A DNA stretch of 64,000 nt from Saksenaea vasiformis B4078 (taxonomy: Eukaryota; Mucoromycota; Mucoromycetes; Mucorales; Saksenaeaceae), in the NCBI GenBank assembly GCA_000697055.1, contig JNDT01002401.1:49604-113603 (forward strand), written 5' to 3'. Every line of letters begins with the position of its first letter. Positions within the stretch are counted from its first letter, which is position 1. The notes below the pieces were generated by a model, which saw only the letters and a list, made by a program, of their open reading frames with translations, did no database searches and was not told the origin of the DNA. This document shows positions 1 through 64,000 of this stretch, in pieces. The translations under genes and the position numbers were made by a program.

Positions 1-1463
1 TAACATGTACTTTCGTATACCAGGCATGAATGAATTTCGTGTCAATCGAGAAGCAAGTTCATGCAAGTAAAAAGGCTTGTAAATTAGCAGGATCATACCT
101 GACTCTTTGCTAGTACAAATTCGGCTTATGAGCGGGAGACTTATTTGGAGTAGCATAAATGCTGATTCAATACCCACGCTCAAGTTTGGTTGTACAAGCA
201 TGTTCCGTTTTTCAAATAGGTTACTTTTTGGGAGATGCTATAGCGATGTTGACATAGTGCGTGTTTTCTGACTTTGGGCATCAATATGATCCCTGCATTG
301 GACTTTCAACAAACAGTAAAATTCAAAGCACGAAAAGTATTGCCGCCGCACTATTAAGGTTTGAAGATTGTGCGACAAACAACAAACATGTGCGTTACTT
401 TAAACCAAAGGGAATTTCAGAAACTATTTTCCGTTTATGTTGTTTAAAAGACGCGATAACTAGACTTTTCATAACAGCTTGTTTCCTTGTTGAATGTGGC
501 CTATTTTTTCAAAGAAGGTCTCTCTGTGTAGAGGTCAATATCTACAAAGAAATGGTGGCTACAACCATACGATCCAGAGCTAGGCTGGGTATGGACTATG
601 CTGAACCACATTCTCTTGCATCATCGCATTGCATCAATCAGTCGCATCAATGCTTCGGCCTACTTGAGGCATGTCCCTCTCCAAGGCAGTCATTATCCCA
701 CAATGACGTAGAATTATTCCAGATCAATCTTCGTTATGCTCATGTACAGCGCGGTTCAATTGACGGGGATTTTGTCTGATTTATGACATTCAATGATGCT
801 ATAAGGCTGATGATCTTGCTATTATTCCAAGGCGATCATATCTTAGAGGCGTGGAAAACCGTGCTCCATCAACATATCCATACACATGACCGACACGAGT
901 TCCCACTTTAAGGAATCGGAACACATTTGATTAATAGAAGACTTTTTGCATTCTCTTCCAGCGTCAAACAGATGTTATAGAATAGGGCAACCCTTTTTCT
1001 TGTGCCAGAAAAGGAGGTCGCTCCTTATTTTCATGTCATTGTCTTACGTTACACTGCTTTATATTACGAAGTTTAGTCTGCGTGGACGGGTACAAGTTAG
1101 AACTTTATCAGGACAAAGTTCCTGTTTGCTGCTACTTCTCCCCGACCGGCTCAATTATTATCGGAAGCGTGTGAAATACCTGACGTTTGACATTCGGTTT
1201 GTTCAGATTAAGAAATAAACGTCGGTCGAGGTTCGGGTAAGATCCAGTACATAGCGTCGTACGGACGTTACTTCCTTTTTCTCTATTTGTTACTTGCCTT
1301 GGAAAAAGGAAAACGGTGCAATTCTTGATCCAACTTTGTGGTCAAAATGTTTATTTTCGGACAACCCTCCCTAGTAATTTGAAAGCAAGTCGTGACGGTA
1401 TAAATGCCGTTGCAGTGCATTATTTTCTTTCTCCATCTCTTTCTCAAAAAACACTACGTAACA
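1..1463. other. Gene-free 5' stretch
   Basis: No convincing coding region was found. The longest open frame here (261-779, +) has no recognisable domain, a composition like translated non-coding DNA and no splice partners. A stretch near 140-165 (gacttatttggagtagcat) resembles the end motif of the repeat family found at 4.6-4.9 and 44.8-48.8 kb. Confidence 0.5.
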
Positions 1464-2887
1464 ATGACACCCCACAAGTTATGTATGATCCCTGGTGAGT
1501 TTCTTCACAAAAATGGACAGCCCAAGACTCAACCATGCTTTTCTTTTCGTAGGACCTACCGAATGCCATGAAAATGTACTCAAGGCAATGGATACACCTA
1601 CCACTTCACATCTCGATCCGGTCGAATTCATTCCTATCTTAGGCGAAGCAATTGAGATGTCCCGAACAATAATGATGACAAAGACCGGACAACCGTTCAT
1701 CGTGTCTGGTTCATGTTCTCTCGGATGGGAGATGTTGGTAAATGTTCTTGAGAAAGATGATGAAGTACTTGTCGTCAACACTGGCTACTTTGGAGACCAA
1801 GTGGCCATCTGGTAAGACATGATACATTGTTTGTGGTCTGCTGATCTCATTCTGTATCTAGTTTGGAAACGTATGGAGCCAAGATCACACATCTTCGAGC
1901 GCCCGTCGGTGAATGTCCGAGCATAGAAAGCGTGGAAAAGGCTGTATCAAAGACCAAGTACAAAATGGTGGTTGTGATCCATGTCGATACATCGTAAGCC
2001 CTTTCACATTAGTGTTCATGGCTTTGATACAGATCGATATTTAGGACCGGTGTCCGAACGGATCTAAAGCGTGTTTCCGAAGTTGTGAAGTCTATTTCTC
2101 CGAAAACACTAGTAGCTGTGGACGGCGTGTGTTCGGTTGGTGTAGAGGAACTACGGTTCGATGACTGGCAGTTGGACGTGGTGATCACGGGAGGTCAAAA
2201 AGGCTTAGCCGCTCCCCCCGGTTTATGCGTTGTGGTTGCAAGCCAATACGCAATGCAAGTTTTGAAAGACAGAAAAACGCCGGTCCTTTTGTACTATGCC
2301 AATTGGAATCATTGGTTGCCAGGTAAAAGGAATACTTAGAAGATTGGGAACAGCTCTAAGTGACAAAACAAATAGTTATGAAGGCTTATGAGGCGCGTAA
2401 GGGTGCATACTTCGCCACACCTTCCGTTCCGTTGGTTCGTGCGCTGCATGTATCTCTAAAACAAATGACAAGCCAACCGATGATGGAGAGATTTGATAAA
2501 CACCAAAAGGTGGCATCGGCTTTTAGAGAAACGATCAAGTCGATGGGTTTGAAGTTGATGGCTCAGCCGGAAGAGCTTGCTGCCAACAGTGTAACAACTG
2601 CATGGTTGCCTGAGAACATCGATGCCATGCAGTTTGTTGGTGCTGTGGCCCGTAGGGGCGTAGCGATCGCTCCAGGTGTCCACCGTGAATGCGGCCCAAG
2701 GTATTTCAGAGTAGGGTAAGTCCACACAAAACATCACTTTGGTCGAGTCAAAATAATATTCCCTTTTTCCCCTGGTATTTTTAGACACATGGGCGTTTCC
2801 GTGATGGAAAGTCACCGTAAACATATAGAAATTTTATCAGCAGCTCTTGCAGAAGCATTTACGGATTTGGGTCACCGTATAGAATAA
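1464..2887 (+). CDS. AGX1: Alanine-glyoxylate / serine-pyruvate type aminotransferase (class V, PLP)
   Basis: Six exons: 1464-1494, 1553-1811, 1862-1993, 2045-2322, 2376-2715, 2785-2887. Together they give 380 codons plus stop with consistent phases. The product resembles the AGXT/Agx1 family, which transaminates glyoxylate to glycine with alanine or serine as donor. Visible signatures are the N-terminal MIPGGPTE start, SGSCSLGWEM in the cofactor-binding part, HVDTSTG, and TGGQKGLAAPPG, whose lysine (about residue 193) should form the PLP Schiff base. NHWLP/YEARKGAYFATP is typical of the middle of the family. Length is close to yeast Agx1 (about 385 aa). The C-terminus is not a PTS1 peroxisomal signal, so cytosolic or mitochondrial location is more likely (inference). 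The start ATG lies on a 31-nt exon that supplies the conserved PG. Confidence 0.93.
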
Positions 2888-2960
2888 AGAAATACAAGAA
2901 TGGATTGAAACCGGACATCATTCTACAATATCTCTTCACTTTGTGCAACACGAAGAAAAA

Positions 2961-3254
2961 ATGTTCAACTCGGAAACGTCTTTCTTTATGACAACGGAGT
3001 TGGAATTAGCTGCTATTCACCCCCTTTTCTTCTGTTCTTACATTGCAAACGCCATGGACATTGGACAATTAGACACTGTTTATAACGATCAACCTAAAGC
3101 GAATCCTTGCTGTCCTAAGGACGACCCTACTCTCTATGGTGTTGGTGATTACGATGAAAGCATCCCATGCAACCCAACTGAACAACCGGCGCCGACGGTG
3201 ACGAAGCCAGCCACGACCACAACAAATGAAAATACCAAACAAAAGGAAGCCTAA
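2961..3254 (+). CDS. Small hypothetical protein
   Basis: An open frame of 97 codons starts at ATG 2961, only 73 nt after the aminotransferase stop; a second in-frame ATG lies at 2988. The N-terminal part has a short hydrophobic stretch (HPLFFCSYIANA). The middle is rich in Asp/Pro with cysteines (NPCCPKDDPTLYGVGDYD), and the C-terminal tail is Thr/Pro-rich. It could be a small secreted or membrane-anchored protein, or a part of the aminotransferase 3' UTR that happens to be open. No family was recognised. Confidence 0.35.
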   Translation: MFNSETSFFMTTELELAAIHPLFFCSYIANAMDIGQLDTVYNDQPKANPCCPKDDPTLYGVGDYDESIPCNPTEQPAPTVTKPATTTTNENTKQKEA

Positions 3255-3672
3255 GTAGCTTCGTTTTTATATTTGATTCATACCACCCTACTTATTTGTG
3301 AATACTCTATTGCTTTTGTTTGATTCATGTACACTTGACTAGTTTTTTCGTTGTGGGGAAATACAATACAGGTGTGAATGACACGAAATCCAAAGGCGAA
3401 TTTGTTATACATGACGTTTACGTATTCCTTGCGCTAGATATCAAAAAACTTTTGACATAAGCAGTTGCATGAGAAATATGTTTTATGCTTCACCCTTCTT
3501 GCCTGAACGTGGGTTGAAAGGACGTAGCTAGAAGGCTTCAGTGATCTAGGTAATCCAGCACGAAGTGTAATCTACAATCTGTGTACGTATTGTACATGAC
3601 AGCAAGCACCAGTAAAGATATGAACAAATCATAATAGCGACACATCAAAAAATTATTTTATTCTCTTTGTTA
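3255..3672. other. Intergenic, AT-rich
   Basis: No coding region or RNA gene was seen. It lies between the 3' ends of a plus-strand and a minus-strand unit, so it probably holds two 3' UTRs. Confidence 0.5.
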
Positions 3673-4150
3673 TCATTTTTCAAAAACGCCGATCGAAGAC
3701 GTGTTCCTCTTGTATTCTGATGGATAATCTTCCCTAAGCAAGCAATCCTGCAAAGGCGAAAAATACTTACTCAGAACAACATTGCCAATTTCTTCCATTT
3801 TCATCATCGACAACACTTCTGCATCGACCTCTGTTTCGTCATCGATCGCCGCAACAGCTTTGGCAACGGGGTCGCTGTCAACGGTGTTGTCATCGGCAAT
3901 TTATTTTTCGATCTCCGATATGATCTTGTCCGGATTGTAGGGCGTCTCTTACTTCTCTAAATCCTACGAAAAGCTGCCAACGCAACAGCAACTAACCGCA
4001 GTTAGATTTTCTTACAAATAGCGCGATCCGATCGTTGATGGGTGGCGTCATGTAACACGGTCCGACGAATTTCGCTTCACAGCACGCCGTTGTAAGGTTA
4101 GCAGCGGTTACGCCGTCAGAAGAAAAGGCGACAGCTTCCAGCGACGTCAT
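3673..4150 (-). pseudogene. Decayed small gene of unknown function
   Basis: On the minus strand an ATG at 4150 opens a coding-like stretch (MTSLEAVAFSSDGVTAANL, then FVGPCYMTPPINDRIALF). It is followed by a GTAAGA..GGCAG pair that looks like a 42-nt intron. Further on, a second frame reads ETPYNPDKIISEIEK, then DDNTVDSDPVAKAVAAIDDE, and ends in IGVFEK-stop at 3673. That second frame holds two TAA codons (one before ETPYN, one after SEIEK), and the putative intron does not join the two frames. The even acidic composition and clean stop suggest a once-functional gene. No family was recognised. A functional gene with unseen introns cannot be excluded. Confidence 0.4.
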
Positions 4151-4619
4151 TTAGCGAGAAAGTAAAAGCTTGGCTGGGATGGTAGTGATGCCGCGGGGTT
4201 GTTTCTGGGCTGGCGGTCTAGAGCTGCTTGTCGTCATGCATGGAAAGACCGATCAAAGGTCTATATCGTGCTTGCACAAGCATCTTCCTTCCATGGTTAA
4301 GATACATAGGAAGAGGACAAAGAGTCCATTTTCTAGGAAGACAGTGCAACGTATCGTACTAGAAAGGGAAACGCAAGATAAAAAAAAATATATCGCGGAA
4401 GATCCGTTGAATGAAGTAGACGGCGGAAAGCCCAGACCGCTACCCAATCGACTATCTGCGGGGTGCCTTAAAGGAGCGTAACGCCGATTGAAGACATCAC
4501 ATCCGCAACTCCGTGCAACTTATTGCGGTACTGCAGAAGAATGGCCTAGGTTCGCCAGGGGATTGTTGGATCACCTTGGTGTGGGAATGCCTCAGAGAAC
4601 CAGGTGCATCATACTCGTT
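4151..4619. other. Intergenic
   Basis: A 103-codon open frame (4170-4481, +) has no domain and basic, irregular composition; it is not called. A stretch near 4480-4500 (cgccgattgaagac) nearly repeats the end of the decayed gene at about 3688-3700. Confidence 0.4.
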
Positions 4620-4875
4620 ACTGATACTTTTTGCATTTCTTAATACAGAATGAATACTGGATTTGGAATAAATATTTGCATCAAATAAATATCACATTAC
4701 CTTCAAGTTGAATAAATTTAGCGCTGGAAAGTGATGCGTCTTTGCGGTGAGAAGTGGTTTATTTTGCGTCAATCCAAGGAATAGTTTGCACTCTGGGCAA
4801 TCAATTATTTCCTTAGCGCAAACTCGGTTCTTCATGGACGCATAGTTTATTTAGAGTAGCGTAAAAAGTTGTTCA
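4620..4875 (-). repeat. Transposon-derived repeat, short copy
   Basis: The minus strand of this stretch matches two parts of the repeat at 44.81-45.62 kb (+). One is the end motif aaataaactatgcgtccatg; the other is a coding-like stretch reading FLGLTQNKPLL and NLFNLKVM. In the 45-kb copy the same words read LTQNKPLL and NLFNLNVM, so this is a diverged member of one dispersed family. Here the two parts are adjacent, whereas at 45 kb they are about 620 bp apart. The frame contains a stop, so it is not a gene now. Confidence 0.75.
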
Positions 4876-4979
4876 ATAAACAATAAATCTACACTTGTTC
4901 CCATGTTTTCTTAAATTTTCAAGAATTTTCATTGAGCCACTCCAGAGAGAAGAGCAACTGTATTTATTCTGTTTCCTTT

Positions 4980-6297
4980 TTACAAGGTGTGGCGGACGCT
5001 CCAAACACGGATGACATTATCAGAGTGACCGGAAAATAGAGTATTTCCATCAGCAGACCATGCCAATGACAAACAATCTGGCTCCTGGCGCTTTGTCGAC
5101 AACGGGAATTCTGGTTTCAATGTATCGATAAGTTCCTTTGATTCGAGATCCCAGATCTTGATGCTGGATCCAATGGCAGCACAAAGCCAGTAATGGCAGG
5201 GAGAGAAGCACAAATTGTGGATGATGCCATTAGCTTCAAGAGAGTACAGGTGCTTGGCATCTTTCAGGTCCCATAACATGACGGAGCCGTCTTTGCCACC
5301 AGATGCACAGAGAGAACCATCAGGAGAAATCGTGATCGTTTGGACATAGCCATTGTGTCCAATAAAATTGGCTCGCAGTTTCATCTTGCCGAGCTCCCAC
5401 ACCTATCCAACCAGTTTAAGATATACGAATATTCCCCAAAAAAGAAAATTTACCTTGACCAGCTTATCCCAGCCAGCAGAAACAATCAGGGGATCGGCGG
5501 GATTAGGCGAGAAACGCACACAAGAAACCCAATCGGAATGACCACCTTCAGTGAGGCTATATTTGCATTCACCCAAGGTGTTCCACAACTTAATCGATTT
5601 GTCACGTGATCCCGAGACAATTTGACGATTATCGGCAGAAAAAGCGACGGATAAAACATCATTTTCGTGACCTACAAATCGACGCGTAGTGGTTCCTGTG
5701 TTCAAGTCCCATAATCTAAGCGTCTTGTCCCAAGATGCTGACAGCACAAATTGGCCGTCCGAAGATATCGCCAGGTCTTGAACGAAATGGTTATGGCCCA
5801 AAAGAGATTTACGAGGAACACCATAGTTAATTTCATCCCTGCAAGGAGGGCAATCGTGAGCAATTTTTCTTTTCAGAAAAATGGCATTCACCTCAACTAT
5901 GAGGTGCTCAACCATCTCTTTTTGAAACCAAAAAGCTAAAAGAAAAGAAAAAAAAATTTTACCTTGATGGTCAAGGTATTAGTCAACACGATTCAGAACT
6001 ACTTCATTCTCAAACCTGACTAAAGTCCAGACGATCAACGATTTATCTATTGCAATCATGAGTAACACTGCTTCTGATGTTTCCCTTCGACATACCGCGT
6101 GAAGCCGAAACAAGAGTATCGGGTGCTTCAGAAGAAGTGACGATGGCAGTAACTTTGAAAGCATCATTTAGATTCTACTACGCATTGGTTGCCCTAAATT
6201 ACCCCATCCACCGTGTCCTAACATTATATCAGTAAAACGTCATACCATAAGCGTGCAAATCCATTTATTTACCTGTCAATTGTCCTCGGAAATCCAT
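4980..6297 (-). CDS. RACK1: RACK1-type WD40 scaffold protein (Gbeta-like, Cpc2/Asc1)
   Basis: Six exons on the minus strand: 6273-6297, 6203-6217, 6096-6152, 6016-6046, 5454-5838, 4980-5402. Total is 311 codons plus stop, the normal RACK1 length. The first exons give [18 protein letters not shown], the expected N-terminus. The seven WD blades follow, with near-identical family blocks: [70 protein letters not shown] and [18 protein letters not shown]1 sits on the 40S ribosome head and links translation with kinase and G-protein signalling. Four introns are 49-55 nt; the fourth (5839-6015) is 177 nt and carries two hairpins (see findings). Confidence 0.97.
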
Positions 6298-7642
6298 GGA
6301 GTAAGTATGTTTGAAATAAGCAGTAATGAAGCGAGAGGGACGAAAAGTTTTCAGTCTACAGTAATCATACACTTCATTTTGCACCCAAAGCTTTCGGTGT
6401 TTGAACGAGAAATTAGGCGTGTGGCTTTGATGACGTTCTTCCTCAACTTGAGTTCAAATTGAATTGACGAGTTGGGTAGGAACCGCGTCGTGGATGGGAC
6501 CTGAGTCATGATCGGATAAGTTGATTTAGTACAGAGAATTGAGACCTCACAGTTTTCACAATAAGGTTAGCAATAAACTGCGCCTTTCGAACATGGTAGA
6601 CTGCAAGGAACTGTCAACTAGCCTCCCGGTTGAACGCTGGAAGAGGTTCATAAGAACTATTCTCAAATATGTGAAATAGTACTGACGACATTTACTTATC
6701 TATAAAGGCTGTTTCTATGGACAACCGGACAGGCGATTTGTTCCGAACTAAGGCTGTTTATTTTCACACGACTGCCGGCGTGTTAAAGTTTAACTAAAAT
6801 ATATAAAACGTAAGAATGAAAAATGACGCTGCAACGAGCTTAAGGCTGACCTGCAACATGGTGGCTCTGATATCCATTTCCTTCCACATGGTGCTAGAAA
6901 GCGTAGCGCATTGATTATATGAAACGAGATGTGTGACATTCTCATAGCATGATACTCTTACACCGTAGCCGTAAACGGATCAATATACGTTGTAAATGGT
7001 AAAACCTATTACCTTTTGTCTTTGTAATAGTTGCTTCTTGTGAAACGACATGTGAGTCTTATCACTATTTATTAAAGTATAAAAATGAAGCAGAAGAAAA
7101 GAAGCTTGGTTCTGATTGTCAAATTAAGATGGTAAATGGAACACTTCTATGTTACTATGATCTTTTCTCTTTGTTTTCCCAATGCGGGCTATGCAGATCC
7201 TTTTCATTTCGGATAAATATTTTAAGGACCAATCTTTTTCGTTTGGGTGATGACAAATGATCACCAGTGACGCCAACGTCCTTTGCATCTTTGGATCATT
7301 TCTCTGCTGAGTTGCAAATAAAATGAGATTGGGTCTAGCGTGGATTAGTGAAATGATAATAAGGGTGGTGACACTGCATGCATATTCTGCCCAGCAGCGG
7401 ACCTAGGTATGGACCAATGGTAGGCCGACCTTGCTATTGTGCAGAACAAATACCTTGCCGGGTAAACAATTTACAGAACTTCCTCCGGATTAACAACATG
7501 GCGCCGGTGCGCAGATGAGAATGTAGTGGACCTGGATCACATGAATTCAATGATTTGAGTTTAATAACTAAAAGACCAATCTTTTGTTTGTTTTTTTTCT
7601 TTCTTCTCTCTACACTTCTTCTCTTCTGCTCATGCCCTCATC
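6298..7642. other. Shared upstream region of divergent genes
   Basis: About 1.3 kb between the RACK1 start (-) and the PH-protein start (+). No coding region was recognised. The part next to 7643 is a pyrimidine-rich tract (about 7580-7625) typical of fungal promoters and 5' UTRs. Confidence 0.5.
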
Positions 7643-9337
7643 ATGGCACAAACGCTAACGGATACGTTCGAGCATGATATGATTTCTTCAGGTAAACTGA
7701 AGTCAATGATTACCGTCGTGTGGCAGATGCTAAAAATTCCATGTAGCTGACATCCCATCTATCTTGCTATCGAATTTATCACTTGGACACTGCATACCTG
7801 TCTTTGAAAAGAAGAGTATCGACATACCAAAGTTCCTAGCCATGTCCGAACCTATCGACTTTGCGAATCTCGGCATATCCGATCCTGGTGATTGTCATCG
7901 ACTCGCCTCTTTCGTTCGAACAGTTCATACTCGTCTCGGATACTCCTACGCGACCTATTCGGCGTCCATGCTTTCACTTTCTACCACGCTCAGTTCACCA
8001 TCTGCAGGTTTATCCACGCCGCTAGACAGCTGCCTCACATGCGAACCGGAATTGTTCCTGGAAAGCGACGATCATGAGGCCGGTCAACAATTTCTCATGC
8101 GTGTTGTAGATGCTGCGTTGCCGTGGCTTACAGTACAACATCAACAACAACAACAACATTTGTCCTCCTTACCACCCGTCGTAGCTCCGCCTTTTTCCAA
8201 ATCTGACTTAATGACGGGTACCCCGCTTGCAACACAGACACCGACTACGCCCACTTTCAAGGGCAAGCGTTCATTAAGAGATTCCACAATTTCTTCCATC
8301 AGTGGCAGCACGACAATTATCGGTGGAGATTCCAGCGCACCATCTCCACCACCTCCCTATGAGCCACCTTCCTCGCCCACCCGGCGGCTCCGATCCCCAC
8401 GCAAGACGCCCCGTCCTACATCTTTACCAGCTTGTCTATGTCCGCCGTCATTATCATCAACATCTGCCACATCCGTACCACCACCTCCGTGCATTCCAGG
8501 AGATGCAAATCATCTGCGCCCCCCGCCGTCACCTGCAGCTTCGCCAACAGGAGAAAACCACGACTCGGTCATGCTGAAGCGATGGGAACGATGTAAATCC
8601 ATGGTGCTGCCACGTGAAGAAGAAGGAAGAGAGGAATTACCGCCTTATAAATGTACGGTATTCAAAATGGGTTACATTCATATGAAACGCGAGATGGATG
8701 GCCCTGGCATCAGAAGTCGATGGCGATACTGGAGGTAGGAAAAAAAACATTTACCCATCATCTAGTACAACCACTTTAAGCTATCTATCAGTATACTAAC
8801 AAACAAGCTTAATCTTGTTCCTTTAGGAAAGTCTACGCTGAGCTTTGGGGAACTGTCCTACGTATCTATCGGGTCGCACCAAAAGACACAGAGAATCATT
8901 ATTTACCCCGCTTACCATTCTTTCATCGCTGGCGCCGACAGTACTGTACTCCGATTGCGACGATCTCTCTTGGCGGAGCCGAAGCAAGCCGGGCACTTGA
9001 TTATTTCAAGCGACCAAATGCACTCCGGCTGACGACATCGGAAGGTCATCAAATGCTTATCCGACTACCGACCCATATCGAGATGGTTTCATGGGTTGAA
9101 CACCTGCAAGCAGGTAAGGATTAAAAAAATTTTTGCACCTCAATCGACAGTAGTTTCACACTAAACGGGGTTTGTGTAGCCATCAATATATCCTTGGACC
9201 TCGAATATCGTCCAATGCCAAGATTCATCACTTTACCAGTTCGTGGTTTGAATGGACCCATCTTGACCGCCCGAGCCATTGAACTGGAACGGGCGCGTGA
9301 CCAGCGTCGAAGAGAGCAGGGCGAATCTCTTCTATAA
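7643..9337 (+). CDS. PH-domain protein, proline/serine-rich
   Basis: Four exons: 7643-7691, 7747-8734, 8827-9113, 9180-9337; 493 codons plus stop with matching phases. The N-terminal third (to about residue 150) is a folded-looking segment of unknown type (CHRLASFVRTVHTRLGYSYA). It is followed by poly-Gln and a long Pro/Ser/Thr-rich linker containing RRLRSPRKTPRP. From about residue 322 to 430 there is a pleckstrin-homology-like domain: FKMGYIHMKRE, then WRYWRKVYAELWGTVLRIYR, and the closing helix MVSWVEHLQAA. This suggests membrane phosphoinositide or protein binding, possibly a signalling adaptor. No orthologue name is recognised. The short first exon starts at the only upstream ATG that splices in frame. 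Confidence 0.85.
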
Positions 9338-9989
9338 TAGACTGACAGCTACGAACAGAAAAGTGCTGTAACCACTGTAAATAGTAACAAATCAACTTTG
9401 CCGCTGTGTATACATACATCCTCCGTTATTAAATTTCATGCTTTTTTAACCTATTTTGATTGCTATGCATTTACAAACAGAGCTAATATGTTTATGAAAA
9501 CGCTTCCGAAATTCTTGTTTTTTTTTCCTTTTTCTTTGCAAACAAATGCTAACATCGAAAGTTAAAAAGGAAAACACTCCTTTTCCAGCTTGCACTGCTA
9601 GAGAAAAAAGATAGCGATCATGAATGCATAATGCAATCAACCGCTTCGATTTTGTCCTTACAGAGCAGATAATGATTAAATCGATAGATGGTGATGATCG
9701 ACTGACAGCTTGAAAATGCAAATGCAACGATCAGATGGATCTTTTTAGCCCCTGAAGACACGCATCAAACTTCCAGAGTCCTCCCTCACCATTGCCTATC
9801 CTTTCTTGTCTGGGATTTTCAAACAACATCATCAATTTTTCCGGTTAGACTTAATATAAACAAGTTTATCTTTGCTTCATGGAGTACCCAATGTGAGACA
9901 CAAACAAGCATTGTTCCCAAAATGTCAAAAGGAGTCCTTTTTGACATCCGCAGAAATATCTGGATCGTTTAACTAGTATTCTGCATACC
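9338..9989. other. Intergenic
   Basis: Contains the 3' end of the PH gene (AT-rich after 9337). No supported gene is present on either strand. Confidence 0.5.
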
Positions 9990-10259
9990 TCAATCTTCGT
10001 ATCCGGACATTGAATTTCTTTTCAAATCTTCATACAAAATGCAGCGATTTTCTTCAAGACTTTCAAAAGAAGGAGGTCCCTGGTAATCCACGTGAACAAA
10101 ATGCACAACCATGAAATTGGTCGAGAGAGTACCCGATCTTTTGACCCTCAAGAACCGGTGGACCATCTGACTTTTGACGCCATACTCAACGTATACCCAT
10201 TGACATAACTCCTTTGCTGACTTCTTCTTTTTCGCATTGTCACTTATCTTTTTTTGCAC
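9990..10259 (-). CDS. Possible coding fragment, unknown
   Basis: A minus-strand open frame of about 80 residues (CQWVYVEYGVKSQMVHRFLR, then NFMVVHFVHVDYQGPPSF, ending in SGYED-stop) has a protein-like alternation of hydrophobic and charged residues. There is no clear start or splice partner upstream. It may be the last exon of an unrecognised gene, a remnant, or chance. No function is proposed. Confidence 0.25.
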   Translation of the reverse strand: MQKKISDNAKKKKSAKELCQWVYVEYGVKSQMVHRFLRVKRSGTLSTNFMVVHFVHVDYQGPPSFESLEENRCILYEDLKRNSMSGYED

Positions 10260-11143
10260 GTACTACTGTTTTTTCGCTTACAGTCCTTTCTCTTATAATC
10301 TCAGATTGGGGTCAAAGGCAAAGGAGCCAAATAATGAAGCAAAATGGTGATCATAGAGATATGAATGTCAATCGGACAAACTGCGTATAGCTATCGGAAT
10401 GGGACGGAGATTACTTCTCTGGAACAAACCCAATTATCTGACAGGTACAGAGCCTCATGCTATACCCAAAGAGAGCAGACGATAGATGCTATGCGTAGGG
10501 GAGAAGCGAGAAATCTTGTAGGAGGAGGCTTTTCCTGCTCAATATACTGCGAAGAAATAAAAAAAGAGAATGGACCGATTGGGCCAATCATATCAGAATC
10601 ATATGGAATAGGAAGCGGGGTCATCTTCTTGACATAGACACTACATTCATTACAAGAAAAAAAAAAGGGAAGCGTTGCAAAAGGATGAGCACCTGGTAAC
10701 TAGAGCGTTGGCTGCAGCGACACATGTATCTCTATTCATGCATACACAGACGTCACCTCGATGCTGGCAATTATATCAAGCGATAGATCAATTCTCTTTT
10801 CTTAGGCGCTTTTCCATAAATGAAAGAAGATATTGCGTAGACAGATTGATGCAAGACACTACTGTTAATGGGAATACCTAGCTGTCATGGGCGCGACTTC
10901 AAACAAGTTCACTATTAGCAAACTGTGACTTCTGTGTTACCCCAAGGCATGCATCCGTTGGTTTGTGCAGGATCAATGTGATGTGTAAGCCATGCGACCT
11001 GCGTAATAACCCCAACCCGACTGTTTGTGGTGTGATTGATCGTCGCAATTGCTTCGCAGCGTTTTAGTGTTTGTGTAACAATTAATACTGCAACAGCCGG
11101 CAGACCTGCCAGTCCGATGCATTATACAATGTACAAGTCGTGA
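10260..11143. other. Intergenic
   Basis: Two plus-strand open frames (10365-10637 and 10675-10881) lack recognisable domains and splice context and are not called. The 3' UTR of the START-domain gene lies at the right edge. Confidence 0.45.
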
Positions 11144-12117
11144 TTATATCATTTCTAAATCGTTGACATCCTCAGCATCATCGGATTCTTGCTCCGCTGC
11201 CATAGGATACTTTTCTTGATACTCTAAGCATCTCTTTTCCAATGTATCGATAAAACCAGGTACACCTGTTTTTGCTGCCCAATTGACAACAGCAGAAGGG
11301 ATATTGCCCTACGAGAACAAAATGAGTAACCCCCAAGTGTCAAAATAAATCTGGTCTCTGCACCCGCCCAAATCATGATAAACCACGACAATTATATTCT
11401 TCTCTTTCGTTACCTTTGGATCATCATAATAATCCATCAAAAGACGACAGCCTTCTCCGGATTCATCGGTAGTGAGACACATGTTCTGAAAATAAGAGTC
11501 GATCCGGATCACGCCTTTGCTTTCGGGATAATTCATCGCCGCTGAGACAGATTCCGCCAGAATGACTTCATAACGTTTTCCCTGATGTCGCACCGCCTTC
11601 CGAAGCGTTCTATAGACATAGTCGCGATTACTCAGCGGCCAGGGGTACCGTAGTTCGTAGTGATGACAAATGTCATAAGCATCGTGAATGGCAATGGCTT
11701 CGTACGATAACATGTACTTGTCCCATGTCTTGCGATACTCGAAGTCGAGATAAACATTGGCTAGCACTTCCGGTTTAATATTGCGCCAACCACCCAGTAC
11801 TCGGTATTCGTACAGAGCCGGATTTTTTGTTAAGGCGTGCCGACGATACACTGTCCAACCACCATGTTGAACGTAGAATTCCCATCCCTCCAACAAAGCT
11901 GATTCATTGTCAAATTCCAAAACGTAATGCCGGACGTGTTGCATTGCTGGCTTACGCAAAACCGTAGAGCCCTATTTTCTTCTTTTTTTTTTCTTTCCCC
12001 TTGCCTTCCTTTTTTCTTGTCCACTGTGGCAACCCGTTTCGGCCATGCAACGCTGTTGTCCAATGAAAAACGCGGAACATAGTAATCCACCTGACACCGG
12101 AAAAAATAATAGTCCAT
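11144..12117 (-). CDS. START-domain lipid-transfer protein (PC-TP/STARD2-like)
   Basis: Core exons on the minus strand are 11414-11971 and 11144-11308, joined in phase 0 by a GTAACG..GTAG intron. The product matches the phosphatidylcholine transfer protein layout. It begins GWEFYVQHGGWTVYRR, then LYEYRVLGGW, VYLDFEYRKTWDKY, YPWPLSNRDYVY and GVIRIDSYFQ, and closes with the C-terminal helix GNIPSAVVNWAAKTGVPGF. The tail is acidic (ESDDAEDVNDLEMI). START domains bind one lipid in a hydrophobic cavity and shuttle it between membranes. The 5' end is uncertain. The model with a short first exon at 12091-12117 (MDYYFFRCQ) keeps phase and gives 249 aa. An alternative upstream ATG would add a hydrophobic segment (LLFFPVSGGLLCSAFFI). 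Confidence 0.88.
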
Positions 12118-12491
12118 TACGCGTTGACCAGGTGATGCTGGTCCGTTGGTGTGACAACATCAACAAAATCGATTGTCCGAACCGCTGTGCATTGCTTTGA
12201 GTAAATTGACGAAGGCTTAACAGAGAGACACAAGGAAAGACTTTTTGATAATAGACGCTTTTCTTAGCATTTATCTAGAAAGCTGAAATGCATTATAATA
12301 GAAAGAAACGAGATGAAAGATTATGCATTCTTTCTGAGGTCAAAAAAATAAGATCACCTTTTTTTTTCTTTTGACAGGTTAGATCCCGGGCAGCTGATTT
12401 ACCGGCCGAACATTTATGACAAACTTATATTTTTCATCCGATCAGGCGAAAACAATGGATAAATCGTTCTCATGCTCAGACAGATGTCAGA
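12118..12491. other. Divergent promoter region
   Basis: About 370 bp between the START-domain gene (-) and the MAPEG gene (+). It holds a T-rich tract near 12360 and then the TATA element annotated separately. No coding sequence. Confidence 0.55.
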
Positions 12492-12499
12492 TATATAAA
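12492..12499 (+). promoter_or_regulatory. TATA box of the MAPEG gene
   Basis: TATATAAA lies about 75-80 bp upstream of the ATG at 12572, with a pyrimidine-rich leader after it. Position and sequence fit a core promoter. Confidence 0.6.
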
Positions 12500-12571
12500 G
12501 TCCCAATCCTCAATTCGTTTTCTTTCACAGCGCAAACAAACAATTTTTTCGCTTATTCTATCTACTAAACA

Positions 12572-13141
12572 ATGTCAGCAAAGAACGGTCTTACCATTGA
12601 AGAATTTGTCGCCGACTGGCATGTCCGCTTGACATGGATCGCTTTCTTCACTCTTTGGGTCCTTTGGGGTCTGGTTTACTTTATCCGTCATGCTATTGGC
12701 GATACCGATAAACCCACTCCTGCTCCTCAAGATCCAGAAGTTGCAGCCAAACCAAAGTGGAAGCCTGAAAGTGGATTCCATGTAAGCAGTTTTTATTTAT
12801 TCTACTTATAAATCTAACAATCGCTTATTTTGTAGGGACGTCTCGCTAATGCTCACCGTGTTCTATTCGAAAACACTCTCTTGCTTTTGTCCGTTTTGGT
12901 TATTAACACACTGGGAGCCGCCTCCACTCGAGCAGTAATGATCCTCACCTGGATGTAAGCATTCAAATAGCGTCATTAAGAAACAAACTAATCGTCTTTC
13001 TATAGTTACTTTGGTTTCACTGTGGTGTTCGCCTTCTCCGAAATCGGCGTTGAACACAGATTTATCCGCTTAATCTATAGCGCTGTATTCTATGGTATCA
13101 CGCTCGCCATCGGTGGCCTTGCCTTCCAACAAGGATGGTAA
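12572..13141 (+). CDS. MAPEG-family membrane protein
   Basis: Three exons: 12572-12781, 12836-12954, 13006-13141; 154 codons plus stop. Four hydrophobic segments are visible: LTWIAFFTLWVLWGLVYF, then LLLLSVLVINTLGA, the segment around YFGFTVVFAFSEI, and LIYSAVFYGITLAIGGLAF. The motif RLANAHRVLFENTLLL after the first loop matches the MAPEG signature (membrane-associated proteins in eicosanoid and glutathione metabolism). Members are trimeric microsomal enzymes that often conjugate glutathione. Fungal members are little characterised, so substrate is unknown. A TATA box and short leader suggest strong or regulated expression (inference). Confidence 0.85.
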
Positions 13142-14390
13142 ACTAATGAATCTATCTTTGTACCTACTTTTATATCTGTAACTTTCTTTTGGGATAATTC
13201 CTCTACTCTACTATTGTTTCATTAAATATATGAATTACTAATTTTCCAATAACTGGCAACATGTTCCACAGCAGTAGTCGTAACTCTACAGAAAAATGTT
13301 TGTTTCTTTCATTGCTTGGAGAACGACATTACCGAAGGCTCACTATGTAGAGGTTATGGAAATATCAATAATAATTTTTCGTGCGGAAACGAAAAGACAC
13401 CCGCATAAGCACTTCAGGTTGAAAACAGGTGCATGTATTCTATTGCTCTTAACTTTCTTACGAACCTTATGCTCATTACACGTCTCATCATTACATTTCT
13501 GAGGATCCTAATGATATACCAGTGGCACCAGTATTTTCTTTCGTTGCTGGAAATACCGACGCCAGAGAGGAGTTTCCCGGAAAACAGACCGCCTGCGTGC
13601 TGCGGCAGATTCTCCATCCTAACTGTAGATGTTTTCCTCGACACTATTCCATCCGTGGGACTTTTCGTAAACAATTACAAAACGAGAAATGCAGCAAGAT
13701 ATGGTCATCAAGCAGAGTCGTACATACGGTTGAACAGTTGACGAACAAAACAGAAAGCTAATGCCGCATAAATGGGACCTGAGAAGACCATACTTAATGC
13801 ATACGTTTTAATGGCTACACCTGATAGAACTACTTGGCCTACAAAGCAGATGCGCGTGTGTGGTGTTTACTGCAGCTGAAGACCTCCTTGTCTCAGATGT
13901 AGACGTTTCAACATGTGATAACAGGATGACACCCACCATTAAAATGGCAAACAAGATAAGACTTTGATAAAACGTATACTCAAGGTTCCAAGATCTTGTA
14001 GCGATAATAATAACCGTTACAAGATTCTGGCTAGAGAATAGCGCGTACCATTCCCGATGTCGGTAATTGAAAATAAAAGAGCATGCAACTCTGTGCATGC
14101 GTTCGCAGTCCACTGTGGAGTATCCTATTTATCAATTACAACGCGTAGTCCCCAGCCGATCCACATAGAGCACCTCTAATTATTCATAGGACATGGCCAG
14201 GTAACTACCAGATGGCTTATCTGCTGAAGACATTATTGTAGAGTTCCATTGGAAAGCCGTGTTGCGCCGGTATACGTTGCATGAAAAGCGTCATTTTACC
14301 AGGCAATCAAAACTGGCTGTAATTCTTTATTATAGCAAAAAAGAACGTCAAACTTTTTAGCTTTCTTCCGTTTATATCAGCGCAAATAAA
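13142..14390. other. Intergenic
   Basis: About 1.25 kb with the 3' UTRs of two convergent genes. Overlapping small open frames on both strands (13.3-13.8 kb, 13.8-14.1 kb) show no domain or splice structure. Confidence 0.5.
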
Positions 14391-16233
14391 TCAAATGTTC
14401 ATGTTGTGGCCAGCACCATAGTATTGATAATACTGATCCCAGCCGGGATTGCCACCGCCACCGCCACCGCCTGTATCTCCATGACGTCCAGGCATTGAAG
14501 TCGGGGGTCTCATCGTCTGTATATCGTATGCATTGGCGTTAGGCTGCACCCAAGTTTGCTGACCATAATTAGAAGTAGCTACGTAGTTGTATGGTGCATA
14601 AGCATCGTACTGAGTGCCAGTACTGCCTCCTCCTCCTGCTCCTCCTGCTCCTCCCAGGCGATCTTTCCCCCACGAAAGTTTTGCCGGTCTTCCGCCCAGT
14701 TGGAAGCCCTGTAGCGCAAAGATCGCTGTTGAAGCACTGGCGTGCGAATCCATTCTATGCACGGGTTACTTGTGGCTTCTTTTCATCCTTTTTCTTACTT
14801 GACAAAAGCGAAGCCGCGGTCTGCTTGTAAGCGGATATCGGATACGTATCCGTATTGTTGGAAATAAGGCGCAAGATCTTGTTCTGCGGGACGTATTAGC
14901 CAAACTGTGCACTGCGAGTTGATTTGTACGTACGCGTGATTCCATGTGGCAAATTTCCAATATATACGGTTGTGTGATACGGAGGGGTTTGTGCAAAAAT
15001 CTGTTCGTATGACATACTTGCAGATATCGCTGGAATGGACGCATGAACAATTGAGTAAGTATATTCATTTTTAACCATGGAAACTTACCGTACTGTCTCT
15101 CGACAGACATGCTTGCAGTCTGACCCGTAGTCTTTTGGTTTGCCCAGTTACATCGAATAGCGCGAGAACCAAGCCATTCACCATTCATCGTTGCAATGGC
15201 TTGTTCTGCGTCTGCCTTATCTCGAAAGGCGACGAACCCAAATCCTCGCGATTTACCTGTTGTCTGATCCCACATCACGCGTGCTTCCCTAAGAAAAATA
15301 GCGTTACTCCTCGCTCTTGCTCCTACATCGAATACGTACGACATGCTTCGAAAAAGACTAAATGCCTTGCTTAGTACCTCATCGTTGACTTCTGGACTCA
15401 GATCTCCGACAAAGATATGAAAATGATTGCTGGTATCTTCTTTTTGGGTAGAACCTTGTGTTGCCCAGTTCACGCGGATTTCCTGCAGAAAACTCAATTC
15501 AGTGGAGATTCTCTTTAGTGATGTGCTTACCTGACCGAATACAGATCTTCCTGCCATGGATTGGAGAGCTAGCTCGGCAGCTTGATGGTCGTGGAACTCA
15601 ACGAATCCATAATTGAGACCTCCATGGGTAAACTATGTCAGACCACAGGTTAGTATCAACCTTTTTTCAATCCCCATCTCCAGTGCCATCCCCCGTCTCC
15701 CAACTGAACAGAACCAGATAAAAACTTCACAATAGTAAGAAATTAACGCTTTTAACCTGTCAAATAGCTTGTCATGGCCCAAGTCTCTGAAGCAATAACG
15801 TTTGATGACCGCTGTGCGTTAAGTTTTTGATCTGACATGGCAGTAGAAGCCAATTATCAGCTAATTATGACCCAATTCGTTTGCAGAAAAAAGAAAAAGG
15901 AAAAGAAAAGGAAAAGCCCACCACTACATTAAACAGACAGGCGGAGGATTCTGTCCATCGAACGCACACTTTCCATCGTTTCCGAGATCTCGTTATTGGG
16001 CTGCTGCTTAGTTGCATTGTTCTTCATCGCAACTGAAGAAAAGGTACTCCTATCACAACCTTCCCCATCCCGCAAAATAAGGAAACACTTACGGTTCGAT
16101 CGTGGATGATTTTAACGCTTTCGACTGGTGACATGGTCGAGAAAATCTGCGACAGCATTGCTTCAGTCACCCGTGGATCGAGATTGCCGACATAAAGTGC
16201 TTTGCATCGATCATTCTGAACTTGTGCTTGCAT
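14391..16233 (-). CDS. PUB1: Three-RRM RNA-binding protein (TIA1/Pub1 family)
   Basis: Seven exons on the minus strand: 16093-16233, 15531-15632, 15340-15482, 15089-15288, 14934-15029, 14799-14883, 14391-14754; 376 codons plus stop. RRM1 begins CKALYVGNLDPRVTEAML and continues FTHGGLNYGFVEFHDHQAAE. RRM2 has FHIFVGDLSPEVND and KSRGFGFVAFRDKADAEQAI. RRM3 has HTTVYIGNLPHG and DIRLQADRGFAFVK. The C-terminal tail is Gly- and Tyr/Gln/Asn-rich, prion-like, as in TIA1 and Pub1, which bind U-rich and poly(A) RNA and enter stress granules. Intron 1 is 460 nt, far longer than its neighbours. The start gives 12 residues before RRM1; an additional upstream exon is not excluded. Confidence 0.93.
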
Positions 16234-17570
16234 GTGGCAATGGAGTAGTGAAGTCCCTGATCAAATGTCTGGGGGTTTACGGGGCGACTTTACAGTACCA
16301 TTCATTGGGACACTCCGATGCGGGAGCTGTTGTGACTTGTGATTTCACCGAGATCAAGGTGCTTTTGGTTGAGTACGAGGCGTACAGTGAATACTTCCTA
16401 CAAAAATCCCCACGGAAGAATATTCCGCGTTATCTTCTACGGATGATATTGGTCGCGTTGGTAATAGGAATACCGTAATCGGCTGATTGGTCATGGTATC
16501 GAGTCATATACTTACACCAGGATGCCGCACAGGAGTTGGTCTACTGGAGTGCACCTCTTGCTATGACAACTTCGACTGTCGATGGTCTTACTGGTTTTGC
16601 TAATTATCACGATTTGATACCGATATGGACACTTCCTAGACGAGCAGTCATATAACGATTATGCCAGCTAGTTTCTCCCAAGCATGTCGCCCTACTGACG
16701 AACCAGCACGTATGCTCTTCATGTGTCCCGCATTTTTGATGCCATACCCTTGTTCTCTTTCTCAATTTGAATATAACTTTATTTTGTTCTAAAACAAGCT
16801 TTCTAGCGACTTTATATGATTTGGGAATTACTAAGGTCCCTTCAATGGAGCGTTCCACGGGTATCTTATATCTTTATCATTTAGAACAATCCGAGATTTT
16901 AAGACTTTTTGGTACTTTACTGTACCCACTATACTTAACGCTGTATTGTTTGAGGAAGCTCTGTCACGTTGTGGATGGTTTTACTGTGCCCATCCGCCAT
17001 TTTAAGGGTTCAGACCACTCAAAAAAGTCCCATTAGTGACGGAAGTATTACATTTCGTCAATTCGCGCAACATAGGAAGATATTTATTGAGTGACACTTT
17101 AGATTTTGAGGATATCAGAGTGTCCCAATGGGATACTCTTGAGGGTTTCCTTATGCTTTGGTACGTTTCTATTGTAAAAACCATCCAAAAGCTTGCTCTG
17201 CTAATGCACGGCCATGTATCTTCAATATGAATATACGACATAAGACATCTATGATAAAATTTAATACCGTAGACATATGCTTAAGTGGTATCGTTTCGAA
17301 CAGGAAAAATGATATTCGCCACATGCGATTTAATGCACAAAATAAGAAACAAAATCAGATAAAGGCTAGCGACGCTATTGGAAGCCGAGCCAACTCGACG
17401 CTGTTTAAGCTTTTATCCCAGACTACTTCTTTTTTATTATTATTATTATTTTCTTAAATGATATAGAGCCGTTTTCTTTTGCTTACTCGATACCTTTTCA
17501 TGTTGTGTGCTGTCAGCCAGATGTTCCGTGTGCAACAGATGACTGCAGTTACCGCTTATGAAACCATTCA
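16234..17570. other. Upstream region between divergent genes
   Basis: About 1.3 kb between the TIA1-like gene (-) and the PPR gene (+). Open frames of 60-116 codons on both strands overlap each other and look like chance. A TTA repeat occurs at about 17428-17453. No mobile element is recognised. Confidence 0.45.
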
Positions 17571-20215
17571 ATGCCCAGTCACAATAACATCAAAAAAGCC
17601 GCAACTGCCCGAAGAACAAGTTTCTTAGCGTGCCTGATGCTTCGAACATTGTCTGCCAGTAGGCCCCTTCTGCGGCAGCGTCCTACAAAGCTCAATCGAA
17701 TTGCTCGGAGCCGTCTCGCAGACCGGCTCAGAATTCCGAACTTGCAACAGCACACGCTATGTAAGTCCTTCTCGCCTAGTACCCCCCGGTATCTTTGTAA
17801 CCATTTCTTCTGCAACACTAGTACCGGTTCGATGTCTATCTGGAACACAGAGACTTTACGAAGACTTGACTGCGCAATCAACAACAGCAGCTGCGGAGAA
17901 GGTGGACGTAATTCATAGCCGCAGTGAATCAACAACACCGCCTGAGTACCTGTCACAAGCCAATAAGGATGAAGTTTCTGTGAGTTCGGTCACAGAAATG
18001 GAAGTATACAAAGCTATGCTCGCAGTCCAGAAAGCGCAGGAGGTAAATGAAGTGACGCCGGAAATGTATATGGAATTGTTTAGCAAGATGTCCGAGACAC
18101 GAATCGATACTGGCGCCTATGTAGAAGTCGCCCGTTGGTTCAGCCGGCGCCGCCCAGCAGTTCCTGAGGCTGTTCTGAAAAATCTGGACGTTTGGAAAGA
18201 GCTCCTCAAGGTCGGATTCCGTTTAAGCGCAGAGAAACCGAAGGAGTTGGGCAACTTGGCCAAAGCTTTTGAGAAACATATGGGTTTAGATGGGTTAACG
18301 GATCAGACAGCGTGGGAACTTCTCATTCGCGTAAGTTTCATGCTCTGGGTTTTTTAAAGAAAAAACACGTTCCTCATGTGAAAGCACTAACTAGGCACAC
18401 GGTTTATCACGCAATCCGCAACGTGTAACGGAGTGTCTCGAGAGTATAGCCAGCAACCCGCAGCTTACCGGAACAATTGATTTCCACTCACTGAATCAAA
18501 GCGCGGCGCTAGCATATGCAACAAATGAAGATCACGAACGAGTTAGAGATTTACTGAAAACGATGAACGAAAGCGGAAAAACGCTCGATCAGGACTTTTA
18601 TACGAGGTTGATTCGTATCTATGCTTTCAATGGCGACGTCGTAGAGACCGAGTTCTACAGCAAGCAATGTACTGAGGCATATCCAGACAGTGATATCAAA
18701 GCATTGAATCTTCTCGCACTCAAGAGAGCACTGCACCGGGAATACTTGACGTTGGTTAAGCTGTATGGAGAGTCAGGCTTACCATTAGAGAAGGGAGCTT
18801 CAAGTCAGATTGACGTGTTGGATGCTTCATGGAACCGATTGACCAAGGATATGGACAAACTGGACCAGGATAAATGCGTTCTCATGATCGAATATCTCAC
18901 GAAAGCCAACAACATCGATCCTGCTCGTTTTCCCATGGAGAAAGCCCAGGATATTCTTGATAATGTCATGCCATCTCATGGCATTGCTCCTTGCGCATCA
19001 GCTTATTTGGCACTTTTGAAGGGTTACGCAAGTACTCGGCAATATGGTCATGATGAAGGTTCCAGTGTTCGGTTGGATAAAGCAATGGAAACCTTTCTCA
19101 GGATGCGACACGCGGGATTCAGCATTGACGACGCGGACGTCTTTCATGCTCTGTTCCGAGCCTGTATTCCACATTTACCGAACCACTTCCCTTTCGATTA
19201 CTTCCGACTTCGAAGCAGTTTGACGCCAAAAGCCAGGAAACAAGGTGCTATTCGCAAATTGGACAGCCGATTTTATCAGATTGAAGAATTGATGCTCGAA
19301 GCTAAGATTCCGTATGATAGAAATTCCATGCGATTGGCATTGACTTGCCTTGGAAGTTCTGGGAACTATCAAAGCATGTGGACACGCTTGCGACTGATGA
19401 GGCGCTCGGGCATCAAGTGCGGTACCAATATTTACAGACTTGTGTTTGCGTTGGCGTCATTTGATAAGGATGCATCAATACACGCGCTTACAATGACTCG
19501 ACCGGAGATGCTTCGGGAAATGAAGTCTAGTCGATTGACATGGGATGCGCATGTGGCAATGTTAGACTGCGCCATTACAGCCCAGTCAACGAAGCTTGCG
19601 AGCGAAATTATGACCCAAATGCGCCAGGAATGCGAAGAGGTCTATCGGGATGGGAAGGATTCGACTGGGCAAAAACATTGGCCATATCTGGACTCCCCTC
19701 AGTTCTACTTCCCATTGATTCGAGCATGTTTTGAAATCGAGGGTCTGGAAATCCAAGGACGAAGACTGCTGGACGAGATGAATGCCAAGGCTGTGCCATG
19801 TCATAACCCTTTGTGGGATTGTATTATGACGCATCTTGCTCGTACTGGCGCCAATCATGCGAAAATTCAGGAACAATTCAGCGCCTATACGATGACCCGA
19901 TTTGAACGAACCGGCAAAATACCTATCCCAGTCCGAGAATCACCAGCAGTGCCGTTCCCATCAGGACCTTACACCGGCTTTGATGTACAGATGATTAATA
20001 TTTATCTTGGTGCGTTAGTGGACTCTCAGGATGTATCGTTGGTATTTGACGTGATGAAGACGCTGACGGAGCAAGACGGAAAGTTGTCTATCTACACTAA
20101 CGTGATGGAAGGCATGTTAGCGTTAGCTGAGAAAGAAAAATGCGTAGATGAGCTCAAATGGTTGCAGGAAGATATTTTACCAAAGTTAACGGCTAAGAAA
20201 GATATAGATGGTTAG
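17571..20215 (+). CDS. Mitochondrial PPR-like protein
   Basis: Three exons: 17571-17760, 17822-18330, 18395-20215; 839 codons plus stop in frame. The N-terminus is Arg/Ser/Leu-rich without acids (RTLSASRPLLRQRPTKLNRI), a typical mitochondrial presequence. The second in-frame ATG at 17637 (residue 23) may be the true start. The body is made of repeated helical pairs such as DQDFYTRLIRIYAFNGDVVE, APCASAYLALLKGYAS, NSMRLALTCLGSSGNYQSMW and TNIYRLVFALASFD. That spacing resembles pentatricopeptide repeats. Fungal proteins of this class process or translate mitochondrial RNAs (family knowledge); the RNA target cannot be told. Exon 3 is unusually long and unbroken for this window. Confidence 0.8.
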
Positions 20216-20456
20216 AATAAAAAGAAAAACAGTACATTATCTATGGCGCGGGCTCAGCTGAGGGTTGACTGCGAATTCAATCTGACCAACTGAGGCAGAA
20301 AAATCCCCACTCTTGCTCTCTCACTCGATAAAGTTTCCTTTTTATACTTTTATCTTTTTCTACACAAAGCTTTGTGGTACTGCGCTCTACGAGTAATAGC
20401 TTCAGAACCAGTCATAGGTTAACGCACAGCAAGACTCAGAACAGCGTACTCCCATC

Positions 20457-23400
20457 ATGGCAACTTCTCCTGTGCCATCGCAGACATCGACAAGAACTTC
20501 CTTAAACATCGCATCGCCTTCCACCGTAACATCCAGCTCAGTTTTTGTGGTCAATGCGCTGGAGAAATTTGCAGCCGCAAAGGAAACGAGGAAGAACAAG
20601 GCTCTCAAAGAAGCCGTTCAGAATGCTCAGAGTAAAACGCAATAGGTCGTACATATCGTGTAATGTCTTACTCGTAAACTATGTTAGACGTGCTAAAAAA
20701 CGGCGAAGAACCTCCTGAAGGGAAGACTCGGTAAGTCGAGGCAGAATTGGGTTTGTGCTTCAACGTGCTCATGTGCCGTTAAAAGGTCGACGGTCATTCT
20801 CGCTGCTTTGCAAATGGCCATCGATTCACGCAGCACCAATCTCATGACGATTGCTTTGGATTGTCTTGGAAAATTTATTACATATAACTACTTGGAGGAC
20901 ATGGAAGACGAGGCTGCACAGACCCAGGTGATGGAGAAGGTCGTAGATAGTATCTGTGATTGTTTTATTGGCGAAGAGACGGATGAAAAAGTACAGCTCC
21001 AGATCATCAAGGCGCTGCTGGATGCAGTATACTCAACAAGCAACCCGTTGCATTTATCTGCACTTTTAAAAGCCGTCCGAACCACCTACAATATCTTTTT
21101 GCTTTCTCGTAACAGTGCCAACCAAAATGTTGCTCAGGTTACGCTAACCCAAATGGTTGACCACGTCTTCCGAAGGATATCCCTCCATCCTCAGAATTCC
21201 TCACGTAGTACAACCTCCTTGAACGATGATCTGTCAAATGGTTCAACCTCCAAGACACAGGCAACATCTGTAGAAGAACCAGTGAAGCAGGAAGGAACGG
21301 GAAAGGAAGAGAATGAAGAGGAGGATGAATATCAGCAACAGATTATTGTGGAAGCCAACATGGCGCGGAGTGAAATGGATCAGAAATTACCCAGCGGAAA
21401 GGCACATGACAATTCAGAGGATTTTCTAAACGATACCGCAAGCATGTTTCAGGACGAGAGTATAATGTCTGGAGAAGAAGAAAAGCGGGTAGAAGAGACA
21501 ACCGTACAAGCAGAAGCATCGACTAGTCAGCAGGCTCCAGAGCCAAAGGAAGACGATCCTTCCGAGGAAGCAGACGGAGCAATGTATGGCAATTCTTACA
21601 GTGGAGACACAGTGTAACTTAGTTGTCTAAGTAGTCTATCCGAAGAGCGACAATCCTTTGATCATAGTGAGATGAAGTCAACTGCGTACGAGACGGAAGC
21701 CGATCTCTACATCAAGGATGCGATACTGGTGTTCCGTGCGCTCTGTAAACTGTCCAAAAAACAAATATCTTCCGAATGGTAATTTATGGTCCATCCGAAG
21801 TAGTAGATTAATTTATTGCTTTTTCCAGGGGAAATGATATGCGCTCTTACTCTATGCGATCAAAGCTGCTATCTTTGCATCTGATCTTAACCATTCTTAA
21901 TTCTCATATGAACGTATTTTCGTCACCAGATGTCATGTTCTCCGTTCCTGTAAACGACAACAAGAGCGAGCATTTTGTAAATCCTTTCATTTTGGAAGTA
22001 AAACAATATCTTTGCCCAAGTCTGGCGAAGAACGCGTTTTCCATGGTACCTCAGGTGTACAAAACAACATTGGAAATCTTATGGAAGGTTATACAAGGTC
22101 TTCGTGTATTTATGAAGGTAACTCGCAATTGAACAGTTCCTCCTTGCTGACTCTTCCACAGAAAGAAATCGAAGTATTTCTCAAGGAGATATTTCTGCGT
22201 ATTCTCGAAATGCGTAATGCATCATTACAACAGAAGCATGCCTTTTTGAAGGTTGTCCTGTGGATATGTAGTGATCCACAAACGTTAGTCGATATCTATC
22301 TGAATTATGATTGCGATCGACAGGCTCTGGATAATATTTACGAAAGGTAAGGATGACCATACAGAGGACATCACTCTCATTCGTGGAGAAAGGTTTGTCA
22401 ACGTGCTGTCCAAAATTACCACATCGCACATGGCACCAAACAGCAGCAGAGATCACGAAGTTCATGCTCCTTCGAGCCCACACGCATCCAATCATCATGG
22501 TTTACATGATAATTCTCTCATGATACCACCACCTTTGACCACGGCCAGAGTCCAATCGGACGACAAACACAGTAATCTGGGTGCCAACGTACCTGAATCG
22601 GCAATCAAGTACAAGTCATTGGAGTGCTTAGTTGCTGTACTACAGTCCTTAGTACAATGGTATACCAATAATTCAGTTAGCGTTCCAGCAGTGAGCCGAA
22701 ACGAGGTTGAAACGCCACGAGCAAGCGAAGACCAACGCCAGTCAACAGACATGTTGACAAGTCATAGCAATTCTTCCGCGCAACGTCTCTCTCCTGCGTC
22801 ATCTTCAGTAAGCGTCAACGGTACGGCGACTGGTAATTCGACGCCAAGACTCGATGACCCTGAACGGTTTGAAAGCAAAAAACATCGCAAACAACTGCTC
22901 CAGGAAGGTATTCGTCTTTTTAACTGGAAACCGAAGAAGGGACTGGATTTCCTTGCCAAACATCAACTGTTGAATCCTAAGGATTCTCTTGAAGTGGCGA
23001 AGTTCTTGCTCAAAACGGATGGACTAAGCAAAACGATGATAGGAGAGTTTTTGGGCGAGGGGTAAGTCATCTTGATCTGGATATATGTATGTACAGGTCC
23101 ATTCATCGGGCTTCCTTTAACAACAGAGAACCGCAAAACATCTCGATTATGCACGCTTTCGTTGATGAGCTTGACTTTACGGATATGGTTTTTGTTGATG
23201 CATTACGTCAGTTCCTGCAAACCTTCCGCTTGCCTGGTGAAAGTCAGAAAATTGATCGCTTCATGCTCAAGTTCGCAGAACGCTATGTTCATGGCAATCC
23301 GACTGTTTTTGCCAATGCAGGTAATGCCAAGGGTGAATTTCTCGATAGAATTACTGAAATGCTGCTGTAGAAACTGCCTACGTGCTTGCTTATGCTGTTA

Positions 23401-26400
23401 TCATGCTGAACACTGATCTGCATAATCCTCAGGTGAGGAGACATATGACACTCAGCGACTTTAAGAAGAACTGCAGAGGCATTGATGATGGAGGTGATAT
23501 TCCGGCAGAACTTTTGGAAGCGATTTTCGATGAGATCCAGAGCAATGAGATTAAGATGAAGGAAGAGGTGGAAGCTGCTGAAAACGCTGCACTTGCCGCA
23601 CCACAGGGAGGTGCAGGCGCGTTGGGTATGATGGGTCTACAAAATGCGCTTGTAAACGCGGGTATTGCTCGTGACGTGCGACGAGAGGCCTATCAGGCTG
23701 CAACAGAGGAACTGGGATCCAAGACAGAAGCCATGTTCCGTAACATGTTGGCCAGCCGACGGCGTGCAGGGGAGAGCGAGACTATTACATTCTACGTTGC
23801 ATCTCATGTCGAGCATGTACGTCCTATGTTTGAGATCGCATGGATGTCATTTTTGACGGGTATCTCCGGTCCCTTGCAAGAATCCGACGATTTGGATACT
23901 GTTCAATTGTGCTTAAACGGATTTAAGCACGCGATCCGCATCATTTGTTTGTTTCACACAGTTCAATCCGAGGATATGGATCTGCAGCGCCATGCATTTG
24001 TAACCACCTTGACCAACTTCACATTCTTAACTGATTTGAATGAAATGAAACCAAAAAATGTGGAAGCGATCAAGACGCTGCTAGAAATTGCAGCTGCGGA
24101 TGGCAATTATCTGAAGGGAAGCTGGAAAGAAATCCTGTCGACTGTTAGTCAACTGGAACGTTTCCAACTGATTACAAGCGGCATCGATCAAGGTGCATTG
24201 CCGGATATTTCGGCTATCCGTCATTCCAAGGCCATGAGCAAGCCGTCCGTCGATCTCGGACGACGCTCTACGCTCAACCGCCCAACACGTATGGGGACTC
24301 AATTAGTACTTGCAGAAGAGGTGGCATCTGCTGGTAGCTCACAGTCATTGGTGCTGGCTGTAGATAAACTGTTCACAGCTACTGTTAATCTTAATGGGGT
24401 AAGTTAATCACTATGATTTGTGCAGAGATTCTGAATGCATCTTAGGATGCCATTGTTGACTTTGTTCGCGCGCTTTGTGACACATCCTGGGAAGAAATTA
24501 TGTCATCTGCTCATTTGGAACATCCCAGAATGTACAGTTTGACAAAATTGGTAGAAGTCTCTTACTACAACATGAACCGTATCCGTATGGAATGGTCTAA
24601 TATCTGGGCTGTGTTAGGCGAGCATTACAACAAGGTACAGGAAACAAAAAATAGGACTACCCATGACTCATCATCTGCTTTTAGGTTGGTTGTCAGTCAA
24701 ACTTCAAGGTAGCGTTTTTTGCGCTGGATTCTCTGCGACAATTGGCAATGCAGTTCTTGGAAAAAGAGGAACTCCCCCACTTCAAGTTCCAAAAAGATTT
24801 TCTAATGCCGTTCCGCGACATCTTAGCCAATAATCCGGCCATTGCTATTAAGGACATGGTGCTTCGTTGCTTATCTCAGATGATATTGGCACGAGCACAC
24901 CATATCCGTTCAGGCTGGAAAACGATGCTAGCTGTCTTTGCTTCTGGAGCACAGGAAACGACTGGTATGTGTTAGATGCGTAACCGGAACGAGAGATCTG
25001 ACTTTGCTAGCAGAATCCATTGTCCACATGACGTTTGACATCGTCCGTAGCATCAATAATGAGCGATTTGGCGATATTATTGCCAATGGCACCTTCCCAG
25101 ACTACATTTCTTGTCTTGTCGAATTTTCGAAAAACAAAAATTTCCAGAAAATCAGGTATGTACTAGATCGTCACCACCGAGATTTTACTGAACGATGCAT
25201 TAGTCTTCCTTCGTTAGACATGATCAATGATACCATACCGAGGATGCTGCAAATCGCGAATGGAAAGGCGATCGAAATTAATGATGCTCATGCAGTCTCT
25301 ACTTCTGGCCAGACGGTGCAATCAGGCGATGACTTTTTGGTGAAGTTTTGGTTTGCAGTTCTTTTCGGTCTTAAGGAAGTGACAATGCAGAGCAATGATG
25401 TGGAAGTCCGGAAGAGGTTAGTTACCTCAACATGCGTATGGATGACTTATTTTTTTTATTTCAGGGCATTGCAATATTTGTTTGACACGCTAAAGAAGCA
25501 TGGTTCTTCTTATGCACCCGAATTTTGGACGACCATTTCAAAGCAGATCGTGTTCCCGTTGTTTGACGATCTAAAAGCCGATTCCCGACATCAGCGTACC
25601 ATGTCTCCGGAAGATTTGAGTGTCTGGCTTTCAACGACCATGATCGAAGCACTTCGTAACGTTGTTGATCTCTACACCTTCTATTTTGATAACATGCGGG
25701 GGATGATGCGCCACGTTCTTGGTTTGTTTGGTGTTTGCATCACACAAGGTAATTGTATGAATAGATCATGCATGAAACTAACGCGACGTATTTAGATAAT
25801 GACACACTTGCGCGCATTGGTTGCGAATGCCTCGAGCAATATATTGAGACGAACGTTGAGAAATTTGATACCGAGTGCTGGGATCTCATTACCGAGACAT
25901 TTGTCAATCTATTCGAAAATACCACGGCACATGATCTGTTTGATGCCACGGAAGATATTGTCGAGAAAGTTAAAGCAATGTCGGAAGGTAGTGTTTCTCT
26001 TTTACAGTAGATTGCATTTTATTAAGCCTTTCCGTAGCAGAGTCAACTTCGCTTGACGTTATGAATGCAGAACCGAATAGTGCATTACGCGTTGAGATCA
26101 GCGAAGAACGACAACGTAGTTTCCAGCAAGTCATTGTGAAATGTGTCTTGCAGTTGATGTTAATCCAGACTGTCAACGAGCTTCTGAGCAAAGATACTGT
26201 GTACTGCGCTTTCCCAGCTTTCCATCTGATGGAACTGATGAAATGTCTTGGACGGTCCTTCCATTTTGCCAAACGATTTAATATGGATAACGATCTCCGT
26301 ATGGCCTTATGGCGATTTGGTAAGACTCAGTTATCCTGGAGTGGATGTATTTAACCTCTGTTTTGAAGGCTTTATGAAACAATTACCTAACCTGTTAAAA

Positions 26401-26888
26401 CAAGAAACGTCAAGTGGCGGCTGTTATGTTTCTGTGCTGATGAGGATGTATGCCAATCTCGAAAATATTAGCGATCGCGATGACAAACGCGAAGAAATTG
26501 AAAACACACTGATACCGTAAGTTGATTGCATCATCTCATACATTCGTCTCATTTGATTTCATAGACTTTGTAATGAAATATTCACAATTTACACCGAACT
26601 GGACCACGAAACAAAACCCAAAAATATTGCAGCATGGACACCTGTGGTCGTATCGATCTTACATGGTTTGGCACAGCTGCAAGATGAAGACGTAAGCAAA
26701 AGAAAAAGAGAGGGAGGCCTTGTCACACTAACGTGATTTTGTAATGTTAGTTTTTGAGATATGTACCACGTTTCTACATCCCGGCTGTAGAATTATTGGG
26801 ACAAGACAATTTGCTTCCCGAGATCAGAATAGCGTTGCGAGCGCTTCTACTTCGCATTGGCAAAACGTATAATATTGGCTTAGAATAA
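20457..26888 (+). CDS. SEC7: Sec7/BIG-type ARF guanine-nucleotide exchange factor
   Basis: Nineteen exons between 20457 and 26888; the first begins [13 protein letters not shown] and the last is 26751-26888. The spliced model is 1,843 codons plus stop, the normal size for large ARF-GEFs. The N-terminal DCB and HUS regions include [11 protein letters not shown] and DIYLNYDCD. The catalytic Sec7 domain spans about residues 710-876, with [11 protein letters not shown], the Glu finger in [19 protein letters not shown] and [16 protein letters not shown]-terminal HDS repeats follow. Such proteins load GTP on ARF at the trans-Golgi. All junctions keep phase if a 39-nt intron (21584-21622) is spliced out; otherwise a TAA at 21615-21617 would stop translation. 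The middle linker (about 21.2-21.6 kb) is acidic and poorly conserved in type. Confidence 0.95.
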
Positions 26889-26904
26889 ATGAACAATCAC
26901 TTAA

Positions 26905-29841
26905 CTAGTTAAGGGACGTGGCTGCGTGATCAGCCGCATTCGTTCGGCGGAAAGCAGGAGGACGCTTGTTCTCGTTCCGCATCATGTACGTGAAGACCTT
27001 CCAGATGTTACTCGCGGCCATACGGTCCCGGTCCCAGAAATTCCCCGTGCATGAACTGTTTTGACACTTCAACACAGCGTGGATCTTCATTGCTTGGCCG
27101 TCTGCATCTTGTTTTTCCTTGGCATTCTTTAAATCGCGTATACCACAGAGAGGACAGATTTGCGATGTTAAATATTCATCTATCATAAAGACGAAAGTGG
27201 GAACCTAGAGACAGGTGTGAGTAATGTCCTGCCTTGAATATCACTTACACTTCGTTGTTTTGCCTTCTGTTTGAGTTTGCTGACTATTGCCTTCGTTGGT
27301 GCAGCTGGTCTGCCTTCCATACTCCCGGAGAAGGCGGCATTCCCGTACGCGATGATGATTGGACGGTTTCTTTCGTTGGCTTCATCATTCGGCGAACGCA
27401 GCACCCACTTTTTCTTGCTTGCTTTTTTCATGTTTTTCGTATTCTTGTGATCGTATTTCGCGCTCCCATACAGGAGACGATTAGCAATTTCATTGTTCCT
27501 TTTTGTCTCCCGATGTAGGATTTGAATTTCAATTTGCTATATCTTAAAGTAAAGTTGTCAGTGCAAAGAGAAGAGACTGTCACCCTCACAGTATACCTGA
27601 GCTCGCGGTCGTAGAAGCCGGTAATCCTGTCGTAATGGGTGAATATGTATGACATTGCCGAAGTCATTTCTCCTAAATCCACTGTTTTCAGCGAGGGAAT
27701 CTTATCGATGATAGGTTTCGTTTCGGCTTCTTTCTCAAGGTAAGAATTTCGTAGGCGAGTCGCATGGTTAAATCCACAAAGAGAATAATACTCTTTGGTT
27801 GTGGTTCGGCGTACTCTGTGGGGTGTATTACCACCTCCATCCGCAGCCACGAATAAACTTGAGACGCCGGGGTCGACGCCCCAGATTACCGCGTTTGGAT
27901 ACTTGTCTTTTATATCGGCCGGCGTAAGGACTTTTCGCTTCGGATCAAAAGGAGTCTTGTATTTTTTAAAAATGAACTTAATATCCACGCCATGGTGCGG
28001 ATTGTGTCCCTATGAACCATGTCAGTAGTACGCTCCAGAAATCGCACAAATATACCAAAATATCGAAGTCTCTGTCTCGAGACTTTCAAAGGTCTTGTGC
28101 CCGATTTTCGCCATATCAAACGCGCGGAAATATTCGCACCGTACATCTGCTGTTTTCCAGACCGAGTCACTGTAACGCATACCAGCTTGGGTAAGCAATC
28201 GACCAAATGTCTGACTGTCGATGGTTATATGTCGCATCTGGAGACTGTACAATGGAAGAATGGTAAATTTTCTTGAACCTTTTGGGTCCGTATATTTGTG
28301 CGGGAAAAATGAATCGTTCTCGATTGAAGTTGTGGTATCTTTGATAAACTTCTCAACAGCTATGATCTCCGTCTCTGGAAGGGTTTTGATCTTCTTTGGC
28401 AGTTTTAGAGTGGAACGACATTTAATAGCTGTTCTGATTGCGTACTTGAGACTTGACAAGATCCGCTTGGACATATTGCTCGTGTTTACTAACTATAAAG
28501 TAGATCAGTCACCGGAATGTATAGCAGGCAAACATTACCTCTTTGGTCTTTCGATGAATATACCCTAACGATACATACTTCTGTGGTTTTGGTTCTTTGA
28601 TTGACACCTTTTTGTTAAAGCGTTCCAGAATATGGAAGAACCAAGGTAAAAAGAGATGCGGTTCGGCGTTCAGTATCTTCTCGTCAATCTTGCTGACACC
28701 AATGATTTTCTGAACCGTTGCGACTTGATCATTTACATATTTTCGATTCTCCTTCGTACGCGGAATCGAGCCAGGCCAAGAGTGGTCATCACCACAGACT
28801 TTATGATAGATTATATCCACGACTGTTCGGCGATCTTACTGATAACGTCTTCAGAACAGCAGAGTTATCGTCGTCAGACATGCACCCCAGCAAGTATTGT
28901 TTGGTTCGTCTTTCAAAGTTCTCTGTAATGTGATTTCGGATTGTTTCTTCGTACTCCTTCGAAGCTGAGGAGATGATCGTCATGAAACCTTCGGAACGGA
29001 AATCGGAAGGATCAAAACTTGGTATTGATTACTTGAATGCTGCATATGTTTCTTGCAACGTCGCATCCGAATCTTTGCCGTGACCAGCGATAAGCGAGAA
29101 TATGTTATAACAGAGGCTATGCGTGATCTGCGGCAGTTGCTTTTTCTCAGAGTATAGCTTTGTGAAGTAATAGTTTGCAAACACTGCCCCGGCATATGTG
29201 ATATCTCTCACATTTTTTACGCAGTTTACGATGTGGCCGGCCAGGTTTGGGTCGTGGCAGACCGTACTGAGCGATGCCTTTATCACACTGGTTTGCTTGA
29301 AATCTTTGGGCGGTTTCCGCTTTTTGACATGCTTTTCGCACAGTTTACTGGTGATTCTTTGATGGTCGGTCTTGCCACACGTGGGACATCGCAATGTTCT
29401 TCCCTTTGAGAGTAACACCTCTCTTCTTTCTTTCGCAATCTTTGCTCGTGCTTCGTACTTGGCGCTCCGCTTGGCGTATGCTTTCTCAGCCTTGACAAGC
29501 GCCTTCGACTTTTTAGTTGACGTATTCGCTGAGGTTTGATAAAATCAATCACAGGCAAAATCTGAAAGTGGTCATACCTGATGTAGAGGCCACACCAGGT
29601 TCCTCCTCAGACGATGATGGAACGGAACGATGATGAGAACTGCTGCTGGCTTCAGGCAGAGCTGCCGCTTTTCCTTTCCCTTTTTCTATGATGAAACAAT
29701 GTCAAAAGCTTTTTTTTTTCCAAAGAAAAAAAATAAAGAAGTGCTTGTGCATGTACCTAACCGTGTTTCCCTGCGTATTTTTATGGGAGGTTGGAAATCT
29801 TCGTCGTCGGGATCCAGTTTATGCTTTTCTGATGATTCCAT
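26905..29841 (-). pseudogene. Fanzor-type RNA-guided nuclease (eukaryotic TnpB homologue), probably broken
   Basis: Minus-strand exons: 29757-29841, 29578-29685, 28539-29528, about 28056-28492, 27590-28009, 27249-27536, 26905-27204. The start reads MESSEKHKLDPDDEDF, followed by an acidic/Lys linker. Next come a Cys pair in RCPTCGK and a helical region with ETIRNHITENFERRTKQYL. The RuvC core follows: WGVDPGVSSLFVAADG (first Asp), then IIIAYGNAAFSG, and the rearranged Glu in FVFMIDEYLTSQ. A zinc ribbon CPLCG..CQNSSC and the last Asp in NFWDRDRMAASNI complete it. This order is that of Fanzor proteins, OMEGA nucleases cutting DNA with a guide RNA. Lesions: TAA at 29029-29031 inside a continuous frame, a one-base shift near 28.84 kb, and a phase mismatch at the 28056/28009 intron. 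All catalytic motifs remain. Confidence 0.85.
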
Positions 29842-30409
29842 ATTTGAAGCGACGACAAGGAAAAAGAGAGAAGTCAGATCGATTTCATGCTATTTATATG
29901 ATACGTACTACAGTCACATCAATGCGATCATTGTAATCGTCAGAGTGAACGAACCCATTTAATCAGTTACAACTAGGAAAAAGCAAGCGGAGCAAAATCC
30001 AAGGACGACATTGCTACCGGGAACATGCGTGAATCGATGATGTACTTCAAGAAGACAGTCCGTAGATATACATCACACAAAGTCGACTTGTAAAAGAAAC
30101 GCTGAACAAAGAAATAAAAACGGGCAGAAACAGTGCACCAAGGAAGCATTACAAATTCACAGGAGGCATATAAAAAGAACTGGTTACTGAGAACACTGAG
30201 TGTGCTTGGAGGTGACTTTCGGATAATCCTGAAAATCTTGCAACCGTAATTTATCAATTCCATGCGTCTGATATAAATCCATACAGCAGGGAAATCAAAA
30301 AGGACAAAGGCACAACTGTACGATTCAGTCATACAAAGTAAGTAAACTTCATGTCAAATACTGGATCTTGCTTCTTGGCAGCCGTAAAGGATTCCGGAAC
30401 TCCACCACG
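29842..30409. other. Intergenic
   Basis: Upstream of the Fanzor gene and downstream of the small TM-protein gene, both minus. A 119-codon minus-strand frame (29973-30332) has no recognised domain and is not called. Confidence 0.45.
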
Positions 30410-30818
30410 CTAGATTACCATTAATTCATCTCCAAGCTCTGATTCTTTTTTCTTTTTTTTCAACAACCATGAGGATGTAAGGCTTTTCTTGACATAAAAA
30501 AAAAGCAAGGACAGCAGTATCAATAGAAGCAGGAAGCAAGGGTCAGTATGTTCAATGCGATATGGCCCAGGGAGATATCGGTGGCCGCAAGATCCTGTCA
30601 TCCACTCTAGATAACCTTTATCTTTTGGTGTACCTTCTTCAATAATGATATCAATGCAAGTTACCGCGTGTTCCTCGGGTTTATCCCCGGATCCCTAAGA
30701 CAACCGTTAGCTTGAACCATTTAGAGCACAGGAACGTATACACAGAAAAAAAGAGGAACAGAACAGTAACAGAAAGTAAAGCTGGTATGCTCATTGCAGT
30801 TTGGTCCTCGTAGTCCAT
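30410..30818 (-). CDS. Small signal-peptide and single-TM protein, unknown
   Basis: Two exons on the minus strand, 30744-30818 and 30410-30694, joined in phase 0 by GTGTAT..CTTAG with a good branch-like gctaac; 119 codons plus stop. The N-terminus (MSIPALLSVTVLFLFFSGSG after a short acidic lead) looks like a signal peptide. The ectodomain contains three cysteines (VTCIDIIIEEGT, GSCGHRYLPGPYRI, TDPC). It is followed by a membrane helix FLLLLILLSLLFFYV, a KKKKK stop-transfer stretch and an acidic tail. This predicts a type I membrane protein. No family was recognised; transcription evidence is lacking. Confidence 0.5.
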
Positions 30819-31033
30819 AATGCGATGCGGACAGAGGCCAGTGAACAGGTGTTTGCGCTCTTTAGTCCAATCAAAAGTTCCAGTTAAAAAGACTATTTCC
30901 TTAGTAAGAGACTTTCTTTCCAGATTTTTATAAAAAGTGTCCCTAGCAGATTCCTTCAGCAGTAAATCACATATAAGCTAGCAACTGCGAAGCAGGATGG
31001 ATATGAAAGGGATAATGAAAGCTGTACTGCCAT

Positions 31034-31990
31034 TTATTGTGTGGCAGTCTTTGCTGCAATCACCATGTCTCTTCCCAATTGCAGGTAATGGATATCATGA
31101 AGTCTTGGCATAGAGTCACCGCTGGTAGCCATGACACCGTCGCCTACTAGGACAGGGGCAACAGTGATGATCAACTGATCTATGTGAGATGCAAGACATG
31201 ACCTGATTACTTTTGCACCTCCTTCTATCATCAACCGATGTATCCCATTTTGTTTTAAAACCTTATAAGCATCCTCCAGTACTATGCGGCCTATGTTGTT
31301 GTTGTTAAGAGAATGAATGGTACAACGATAGAACTACCATTATGAGTAGCTGCTGTCAAAATACGCGCGCCTGCCGCGATCAGAGCATTCTTTTCCACAA
31401 GAAATTAGTAAAAACAACTTTCACTCTTTTACAAACGTACATAGGATTCCTCGTTATGCGTGCAGGTTTCAGCGGTGGTGATCAACCAGGGCTGCTTACC
31501 TGTACCTTGCTGATAGTTTTTTAACAGTTTACACGACAGCGGTAGTTCGAGTCTAGGGTCCATTACAATAGGCTGCGGTTGCTCACAACGTTGAAGCACC
31601 AAGGGATCCAGTCGGCGAGCTATACAGAAGTAAAAAATGTACGATAATGATCAGAGGATTATGCAAGGGAAAGGTTACTCCTGCTCTTTTACCGTTCAGT
31701 TGTGGGTTATCTGCAAGGGCCGTGCCTATCCCGACAAGAATCCCTTCATGAAGGGTGCGCAACCTGTATCGATTTTTCTGTTTAGCGCATAGAGATAGAC
31801 GTGCTACGTGCCTGTGTGTCATGACCATGCTGTCATCGCCACTAAGCTGCAGCTGTCCACGATCTTTTGAACCGATCTTCCCGTCCAGACTCTGGGCAAA
31901 TGTCAATGTAATGTAGGGTCGATCGTCATTTGCTTTTTGATCCTTATAAATTCCCTCAAGGAAAGAATTTGCAATGGCATAGGAATCCAT
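31034..31990 (-). CDS. RIB7: RIB7-type diaminohydroxyphosphoribosylamino-pyrimidine reductase (riboflavin synthesis)
   Basis: Five exons on the minus strand: 31812-31990, 31693-31763, 31441-31619, 31338-31389, 31034-31290; 245 codons plus stop, the usual Rib7 size. The enzyme reduces the ribosylamino side chain of the early pyrimidine intermediate to ribitylamino with NADPH. Family blocks are RPYITLTFAQSLDGKIG, LRTLHEGILVGIGTALADNP, PIVMDPRLELP, RLMIEGGAKVIRSCL and ITVAPVLVGDG. The first intron uses a GC donor (CAG/GCACGT, 31811), needed to give MTHRLRTLHE in frame. The GT at 31805 would leave only a 30-nt intron. Start chosen at the first ATG (MDSYAIANSFLEGIY). Confidence 0.93.
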
Positions 31991-34124
31991 CGTTGAAGAC
32001 AAGTACGTACATTCGGCCTCCGAAGATCAATTTTGGAACGCACTGAGTGGGCGGACCCCAGACACAAACTGGTACAGGAAAAAGGTGGATGTCATACATT
32101 CTAGAACGATTGCACTGGGCTGTTATATATCAGCGCACCATCAAGCTATGAAGAAAGCCATATACCAGTGTGCCATTTTGCAGTTAAGCATTCATGCAGC
32201 TCAAAAGATATCCGTTTCGTGGCCGATCTTTATTCAGCTAGTCAAACCCCCCCCTTTACCAATGAACGATGGCAATCTTGTAATCGCTGTCTCGTTGCTG
32301 ATTATTGGATCTGCAGAGGATTAAAAACAATACAACATGTCGCAAGCTATTGCAGAAGACGAATGATATTATGACAACATTTACTTACTTAGCTATTGTG
32401 CATTGAATGTCACCCCGGCCAAAGTAATCTGGGACAGAAGTCATGCAGCGAAGTGACAGATAAAGAACACCAGTAAACACGTATGTTGATAGATTGCTGT
32501 GCTTACAGGGATGTTTCTTTGCGGAAATAACGCGTTTGTTATTGACACGGAATTGTACAAATAGTCCATTCAGTTAACGTTGTCATTCGTACAAGTCAAT
32601 GTGACACAAGGAGATAATAGAATTTGCAGGCTATTGAAATCAGTGAATTTTGGCCCCTACTACACGTGGCGCCAGCGTATATTCGGCTTATATCACGATA
32701 GTGATTGAAGAACTTGAGTAAATTTTGCATCGATCAAGGATCTTCGCTTTACACAGACCATTTCATCTCGATTTGATGTAAAAGAGCTTGCTTCGAGGGA
32801 ACACGAGCTCTAAGTAAGATAAAGTTAATTTTAATGCAGACCTATTGCCCTTGCTAACAGGAATGGATCTACATGTAACGTAACCGTCGTGTAAAGCTCA
32901 GTACGCCATCCTGTTGGAAAAAGGTACTACCGAGGCGCGATAATAGGCCATCTTTAAATGTTCCTAACATTCGATTCAGCAATAACATAATTTTAACTGC
33001 GAACACGGATCGAGAGACCGCAAGAGCATATAGTAATCGCAATTGACAAAGTAACATATGCTTTTTCTGAGATAAAGCGGTTCATTAATATAGGCACATT
33101 GGGGTGCACAAAAGAATTCACATATGCTCCAAGAAATCTGTAACGGGTGATCTGGTTCCTCAGTGTTTAACGTCCATTTTTTGGGCAGGAAAAACAGAGA
33201 TGACCTCATCCTGCATGCAATCGAAAAGATTAGATAATTGATGCAAATTACCACACAAATATGCTTAAAGAACCTAGGACATACTGCTTACGCTACAATG
33301 GTATTTTCGCAGCGGCACGTATATCAAAAAATAACCTTTATTTTCATTAGCATTAAAACAGGTGACTAAAAAAAAAAAAGGTCTGCAAGTAGGAGCGTTG
33401 AAAGTTAATAGTGATGCATTTGTGCTCAGTCAGAATCATAAAGCAACGGTTACACTGTTTTTTGGGGGGCGAGACTATTTCAAACGTGAGAGTTTCTTGT
33501 GATTCAAACTCATTGCAGTAGTGTATACTTCATGCAACGTAAAGATCACCAGCATCACGAATATGCATAATTTACCTACATGAGCGTATTGCTGTCGGAA
33601 ATAGTCTCAACGTCAGTCAGGGGAAGAAGAATTTAAAGGCTTTAAGCACAGACATTCTTTGCTTACAACGTGCTACATGCGAAGAAAAAAAAGTTAAATT
33701 TGGGATGTAGGATCCAAGCTCTACCGTAGAAGCGCATTGCTCGGTTGGATTTGACTTTTTGTGTTATGTACGACCGTATCCACATAGTGCTAAGGAGTCT
33801 CAAAGAAAATGAGTTCAAACTTTGTAGAGCATGATAAATCACAGCTACAAAGCGACATAGCACGTTGGAAAAGAGGAAAAAAGGAGAAGAGGGGTAGCGT
33901 CATTATCTTTTCTATCTCTTTTTCTCTCTCTTTCTCCGTATCATGTGCTTCCCCGAAAAAGGCCCGAAAGGCAGCACTGTCGGAACACGGAAAAAGACCA
34001 GAAGACATCAAGCTGTGAACTCACAGGTTTATTTTTTCCCTTTTCATTTTATTCCCTTTTTCTGCCCTTGCTTTTTCATCCCGCATTCACAGGAACGTCC
34101 CATCTTGTTTGTTTTGTCAACCCC
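31991..34124. other. Long gene-free stretch with a repeat trace
   Basis: No gene was recognised. Around 32430-32465 (gggacagaagtcatgcag) it carries a weak trace of the 45/48.5-kb repeat. From about 33890 to 34125 there are dense CT tracts typical of a fungal promoter for the gene starting at 34125. Confidence 0.5.
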
Positions 34125-35576
34125 ATGGTAATGTGCTAGAGACAGACAACCGCTAATTCATACATTTAGAGCACAACATTGTCCCCAGGTAATTCCCAAC
34201 CGAGTCCGTCGATATCCACTCCAACGATTAAAGCGACTGTATCCCATGGGAACGACCGTCGAAGGAGGCATACGATAACACGGCCCGATTCAGCATTGGC
34301 GTTATTATCAGATGATATGGGGTCTTCGGACGACGACGAACACCAGCAAGAAACTTTCGAACGGATATCAGATATTCTGTCCAACCTAATTCAAGAGGCG
34401 AATGATGCAGTGAATAACATTGAACATGAGCGGGATCAGTTATTAAAAAAATCTGGAAAGTCAAAATCCATGCAGACTCTGCCCGCTCCATCCAGACCGT
34501 CAAGGTTACCACGACCAAGGGCCCGTGCTTCCTATACACCCGCAACAACTAGTCGCCACGCATCTAGCATATCTTCCTCTTCTTCTTCCAATTCGTCTTC
34601 ACCTCCAACTGCCCTGTTCTCACCAGAATTGCCTCCCTCTCCCTCATCAACGACAACGTCCTTATCCAGATCACCATCACCCACTATAACCAAGCGGCCT
34701 CCGTCACGCCAGGCATGTCCTACGAGGCGATCCATGACACCACGAATTAATACCAGCAAACGCGCTTCTACGTCATCTTCAATTAGGTTGCAGGAGCCGG
34801 TGCTGGAATCTTTTAAACGTTTGGATTCATCGTTGGCGCTGGTGGATTCTCTTTCACGCGATTTGGCCACAAGCACTCCTCAGTCATCATCCACATCAGC
34901 TTCTTTTCCTATCCATTCTCGCTTGACAGTTCTCCTTTTAGTACCTCTTCTCCACATTCCTCATACCCTCATCACTATGGTGTTTGAATCAATGTCAAAA
35001 ACAAACGTCTTGCAGATCCATCCCTCCGGTATGCCAACAACAGCATCCTCCTCAAATATTACAAGCATGTTGGCATGGGCTTTCTTTTTCACGCTTACAG
35101 GCTTTTTTGTTGATCGAGTAGTAACGACAACCAGTGCCGGTGCCCGATGGGTGTCAAACAAAGCGATGGCCAGACAGCTCTCTTTACCAGGTTCCTATCT
35201 CGCCGGACGAGAAACCAAGCCATCTGATATCGCCACTACAGCTGCAACCAGTACCCCTAGCTCCGCTACTGCTGCTAACGATACCACAACCACGACAGCT
35301 ACTGACACTATTGGTACTACTACCTATCTGACGCCAAATACTGGTAATTATCGTGCTACCACTCATCGACGTAGACGTAGTGGGATTATCCATCGATCGT
35401 CAATATACAGGAAAAGACAGCAAACACATGATAACCTTCGAAAAAGTGATGATACCCGTCAGTACGTAGAAGGATTTATCACCAGACGGAAAACACAATT
35501 CGCTCCCGCTCCGATGATGGGATCTGTAGGATCGACATCCAAACCACCAGCCGTCATTAGACGAAACTCCATATAG
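34125..35576 (+). CDS. Low-complexity membrane protein, start codon on its own exon
   Basis: The long open frame 34170-35576 lacks an upstream in-frame ATG, but splicing ATG at 34125-34127 over a 42-nt GTAATG..TTTAG intron gives M-STTLSPGNSQ. The product is 469 aa. Ser/Thr/Pro/Arg-rich regions (SSISSSSSSNSSSPPTALF) surround a short acidic coiled-coil-like segment (ERISDILSNLIQEANDAV). Two hydrophobic segments follow: residues about 253-273 (LTVLLLVPLLHIPHTLITMV) and about 300-320 (MLAWAFFFTLTGFFVDRVV). The tail is Thr-rich then basic. This suggests an integral membrane protein with long disordered arms. No family was recognised. Confidence 0.7.
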
Positions 35577-36387
35577 AGAGCAGAGAAAGGAGTTTTTTTT
35601 TCCTTTTATTTTCCATCGACATATCATCTTACTCTTTTTTTTTCTCCACCCTGTTCTTCTTGCTTGTATACATCATACATCTATAGTAAACCTGTTATGC
35701 TTATTTTCAGGTTGTAGCAACCCGAGCTTGAAATATTTTTTGCATTGGTTCCTGCTCCCTGAAAGGGGAAGGATGGAATTCTTATTAGTATCACAATTAG
35801 CCAATCACTTGCATCTCGTGTACCCTCTGCCCTACCAGCCAAGTTTTGCGAAAGCTTTCTTTGGGGCTACTGATGGCTTCAACGAGGACATGGGCGCAAC
35901 GCTATACCAAAATTGGTTCCAACGGGCAAGAGCGTCCGCCGTTCCTGAGATAAATTACTCAGCAAATATCTGTGGAGTCAAATCTAGTGACACACAAGGT
36001 GACTTCCTTGAAGACTTGTTGCAGTGAGAAAGCTAATGCATTAGTAGTTGTAGTGGATTGCAAGTCTGCATGGTATCCAAAAAGAGCTTCTATGATATTG
36101 ACTGAACCATAAATATCCTTGAGCGTACCATCCATACCGTGGACAGGATCCTCCACATTCTACGCTCAAAAGACTCTACCAAGGTGTGATCTGTGTCATT
36201 CTGATCCTACCCAAGTTCATCTACGTGCCTGGATATTCGCGCGTTGCTGGGTTTTTTTTTTTTTTTTTTTGCTCATCAACGCGAAAATTCGCATTAAGAC
36301 ATTTAGCAGTCAGAACCAAGTTTTTCTCGTCACGTCGTATCGACGCGCAGAACGTGTCGTGTTAAAGTTTCTCCTTTATCCTGAAAT
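35577..36387. other. Intergenic between tandem genes
   Basis: Contains the 3' UTR of the preceding gene and the promoter of Rad21. A 100-codon open frame (35728-36027, +) has protein-like wording (ERGRMEFLLVSQLANHLHL) but no usable start or domain. A run of 18 T lies at about 36253-36270. Confidence 0.45.
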
Positions 36388-38265
36388 ATGCCTTCTGATC
36401 TACTCGCGCTGGCAAAGCGTGGACCTTTGGAGCGCGTATGGCTTGCTTCTCACTGCGAACGGAAAGTTTCAAAATCACAGTTCCTCCAGACAGATCTCGA
36501 GAAAACTATTGGTAGGATGATTATCTCCTAGACAACCAAGGGAAAAAAAAAAAAGAGAAAGAGCTCATCCTGACCAAAACCCCCTGTAAAAAATAGATGC
36601 CATCACAACCGATCAAGATGAACCGTTGACACTTCGAATTTCTGGTCAACTTTTGCTTGGTGTTACTCGTATCTACTCGCGCAAAACTCGGTACCTGTTA
36701 GAAGATTGTAACGAAGCTTATGTTAAAATCAAATCGGTATACGCATGTCATACAATGAACCATCATTAATATGTTTCTATAGGCTTTTAAAAAGGGCAAT
36801 GTCAACATGCCTGATATTCAACAAACTGTAGCCAATCTGAACGCCATTACCTTAGCGGAAGATCTGACTGAATTCGACCTTATGCTACCAGACGCACCTT
36901 TCAACACTACGTGAGTATCGTTGTTATGGTATCGATAGGCGTCTTATTGTCCTTTGCTAGGCCTTGGACTGGCAGAGATCCTGTTCTTGACTCGCTTTCG
37001 ATGTCACAAGATATCACGATGAACGACATGTCCTTCAACGATTACAGCTGGGCGTTTAGTGATATTGACCAGGGCCGCAACCTCCTTGAAGGCGAGCAAG
37101 GCGGTGGCATTGGAGCAGATGCTCTCGGTCTGGAATTCAGCGACAGAGAACGTGGTGTACGCGACGTTGACCATTCGTTCACTGCTGAAGAACTCAGTGA
37201 ACCATTAAAAGACATGAATATCGACGACAAGCAACAAGAAACCCGAACGGAAAACCCATTCCAGTTCGATGACGATTTCTTGGATTACGATTTCGACTTT
37301 GGCGAAACTGATCAACGTCCTGCCCAACCCGAAAATGAGACCGAACATCAGACTGCCTCCGATGCCGACGGCTCCATCAGTGCTCTTATGGAATCAGGTA
37401 CAACAGAAGCAAGCTATCTGTAGACAAGTACCTTAACCTGCTTTTATAACAGGCATCACACGCGATTGGGATGCAGAATCAACTACCACAACCTCTCCTG
37501 TTCGCCGCCGTCGACGACTTGTCGTGGATAAGGTGACTGAAATCCCTCATGAAGAGATCCGTCAACGTATGAACGACACATCAGCCATTATCGACAAGGT
37601 AAATCAAGAAAAAGTGAAAAGAAAAGGAAAGCTGAACATAGAGCTTTTCAGTCTGTGAACGTCCGTAAACCGAAACGTAAGCTGGCTCAACCTGATCTGT
37701 CAGTACCTTCCTGCGGCGTCAGTCTCGATGTGGAGCCATTCATTGCCGAGTTGACGAAAAAACGCAGAGCATCAAGGGCTTTGGACACGGCGCAAAGAGA
37801 CACACGAGTAGACGATATGGTGTTCGACGATTCGCTGCCTGTAGACCAGCCTGCACGAACGGATGCAGCAAACGATCAAGCGTTTGATTACGATCTCGAT
37901 TACGACTTTGGCAGTTTCGATGTTCGTTTTTGTTTACCTTTTTAAAATGTCGTTACTGATAGACTTCTTTTTAGGCCGGTCCGGAGGAACGTCCGCCTAC
38001 AACCACGGAGCTGAACATGGACGATCGTTTTGCTACACAAGCTAGTCAAACGTCGGTGTTCAACAGGGATACCCGTCAAACGGTGGAAGTACTGCAAAAC
38101 AAACTTGCCACAGCCCCTTCTGTCGAGTTCAGTGAACTAGCGCCGACCACAAGTGGGAGGGCCGATGCAGCACGTCTCTTTTATGACATACTGGTGCTCT
38201 CCACAAAAAATATGATCAAGGTCAAACAAGCCCGATCTTTCGGCGAAATTCAGATCCGTCAGTAA
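36388..38265 (+). CDS. RAD21: Cohesin subunit Rad21/Scc1 (kleisin)
   Basis: Seven exons: 36388-36511, 36597-36736, 36783-36910, 36961-37397, 37453-37598, 37652-37921, 37975-38265; 511 codons plus stop. The N-terminal kleisin domain reads [35 protein letters not shown], then [20 protein letters not shown]. Acidic [10 protein letters not shown] and a long Asp/Glu-rich middle follow. The C-terminal winged helix includes [20 protein letters not shown] and ends EIQIRQ. Rad21 closes the Smc1-Smc3 ring and is cut by separase. The usual MFYS start is replaced by [12 protein letters not shown] with the same spacing to the conserved block. Length is slightly short for the family. Rec8 is less likely given the Rad21-like N-terminus. 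Confidence 0.92.
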
Positions 38266-38354
38266 AAAGAAAAAGACGTTACTCCCAAATGATTCCATTT
38301 TCCCCGTTTTCCTACTTTCTCCTTTGTCTAGCTTCTTTTATTGTCGATTTTTAT

Positions 38355-39449
38355 TCAGTATTTAGCAACAAAATGGCCGTTGATATCGGCTTGAAGCTTT
38401 TTCATGATCTCTGCTGCGGACAGCGTACCTTGGTCTGTGTACTTTGCTGCTTCACCCGCATTGGCGCCGGATAACAAAAGCATATAGTCTTTGATACCAT
38501 TCTTTGTTGCATAAGCAGTGATATCAGTTGTCTTTGCTGAGTGGATATCGTAGTGGGGGATGATAGCAGGATCTAGACGGTCCATCTTATCCACAAATGC
38601 ATTTGGAAAAGCGCGAGCACGTCTGCCGGTAAGCCCGCGCGTAATGCGTGTCGGCTGTTCCTGCTCACTGTGCAGCAGCACGTCGCGGTGAGTAAGTGGC
38701 GTTGAAGATTCCTTGGCAAGCATAAAGAGTGTGCCCAAGACAACACCATCTGCGTGCCATTCTTTCAGTGCCTCGGCAGCGCGCTGGCCATTACTGATGC
38801 CGCCCGCGGCCAGCACAGGCATATCTGTCACAGCAGCCTTGATTGCTTTCACCAGCTCTCGGGTTGGCAGCTCCTGTTCGCCGTTGGGATTAATAAACGT
38901 TCCACGATGGCCGCCTGCTTCGATTCCCTGCGCTACGACGGCGTCGGCTCGATGGCGCTTCAGGACAACGGCTTCCTCGGCCGATGTGGCCGTTCCGATT
39001 AAATAGACCCCTGCTTTTTTGAGTTGATCCACCACATCCGATGGTAGAAGACCAAAAGTGAACGAGACGACGCGAACATCTTCTTCCAAAATCACCGCGA
39101 CTTGGGAGCGCAATGGCGGGGAGCGTGGGACATATTTTCCTGGTGGGGAAATACCAAGTTCCTGTCGTATCGCCTGAAGCGCGGAATCGCTTGGATAGGC
39201 GGACTGAAGCTCTTGCGGGTCGATTTCTGGGTTGGAACGGGCAAACAAGTTGACGGCAAACGTGCCCGTCGTCTTCTCCTTGATCGCCCTGATGGCATTG
39301 CGCATGGCGTCGGGCGGCATCATCGCTGCTGCCAATGAACCCAACCCTCCGCTGTTGCAGATACTGGCCACGAGCTCAGGATTCGTATGTCCTCCACAAG
39401 GCGCCTGGATAATTGGATAACGTAATTGAAGTGCACGACACAACGACAT
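38355..39449 (-). CDS. Nitronate monooxygenase (2-nitropropane dioxygenase family)
   Basis: A single uninterrupted frame of 364 codons starting at ATG 39449. Motifs of FMN-dependent nitronate monooxygenases are clear: YPIIQAPCGGHTNPELVAS, NSGGLGSLAAAMM, FAVNLFAR, the flavin/active-site block VAQGIEAGGHRG (with the catalytic His) and phosphate-binding PVLAAGGISNG. The enzyme oxidises toxic propionate-3-nitronate or alkyl nitronates to carbonyl compounds. The gene is intronless, unlike almost all neighbours, and somewhat GC-richer. That, and the strongly bacterial look of the family, hints at acquisition from bacteria (inference). Its 3' end faces Rad21, 89 bp away. Confidence 0.92.
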   Translation of the reverse strand: MSLCRALQLRYPIIQAPCGGHTNPELVASICNSGGLGSLAAAMMPPDAMRNAIRAIKEKTTGTFAVNLFARSNPEIDPQELQSAYPSDSALQAIRQELGISPPGKYVPRSPPLRSQVAVILEEDVRVVSFTFGLLPSDVVDQLKKAGVYLIGTATSAEEAVVLKRHRADAVVAQGIEAGGHRGTFINPNGEQELPTRELVKAIKAAVTDMPVLAAGGISNGQRAAEALKEWHADGVVLGTLFMLAKESSTPLTHRDVLLHSEQEQPTRITRGLTGRRARAFPNAFVDKMDRLDPAIIPHYDIHSAKTTDITAYATKNGIKDYMLLLSGANAGEAAKYTDQGTLSAAEIMKKLQADINGHFVAKY

Positions 39450-39926
39450 ATTCGATGGTTAGAAAAGCGGGGAAGAAAGGGCGGACGTAGCGCTGACTCA
39501 TCCTGCGACGAACGTCTGCATATAGCTATTGCGCTGTTTCAAATTGAAACTTCCCCAACGTTAAGCAACTCCTTCCACAATCAATCTCTCGCTCTCTCGC
39601 TCTACAAATATCTCTCGTTTACAACTAGTTCTATTTTGCTTCCTTTCATCGATGCATGGCATGAGGATCGCTTGCATAGAAACTACTTTTTAAGGAAGGA
39701 CGGGTATAAGTTATCCCACGAAAGTCCTCACCATCTCAAGATGAGCCATGCCACAGCCACAGCACATGTAGACTAAGTGCGCTACGTTGGAATTTTTGCC
39801 AAAAACTCACATGTTGTAGTAGAGATAGAGTTAGCGGCTGAGCAAACGTTGTTTGGTTTTCCGATGCGCTAGTTGTCATGCAAAAAGGTGTTTATTTTTT
39901 TTTATGTACAAAAAAGTATGAAAGAA
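39450..39926. other. Promoter of the nitronate monooxygenase gene and 3' UTR of RPC2
   Basis: About 480 bp with a CT-repeat tract (about 39585-39620) that would be GA-rich on the transcribed strand, and AT-rich sequence at 39880-39926. No coding region. Confidence 0.5.
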
Positions 39927-44267
<4,341 letters not shown>

Positions 44268-44809
44268 GGCGAACAAACGTCCGTCCTGAGACAACTCTCA
44301 GCAAAGCGAATTGCCAATGTAAGCCACAGTGACTGTGAGAACACCAGGCTCTTGACGAAGACGACTCCACTCTTTCCAGCGATGTTTCTTAAACATGGAG
44401 TGTTTACATCCATTTCAAAGGAAGCGTCGCGTTCGACACTGTGGTAAACTAACTGACGTTCATTCTTAGGTTTTTCTCTGGGATAATGTTTGTGGACGCT
44501 AAATAGCGTTTCTGAAACCGTTTGAAAGTTTGAGTCTATGAAACTTCGTATTGGGCAGTTACCTTGAAATACATACTCTATATAACGTCAAAAAATAAGA
44601 AAAACGAACAAGGACGATCCTCTGCACCCAAGAACATTTGTATCTAAAAGAGGGAATTTAACCGGATATCCAATTTCGATGAAGAATTGTTTGGCTTGGT
44701 ACGCACAATGGTTGCTACGAAATTTTTAATGCCGCACGCGAATCAGCACTGCTCACAGTGCAAAACGATAAAAACGAAGGGAGACTTGTTACTGTTTATT
44801 GAACACCTT
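44268..44809. other. Promoter region of RPC2
   Basis: About 540 bp upstream of RPC2, ending where the repeat begins. Nothing else is recognised. Confidence 0.5.
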
Positions 44810-45620
44810 TCTACGCTATTCTAAATAAACTATGCATCCATGAAGAAGGGAGTTTGCGTTAAGGGAATAATTGAATAGGCGGCCACTAGTTAATGAATTG
44901 GCAACAAAATCGTGTGTATACTTGCATCAACTTGGTCCCCAGATGGACGCATAATTTATTGGAGCACCATAAAAAATCATTCACGGTTAGTAAATGGAGA
45001 ATGCTTTGATGTCAGTTTGCTTATCTCCAAGGTAATCAGGCCAGAAATCTGGGCCAAGCCCGTACCTAGGTCCGGTGGGGCCAGCATGAGGGGGGAAATT
45101 TGGCGACGACGGCCAGCGATAAGAGTGTACGCCATGCAGAGGACTTGAAGTGATGCAAACTTCCGGCGAGGTTCTGTTGTGGAAGTTGGATAAGGCAGCG
45201 TGCGATGACGCTTGCTTACCTGGTGGTGAACAAGGGACTGCATCACAGCCAGGACGGTTCGGGACAGAGGTCATGCAGGCTAAAAGATAGACAGGAAAAC
45301 ATGAATAATTGTGTATGAATACAAATTGACGTCCTTATCGGGGATGCTAAAAGTAAACAGAGCCAAAGAAATTTGTGCGTTCCTTTAAGTACGGATTAAT
45401 TCTGGATGGAATCTGTGCTTACCTTGAAACGTTACTGCTTTCCGAAAGGATACCGAAAGACCATCATTAAAGAACTTTAATGCAAAAATAGGGTTACTCG
45501 GGTGCGAGCTATTCCTTGGATTGACACAAAATAAACCGCTTCTCCGCTCCAAGACCTATCACCTTTCAGAGCAAAATTTATTCAATTTAAACGTAATGCG
45601 ATATTTATTTGATGTAGATG
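44810..45620 (+). repeat. Transposon-derived repeat, long copy
   Basis: This segment matches the short copy at 4.6-4.9 kb (reverse) at both ends, and the stretch 48.13-48.80 kb (reverse) over 44.93-45.62 kb. Coding-like wording LTQNKPLLRSKTYHLS and NLFNLNVMRYLF lies at the right end. A fragment at 45245-45290 (gggacagaggtcatgcaggc) recurs at 48.47 kb. The left part holds an inverted motif: aaataaactatgcatccat at about 44823 against atggacgcataatttattgg at about 44943. It is a decayed element, probably a non-autonomous or degenerate DNA transposon; the class is not determined. Confidence 0.7.
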
Positions 45621-48129
45621 CTCAGTCAAAATCCAGTATCCGCCGGTATATCCAACGTTACAAAAATAGGATCAAAATAGTCGAATGGATGGAGACGCAG
45701 ACGACTTATGAGTCAATGCAGCCGGAAGAAATAAAGAGATCAAGATGTGAAGGATCCATGATGCATAATTGCCATTTTCAGACAGTTTCGACGGAAGAAG
45801 ATTGGCTTTTAAAAAGAAAATTCGTTTTTCTTGCTAGCAAGCCTCTGTGGAGACCTGTAATGATGTTGAAAAAAAAACGCTATAAGCATACCAAACACAC
45901 CTATTTGTAGGCGATTACCAAAGGAAAAAGCATCAGTGCCTTCGCCTCACTCGATATATTCTCAAATCAAGAGAAATAATTGCTTAGTTGTCGTATCGGT
46001 GAATTATCCTGAGTAAAGCCATGTTCGCATCCGCAGACTGCCATTCAAAGGGAAAACGGATGCTATTCCGAGAAAGTTCAATTTTTTCGGAGCAATGGAT
46101 GTACAATCCTGTACATCTTCAATTGTATTGAAACCTACCTATTATTCCTTGTGCTTCAATAATAAGAGCACAATCACATGTGAAGGTTAGGATACACCAT
46201 GCTGCACGCTATTGCACCCAGGATGGGATATCTTGCTCATCAATAATACCGATATGATCCCAGTTTTCTTTATCGTTTACTCCAATCACTTTTTCCTTAA
46301 TACAAAGGTTCCAGACCCTTATGGCGTTCTTCACATGTATATCGTTCTGTCGGTTGATAGATCCGGTTGTTAATTAAACGATAGTACAGAAAAGATAAAT
46401 GGGCATGGCATACAAGATATCTTGGACTGTATCACAAAAGATTCACTATTGTATTAGCCCTTCCCATTGGAATGGCCGTTACATACAGGATATCACGGGG
46501 CTGTTGCTATTACGGATCAGGTTCTCATGTAAGCGGCAGACTTACTTACCTAACCATAACGGAGTTCGTAATTAAGAACCCGCATCAGCGTCTAAACGGC
46601 AGAAGTAACTGTGTAACGTTGTCATGGCACTTCCTCAAGGATAAAACTAAACCTCACGTCTATGCTGCTATCAGGCCACTCGTTAATAGCACTGCATGCG
46701 GCTACTATTGATGGTGATGGACAATAGGGATGAGTGAATGCCTAAGAAGGTAAAGACTGACAACAGATAGGGTAGAAGATCGGATCCAAACCCTGCTACA
46801 CACAGTATCCCTTCCTTCTCCACTGTTCCCTAATCCTTTGCAGCCTCCTTTCCCTGCTCCCGTACAAAATTTCCTCGATCTTTCCTGTTGTGGCTGCCCT
46901 TCTATCTCCTCTTTTCTTTTTTTTTCTCCTTGTTGCTACAAGATTATCCTCACATCCCTGTTACCAGCTGAGAAAGGGCTGATATGTGACCAAAAATAAC
47001 GATACAGTGACAATCAATGAATTGCCACATAATTAATTTTATGCAACGTCAAACTCTATAGAAATCTGCATCTTGCAACCAAGAAATTTCTAAACTTGGA
47101 GAAAACAGCATCGCCTAGCTCACTTACTCTCACCTCTTCGGCAGCAGTTGGTCTGGTAGGTACTGAATATAAAGCTTAAAGATGTAGTTGCTACCACTGT
47201 TCAACGTACTGAGTCATCTGATTTAAGGAGACTAAGATATTGGACTTTTACGTGAGCTTTTGCGCAGAGAACCCGATACTTTTACGTCAATCCAAAGCGC
47301 GTAGCGCGATGCCACTCGAAAGGCACCAAATAGCGGTCGTTTAAAACGATGCATGATTCTTTTCTCGGGATCGCGGTATGTACTTTGATCGAGTACACAT
47401 ACATCAACGCTCAGTCTTTTTGCTCTTTCTTTGGAATCATGATCTTGGTCGCGAACTGCCTTGTTGTGGCACTTTCCTTAGGATTACGTACAAAGTCGAA
47501 GTGGTTGTAGATGTAACTTTATTCGTTGAATATTTCTACGATAATATAATACCATATGTCCGGACCAGTAAAAGGATTACAACATGACGATTCAACATCA
47601 ATATTTTACATGTCACGCGATCTACAATAGCGATTGTTTGTTGCATAAGATAGAATCTTTTTAAAAGAGAAACGCCTGTCCGCCAGCAACAAGCACGGCA
47701 GTTCAATTGTTGGTAGGTGAATATAAGGGTGCGGATGACCTCCAAAGGGAATGGTGGTTCTCCGTTGCTCTGCAAAGACAAGCATCTTATCTTTCGTAAT
47801 CTGCAGTATAGAAAAGGTCAGAGTCCTCCTGACAGGATGTACGCAGTCGCCTTGTAAAGTTCGAGTGTTGAGAACCGCACGTTGTGTAATCTGTACGTTT
47901 TGAGGACAGTCATCGCTGTTGAGGCCTCGAGACTTTTTGAAGTGTCACCACAGGTGTGTTGCATTTACTCTTGTTTGGTTCCCGAGGGTGCCTTAAAGAT
48001 TACACGCTCATCTTCCAGAACGCCAATCATTGTAGAATAATAGATTCAGTCGGCGAAGGTTGACGCCGATTAATCTTTGGTCCATGACCCACCTTTTCAT
48101 ATAGTGAGACACTATTTTCAGTGAGCCTT
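45621..48129. other. Gene-free stretch
   Basis: No coding or RNA gene was recognised over 2.5 kb. The open frame running out of the repeat to 45910 (SIRRYIQRYKNRIKIVEWME) may be the continuation of the transposon protein. A CT-rich tract sits at about 46800-46930. Confidence 0.5.
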
Positions 48130-48800
48130 GGCACCAGATAAGTGTTATCTTACGTTCAAGTTGAATAAATTTTGCGCTGGAAAGCGGTGCGTCTTGGCGC
48201 TGAGAAATTGTGTCATTTAAGGAACAATTTGCGACTGGATGTCCTCAGTTTTGTATTGAAGTGTTTCAGTGATGGCTTTTCGGTATTCCATCGGAAGCAG
48301 TGAAAAGATTTCAAGGACAGGTTCCACTTGAGATGATCAGCATTTAAAGCGACGTATGAATTTCCTGTTCTTTTTCCTTTGGTTCCGTTCTTCCATAAAC
48401 ATCCGGGTGAGAATGTCAGTTCACACACATACAGGATCATTTATTTTTTACTTATCTATCGTTTAGCCTGCATGACCCCTGTCTCGAACCGTCTCGGCTG
48501 TGCTGTAGCTCTCTATTCACTATCAGATGAACAACTGCTGTTACCCGCAATGTCACTAATTTTCCACGAGAGAATTCTTGCCAGGGAGCTACATCGTTTC
48601 AAGTCGTCAACAGTGCTTTCATCATTAGCCGATATGCCAGATTCTCCCCACGTCGTTCTCAACCGGCCAAGCTGCAGGGCAGACCCGCACAACTACGTGG
48701 GGTTACATTGTGGTCAGTTGGACACAAAGCATTTTCCATTTACTGGCCGTGAATGATTTTTTATGCCGCTCCAATAAGTTATGCGTCCATGAAATTAGCC
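48130..48800 (-). repeat. Transposon-derived repeat, second long copy (inverted)
   Basis: The reverse strand matches 44.93-45.62 kb from atggacgcataacttattgg (about 48790) through cattcacggccagtaaatgg, gacaggggtcatgcaggcta (about 48470) and the block around 48250-48330. That block reads SLLPMEYRKAITETLQYKTE on the minus strand. It ends near 48140 in ccagcgcaaaatttattcaa. The two copies face each other about 2.5 kb apart. Confidence 0.7.
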
Positions 48801-48937
48801 CATGGTTCTATTCTTAAGCTTTGCAGGTGGATTAAACAGCTTCGAATACTCAAAGGAGGAAGTTTTGGAAGCAGTGCTCGATCTACAAAAGGAACAATAA
48901 ATGACTTTTTTTTCTTTTACAAAAGCAACAAGCGTTT

Positions 48938-50263
48938 TTAATTATCAAAATTGGACTCTAGTATGGCGCGGATGATTTCGCGTTTCTGAGATGCTTGCAC
49001 ACCGCTCCTAGAGTCCAATGGACATGCTGTGCCCCCTTGCTCGTCTTCGCCGTCAACAACATCTTCGTCCATCCACATGTCCTCGTTCGCGTCCTCCAAA
49101 AGGAAATAGTGCAAGACGACGCATGCACGGATCCAATAGCACGCTCGACGAACATCCTTCTCCTTTGCCACTGCCACCCGGAGACCCTTCAAACTCTGGA
49201 ACCGACCTTTAAGGATGCCAATGCAATGCTCTACACAAACACGAGCATTGCTGAGTCGATAGTTAAATCTTTTTAACTCAGGAGAGAATTCTCCATTGGC
49301 TGGTTTCTTGTATGCCGGCACGATTGTCGAAGATGGGGCATACGCAGAATCTGCAAGCAGATACGCGTCCCGGGCGAAATACGCTCCTGCTGTCTGACTG
49401 AGTGGGCTGTTCTGGAAGACCCTGGCATCATGGGCACATCCACGCCAACTGGTGTAGCACATCCGTATGCGCTTCTGGTCGCCGCAAACGATCATTGCAG
49501 AAAGGCTATAACGCCCTTTTCTACTATAGTAGTCCTCAGCATCGACTTCTGGTTTGCACTCAAAGGGGAAATAAAGTACCATCCACAAAGCCAATGCAAT
49601 GAGGAAAACAGCTTTGCTCATGGATCCTTTGACTGATCTGCTTCTGTTTCTCCTGACTAGGCCAGCAAACCTGATCTTTCTCCAGATCAAGGAGCGCGAC
49701 GATTACTCTGTCCACGTAATTGTAAACAGAGCCCCTCTACCAAGTACATGCTATCGTATTAGCATTATAAAAATGGAGTGTGGCTATAACTAACCAGAGA
49801 CTCCAAAGTAGCGAGCGACTCCGCCAGCCGCAGCACCGTTTCCGTGCATACCGAGAACCTGCAGAGCGATCAAGAGCTGCAATACGATGGGCTTCTGCGG
49901 TTTAAATGGTACGCTCTTGAATACTTCATGACATTCGATTGTGCTGAGCTGCATTCTTGCCTCTTACTTGAATTTTTTCCTTTGTCAGACAACCCGGAGC
50001 AACCAGTTGATCCGCTTGGAAGCACGAGAAACACGTCCCTGGGGACCAAGTTATCGTGAAGATAACGCGCTGGCATACAGCAAGATCAACATTTCTTCCA
50101 TGTCGTAAGTGTCCTCATAAGTTTCTCCGAGATCCTCGAAATCTTCTTCGGTCTCGCAGCATTCTTCTTCGGAATCCTCGTCCAACTGATTCAGGTACAT
50201 GTGGAACAAGATGACACTTTCAAGAGTTCTAAGAAACCTTCGTCTTTCAGAAATATGCGACAT
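48938..50263 (-). pseudogene. Decayed PIF/Harbinger (HARBI1-like) transposase
   Basis: The minus strand starts at ATG 50263 (MSHISERRRFLRTLESVILF). It continues through an acidic patch (SEEECCETEEDFEDLGETY) and, after frame changes, NGAAAGGVARYFGVSG. The DDE_Tnp_4 nuclease core contains FVDGTLFP (first Asp), GCAHDARVFQNSPLS and LLADSAYAPSSTIVPAYKKP (second Asp). NYRLSNARVCVEHCIGILKG (Glu) and an acidic tail ending NFDN at 48938 complete it. At least two frameshifts (near 50.03 kb and 49.56 kb) and stops in the LLRVV..EARM stretch break it. The order and motifs are those of Harbinger transposases, which cut and paste DNA with a separate Myb-like partner. No partner gene was seen nearby. Confidence 0.85.
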
Positions 50264-50440
50264 CGATATCAATTGTAGGAGAAAAAGATTGTTTACGGCA
50301 GCAAGTTTTAGAGAAAAACGCAGTCTTTTATTGTCAGAGGTTTCTAAGTTTATAAAGGTTGGCCGTTTATAAAGTGCGTTCAATACCCAGGAGTATACAC
50401 TCAACACGGTTGGCTGCGGCCAGCGAACTATTCAGCTACC
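50264..50440 (-). promoter_or_regulatory. 5' flank of the Harbinger transposase, shared with a second copy
   Basis: This flank is closely similar to the sequence directly upstream of the ATG at 60808 (+). Shared words include gagtgtatactcct, attgaacgca, ttataaac and ggccgcagcc. It therefore belongs to the element, as leader and promoter; the outermost shared word (gcggtagctgaatagttcg) may be near its terminus. No clear terminal inverted repeat was found at the other end. Confidence 0.6.
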
Positions 50441-51876
50441 GCACTTGATAATGATGAGTTTTACAGATGTGCTGAAACCTCGCCTCGGTGTGATTCTTTT
50501 TGCGCTTTCATGATCCTCTTGCTCTAACTGTAACCGAATACCATGGCACCATAGACCTGTAGATAAACGATGTTTATAGTACAGGGAACGGAGTAGAGAT
50601 CGGCTAGCAGTGCGATTTGTGCAGGAAGAAGATTTTGCTGGTTCCGAGAACATAGTTCCCTCTTTCTTGCAAGGTACTGTTGAAAGCATGACTTCGCTTT
50701 GTTATGCAACCATTATTCTCCGATGGCTTATGCAAAAGTGAGCGCATTCTCATCCATGACACCTAAGATGCTATGCTAGCTGCGTCTTCCACTATTGTTA
50801 AAATTTCTTTTTTTAAATACAACGCTCAGCCCAGACAAAAGGTTACACGAACAGGACGCATTGCACCACATCCTCCCGGAATGGAAAAACAAAGTTGCAC
50901 TGACGCAGAAGTTGATCTTATGTGTTTACTAAAAAAAAAAAAAAGAATGCATCTACGCTATTACAAGTACATTTGCATTGATCAAGGTTCAAGTTCAAGC
51001 TAAGCCAGAATCGTGTTTCCTTCGGAGAAACCATGAATCTGGTTTCTGGGAGGTCGTGTGCAAGCCGCCTCTGATAGGCTTTGATGTTAGATTCCACCTT
51101 TGCACATCACTCTTCTCGAAGGATATTCCTTGCCATCGACAGCATCCTACCCCGCATTTAAAAGGGTGGGGGTGGTGGGGGGAAGTTTTCACCACACACC
51201 CTCTTCTGGCAGCAGCTGTTTTTTAAACAGACTGCAGAAGACTTGAAGCGACACATATATTACTACTATCTGGTAGGTCTTGCTGTTTTAAAACATATTG
51301 ACTGTTTGTGTGGAAGAACAGCATCTTTTCTTGTTATGCATCTGTAGACAAAAAATATGCCGAGACAGACGATATGCGGGCTCGGGAAGACACAGAAGCT
51401 GGTAATTTTTCTCCATCAAGCGAAGCTACTTACCGAGGATGTAAAGCATATACGGAGAAAATGAGTCAAACATCCCGATAAATACTGATGATAGAAAACA
51501 TCCCCTTGAAACATTTCACTTCCAACTTTAGCGTAAAAAACTCAGTTGCTATCAATGCAGAAGCGGTGTGGAGATCTTATATAATGACATGTGGTTTCCC
51601 GTTTGTCATGTCAGTAAATAGTAAAAAAAAAAAAACCCTGCTACAGCGGGTTTTAATTCCATGGGGTATGGATATTTTAAGAACGCAGAAAATGTAAATT
51701 GCTCACGCCATGTTATGTAGACACGCATAAATACTCACTGGAGAACACAGTTGAAGAAACGGACACTGTATAGATAAAGGGTGGCTAAATTTAAAAAACG
51801 AAAAGGTACAAATCCAACGGCACAGCCAAGAGACCGTGGTGATAAGGAGCAAATCACAGAAACAAATCAAATCTGT
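50441..51876. other. Gene-free stretch
   Basis: No gene was recognised. A near-palindrome (aaaaccc-tgctacagc-gggtttt, about 51632-51654) follows an A tract about 220 bp downstream of the Rho1 stop and could form a hairpin. Confidence 0.45.
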
Positions 51877-52754
51877 CTACAAAACGATGCAGCCCTTGGA
51901 TTTCTTCTTCTTGTTTACCATCAAAGCAGCTCTGGTGGCATGTTCAAAGACTTCACGGACACCCTCTCCAGTTTTGGCAGAACATTCAAGGTACTTGTAT
52001 GCACTGATTCTTTGGGAAACGGCAACACCCTACGAGAAAAAGAAAAAGAAAAAAAAAGAGGGTGTGTTTAGGTATATATATAATACTTTGGGATGATTCA
52101 CTCTATACCTCTTCATGTCCAACTGGTCTCTGCGAGTTCTTTCTGAGCTCTTCGATTGTTGCTGGATCATTTCGCAAATCCTTTTTGCAGCCTACAAGAA
52201 GAATAGGCAGACCTTGACAGAAGTGAAGAACTTCGGAGATCCACTACGAAAAGGAAAACAAAAAAGGTAAGAGAAAAAAAAAAGGGATCTTATCAGTTGG
52301 GTTGTGTGGTTTACCTTTTCCTGGACGTTTTCCAAGGAGTCGGGTGAGTCGACGGCAAAACAAATCAAGATAACATGGGAGTCGGGGTAGGACAAGGGAC
52401 GAAGACGATCATAATCTTCCTGACCTTTTTAAAGAAAAGAGAGAGGTGTTATATAATAAGGAAAAGAAGAAGAGAAGAAAAGAAGAAAAAAGATGGTCAA
52501 AGTAGACAGTCTTACCAGCTGTATCCCACAAAGCCAGTTCCACGTGTTTGCCATCCACTTCAACGTCGGCGACATAATTCTCAAAGACAGTGGGAACATA
52601 GAACTAATATGAAACAAGGTAAGCAAGAAACAACAAATTGGGGAAAATCAGGACTTACTTCAGGGAAAGTGCCCTTAGAGAAAACAATCAAGAGACAAGT
52701 TTTACCACATGCACCATCGCCAACGATGACAAGCTTCCTTCTGATTTCGGCCAT
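51877..52754 (-). CDS. RHO1: Rho1-type small GTPase
   Basis: Five exons on the minus strand: 52659-52754, 52516-52603, 52315-52424, 52109-52243, 51877-52029; 193 codons plus stop, exactly the usual Rho size. P-loop [14 protein letters not shown], switch [16 protein letters not shown], switch [21 protein letters not shown], guanine motif [22 protein letters not shown], and a polybasic tail KKKKSKG followed by the CAAX box CIVL (prenylation). Rho1 controls glucan synthesis, actin and polarity at the plasma membrane. The first 32 residues ([19 protein letters not shown]..) fit Rho1 better than Rho3, Rho4 or Cdc42. A long low-complexity upstream region is described separately. Confidence 0.96.
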
Positions 52755-53330
52755 CTGTACATCAAGATGATAAAGTCAGATGAACGTGTAATTTTTAGTG
52801 TCAAGCTTCTTTGCCTACCTGAGTATAAATAAATACCGAGTGTAAAGAAGAGAAAAGGAAATATGAGTAAATATAAAAAGAAAGGAAAAAGGGAAAGAAA
52901 TCACACAGTAAAAATTGTTGGAGGGAAAAAAAAAAAAAAAGAAAAAAGAAAAAGGCACTGACTGGAGGACCGAGTCCAAGCGTAACACCCTATATACACG
53001 CACCACACGTACACATATGTATATATATATATATATATACAACACACACACACAACACAAAGATGGACCCTTCATCTCCCTTTCTCATCATCTCCCTCAT
53101 CTACAAACCCTTCTTCTATACAACCGTAAATATAAAGTACTTCGGGTATTGACTTTTGCGTTTTCGTAACAGAGTGTAGTAGTGCCTTGGGCTCCGTTCT
53201 CTCTCCGCAGCAGTCAACACCACTATCTTCTTCTTCTCCTCTTCTTTCCCTCTTTACTTTCTAAATCCCCCCCTTCTGTTTCTCCCCGTGAAGAATGACC
53301 CCATGATGCCAGAAATAAAACAAAAGACAG
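52755..53330. repeat. Low-complexity leader/promoter of Rho1 with microsatellites
   Basis: Contains an A-rich tract (about 52925-52955), a (TA)n run at about 53022-53038, a (CA)n-like run at about 53042-53058 and long CT tracts (about 53180-53290). It lies directly upstream of the Rho1 ATG and probably includes its 5' UTR and promoter. Confidence 0.65.
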
Positions 53331-56300
53331 AAAGTACCTTTTGTAGAGTATAATCAAAGTGAAGGTGAATGTAATTCAAGAAACGAAACCTCGCCAAAAA
53401 AAACGAATATTTCTTTCAGTTTGTGACGCAACAGAAGGATGATTTGTCGTTCCGACGCTTTTTTATACGACGAAGTCACGATCATCCCATTTCATCAGCC
53501 TTGGTCCACCTAGGTTTGGGGAACCATGTGGTGCACTACACAAACTGGTTCGTACTGTAGAAACGAACTGACAAGTGATACTTGCATCTGGACTATAAGA
53601 ACGAAGATTTCTTTTCCAAAAATCAACAGAGCCTCGCCAAACTAAGTGTACTGCTTAATCTAGTTCAGATAGCGGTCTCAATAAATAACAATCACCACCA
53701 CCCTTATTCACACCTTCATTTACTTATTTTCCTGTGGATCTATGCTTATCAACAGATAAGTCTTGGTGAAACAACAGTCATAATGGAATACAGAAGAACA
53801 CGATCTTGTCCTCCGTCATATTTATTGGCTGTAAATTATTATAAATTTGCGTGTGCTATTTAAACGTACGCAATGCTTATGTCTGGAGCAGCAATAAAAT
53901 GAACAGAAATAAAAAAAAAATAAAAATAAAAAACAGACGAAATAGCCCATGGTCGCAAAAAGCATAGAGGTACTTAAAGACTATTTCAGGGCATGAACGT
54001 TGAGGCTGCTTATGGATTGCTTCTAACCCAACTTTCACAGGTTTTAGTGCCGAATTCTGCTGTCAGTAATGTGTTAACCAACGTATCTACAGAACGGTTG
54101 TATATGCTTCTTCTTTGATTATCCCTGTAACTTTCTTTCACAAAAGAAAAGACTGGAATTCATCTACAACTTTGCTCTTCTACTCCCCTAGCTAGTCTTT
54201 TGAAATAACCAGAAGCAACCGCAGTACTGGTCACGCCCGAGCACCGTAGTCATATATGGGCTTGGGTATTCAAGAGGCACCACGTGGATGTGGGTGTCCT
54301 AGCGGACCTTTTTTGAGCGTCCGAAGTGGGGTTGGAAAGCCCTCCTTATCAGGTAATGCAAGCCACAACGTGCAAGCCTGATGCGTTTTGCGCCGCGTGA
54401 AAACCATTTTCGATCATCATCGAGACCGTCGCCCTATCTACAGAAAATTGAGCAAGTCCAATCCAAAATTAAACGCCCTTTCCATCTATGCTTCAACCTG
54501 CCTTGATTACCCATTGTTGTCTTATTCGTCAGAAAAATTGACAGAACTGTCAGAAAAATTGGAAACGCCCCTTAGGCCATTGGACAGGAATATGTTTTCC
54601 ATCTTGTATCTTGCGAAATCCAAAACGCCGGGCGTTTATGGTGCGCTCTTGGATATCTGAGGTTCCTAACAGGAATATACAGAGATGATAGTTCCAACGC
54701 AATCACTGACCATATAAATGCGAACAATTCATCGTGCCTTTACCTTTTAGTGTCGGTGTGGCGGATAACGACATTGATGTGGTCGCCTTACATTAAGACT
54801 GCCTTCTTTTTGTTTTTCGTTTCATCCAAGAAGAAAGGCCACGGAAATACACGAGCATTGTGTTTGTTTGTCATAATGTGATGGAGCTAATGTCGCTTAG
54901 TGCATCCACTCACGTTAAGATGGTGCGAAGTTCAATTTATACGAACAGTTTATCGAAAATGCTCTATTTAACGTAACTTCTCCAGCGTGATCTGCTATCT
55001 CTGAGCAGCTACAGGACAGGTTCCCAAAAAGGTCCAGTCGATGGCTTCCACACAAATAATGGAAAGATATCCACGCCAATCTATATGATACGGATAACAG
55101 ATAAGAGATTCCTTACTATGGTTTTTATTAAGAAGTTGATCAGAATCCTGCAAACTGCAAATTCACATGTACATCCAAAATTAAAAAAATGCGTCTTGCT
55201 AGTAGCAGCAAGTATTGATTCAGGCCTATCAAAAATAAACAAAAAGATCTAGAATCCCAAAATGCTAGCGAGATAGAAACAGAAGCGGTGGAGATGAAGA
55301 AGAACATGAGAAACGTCCCTTATTGCCTCATTCGATGGCGGCAGCTTATCACTCCATTGCGAGGAAAACTCCTTGTTTGGGCAAGCACTGCCAGGTATCG
55401 TCTCCACTAACTCTGCAAACAACGCAACGTGTGTCTGATGAAGAGGCAGGAGGATGAATGTATTTCGCATGGAGGCGTTCGTCGCTTAGATCTCTGTTGG
55501 GGTCATATAACAGATCCAGAGAACGAAAAAATACCATATTCGTTTCTTATCCAAAAATGCCTATGCGTTCTGACAAGGCATTAGAAAAGTGACGCTTGAA
55601 ATAATGAACCAGTTTACTGTGAACACAAGTACTATCCATCAGCATTTACATGATTACTCCATGATACACCAAGAAAGTCCCAGATTATTTTTCCCGTAGT
55701 GTAATCATGAGCCTGTCCACTGCATTCAAGTAAAAATAGTCGCCCTTATGCCAGAAGGCACTATCAACGGTCACTGTCGTTGCCAGAAACCTGTCAGAAA
55801 CATGCGTTGCATACCAATTCAGACGCTATCGAGTGAAAACAAATCATAAGGTATGCTTTGACACGTGTAGGACCTCGTCAGTCGTGATAGCGACCAATTC
55901 ACCACGGCTTGCTCTGCGTTCGGATATTTTTCTACCAACCTCTTTTCCTTTCATGGTCCGATAATCGTTTGTCTCAACCATAGCTAAACGAAGAAACAAT
56001 CTGAGATATGTGATACCGGCTTCAAGTAGGATTAGAGTCACTACCCCAGCCGTCGTCTTCTGCGCACGAAGCTACGGGCTTTTCTTCACATCCTACCGCT
56101 TCATTTTACTAATACATCCCCTTACATCAATTTCTATCACTGGAGGCAATGGTGTATACACCAGTTATCGCTGTTACTTATGTCTCCAGAGGACGATTGC
56201 ACCATGGGAAATGGGATTGAGTTGATATAGGGGAATATCGAGTCCAGCCATAGCGACTGGAAAGCCGTGAAGCACCTGAGAACGATGGCTGCAAGTCAGC

Positions 56301-56992
56301 CGGCTACTAATGCAGATGTTGAGGAATAGTATGCAGACGCGCCGTGAATGCATTATGAAATTTCCGTGGATGCATGGCATGATGAGCGTAGTTTCAATAT
56401 AGTTTGACAACCAATAGAACCTCTGTCGCATACGTGTTACATTATAGTGTACTTTGATCCAAGATTTAATATAACTGCATATTACAAAGTCTGAGATCGT
56501 TATGTTCAGAGATCACAAATGCTCTGGCGGAGACATTACAGTAACCCAGCAATCGATAAATCGTTGAAACAGGTGCATGAATCAGTAACAGACCTGAGAG
56601 CAAATAATCTAAAGGACTGATGTGCTAAACCCTTCCTTCTTCGTGCGAAGTTGGTTCTTCATGAGAGCAGAACTTTGTTTGATAAGTGATATCATTAACC
56701 TGAAGCTAAGAATTTCAGGCCACTATTTGTTTTAGTCAATTATTTTTCTTCTTCTCTGTAGTCATTGAATGACTGAACAAAGCAATTATTGGCAAGCTGG
56801 TGCATCCATACGGAGCCATCACTTAAAACAGACAGTGGTCTGAGATAACCTAGTGGCACACAGTGAATCACGCTCTTTTTTTTTTGGGGGGGCCAATCGT
56901 CTCTTGACCAAGCGGAGATTACAAAAATCCAGTGCTGTGCAAAAAAACCAGCAGTCCCACCTTATCCTCCCCATTTCCCTTTTACCACAGTT
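53331..56992. other. Gene-poor 3.6-kb stretch
   Basis: No supported gene. A minus-strand patch at 55249-55540 looks like decayed coding sequence (see findings). An open frame at 54388-54660 (+) has no ATG at its start and no domain. The last 100 bp before 56993 form the ALYREF leader. Confidence 0.5.
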
Positions 56993-57649
56993 ATGGCGTC
57001 TCAACTCGATAGAGCTCTCGACGAAGTTATTAAGGATCGCAGAGCTGATGGAAGAAAAACTACCACACCAAATCGACTTCGATCGCAGGTGATCTCTGGC
57101 GGTGTTCGTAAACGTGACACTGTCCGCCCTTCATCTCGAACTTCGCAAGCGTTTGTTCGCACAGTTCAATTAAGAGATGGTCCTTCGGTAAGTGAACAAA
57201 GGAAAAAAGAAGGGAAGATTAAAAGATTAACAATCCGCATTGTCAAATCTTTTTAGAGGGACAGAGGTGGAAGGAGAAATATCAATGAACAGTGGACCCA
57301 CGATCTCTTTGACGGTGATCGTAGAAATGCTGATAGATCCATTACTTCTCGACTTGGTTTCCGTGATCATCCTGGTCCTAGATCCCAAGGAGGAGTCAGC
57401 ATAAAGATTGATAATTTGCATTATAATGTGACAGAGAAAGATTTATTGGTAAGGGCGTATACACGTTATCTGTGAATCAAGGGAACTAAGCAACATGCAT
57501 AGGAACTGTTTCAACTTGTGGGTCCAGTGGAGAAGGCGAGGATTAACTTTGACCGATCCGGACGTTCTACTGGCACCGCAACTATTAAGTTCTCATCATC
57601 AGATGATGCGAACAAAGCTTTGAAGAAATATAACAACGTCCAACTTGAT

Positions 57650-57684
<35 letters not shown>

Positions 57685-58112
57685 GCATCGGTGTGTTTCA
57701 CTGAACCCTCTTCTTGTATTTAGGTCAGGCGATGCATATTGAAATGGCACCTGAAGAACGCCACAACCGCTTCACTAGGCCCGGTGGTCGGCAGGGGGCA
57801 AGAGATACTGGCGCGTAAGTTGCGAAGAATGAGACATTATGGATACCGTTCAAACAACTTTACTCATTGGATCTTCATTTCCTTTAGCCGGCGCGGAAGA
57901 CGCGGAGGTGAACAGAGATCTGGTCGTGATGATGGAAAAAAGGAGAGAAGCGTAACACAGCTAGATGAAGAAATGGATGCATATATGAAGACGTCGACCA
58001 CGGATACAGCTGTAAGTGTTTTTGTGAAGTTGATACTGAAAATATCTGACCCTTAATTTTTTTTTGTTTTGCTCATTAGGCGAAGGAAGACGTCGATATG
58101 GTTCTGGACTGA
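56993..58112 (+). CDS. YRA1: ALYREF/Yra1-type mRNA export adaptor
   Basis: Six exons: 56993-57187, 57257-57448, 57503-57650, 57724-57814, 57888-58011, 58080-58112; 260 codons plus stop. The N-terminus MASQLDRALDEVIKDRR is the conserved UAP56-binding motif of the family, and NEQWTHDLFDG is the second family landmark. One RRM lies at about residues 112-190 (VSIKIDNLHYNVTEKDLLEL, then GRSTGTATIKF). Arg/Gly boxes (RRGRRGGEQRSGR) and a C-terminal box with acidic end KEDVDMVLD follow, resembling the UAP56-binding C-terminus. The protein couples splicing and TREX to Mex67-driven export. A TA microsatellite fills intron 3. Confidence 0.95.
57651..57682 (+). repeat. (TA)n microsatellite in ALYREF intron 3
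   Basis: The intron begins GTATATATAT and continues as an unbroken TA run for about 30 nt, so the donor site is part of the repeat. Confidence 0.9.
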
Positions 58113-60637
58113 TCAGCTTCTCGTTGGCCATAAGCAATTCAGTGTTTAAAAAACGAAGTTACGGTGTAACTGCAATTAAGCAATTTTTCTACGTTTCTTG
58201 TTGATGACTCTTGCATGATATAGCTTTTAAATGCACCCTTCTCTCAAGTGTCTGATTTTGAAAGTCCAGTTGGCGCTTGTACTACACTCGCTTCTATCGC
58301 TGGTTCGCGTACAACAACTGCATCTGGAGAGACGATAGTGCTGATACCAAAAAGGATGTCATGTACAGAATATCCATCAAGACTTAGAAAAGAAGTACGT
58401 CGAAGTGGATGCATTGTCGTGACGACACATTTGCATGCTCATGCGTATCTTATAGTGAATTCTGCTTCTCTCTTAGATTATTACAACAGCTATGAGTATA
58501 TATGTATGGGTTTCATTGGCAAATCCAGCGATGCTTCAGAAGATGCGGAGCTTGTTATAGCGTCATCATTTCACGTTGGATATTATATAAGGGACCTAAT
58601 CGGCGTCGAATCGCAGACAGCTAATGCGTGAACGCCTGAATAGTTGTGTGATAGGATATGGAAGATCCTCTGCATAGATTCTGATGTTGAATTGATTGTT
58701 CATTGGTATAGATGTAATACTATTTCTAATGGTGAGCGACAGTGCGTTCCACATCGACCTGTCTCAAAGGGAAACATTTTGGTAATATAATAGCAGACTT
58801 AGGAAAAGGAGAAATACATGGCCTTACGGGACTTAAAGAATTATGTAATACTTTCGTTGTTTCGTGTTCATAACACCGCAGCAGCCGCAATTGCTGGATT
58901 TTTCGCGCAACTTTGCGCTGGCTTAAGATCATCTGATGTATCCTTCCGTGTCAGAGACAGGATTCTTTTGTCTTCCGTAGAAGAGGTTTCAGAAAATGTC
59001 GTGAGTACGTAAGGGAAACGCTAATTTTTTTGCTGATCTCTATTCTCGCAAAGGCACCCCTGGTAAAGATGTCAATCCACTACATATACAGGTTATTCAT
59101 GTCTTTTTGTCTATTGTTCAGCCTGCATGATCACTGTGCCTTAGATGCTTTCATGCGCTCATCTATAGTTGAAATGTCATGCTCCAATCCATGAACTGTA
59201 CAATTGGCTACATTTGGATGTTCCTGAGTTATCATTTGCTCTTATCATACTTGCTTGGTATCTTTTGCCGTCCTCACGTATCACTTTCTCCAGACTTCAC
59301 TTCGCCCAACGTCATTTTGGCAGTCGCTACTATAATAGCCTAACATATCCGATAGAACAGCGGGTGGTCGATGACCCGATCAGTCACTGAACTTTGAAAT
59401 ATGGATTAGTTTAGAACAGTCCTAATCTTGTACAATGCTTTCCTTTACCTACACACGCACACATATATAATATTTCATTTAGTCCATCCTCTACAGGCAG
59501 AATATTCGCGTTAAGATCTGTGTAAATTATGATAAAAGTGACCAATAAAATAATTCCAACACTTACACTCTGAAACTATCTTCTCGTCCTTTTCTTTCCT
59601 TCTTACGATAAGATGTACATCAAGCATGTCTTTGACTTCTCTTTCCTGTACAGAAGCAGCATCCTATCGAATAATTAAGTACAGCATTTTCCGATGGGCA
59701 GCTTTCGTTTTTTAATTTTATTGTATCTCTACCGATCCATCTCAACTACAAGATGGCATATAGTCTTTAGAAGTTACAATCAACCAGAAAAACGTTATGA
59801 ATCTTGTCTGACGGATAGTTAGCTTATGTTCTGAAGAATTTCATATCCACGATAGATGCCTATCATCTTGTAGTCCATCTACAGGTACAACAGATCTCTT
59901 AGGAGCCATGTCTAATCTGACGCACACTTTTTGAAGCCATACCTTGTATAACGCACACTCACCTCTACTGAAACTCCCCAAGTCTTATCGATCTTCTGGC
60001 TGGAAATTCAGTATGGTTCTAATTTTGAATATGGCTCCTAAGAAAAAGGTAGTCAGTAAGGGTTGATCGCAACGCCGTAGTAGACGGATGAGAGAGAAAG
60101 ATCTGTCTTTATTAATTTATGTTCCACACGTTATACATGATGCTATATTAATTGGTCTATAACATGAACTGTACTGACTTTGTACTGTACTGGCTTTGTA
60201 CCGTTGTGGGATCCTACTTTCTATTTGTCGATTTAATTTAGTTTTTTTTTTCTATTTTATCTTATTATTTTTATCATCTTGAAACAGCTGAGTTTAGCAA
60301 AGATTTTCTTTTATGTTGTATACGGCCACCTTTTATTTGCTCTGCCTCCATTGGTTATTATCAAGAAATCATCGTTAACCAGAATTTATTGATTCTTTTT
60401 CTTTTTCTTTTTATTTACCTTCACTGGTAAATACTCCAAGTCTTAGTATCTGACTCAAATCTAAACCTGACGCTTGGTAATAACAAACTGAATTCTACAA
60501 AACCCGAACCTTTATCTGAACTGAACTTTTATTCTTCTTGTTGTCTTATTACCGCTTCTGTCATACGGCTGAAACTAATCTACTGCCTTTATACTAAGGG
60601 GTTTCAATACCTCTATAAACTTATAATTATAAACTGC
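58113..60637. other. Gene-free stretch
   Basis: An open frame at 58248-58631 (+) starts without ATG and shows no domain; its length is within chance for a window this size. Around 59110-59140 (cagcctgcatgatcactgtgc) is a trace of the 45/48.5-kb repeat. The right half (59.5-60.6 kb) is AT-rich with pyrimidine runs. Confidence 0.5.
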
Positions 60638-61349
60638 GGCAGCTGAAATAGTTCGTTGGCCGCAGCCTACCATGTCGAGTGTATACTCCTAGGTATTGAA
60701 CGCACCTTATAACTTTCGCCTTTGTAAACCTATAAACCTCACAACAAAAGACTGTGTTTTGCTCTAAATCTTGCTACAACATTTCTTTTCTTTACAATTG
60801 ATATAATGCCTCGTACTTCTGAAAGACAAACGTTGATTAGCACTTTCGAAGGTGCCATGTTGGTGCAAATGTACCTGAATCAGTTGGAAGAGGATTCCTG
60901 TCGTATAGGACGACTCATATTGATGTATAAGTCATATCGGTAATGACCGTAATGAAATAAACTCAGAGAGTCACCTATAATTAGTGCAGAACTGAGTATC
61001 TTGATCTGAGTGAAATTAAAGATCAGGTACATGAAATAACTCCGCTTGATCCAAGATTACAGCAGAAAAGAACTAGAACGATATCCCTTTTTTATTGAAC
61101 TTGACAATTAAAAAGAGTCTCAAAGGATTTACTCGTCTGATTTTCCTATTTTTTGATCTATCCATTTATCACAGTTCCGAAGAAGAATGCTGTGAGACCA
61201 AAGAAGATTTCGAGAATCTCGAAGACCTTTATGAAGACAACCAGATTGACGAACAGCTGTTGACCTCTGTGTATGGCAGCGTTGTGTCTACGCGTACCTT
61301 GGTCTCAGGAACGCCGTTGTTACGCTGTACTTTTGACTTGTCAGTATGA
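60638..61349 (+). mobile_element. Second Harbinger-type 5' fragment, split by about 270 bp
   Basis: The leader (60638-60807) and the first 30 codons from ATG 60808 (MPRTSERQTLISTFEGAMLV, MYLNQLEEDS) correspond to the 50-kb element's leader and N-terminus. The matching acidic patch (SEEECCETKEDFENLEDLY, then SVYGSVVSTRTL) resumes only at about 61171. In the 50-kb copy these parts are contiguous, so 60898-61170 is inserted or very diverged sequence. The homology ends soon after 61290; no nuclease core is present. Confidence 0.7.
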
Positions 61350-61938
61350 ATAGAGATATTTCCAGGTAGTGTCTAAGCGTAAACTTGATGACAGGAATAG
61401 CTGGTAAAATATAGAAAAAGGTAGCTTCGGTAGATAAAAAGAGTTCGGTTTGTGTGAGCACCAGGTGTGGATTTGAGTCAAACACCAAGACTTGGGTAAG
61501 TGATAAAGCTTGAAGAAAAGAAAAGAAAAGATAAAATAGAGTAACTGTTGTCTGGATCGACAATATATAAGGAGATCTGTTTGAAAAAGAGTATGATCGT
61601 TAGTAAAATCGTTGGTATGGTTACCTTTGTTCTCGTATTGATTCTATCAATTAGAGATGTATGGAGATGAAATAGAAATATTTCTCAGATGATCAGCGAG
61701 TTGAATCAGAAGAAATATAGAATTTCGGTAAAGAGAAAAGAAAATAAAAAGAGATAGCGGAATTAGTATCGCTTGTATTGAATACAGAAGTAAAACAAAA
61801 TAGGATAGAAGACCAGTAATTAACCAGACTAAAAAAGATCTCGATGCCTTTATTTTGCTTAATGAATATTTATAGTAAATGTGAGACACTTCTCAACTGA
61901 GATTGTAAAACTTTTTATGAGGCTTATTTTATGATTGT
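61350..61938. other. AT-rich, no gene seen
   Basis: Short minus-strand open frames (61288-61563, 61647-61889) are hydrophobic and low in complexity, as expected for AT-rich non-coding DNA. Confidence 0.45.
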
Positions 61939-62266
61939 GGTATACGTTGACCGTCGTAATGCCCATCCTATAGAATTGTGTTCCATAACAGGAAAGATCG
62001 GGAATTAATCGTGTTTCCATATACAGTGAACTTCTCTACTGGAACACCAACTGAACCTTATCATCTATAACTTAGACTTATCACTGAGTTCAGTATAACA
62101 AGGTAGCACTGTATCATCACAGTAATTGATCCATTCTATAATCCACACCTAATACCAAGAAGAATGTTCACTAATTCTTATTTCCGCTAAAAGACTGAAT
62201 CATATAAATAGGCAGACAATCTAACTGAAATAAAGACATCCAACAGTCTCAAAGGATTCTATCCGT
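61939..62266. repeat. 328-bp direct repeat, copy 1 (LTR-like)
   Basis: From ggtatacgttgaccgtcg to ggattctatccgt this stretch is repeated at 62960-63287, with about seven differences, all transitions. It contains a TATA-like tcatataaatagg near 62198-62210, about 60 bp before its end. That could serve as an LTR promoter. Confidence 0.85.
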
Positions 62267-62565
62267 TGTAGCGCGCCGATTTTTACTCTGTGGCAATCTT
62301 GCCTTTTTATTTTCCTTTATCTACAATATCGATTTTACTTTGTTCTTATTTTTTTATTCTTTTTCAAGTGGATCAATGAAAGATGTCGCCTTGACACAAT
62401 ATATCTTTCAAAGTTGTATTACAACTTTGAAGTCTTCTAGGTTCTTATCATTAGGCTCACAGAATCCTATACAAACCGACATCCACTCTGACAACGGCAC
62501 ATGACCTCTGGTATCACCCCCAACAATACCCCCAAACCTTATCCAAAGGCACATCCACTCGAAAC
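62267..62565. other. Internal stretch between direct repeats
   Basis: Begins tgtagcgcgccgattt and carries no coding region of retroelement type. Together with 62566-62959 it makes a 693-bp interior, too short for gag-pol. Confidence 0.5.
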
Positions 62566-62672
62566 TGCATACAATCAAAACCGCATACGATCCAAAGTAC
62601 ATACGATCCAAGATGCATATGATCCAAGATGCATATGACCCAAAGTGCATACGATCCAAAGTGCATACGATT
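62566..62672. repeat. 16-nt minisatellite
   Basis: About six imperfect copies of gcatacgatccaaagt, with variants agat/aagt and cata/gcat. It lies between the two 328-bp direct repeats. Confidence 0.85.
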
Positions 62673-62959
62673 GAACCAATTACCTGCCGTCATTATCCAT
62701 TCGAGCCATGATAGACTAGATGATCATCCACTTAGCGAAATTATTTCCTATCGATCTATTTTGTATAAATACCCCTCCAATTCAATGAATAAAACATTAG
62801 GTTATAACAGCATATTCTCCTCTTGGTTATCTCAAGCCATCTCAAAAGGTCTTTTCCAAAGGTTTTTCTTTTATTTCTCAGCGATCTTACTAACGGTCAT
62901 ATTTTATTTTATCTAGATCTCCTTGGATATTGTCAATACTGACAACAGTTACTCTATTC

Positions 62960-63287
62960 GGTATACGTTGACCGTCGTAATGCCCATCCTATAGAATTGT
63001 GTTCCATAACAGGAAAGATCGGGGATTAATCGTGTTTCCATATACAGTGAACTTCTTCACTGGAACACCAACTGAATCTTATCATCTATAACTTAGACTT
63101 ATCACTGAGTTCAGTACAACAAGGTAGCACTGTGTCATCACAGTAATTGATCCATTCTATAATCCACACCTAATACCAAGAAGAATGTTCACTAATTCTT
63201 ATTTCTGCTAAAAGACTGAATCATATAAATAGGCAGACAATCTAACTGAAATAAAGACATCCAACAGTCTCAAAGGATTCTATCCGT
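62960..63287. repeat. 328-bp direct repeat, copy 2 (LTR-like)
   Basis: Same orientation and length as copy 1, about 98% identical by eye. It ends 293 bp upstream of the tRNA-Ile gene. Confidence 0.85.
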
Positions 63288-63299
63288 CTACTGTCCCAA

Positions 63300-63475
63300 T
63301 TAACTTACCCATACAACAATATTAATATAGTAATAGATTATATCTTAAATATGATATAGATCTTGTAATATATAAACTATCTTCAGAGATTATATATTAA
63401 ACTATAAATATATTATATATAAATCTATATATAAATATAGTATACCAAGATCTATAATGTTATATATATATACTA
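63300..63475. repeat. Extremely AT-rich tract
   Basis: Mostly alternating and short A/T words (tatatata, ataaatata) over about 175 bp, between the LTR-like repeat and the tRNA gene. Confidence 0.8.
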
Positions 63476-63580
63476 CCAAATTTAGCTACCAAGTCCATAT
63501 TTTCTCTACCATCTGAAACATCAAATGCCATTTTCTTGTACGGCCGAGAAAGATCTTCACACCAGTTGTCAATCAACCGA

Positions 63581-63653
63581 GCTCGCTTAGCTCAGTTGGT
63601 TAGAGCGTGGTGCTAATAACGCCAAGGTCACAGGTTCGACCCCTGTAGTGAGC
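63581..63653 (+). tRNA. tRNA-Ile(AAT): tRNA-Ile, anticodon AAT
   Basis: A 73-nt cloverleaf without intron. The acceptor stem pairs GCTCGCT with AGTGAGC. The D arm is GCTC-AGTTGGTTA-GAGC and the anticodon arm TGGTG-CTAATAA-CGCCA with AAT. The variable loop is AGGTC and the T arm ACAGG-TTCGACC-CCTGT. The internal A box (TAGCTCAGTTGG) and B box (GGTTCGACC) of Pol III are intact. AAT is read as IAT after wobble editing and decodes isoleucine. Confidence 0.96.
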
Positions 63654-63654
63654 A

Positions 63655-63665
63655 TTTTGCTTTTT
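63655..63665 (+). terminator. Pol III terminator of tRNA-Ile
   Basis: TTTT starts 2 nt after the tRNA, followed by a second T run (TTTTT) at 63661. Confidence 0.85.
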
Positions 63666-63907
63666 CTTCAATTTTTGTAGTGCACATGTCGTAACGGTGG
63701 ATATGTATTGATCTGAGTTGTCTTCCAGGAAACGGTCAAACCCACTGGGGATCAAGGGGAACAATAAAGAATAAGAATGGGAGTAAAAAACGATGATGCT
63801 TTATTGTCGCCATGAAAGTTGGTATTTATATTTTTTCTCTAAACTATGTGTAATCTATAAAACGGTTGAAGATATAAAAATGGAATGGAAGTGAATACAT
63901 CACTTCG
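63666..63907. other. Intergenic
   Basis: About 240 bp, AT-rich; probably the 3' UTR of the minus-strand unit at the window's right edge. Confidence 0.4.
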
Positions 63908-64000
63908 TCATTTGCTGAGCAGAGGTTCCTTGAAGACATGTTCTTTTTGGAGCAGAGGCCGAGAGGACAATGGCTTGCTGTTTTGGGATCCTTGCCCGAT
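63908..64000 (-). CDS. Possible 3' end of a gene continuing beyond the window
   Basis: Read from the right edge on the minus strand, one frame stays open for 30 codons (IGQGSQNSKPLSSRPLL, then QKEHVFKEPLLSK) and stops with TGA at 63908. The wording is polar and Ser/Lys-rich, like a disordered C-terminus. Too short to name. Confidence 0.3.
   Translation of the reverse strand: MGQGSQNSKPLSSRPLLQKEHVFKEPLLSK

Follow-up and report, generated by a model that had tools for sequence, protein, structure and literature searches.

A Fanzor1 gene whose stop codon forms the last three bases of the mobile element that carries it was found on the minus strand of the window, the stretch of 64,000 nucleotides of Saksenaea vasiformis B4078 DNA that was analysed in this study. 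The gene takes up most of a 4,020-bp element with defined ends; it is broken by four lesions, and copies of the element are dispersed through the genome. We lean, if only slightly, towards interpreting the element as a decayed, non-autonomous, Helitron-like transposon in which Fanzor1 is the sole recognised gene, which would have been moved by a RepHel protein acting in trans and whose ancestor would have performed ω-RNA-guided cutting.

The gene (26905-29841) contains seven exons with GT..AG introns in a model for which the locus was read on both strands, and the minus-strand, seven-exon Fanzor gene that an earlier sequence-only reading had described is borne out by this model. Exon 1 (29757..29841) starts with the ATG at 29839-29841 and is followed by exon 2 (29578..29685). 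Exon 3 (28539..29528), placed by the gene model and the copy alignment, encodes a CPTC..H zinc-knuckle-like motif and contains a TAA at 29029-29031 and a 2-bp deletion near position 28838. Exon 4 (28056..28492) is placed by the gene model and by comparison with sister copies, and exon 5 (27597..28009), which has a 1-bp deletion near position 27994, encodes GVDPG with the first catalytic Asp (codon 27872-27874). IIIAYGNAAF is encoded by exon 6 (27249..27536; gene model and copy alignment), which has a 1-bp deletion near position 27495. Exon 7 (26905..27204) encodes MIDEYLTS with the Glu (codon 27175-27177), the C4 zinc ribbon CPLC..CQNSSC, WDRDRM with the final Asp (codon 27025-27027), and the stop codon. 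The coordinates of the catalytic codons were counted by hand from the translation, in which GVDPG, IIIAYGNAAF, MIDEYLTS, the C4 ribbon, and WDRDRM are all present, as the sequence-only reading had stated. The conceptual protein of the window copy has 874 positions, X at the breaks included, and GVDPG, IIIAYGNAAF, MIDEYLTS, and WDRDRM start at positions 584, 739, 782, and 832, respectively. Its N-terminal stretch is rich in lysine, acidic residues, and serine, in agreement with the lysine/acidic extension that had been noted earlier.

The sole Pfam match at E ≤ 0.1 is PF07282 (34.8 bits, above the cut-off of 26.3), and a PDB sequence search at E ≤ 10 returned SpuFz1 (4.1e-8), GtFz1 (6.1e-5), and no others; the proposed membership in the Fanzors is upheld by the profile and receives sequence support from these two matches. 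In the SpuFz1 alignment, MIDEYLTS falls on LLDEYKTS and WDRDRM falls on YWNRDML (E = 0.0011 for this stretch), and the first Asp is matched in a weaker stretch only, VDPG on IDPN (0.27 taken alone). A PDB profile search built from three relatives returned GtFz1 (1.9e-4) and SpuFz1 (0.017), which is weaker than the single-sequence search. Comparison of residues 520 to 874, the RuvC/zinc part, with 5.8 billion proteins yielded three proteins among 2,209 candidates: one is unnamed (41% identity), and the other two, at 42% and 38%, are from Rhizomucor pusillus. All three retain the first Asp and the Glu, and two retain the last Asp, the third protein stopping short of the site. A counterpart of the N-terminal CPTC..H motif was found in P0002 only among these relatives. 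The RuvC Asp, the Glu beside the zinc ribbon, the C4 ribbon, and the final RD by which Fanzor1 is recognised in sequence are all present, and we classify the window gene as a Fanzor1 pseudogene.

The in-frame stop and the three deletions were located by alignment with seven other copies (L059, L060, L061, L062, L064, L065, and L067); L063 was omitted because contigs C10 and C115 do not differ over 9,875 bp. With one stop and three frame-breaking deletions, the window copy lacks an intact, expressible protein, and the description of a whole gene fails. What the sequence-only reading called a nuclease locus with all catalytic motifs stands as far as the motifs are concerned, whereas the frame is broken four times. 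A different exon 4-5 junction that would rescue the frame was ruled out, as the sister copies L017 and L025 read ..MFW and DTIRTDGVDVEF across the same junction; the deletion of the window copy just behind this junction also opposes the rescue. The other aligned copies are likewise broken (7/7, and hence 8/8 with the window copy). A whole protein is out of reach of the window copy, which could at most be mobilised or supply RNA to the proteins of other copies.

When the window copy is compared with each of the seven in turn, the differences per site are 0.040-0.055 at codon position 1, 0.032-0.055 at position 2, and 0.094-0.108 at position 3, and the corresponding means among the seven are 0.029, 0.037, and 0.049. 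Since the third-position differences of the window copy are approximately twice those at the first and second positions, a past protein function is indicated, and protein-level selection, which once acted on these lineages, has since faded: the pair L064-L067 is flat across the three positions (0.028, 0.028, and 0.032), and the pair L059-L064 keeps the third-position excess (0.034, 0.035, and 0.071). A frame-breaking deletion of 10 bp (13 bp in two copies) near position 27622 occurs in 5/8 aligned copies, which lie on contigs C371, C6, C282, C115, and C151 and have five different right flanks. Because the deletion is common to these copies and their right flanks differ, copies without a whole protein appear to have spread via proteins made elsewhere, i.e., dead copies were probably moved with help in trans. 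Gene conversion between copies may be an alternative source of the common deletion.

The element extends over 26905..30924 on the minus strand, reads 5'-TC...CTAG-3', and is flanked by A (30925) and T (26904), its limits being the breakpoints that are common to copies on other contigs. Copy comparison places the 5' terminus TC at 30923..30924 and the 3' terminus CTAG at 26905..26908, and the TAG of the latter (26905-26907) is the Fanzor stop codon. After the 5' TC, the window copy reads TCTGGAAAG and the other copies read TCTAGAAAAGG, the window copy being more diverged. A genome DNA search with the element gave 31 matches, and copy-to-copy comparison revealed sharp breakpoints on both sides. 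Four complete copies have lengths of 4,056-4,097 bp, and one with internal deletions measures 3,881 bp. The 30-base 3' end was found with at most one mismatch at 14 genome sites (0 for a reversed-pattern control), of which 11 are told apart by the right flank, since C371/C624, C6/C13, and C10/C115 have common flanks. The copy in the window is a member of a dispersed family with defined ends. The suggestion of a stranded or domesticated copy is contradicted by this multi-copy family and by the seven other aligned copies, which are broken too. The absence of terminal repeats, on which that suggestion was based, is correct insofar as the two ends show no significant inverted repeat; the conclusion fails, since the ends at 26905 and 30924 are common to other copies. 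Each of the three contig pairs has the element and the flank in common, and the identity between C10 and C115 noted above means that the assembly contains redundant or haplotype copies. The 5' end of the element also matches C21:24059-24242, C521:61016-61193, and C183:27294-27367, on contigs without the 3' end of the family; these matches are perhaps derivatives or other elements with the same head.

The base after CTAG is T at 10/11 distinct sites, the exception being G in C4, and TT follows at each of these 10; T at 10 or more sites would arise by chance with a probability of 2.7e-5. The base before TC is A at 6/7 distinct left sites, the exception being G in C648, and AA precedes at the same 6. 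Both TC and CTAG are observed in 6/6 copies with both ends, and no target-site duplication was found in 6/6 copies with both flanks. An unoccupied relative of two target sites exists as a repeat in C648, with the join at A^T; it agrees over 35 bases with the left flank of the C26 copy (97%) and over the following 61 with the right flank of C6/C13 (93%). It falls short of a strict before-and-after pair, because two separate insertions supplied the junctions and the matched stretches are short, and in the DNA examined no match spans any of the six joined flanks as a strict empty site would.

The 3' end of the element lies 16 bp behind a plus-strand TAA at 26886-26888. The frames upstream of this TAA (20814-26888, plus strand) gave DCB and Sec7 domain matches, making the neighbour a probable ARF exchange factor gene of the Sec7 type, which would then converge with the element. 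Elsewhere in the window, a nitronate monooxygenase is 70% identical over 88% to an Apophysomyces protein, and the next named fungal matches are mostly from Mucorales (46-57%; best 120 of 3,533), as befits a Mucorales-like host. The plus-strand exons from position 36388 onwards may encode a Rad21/Rec8 cohesin subunit, which they resemble.

Helitron1 transposons insert between A and T without duplication. In the available text of Bao and Jurka (2013; PMC3627910), Helitron1 is defined by the termini TC and CTRR together with a single hairpin close to the 3' end. The family described here has TC and CTAG termini, A/T flanks, and a hairpin that was obtained when the 3' end was folded, that of the window copy being weak. 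RepHel genes are present in the genome, with 23 matches to PF14214 and 33 to PF05970, and in a comparison of L068 and L069 no RepHel element with the same ends as the Fanzor element was found. L069, the tail of one RepHel gene, was rejected as a partner, as it has no CTAG in 801 bases, and L068 has no matching end. L068 contains, behind a RepHel gene, a 37-bp inverted repeat (96-132 and 308-344; 92% alike, approximately 175 bp apart), and similar sequence is also present on C219 and C657. An inverted repeat at 30916-30939/34437-34460 of the window was considered as a second Helitron end and rejected: its second arm lies inside an unrelated open frame, and the repeat is probably due to chance.

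The TAG at the element end is present at 14/14 sites and is in the frame of the Glu motif at 11/14; in C282, C559, and C623, the frame is broken before the terminal TAG. No element DNA follows the Fanzor stop, and two consequences arise from this arrangement: any guide-RNA scaffold would have to sit within the coding sequence, and a separate RNA gene behind Fanzor is excluded. A subterminal hairpin (26918..26937, minus strand) lies inside the reading frame, 13 bases before the element end, with a predicted 5-bp stem in the window copy and a 7-bp stem in the commonest form. Against shuffled sequences, the commonest form folds with a z-score of -5.83, and the window copy has a weak hairpin (-4.2 kcal/mol, z = -1.29). 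All seven stem pairs are kept in 4/8 distinct forms, and the second and third pairs are broken in 3/8 and 2/8, respectively. One stem pair is changed on both sides (C371/C624), a covariation that is non-significant, with 68/500 shuffles as good. For the 121-base 3' region of the window copy, the predicted fold is no more stable than those of shuffles (z = 0.38), and an Rfam search of 26400-31100 gave no match. Divergence over the last 33 bases exceeds that over the remainder of exon 7 without its last 60 bases, both in the window copy (0.134 vs 0.049) and among the other copies (0.068 vs 0.036). As folding, Rfam, and conservation are unsupportive, the ω-RNA is an expectation from the family and not a finding.

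Sister Fanzor subfamilies in the same genome were designated E (L026), B (L016, L017, L021, and L025), C (L019, L022, and L024), D (L023 and L058), and F (L042 and L055). Their elements end in CCTAG|TTA (C and E), CCTTG|TTA (D), CTTG|TTA (most B copies), and CTAG|T (F, two copies), with stop codons at varied distances from similar ends and right flanks that start with TT in most. The single copy of subfamily E (L026) likewise has the terminal TAG as its stop, and in B, C, and D, the stop is placed earlier. The non-coding tail of subfamily D, TATCCCATAACCTTG, is still similar to the coding tail of the C10 copy, TATCCCTTAACTAG, which hints that the bases themselves, beyond the amino acids, matter. 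Subfamily F has CTAG|T after a different tail, with only CTAG in common with the window family, and L042 has a similar stem 51 bases from the end, vs 13 in the window family. A 20-base pattern for subfamily C matched 11 right ends at no more than one mismatch and a further 8 places at 3 mismatches (5 in the control). PF07282 has at least 137 matches in this genome (38.7 Mb, 666 contigs; 150 of 388 candidates scored), many of them just 24-40% identical to the window Fanzor1, and several Fanzor/TnpB-like families seem to have expanded here.

Rather than by a Helitron, the same decayed Fanzor1 might be carried by a DNA transposon with short imperfect inverted repeats, which would insert at AA/TT without duplication and whose terminal stem would be only the last stem of the ω-RNA; we regard this as rather unlikely, and we weight the Helitron about twice as heavily. 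The left end, CTAGAAAAGG, and the inverted right end, CTAGTTAAGG, are alike at 8/10 bases, but the left-right similarity within the family is non-significant (p = 0.06 for C10 and 0.24 for C648). The left end resembles the right end of sister E when the latter is inverted (p = 0.002 in one out of seven comparisons), which is why the inverted-repeat carrier is kept as a rival; SpuFz1 elements have inverted repeats of about 30 nt according to the available text of PMC10432273. On the other hand, none of the 11 right ends of subfamily C has an inverted partner among the matches near it, several being close to contig ends, target-site duplications are absent, and subfamily F has only CTAG in common with the window family. 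The CTTG ends of subfamilies B and D, which are not CTRR, count against the Helitron reading. A transposon type that inserts between A and T runs and makes no target-site duplications was also considered and set aside, a literature search having given nothing.

Alternatively, the carrier would be Helitron-like and Fanzor a captured passenger without a role, the identity of stop and terminus being accidental. The breakage of all eight aligned copies, the apparent spread of broken copies, and the lack of an RNA signal by folding, Rfam, or conservation suit this explanation, which we nevertheless judge improbable: the codon positions point to past protein selection between copies, the stop of sister E (L026) also lies in the terminal CTAG, and the tail of D, although non-coding, is still similar to the coding tail of the window family. 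Finally, the catalytic motifs are kept and the gene lies 16 bp behind a conserved gene, as might be expected of a domesticated or active single-copy Fanzor, but the four lesions and the dispersed multi-copy family make this highly implausible.

Among known systems, SpuFz1 of Spizellomyces punctatus resembles the window gene in the Asp/Glu/Asp order of the RuvC domain, the zinc ribbon, and the multi-copy element, for which the available text of PMC10432273 gives no internal transposase as found; it differs in its inverted repeats and in an ω-RNA after the stop, whereas here there is no significant inverted repeat and no DNA after the stop. In GtFz1 of Guillardia theta, the ω-RNA overlaps the coding end (17 residues) in the same text; that overlap is partial, while here no element DNA is left after the stop. 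The available text of PMC3627910 describes CRe-1, -2, and -3 of Chlamydomonas as intron-bearing Fanzor1 genes in non-autonomous Helitrons, and the Fanzor-Helitron association is already known from this alga. These are of the Helitron2 type: their terminal repeats are asymmetric, both ends carry hairpins, they insert after TTTT, and many copies show duplications, whereas the window element has TC..CTAG, AA/TT sites, and no duplication seen. The same text places Fanzor1 without its own transposase in moulds of the same order (Mucorales ROr-4, PBl-3, and MCi-4), there with MuDR-like TIRs and 9-bp duplications, unlike the window element. PpFz1 of Parasitella parasitica, also a Mucorales Fanzor1, has a 75-nt ω-RNA with a stem loop between SL1 and the guide, a place comparable to that of the hairpin here, and its RuvC insertion binds cyclophilin (PMC11423790, available text); unlike SpuFz1 and GtFz1, it gave no match among the PDB results at E ≤ 10. 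The available literature on Fanzors in fungi, Mucorales, and Helitrons yielded no Fanzor carried by a TC..CTAG Helitron, nor one that stops where its element ends, and the fungal TC..CTAG carrier with a stop codon at its terminus appears to be a novel form of the known association.

If the Helitron-like carrier is assumed, a RepHel-type rolling-circle transposase would have placed the element in trans into AA/TT sites. In the living ancestor, the Fanzor protein would have bound an ω-RNA transcribed from its own coding strand at the 3' end, with the hairpin as part of it; this RNA would have run across CTAG into the flank, so that the flanking DNA served as the guide. The protein may then have cut the unoccupied homologous site beside an AA-containing motif, and repair after the cut would have copied the element, as proposed for TnpB with TnpA. 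Somewhat short of an even chance, and put forward tentatively, is the fuller proposal that a fungal Fanzor gene, its guide-RNA scaffold, and a rolling-circle terminus are one stretch of DNA, with the stop codon as the CTAG end of a Helitron and the transposase in trans. The window copy itself is ordinary, a dead transposon passenger. The fungal family offers a setting in which such ideas can be tested: its ends are of the Helitron1 type, it has related sister subfamilies, and its nuclease frame stops exactly where the element does. If the proposal is true, every insertion would fuse the scaffold directly to a guide from the new site, and eukaryotes would have their own equivalent of the TnpA-TnpB partnership in IS200/IS605.
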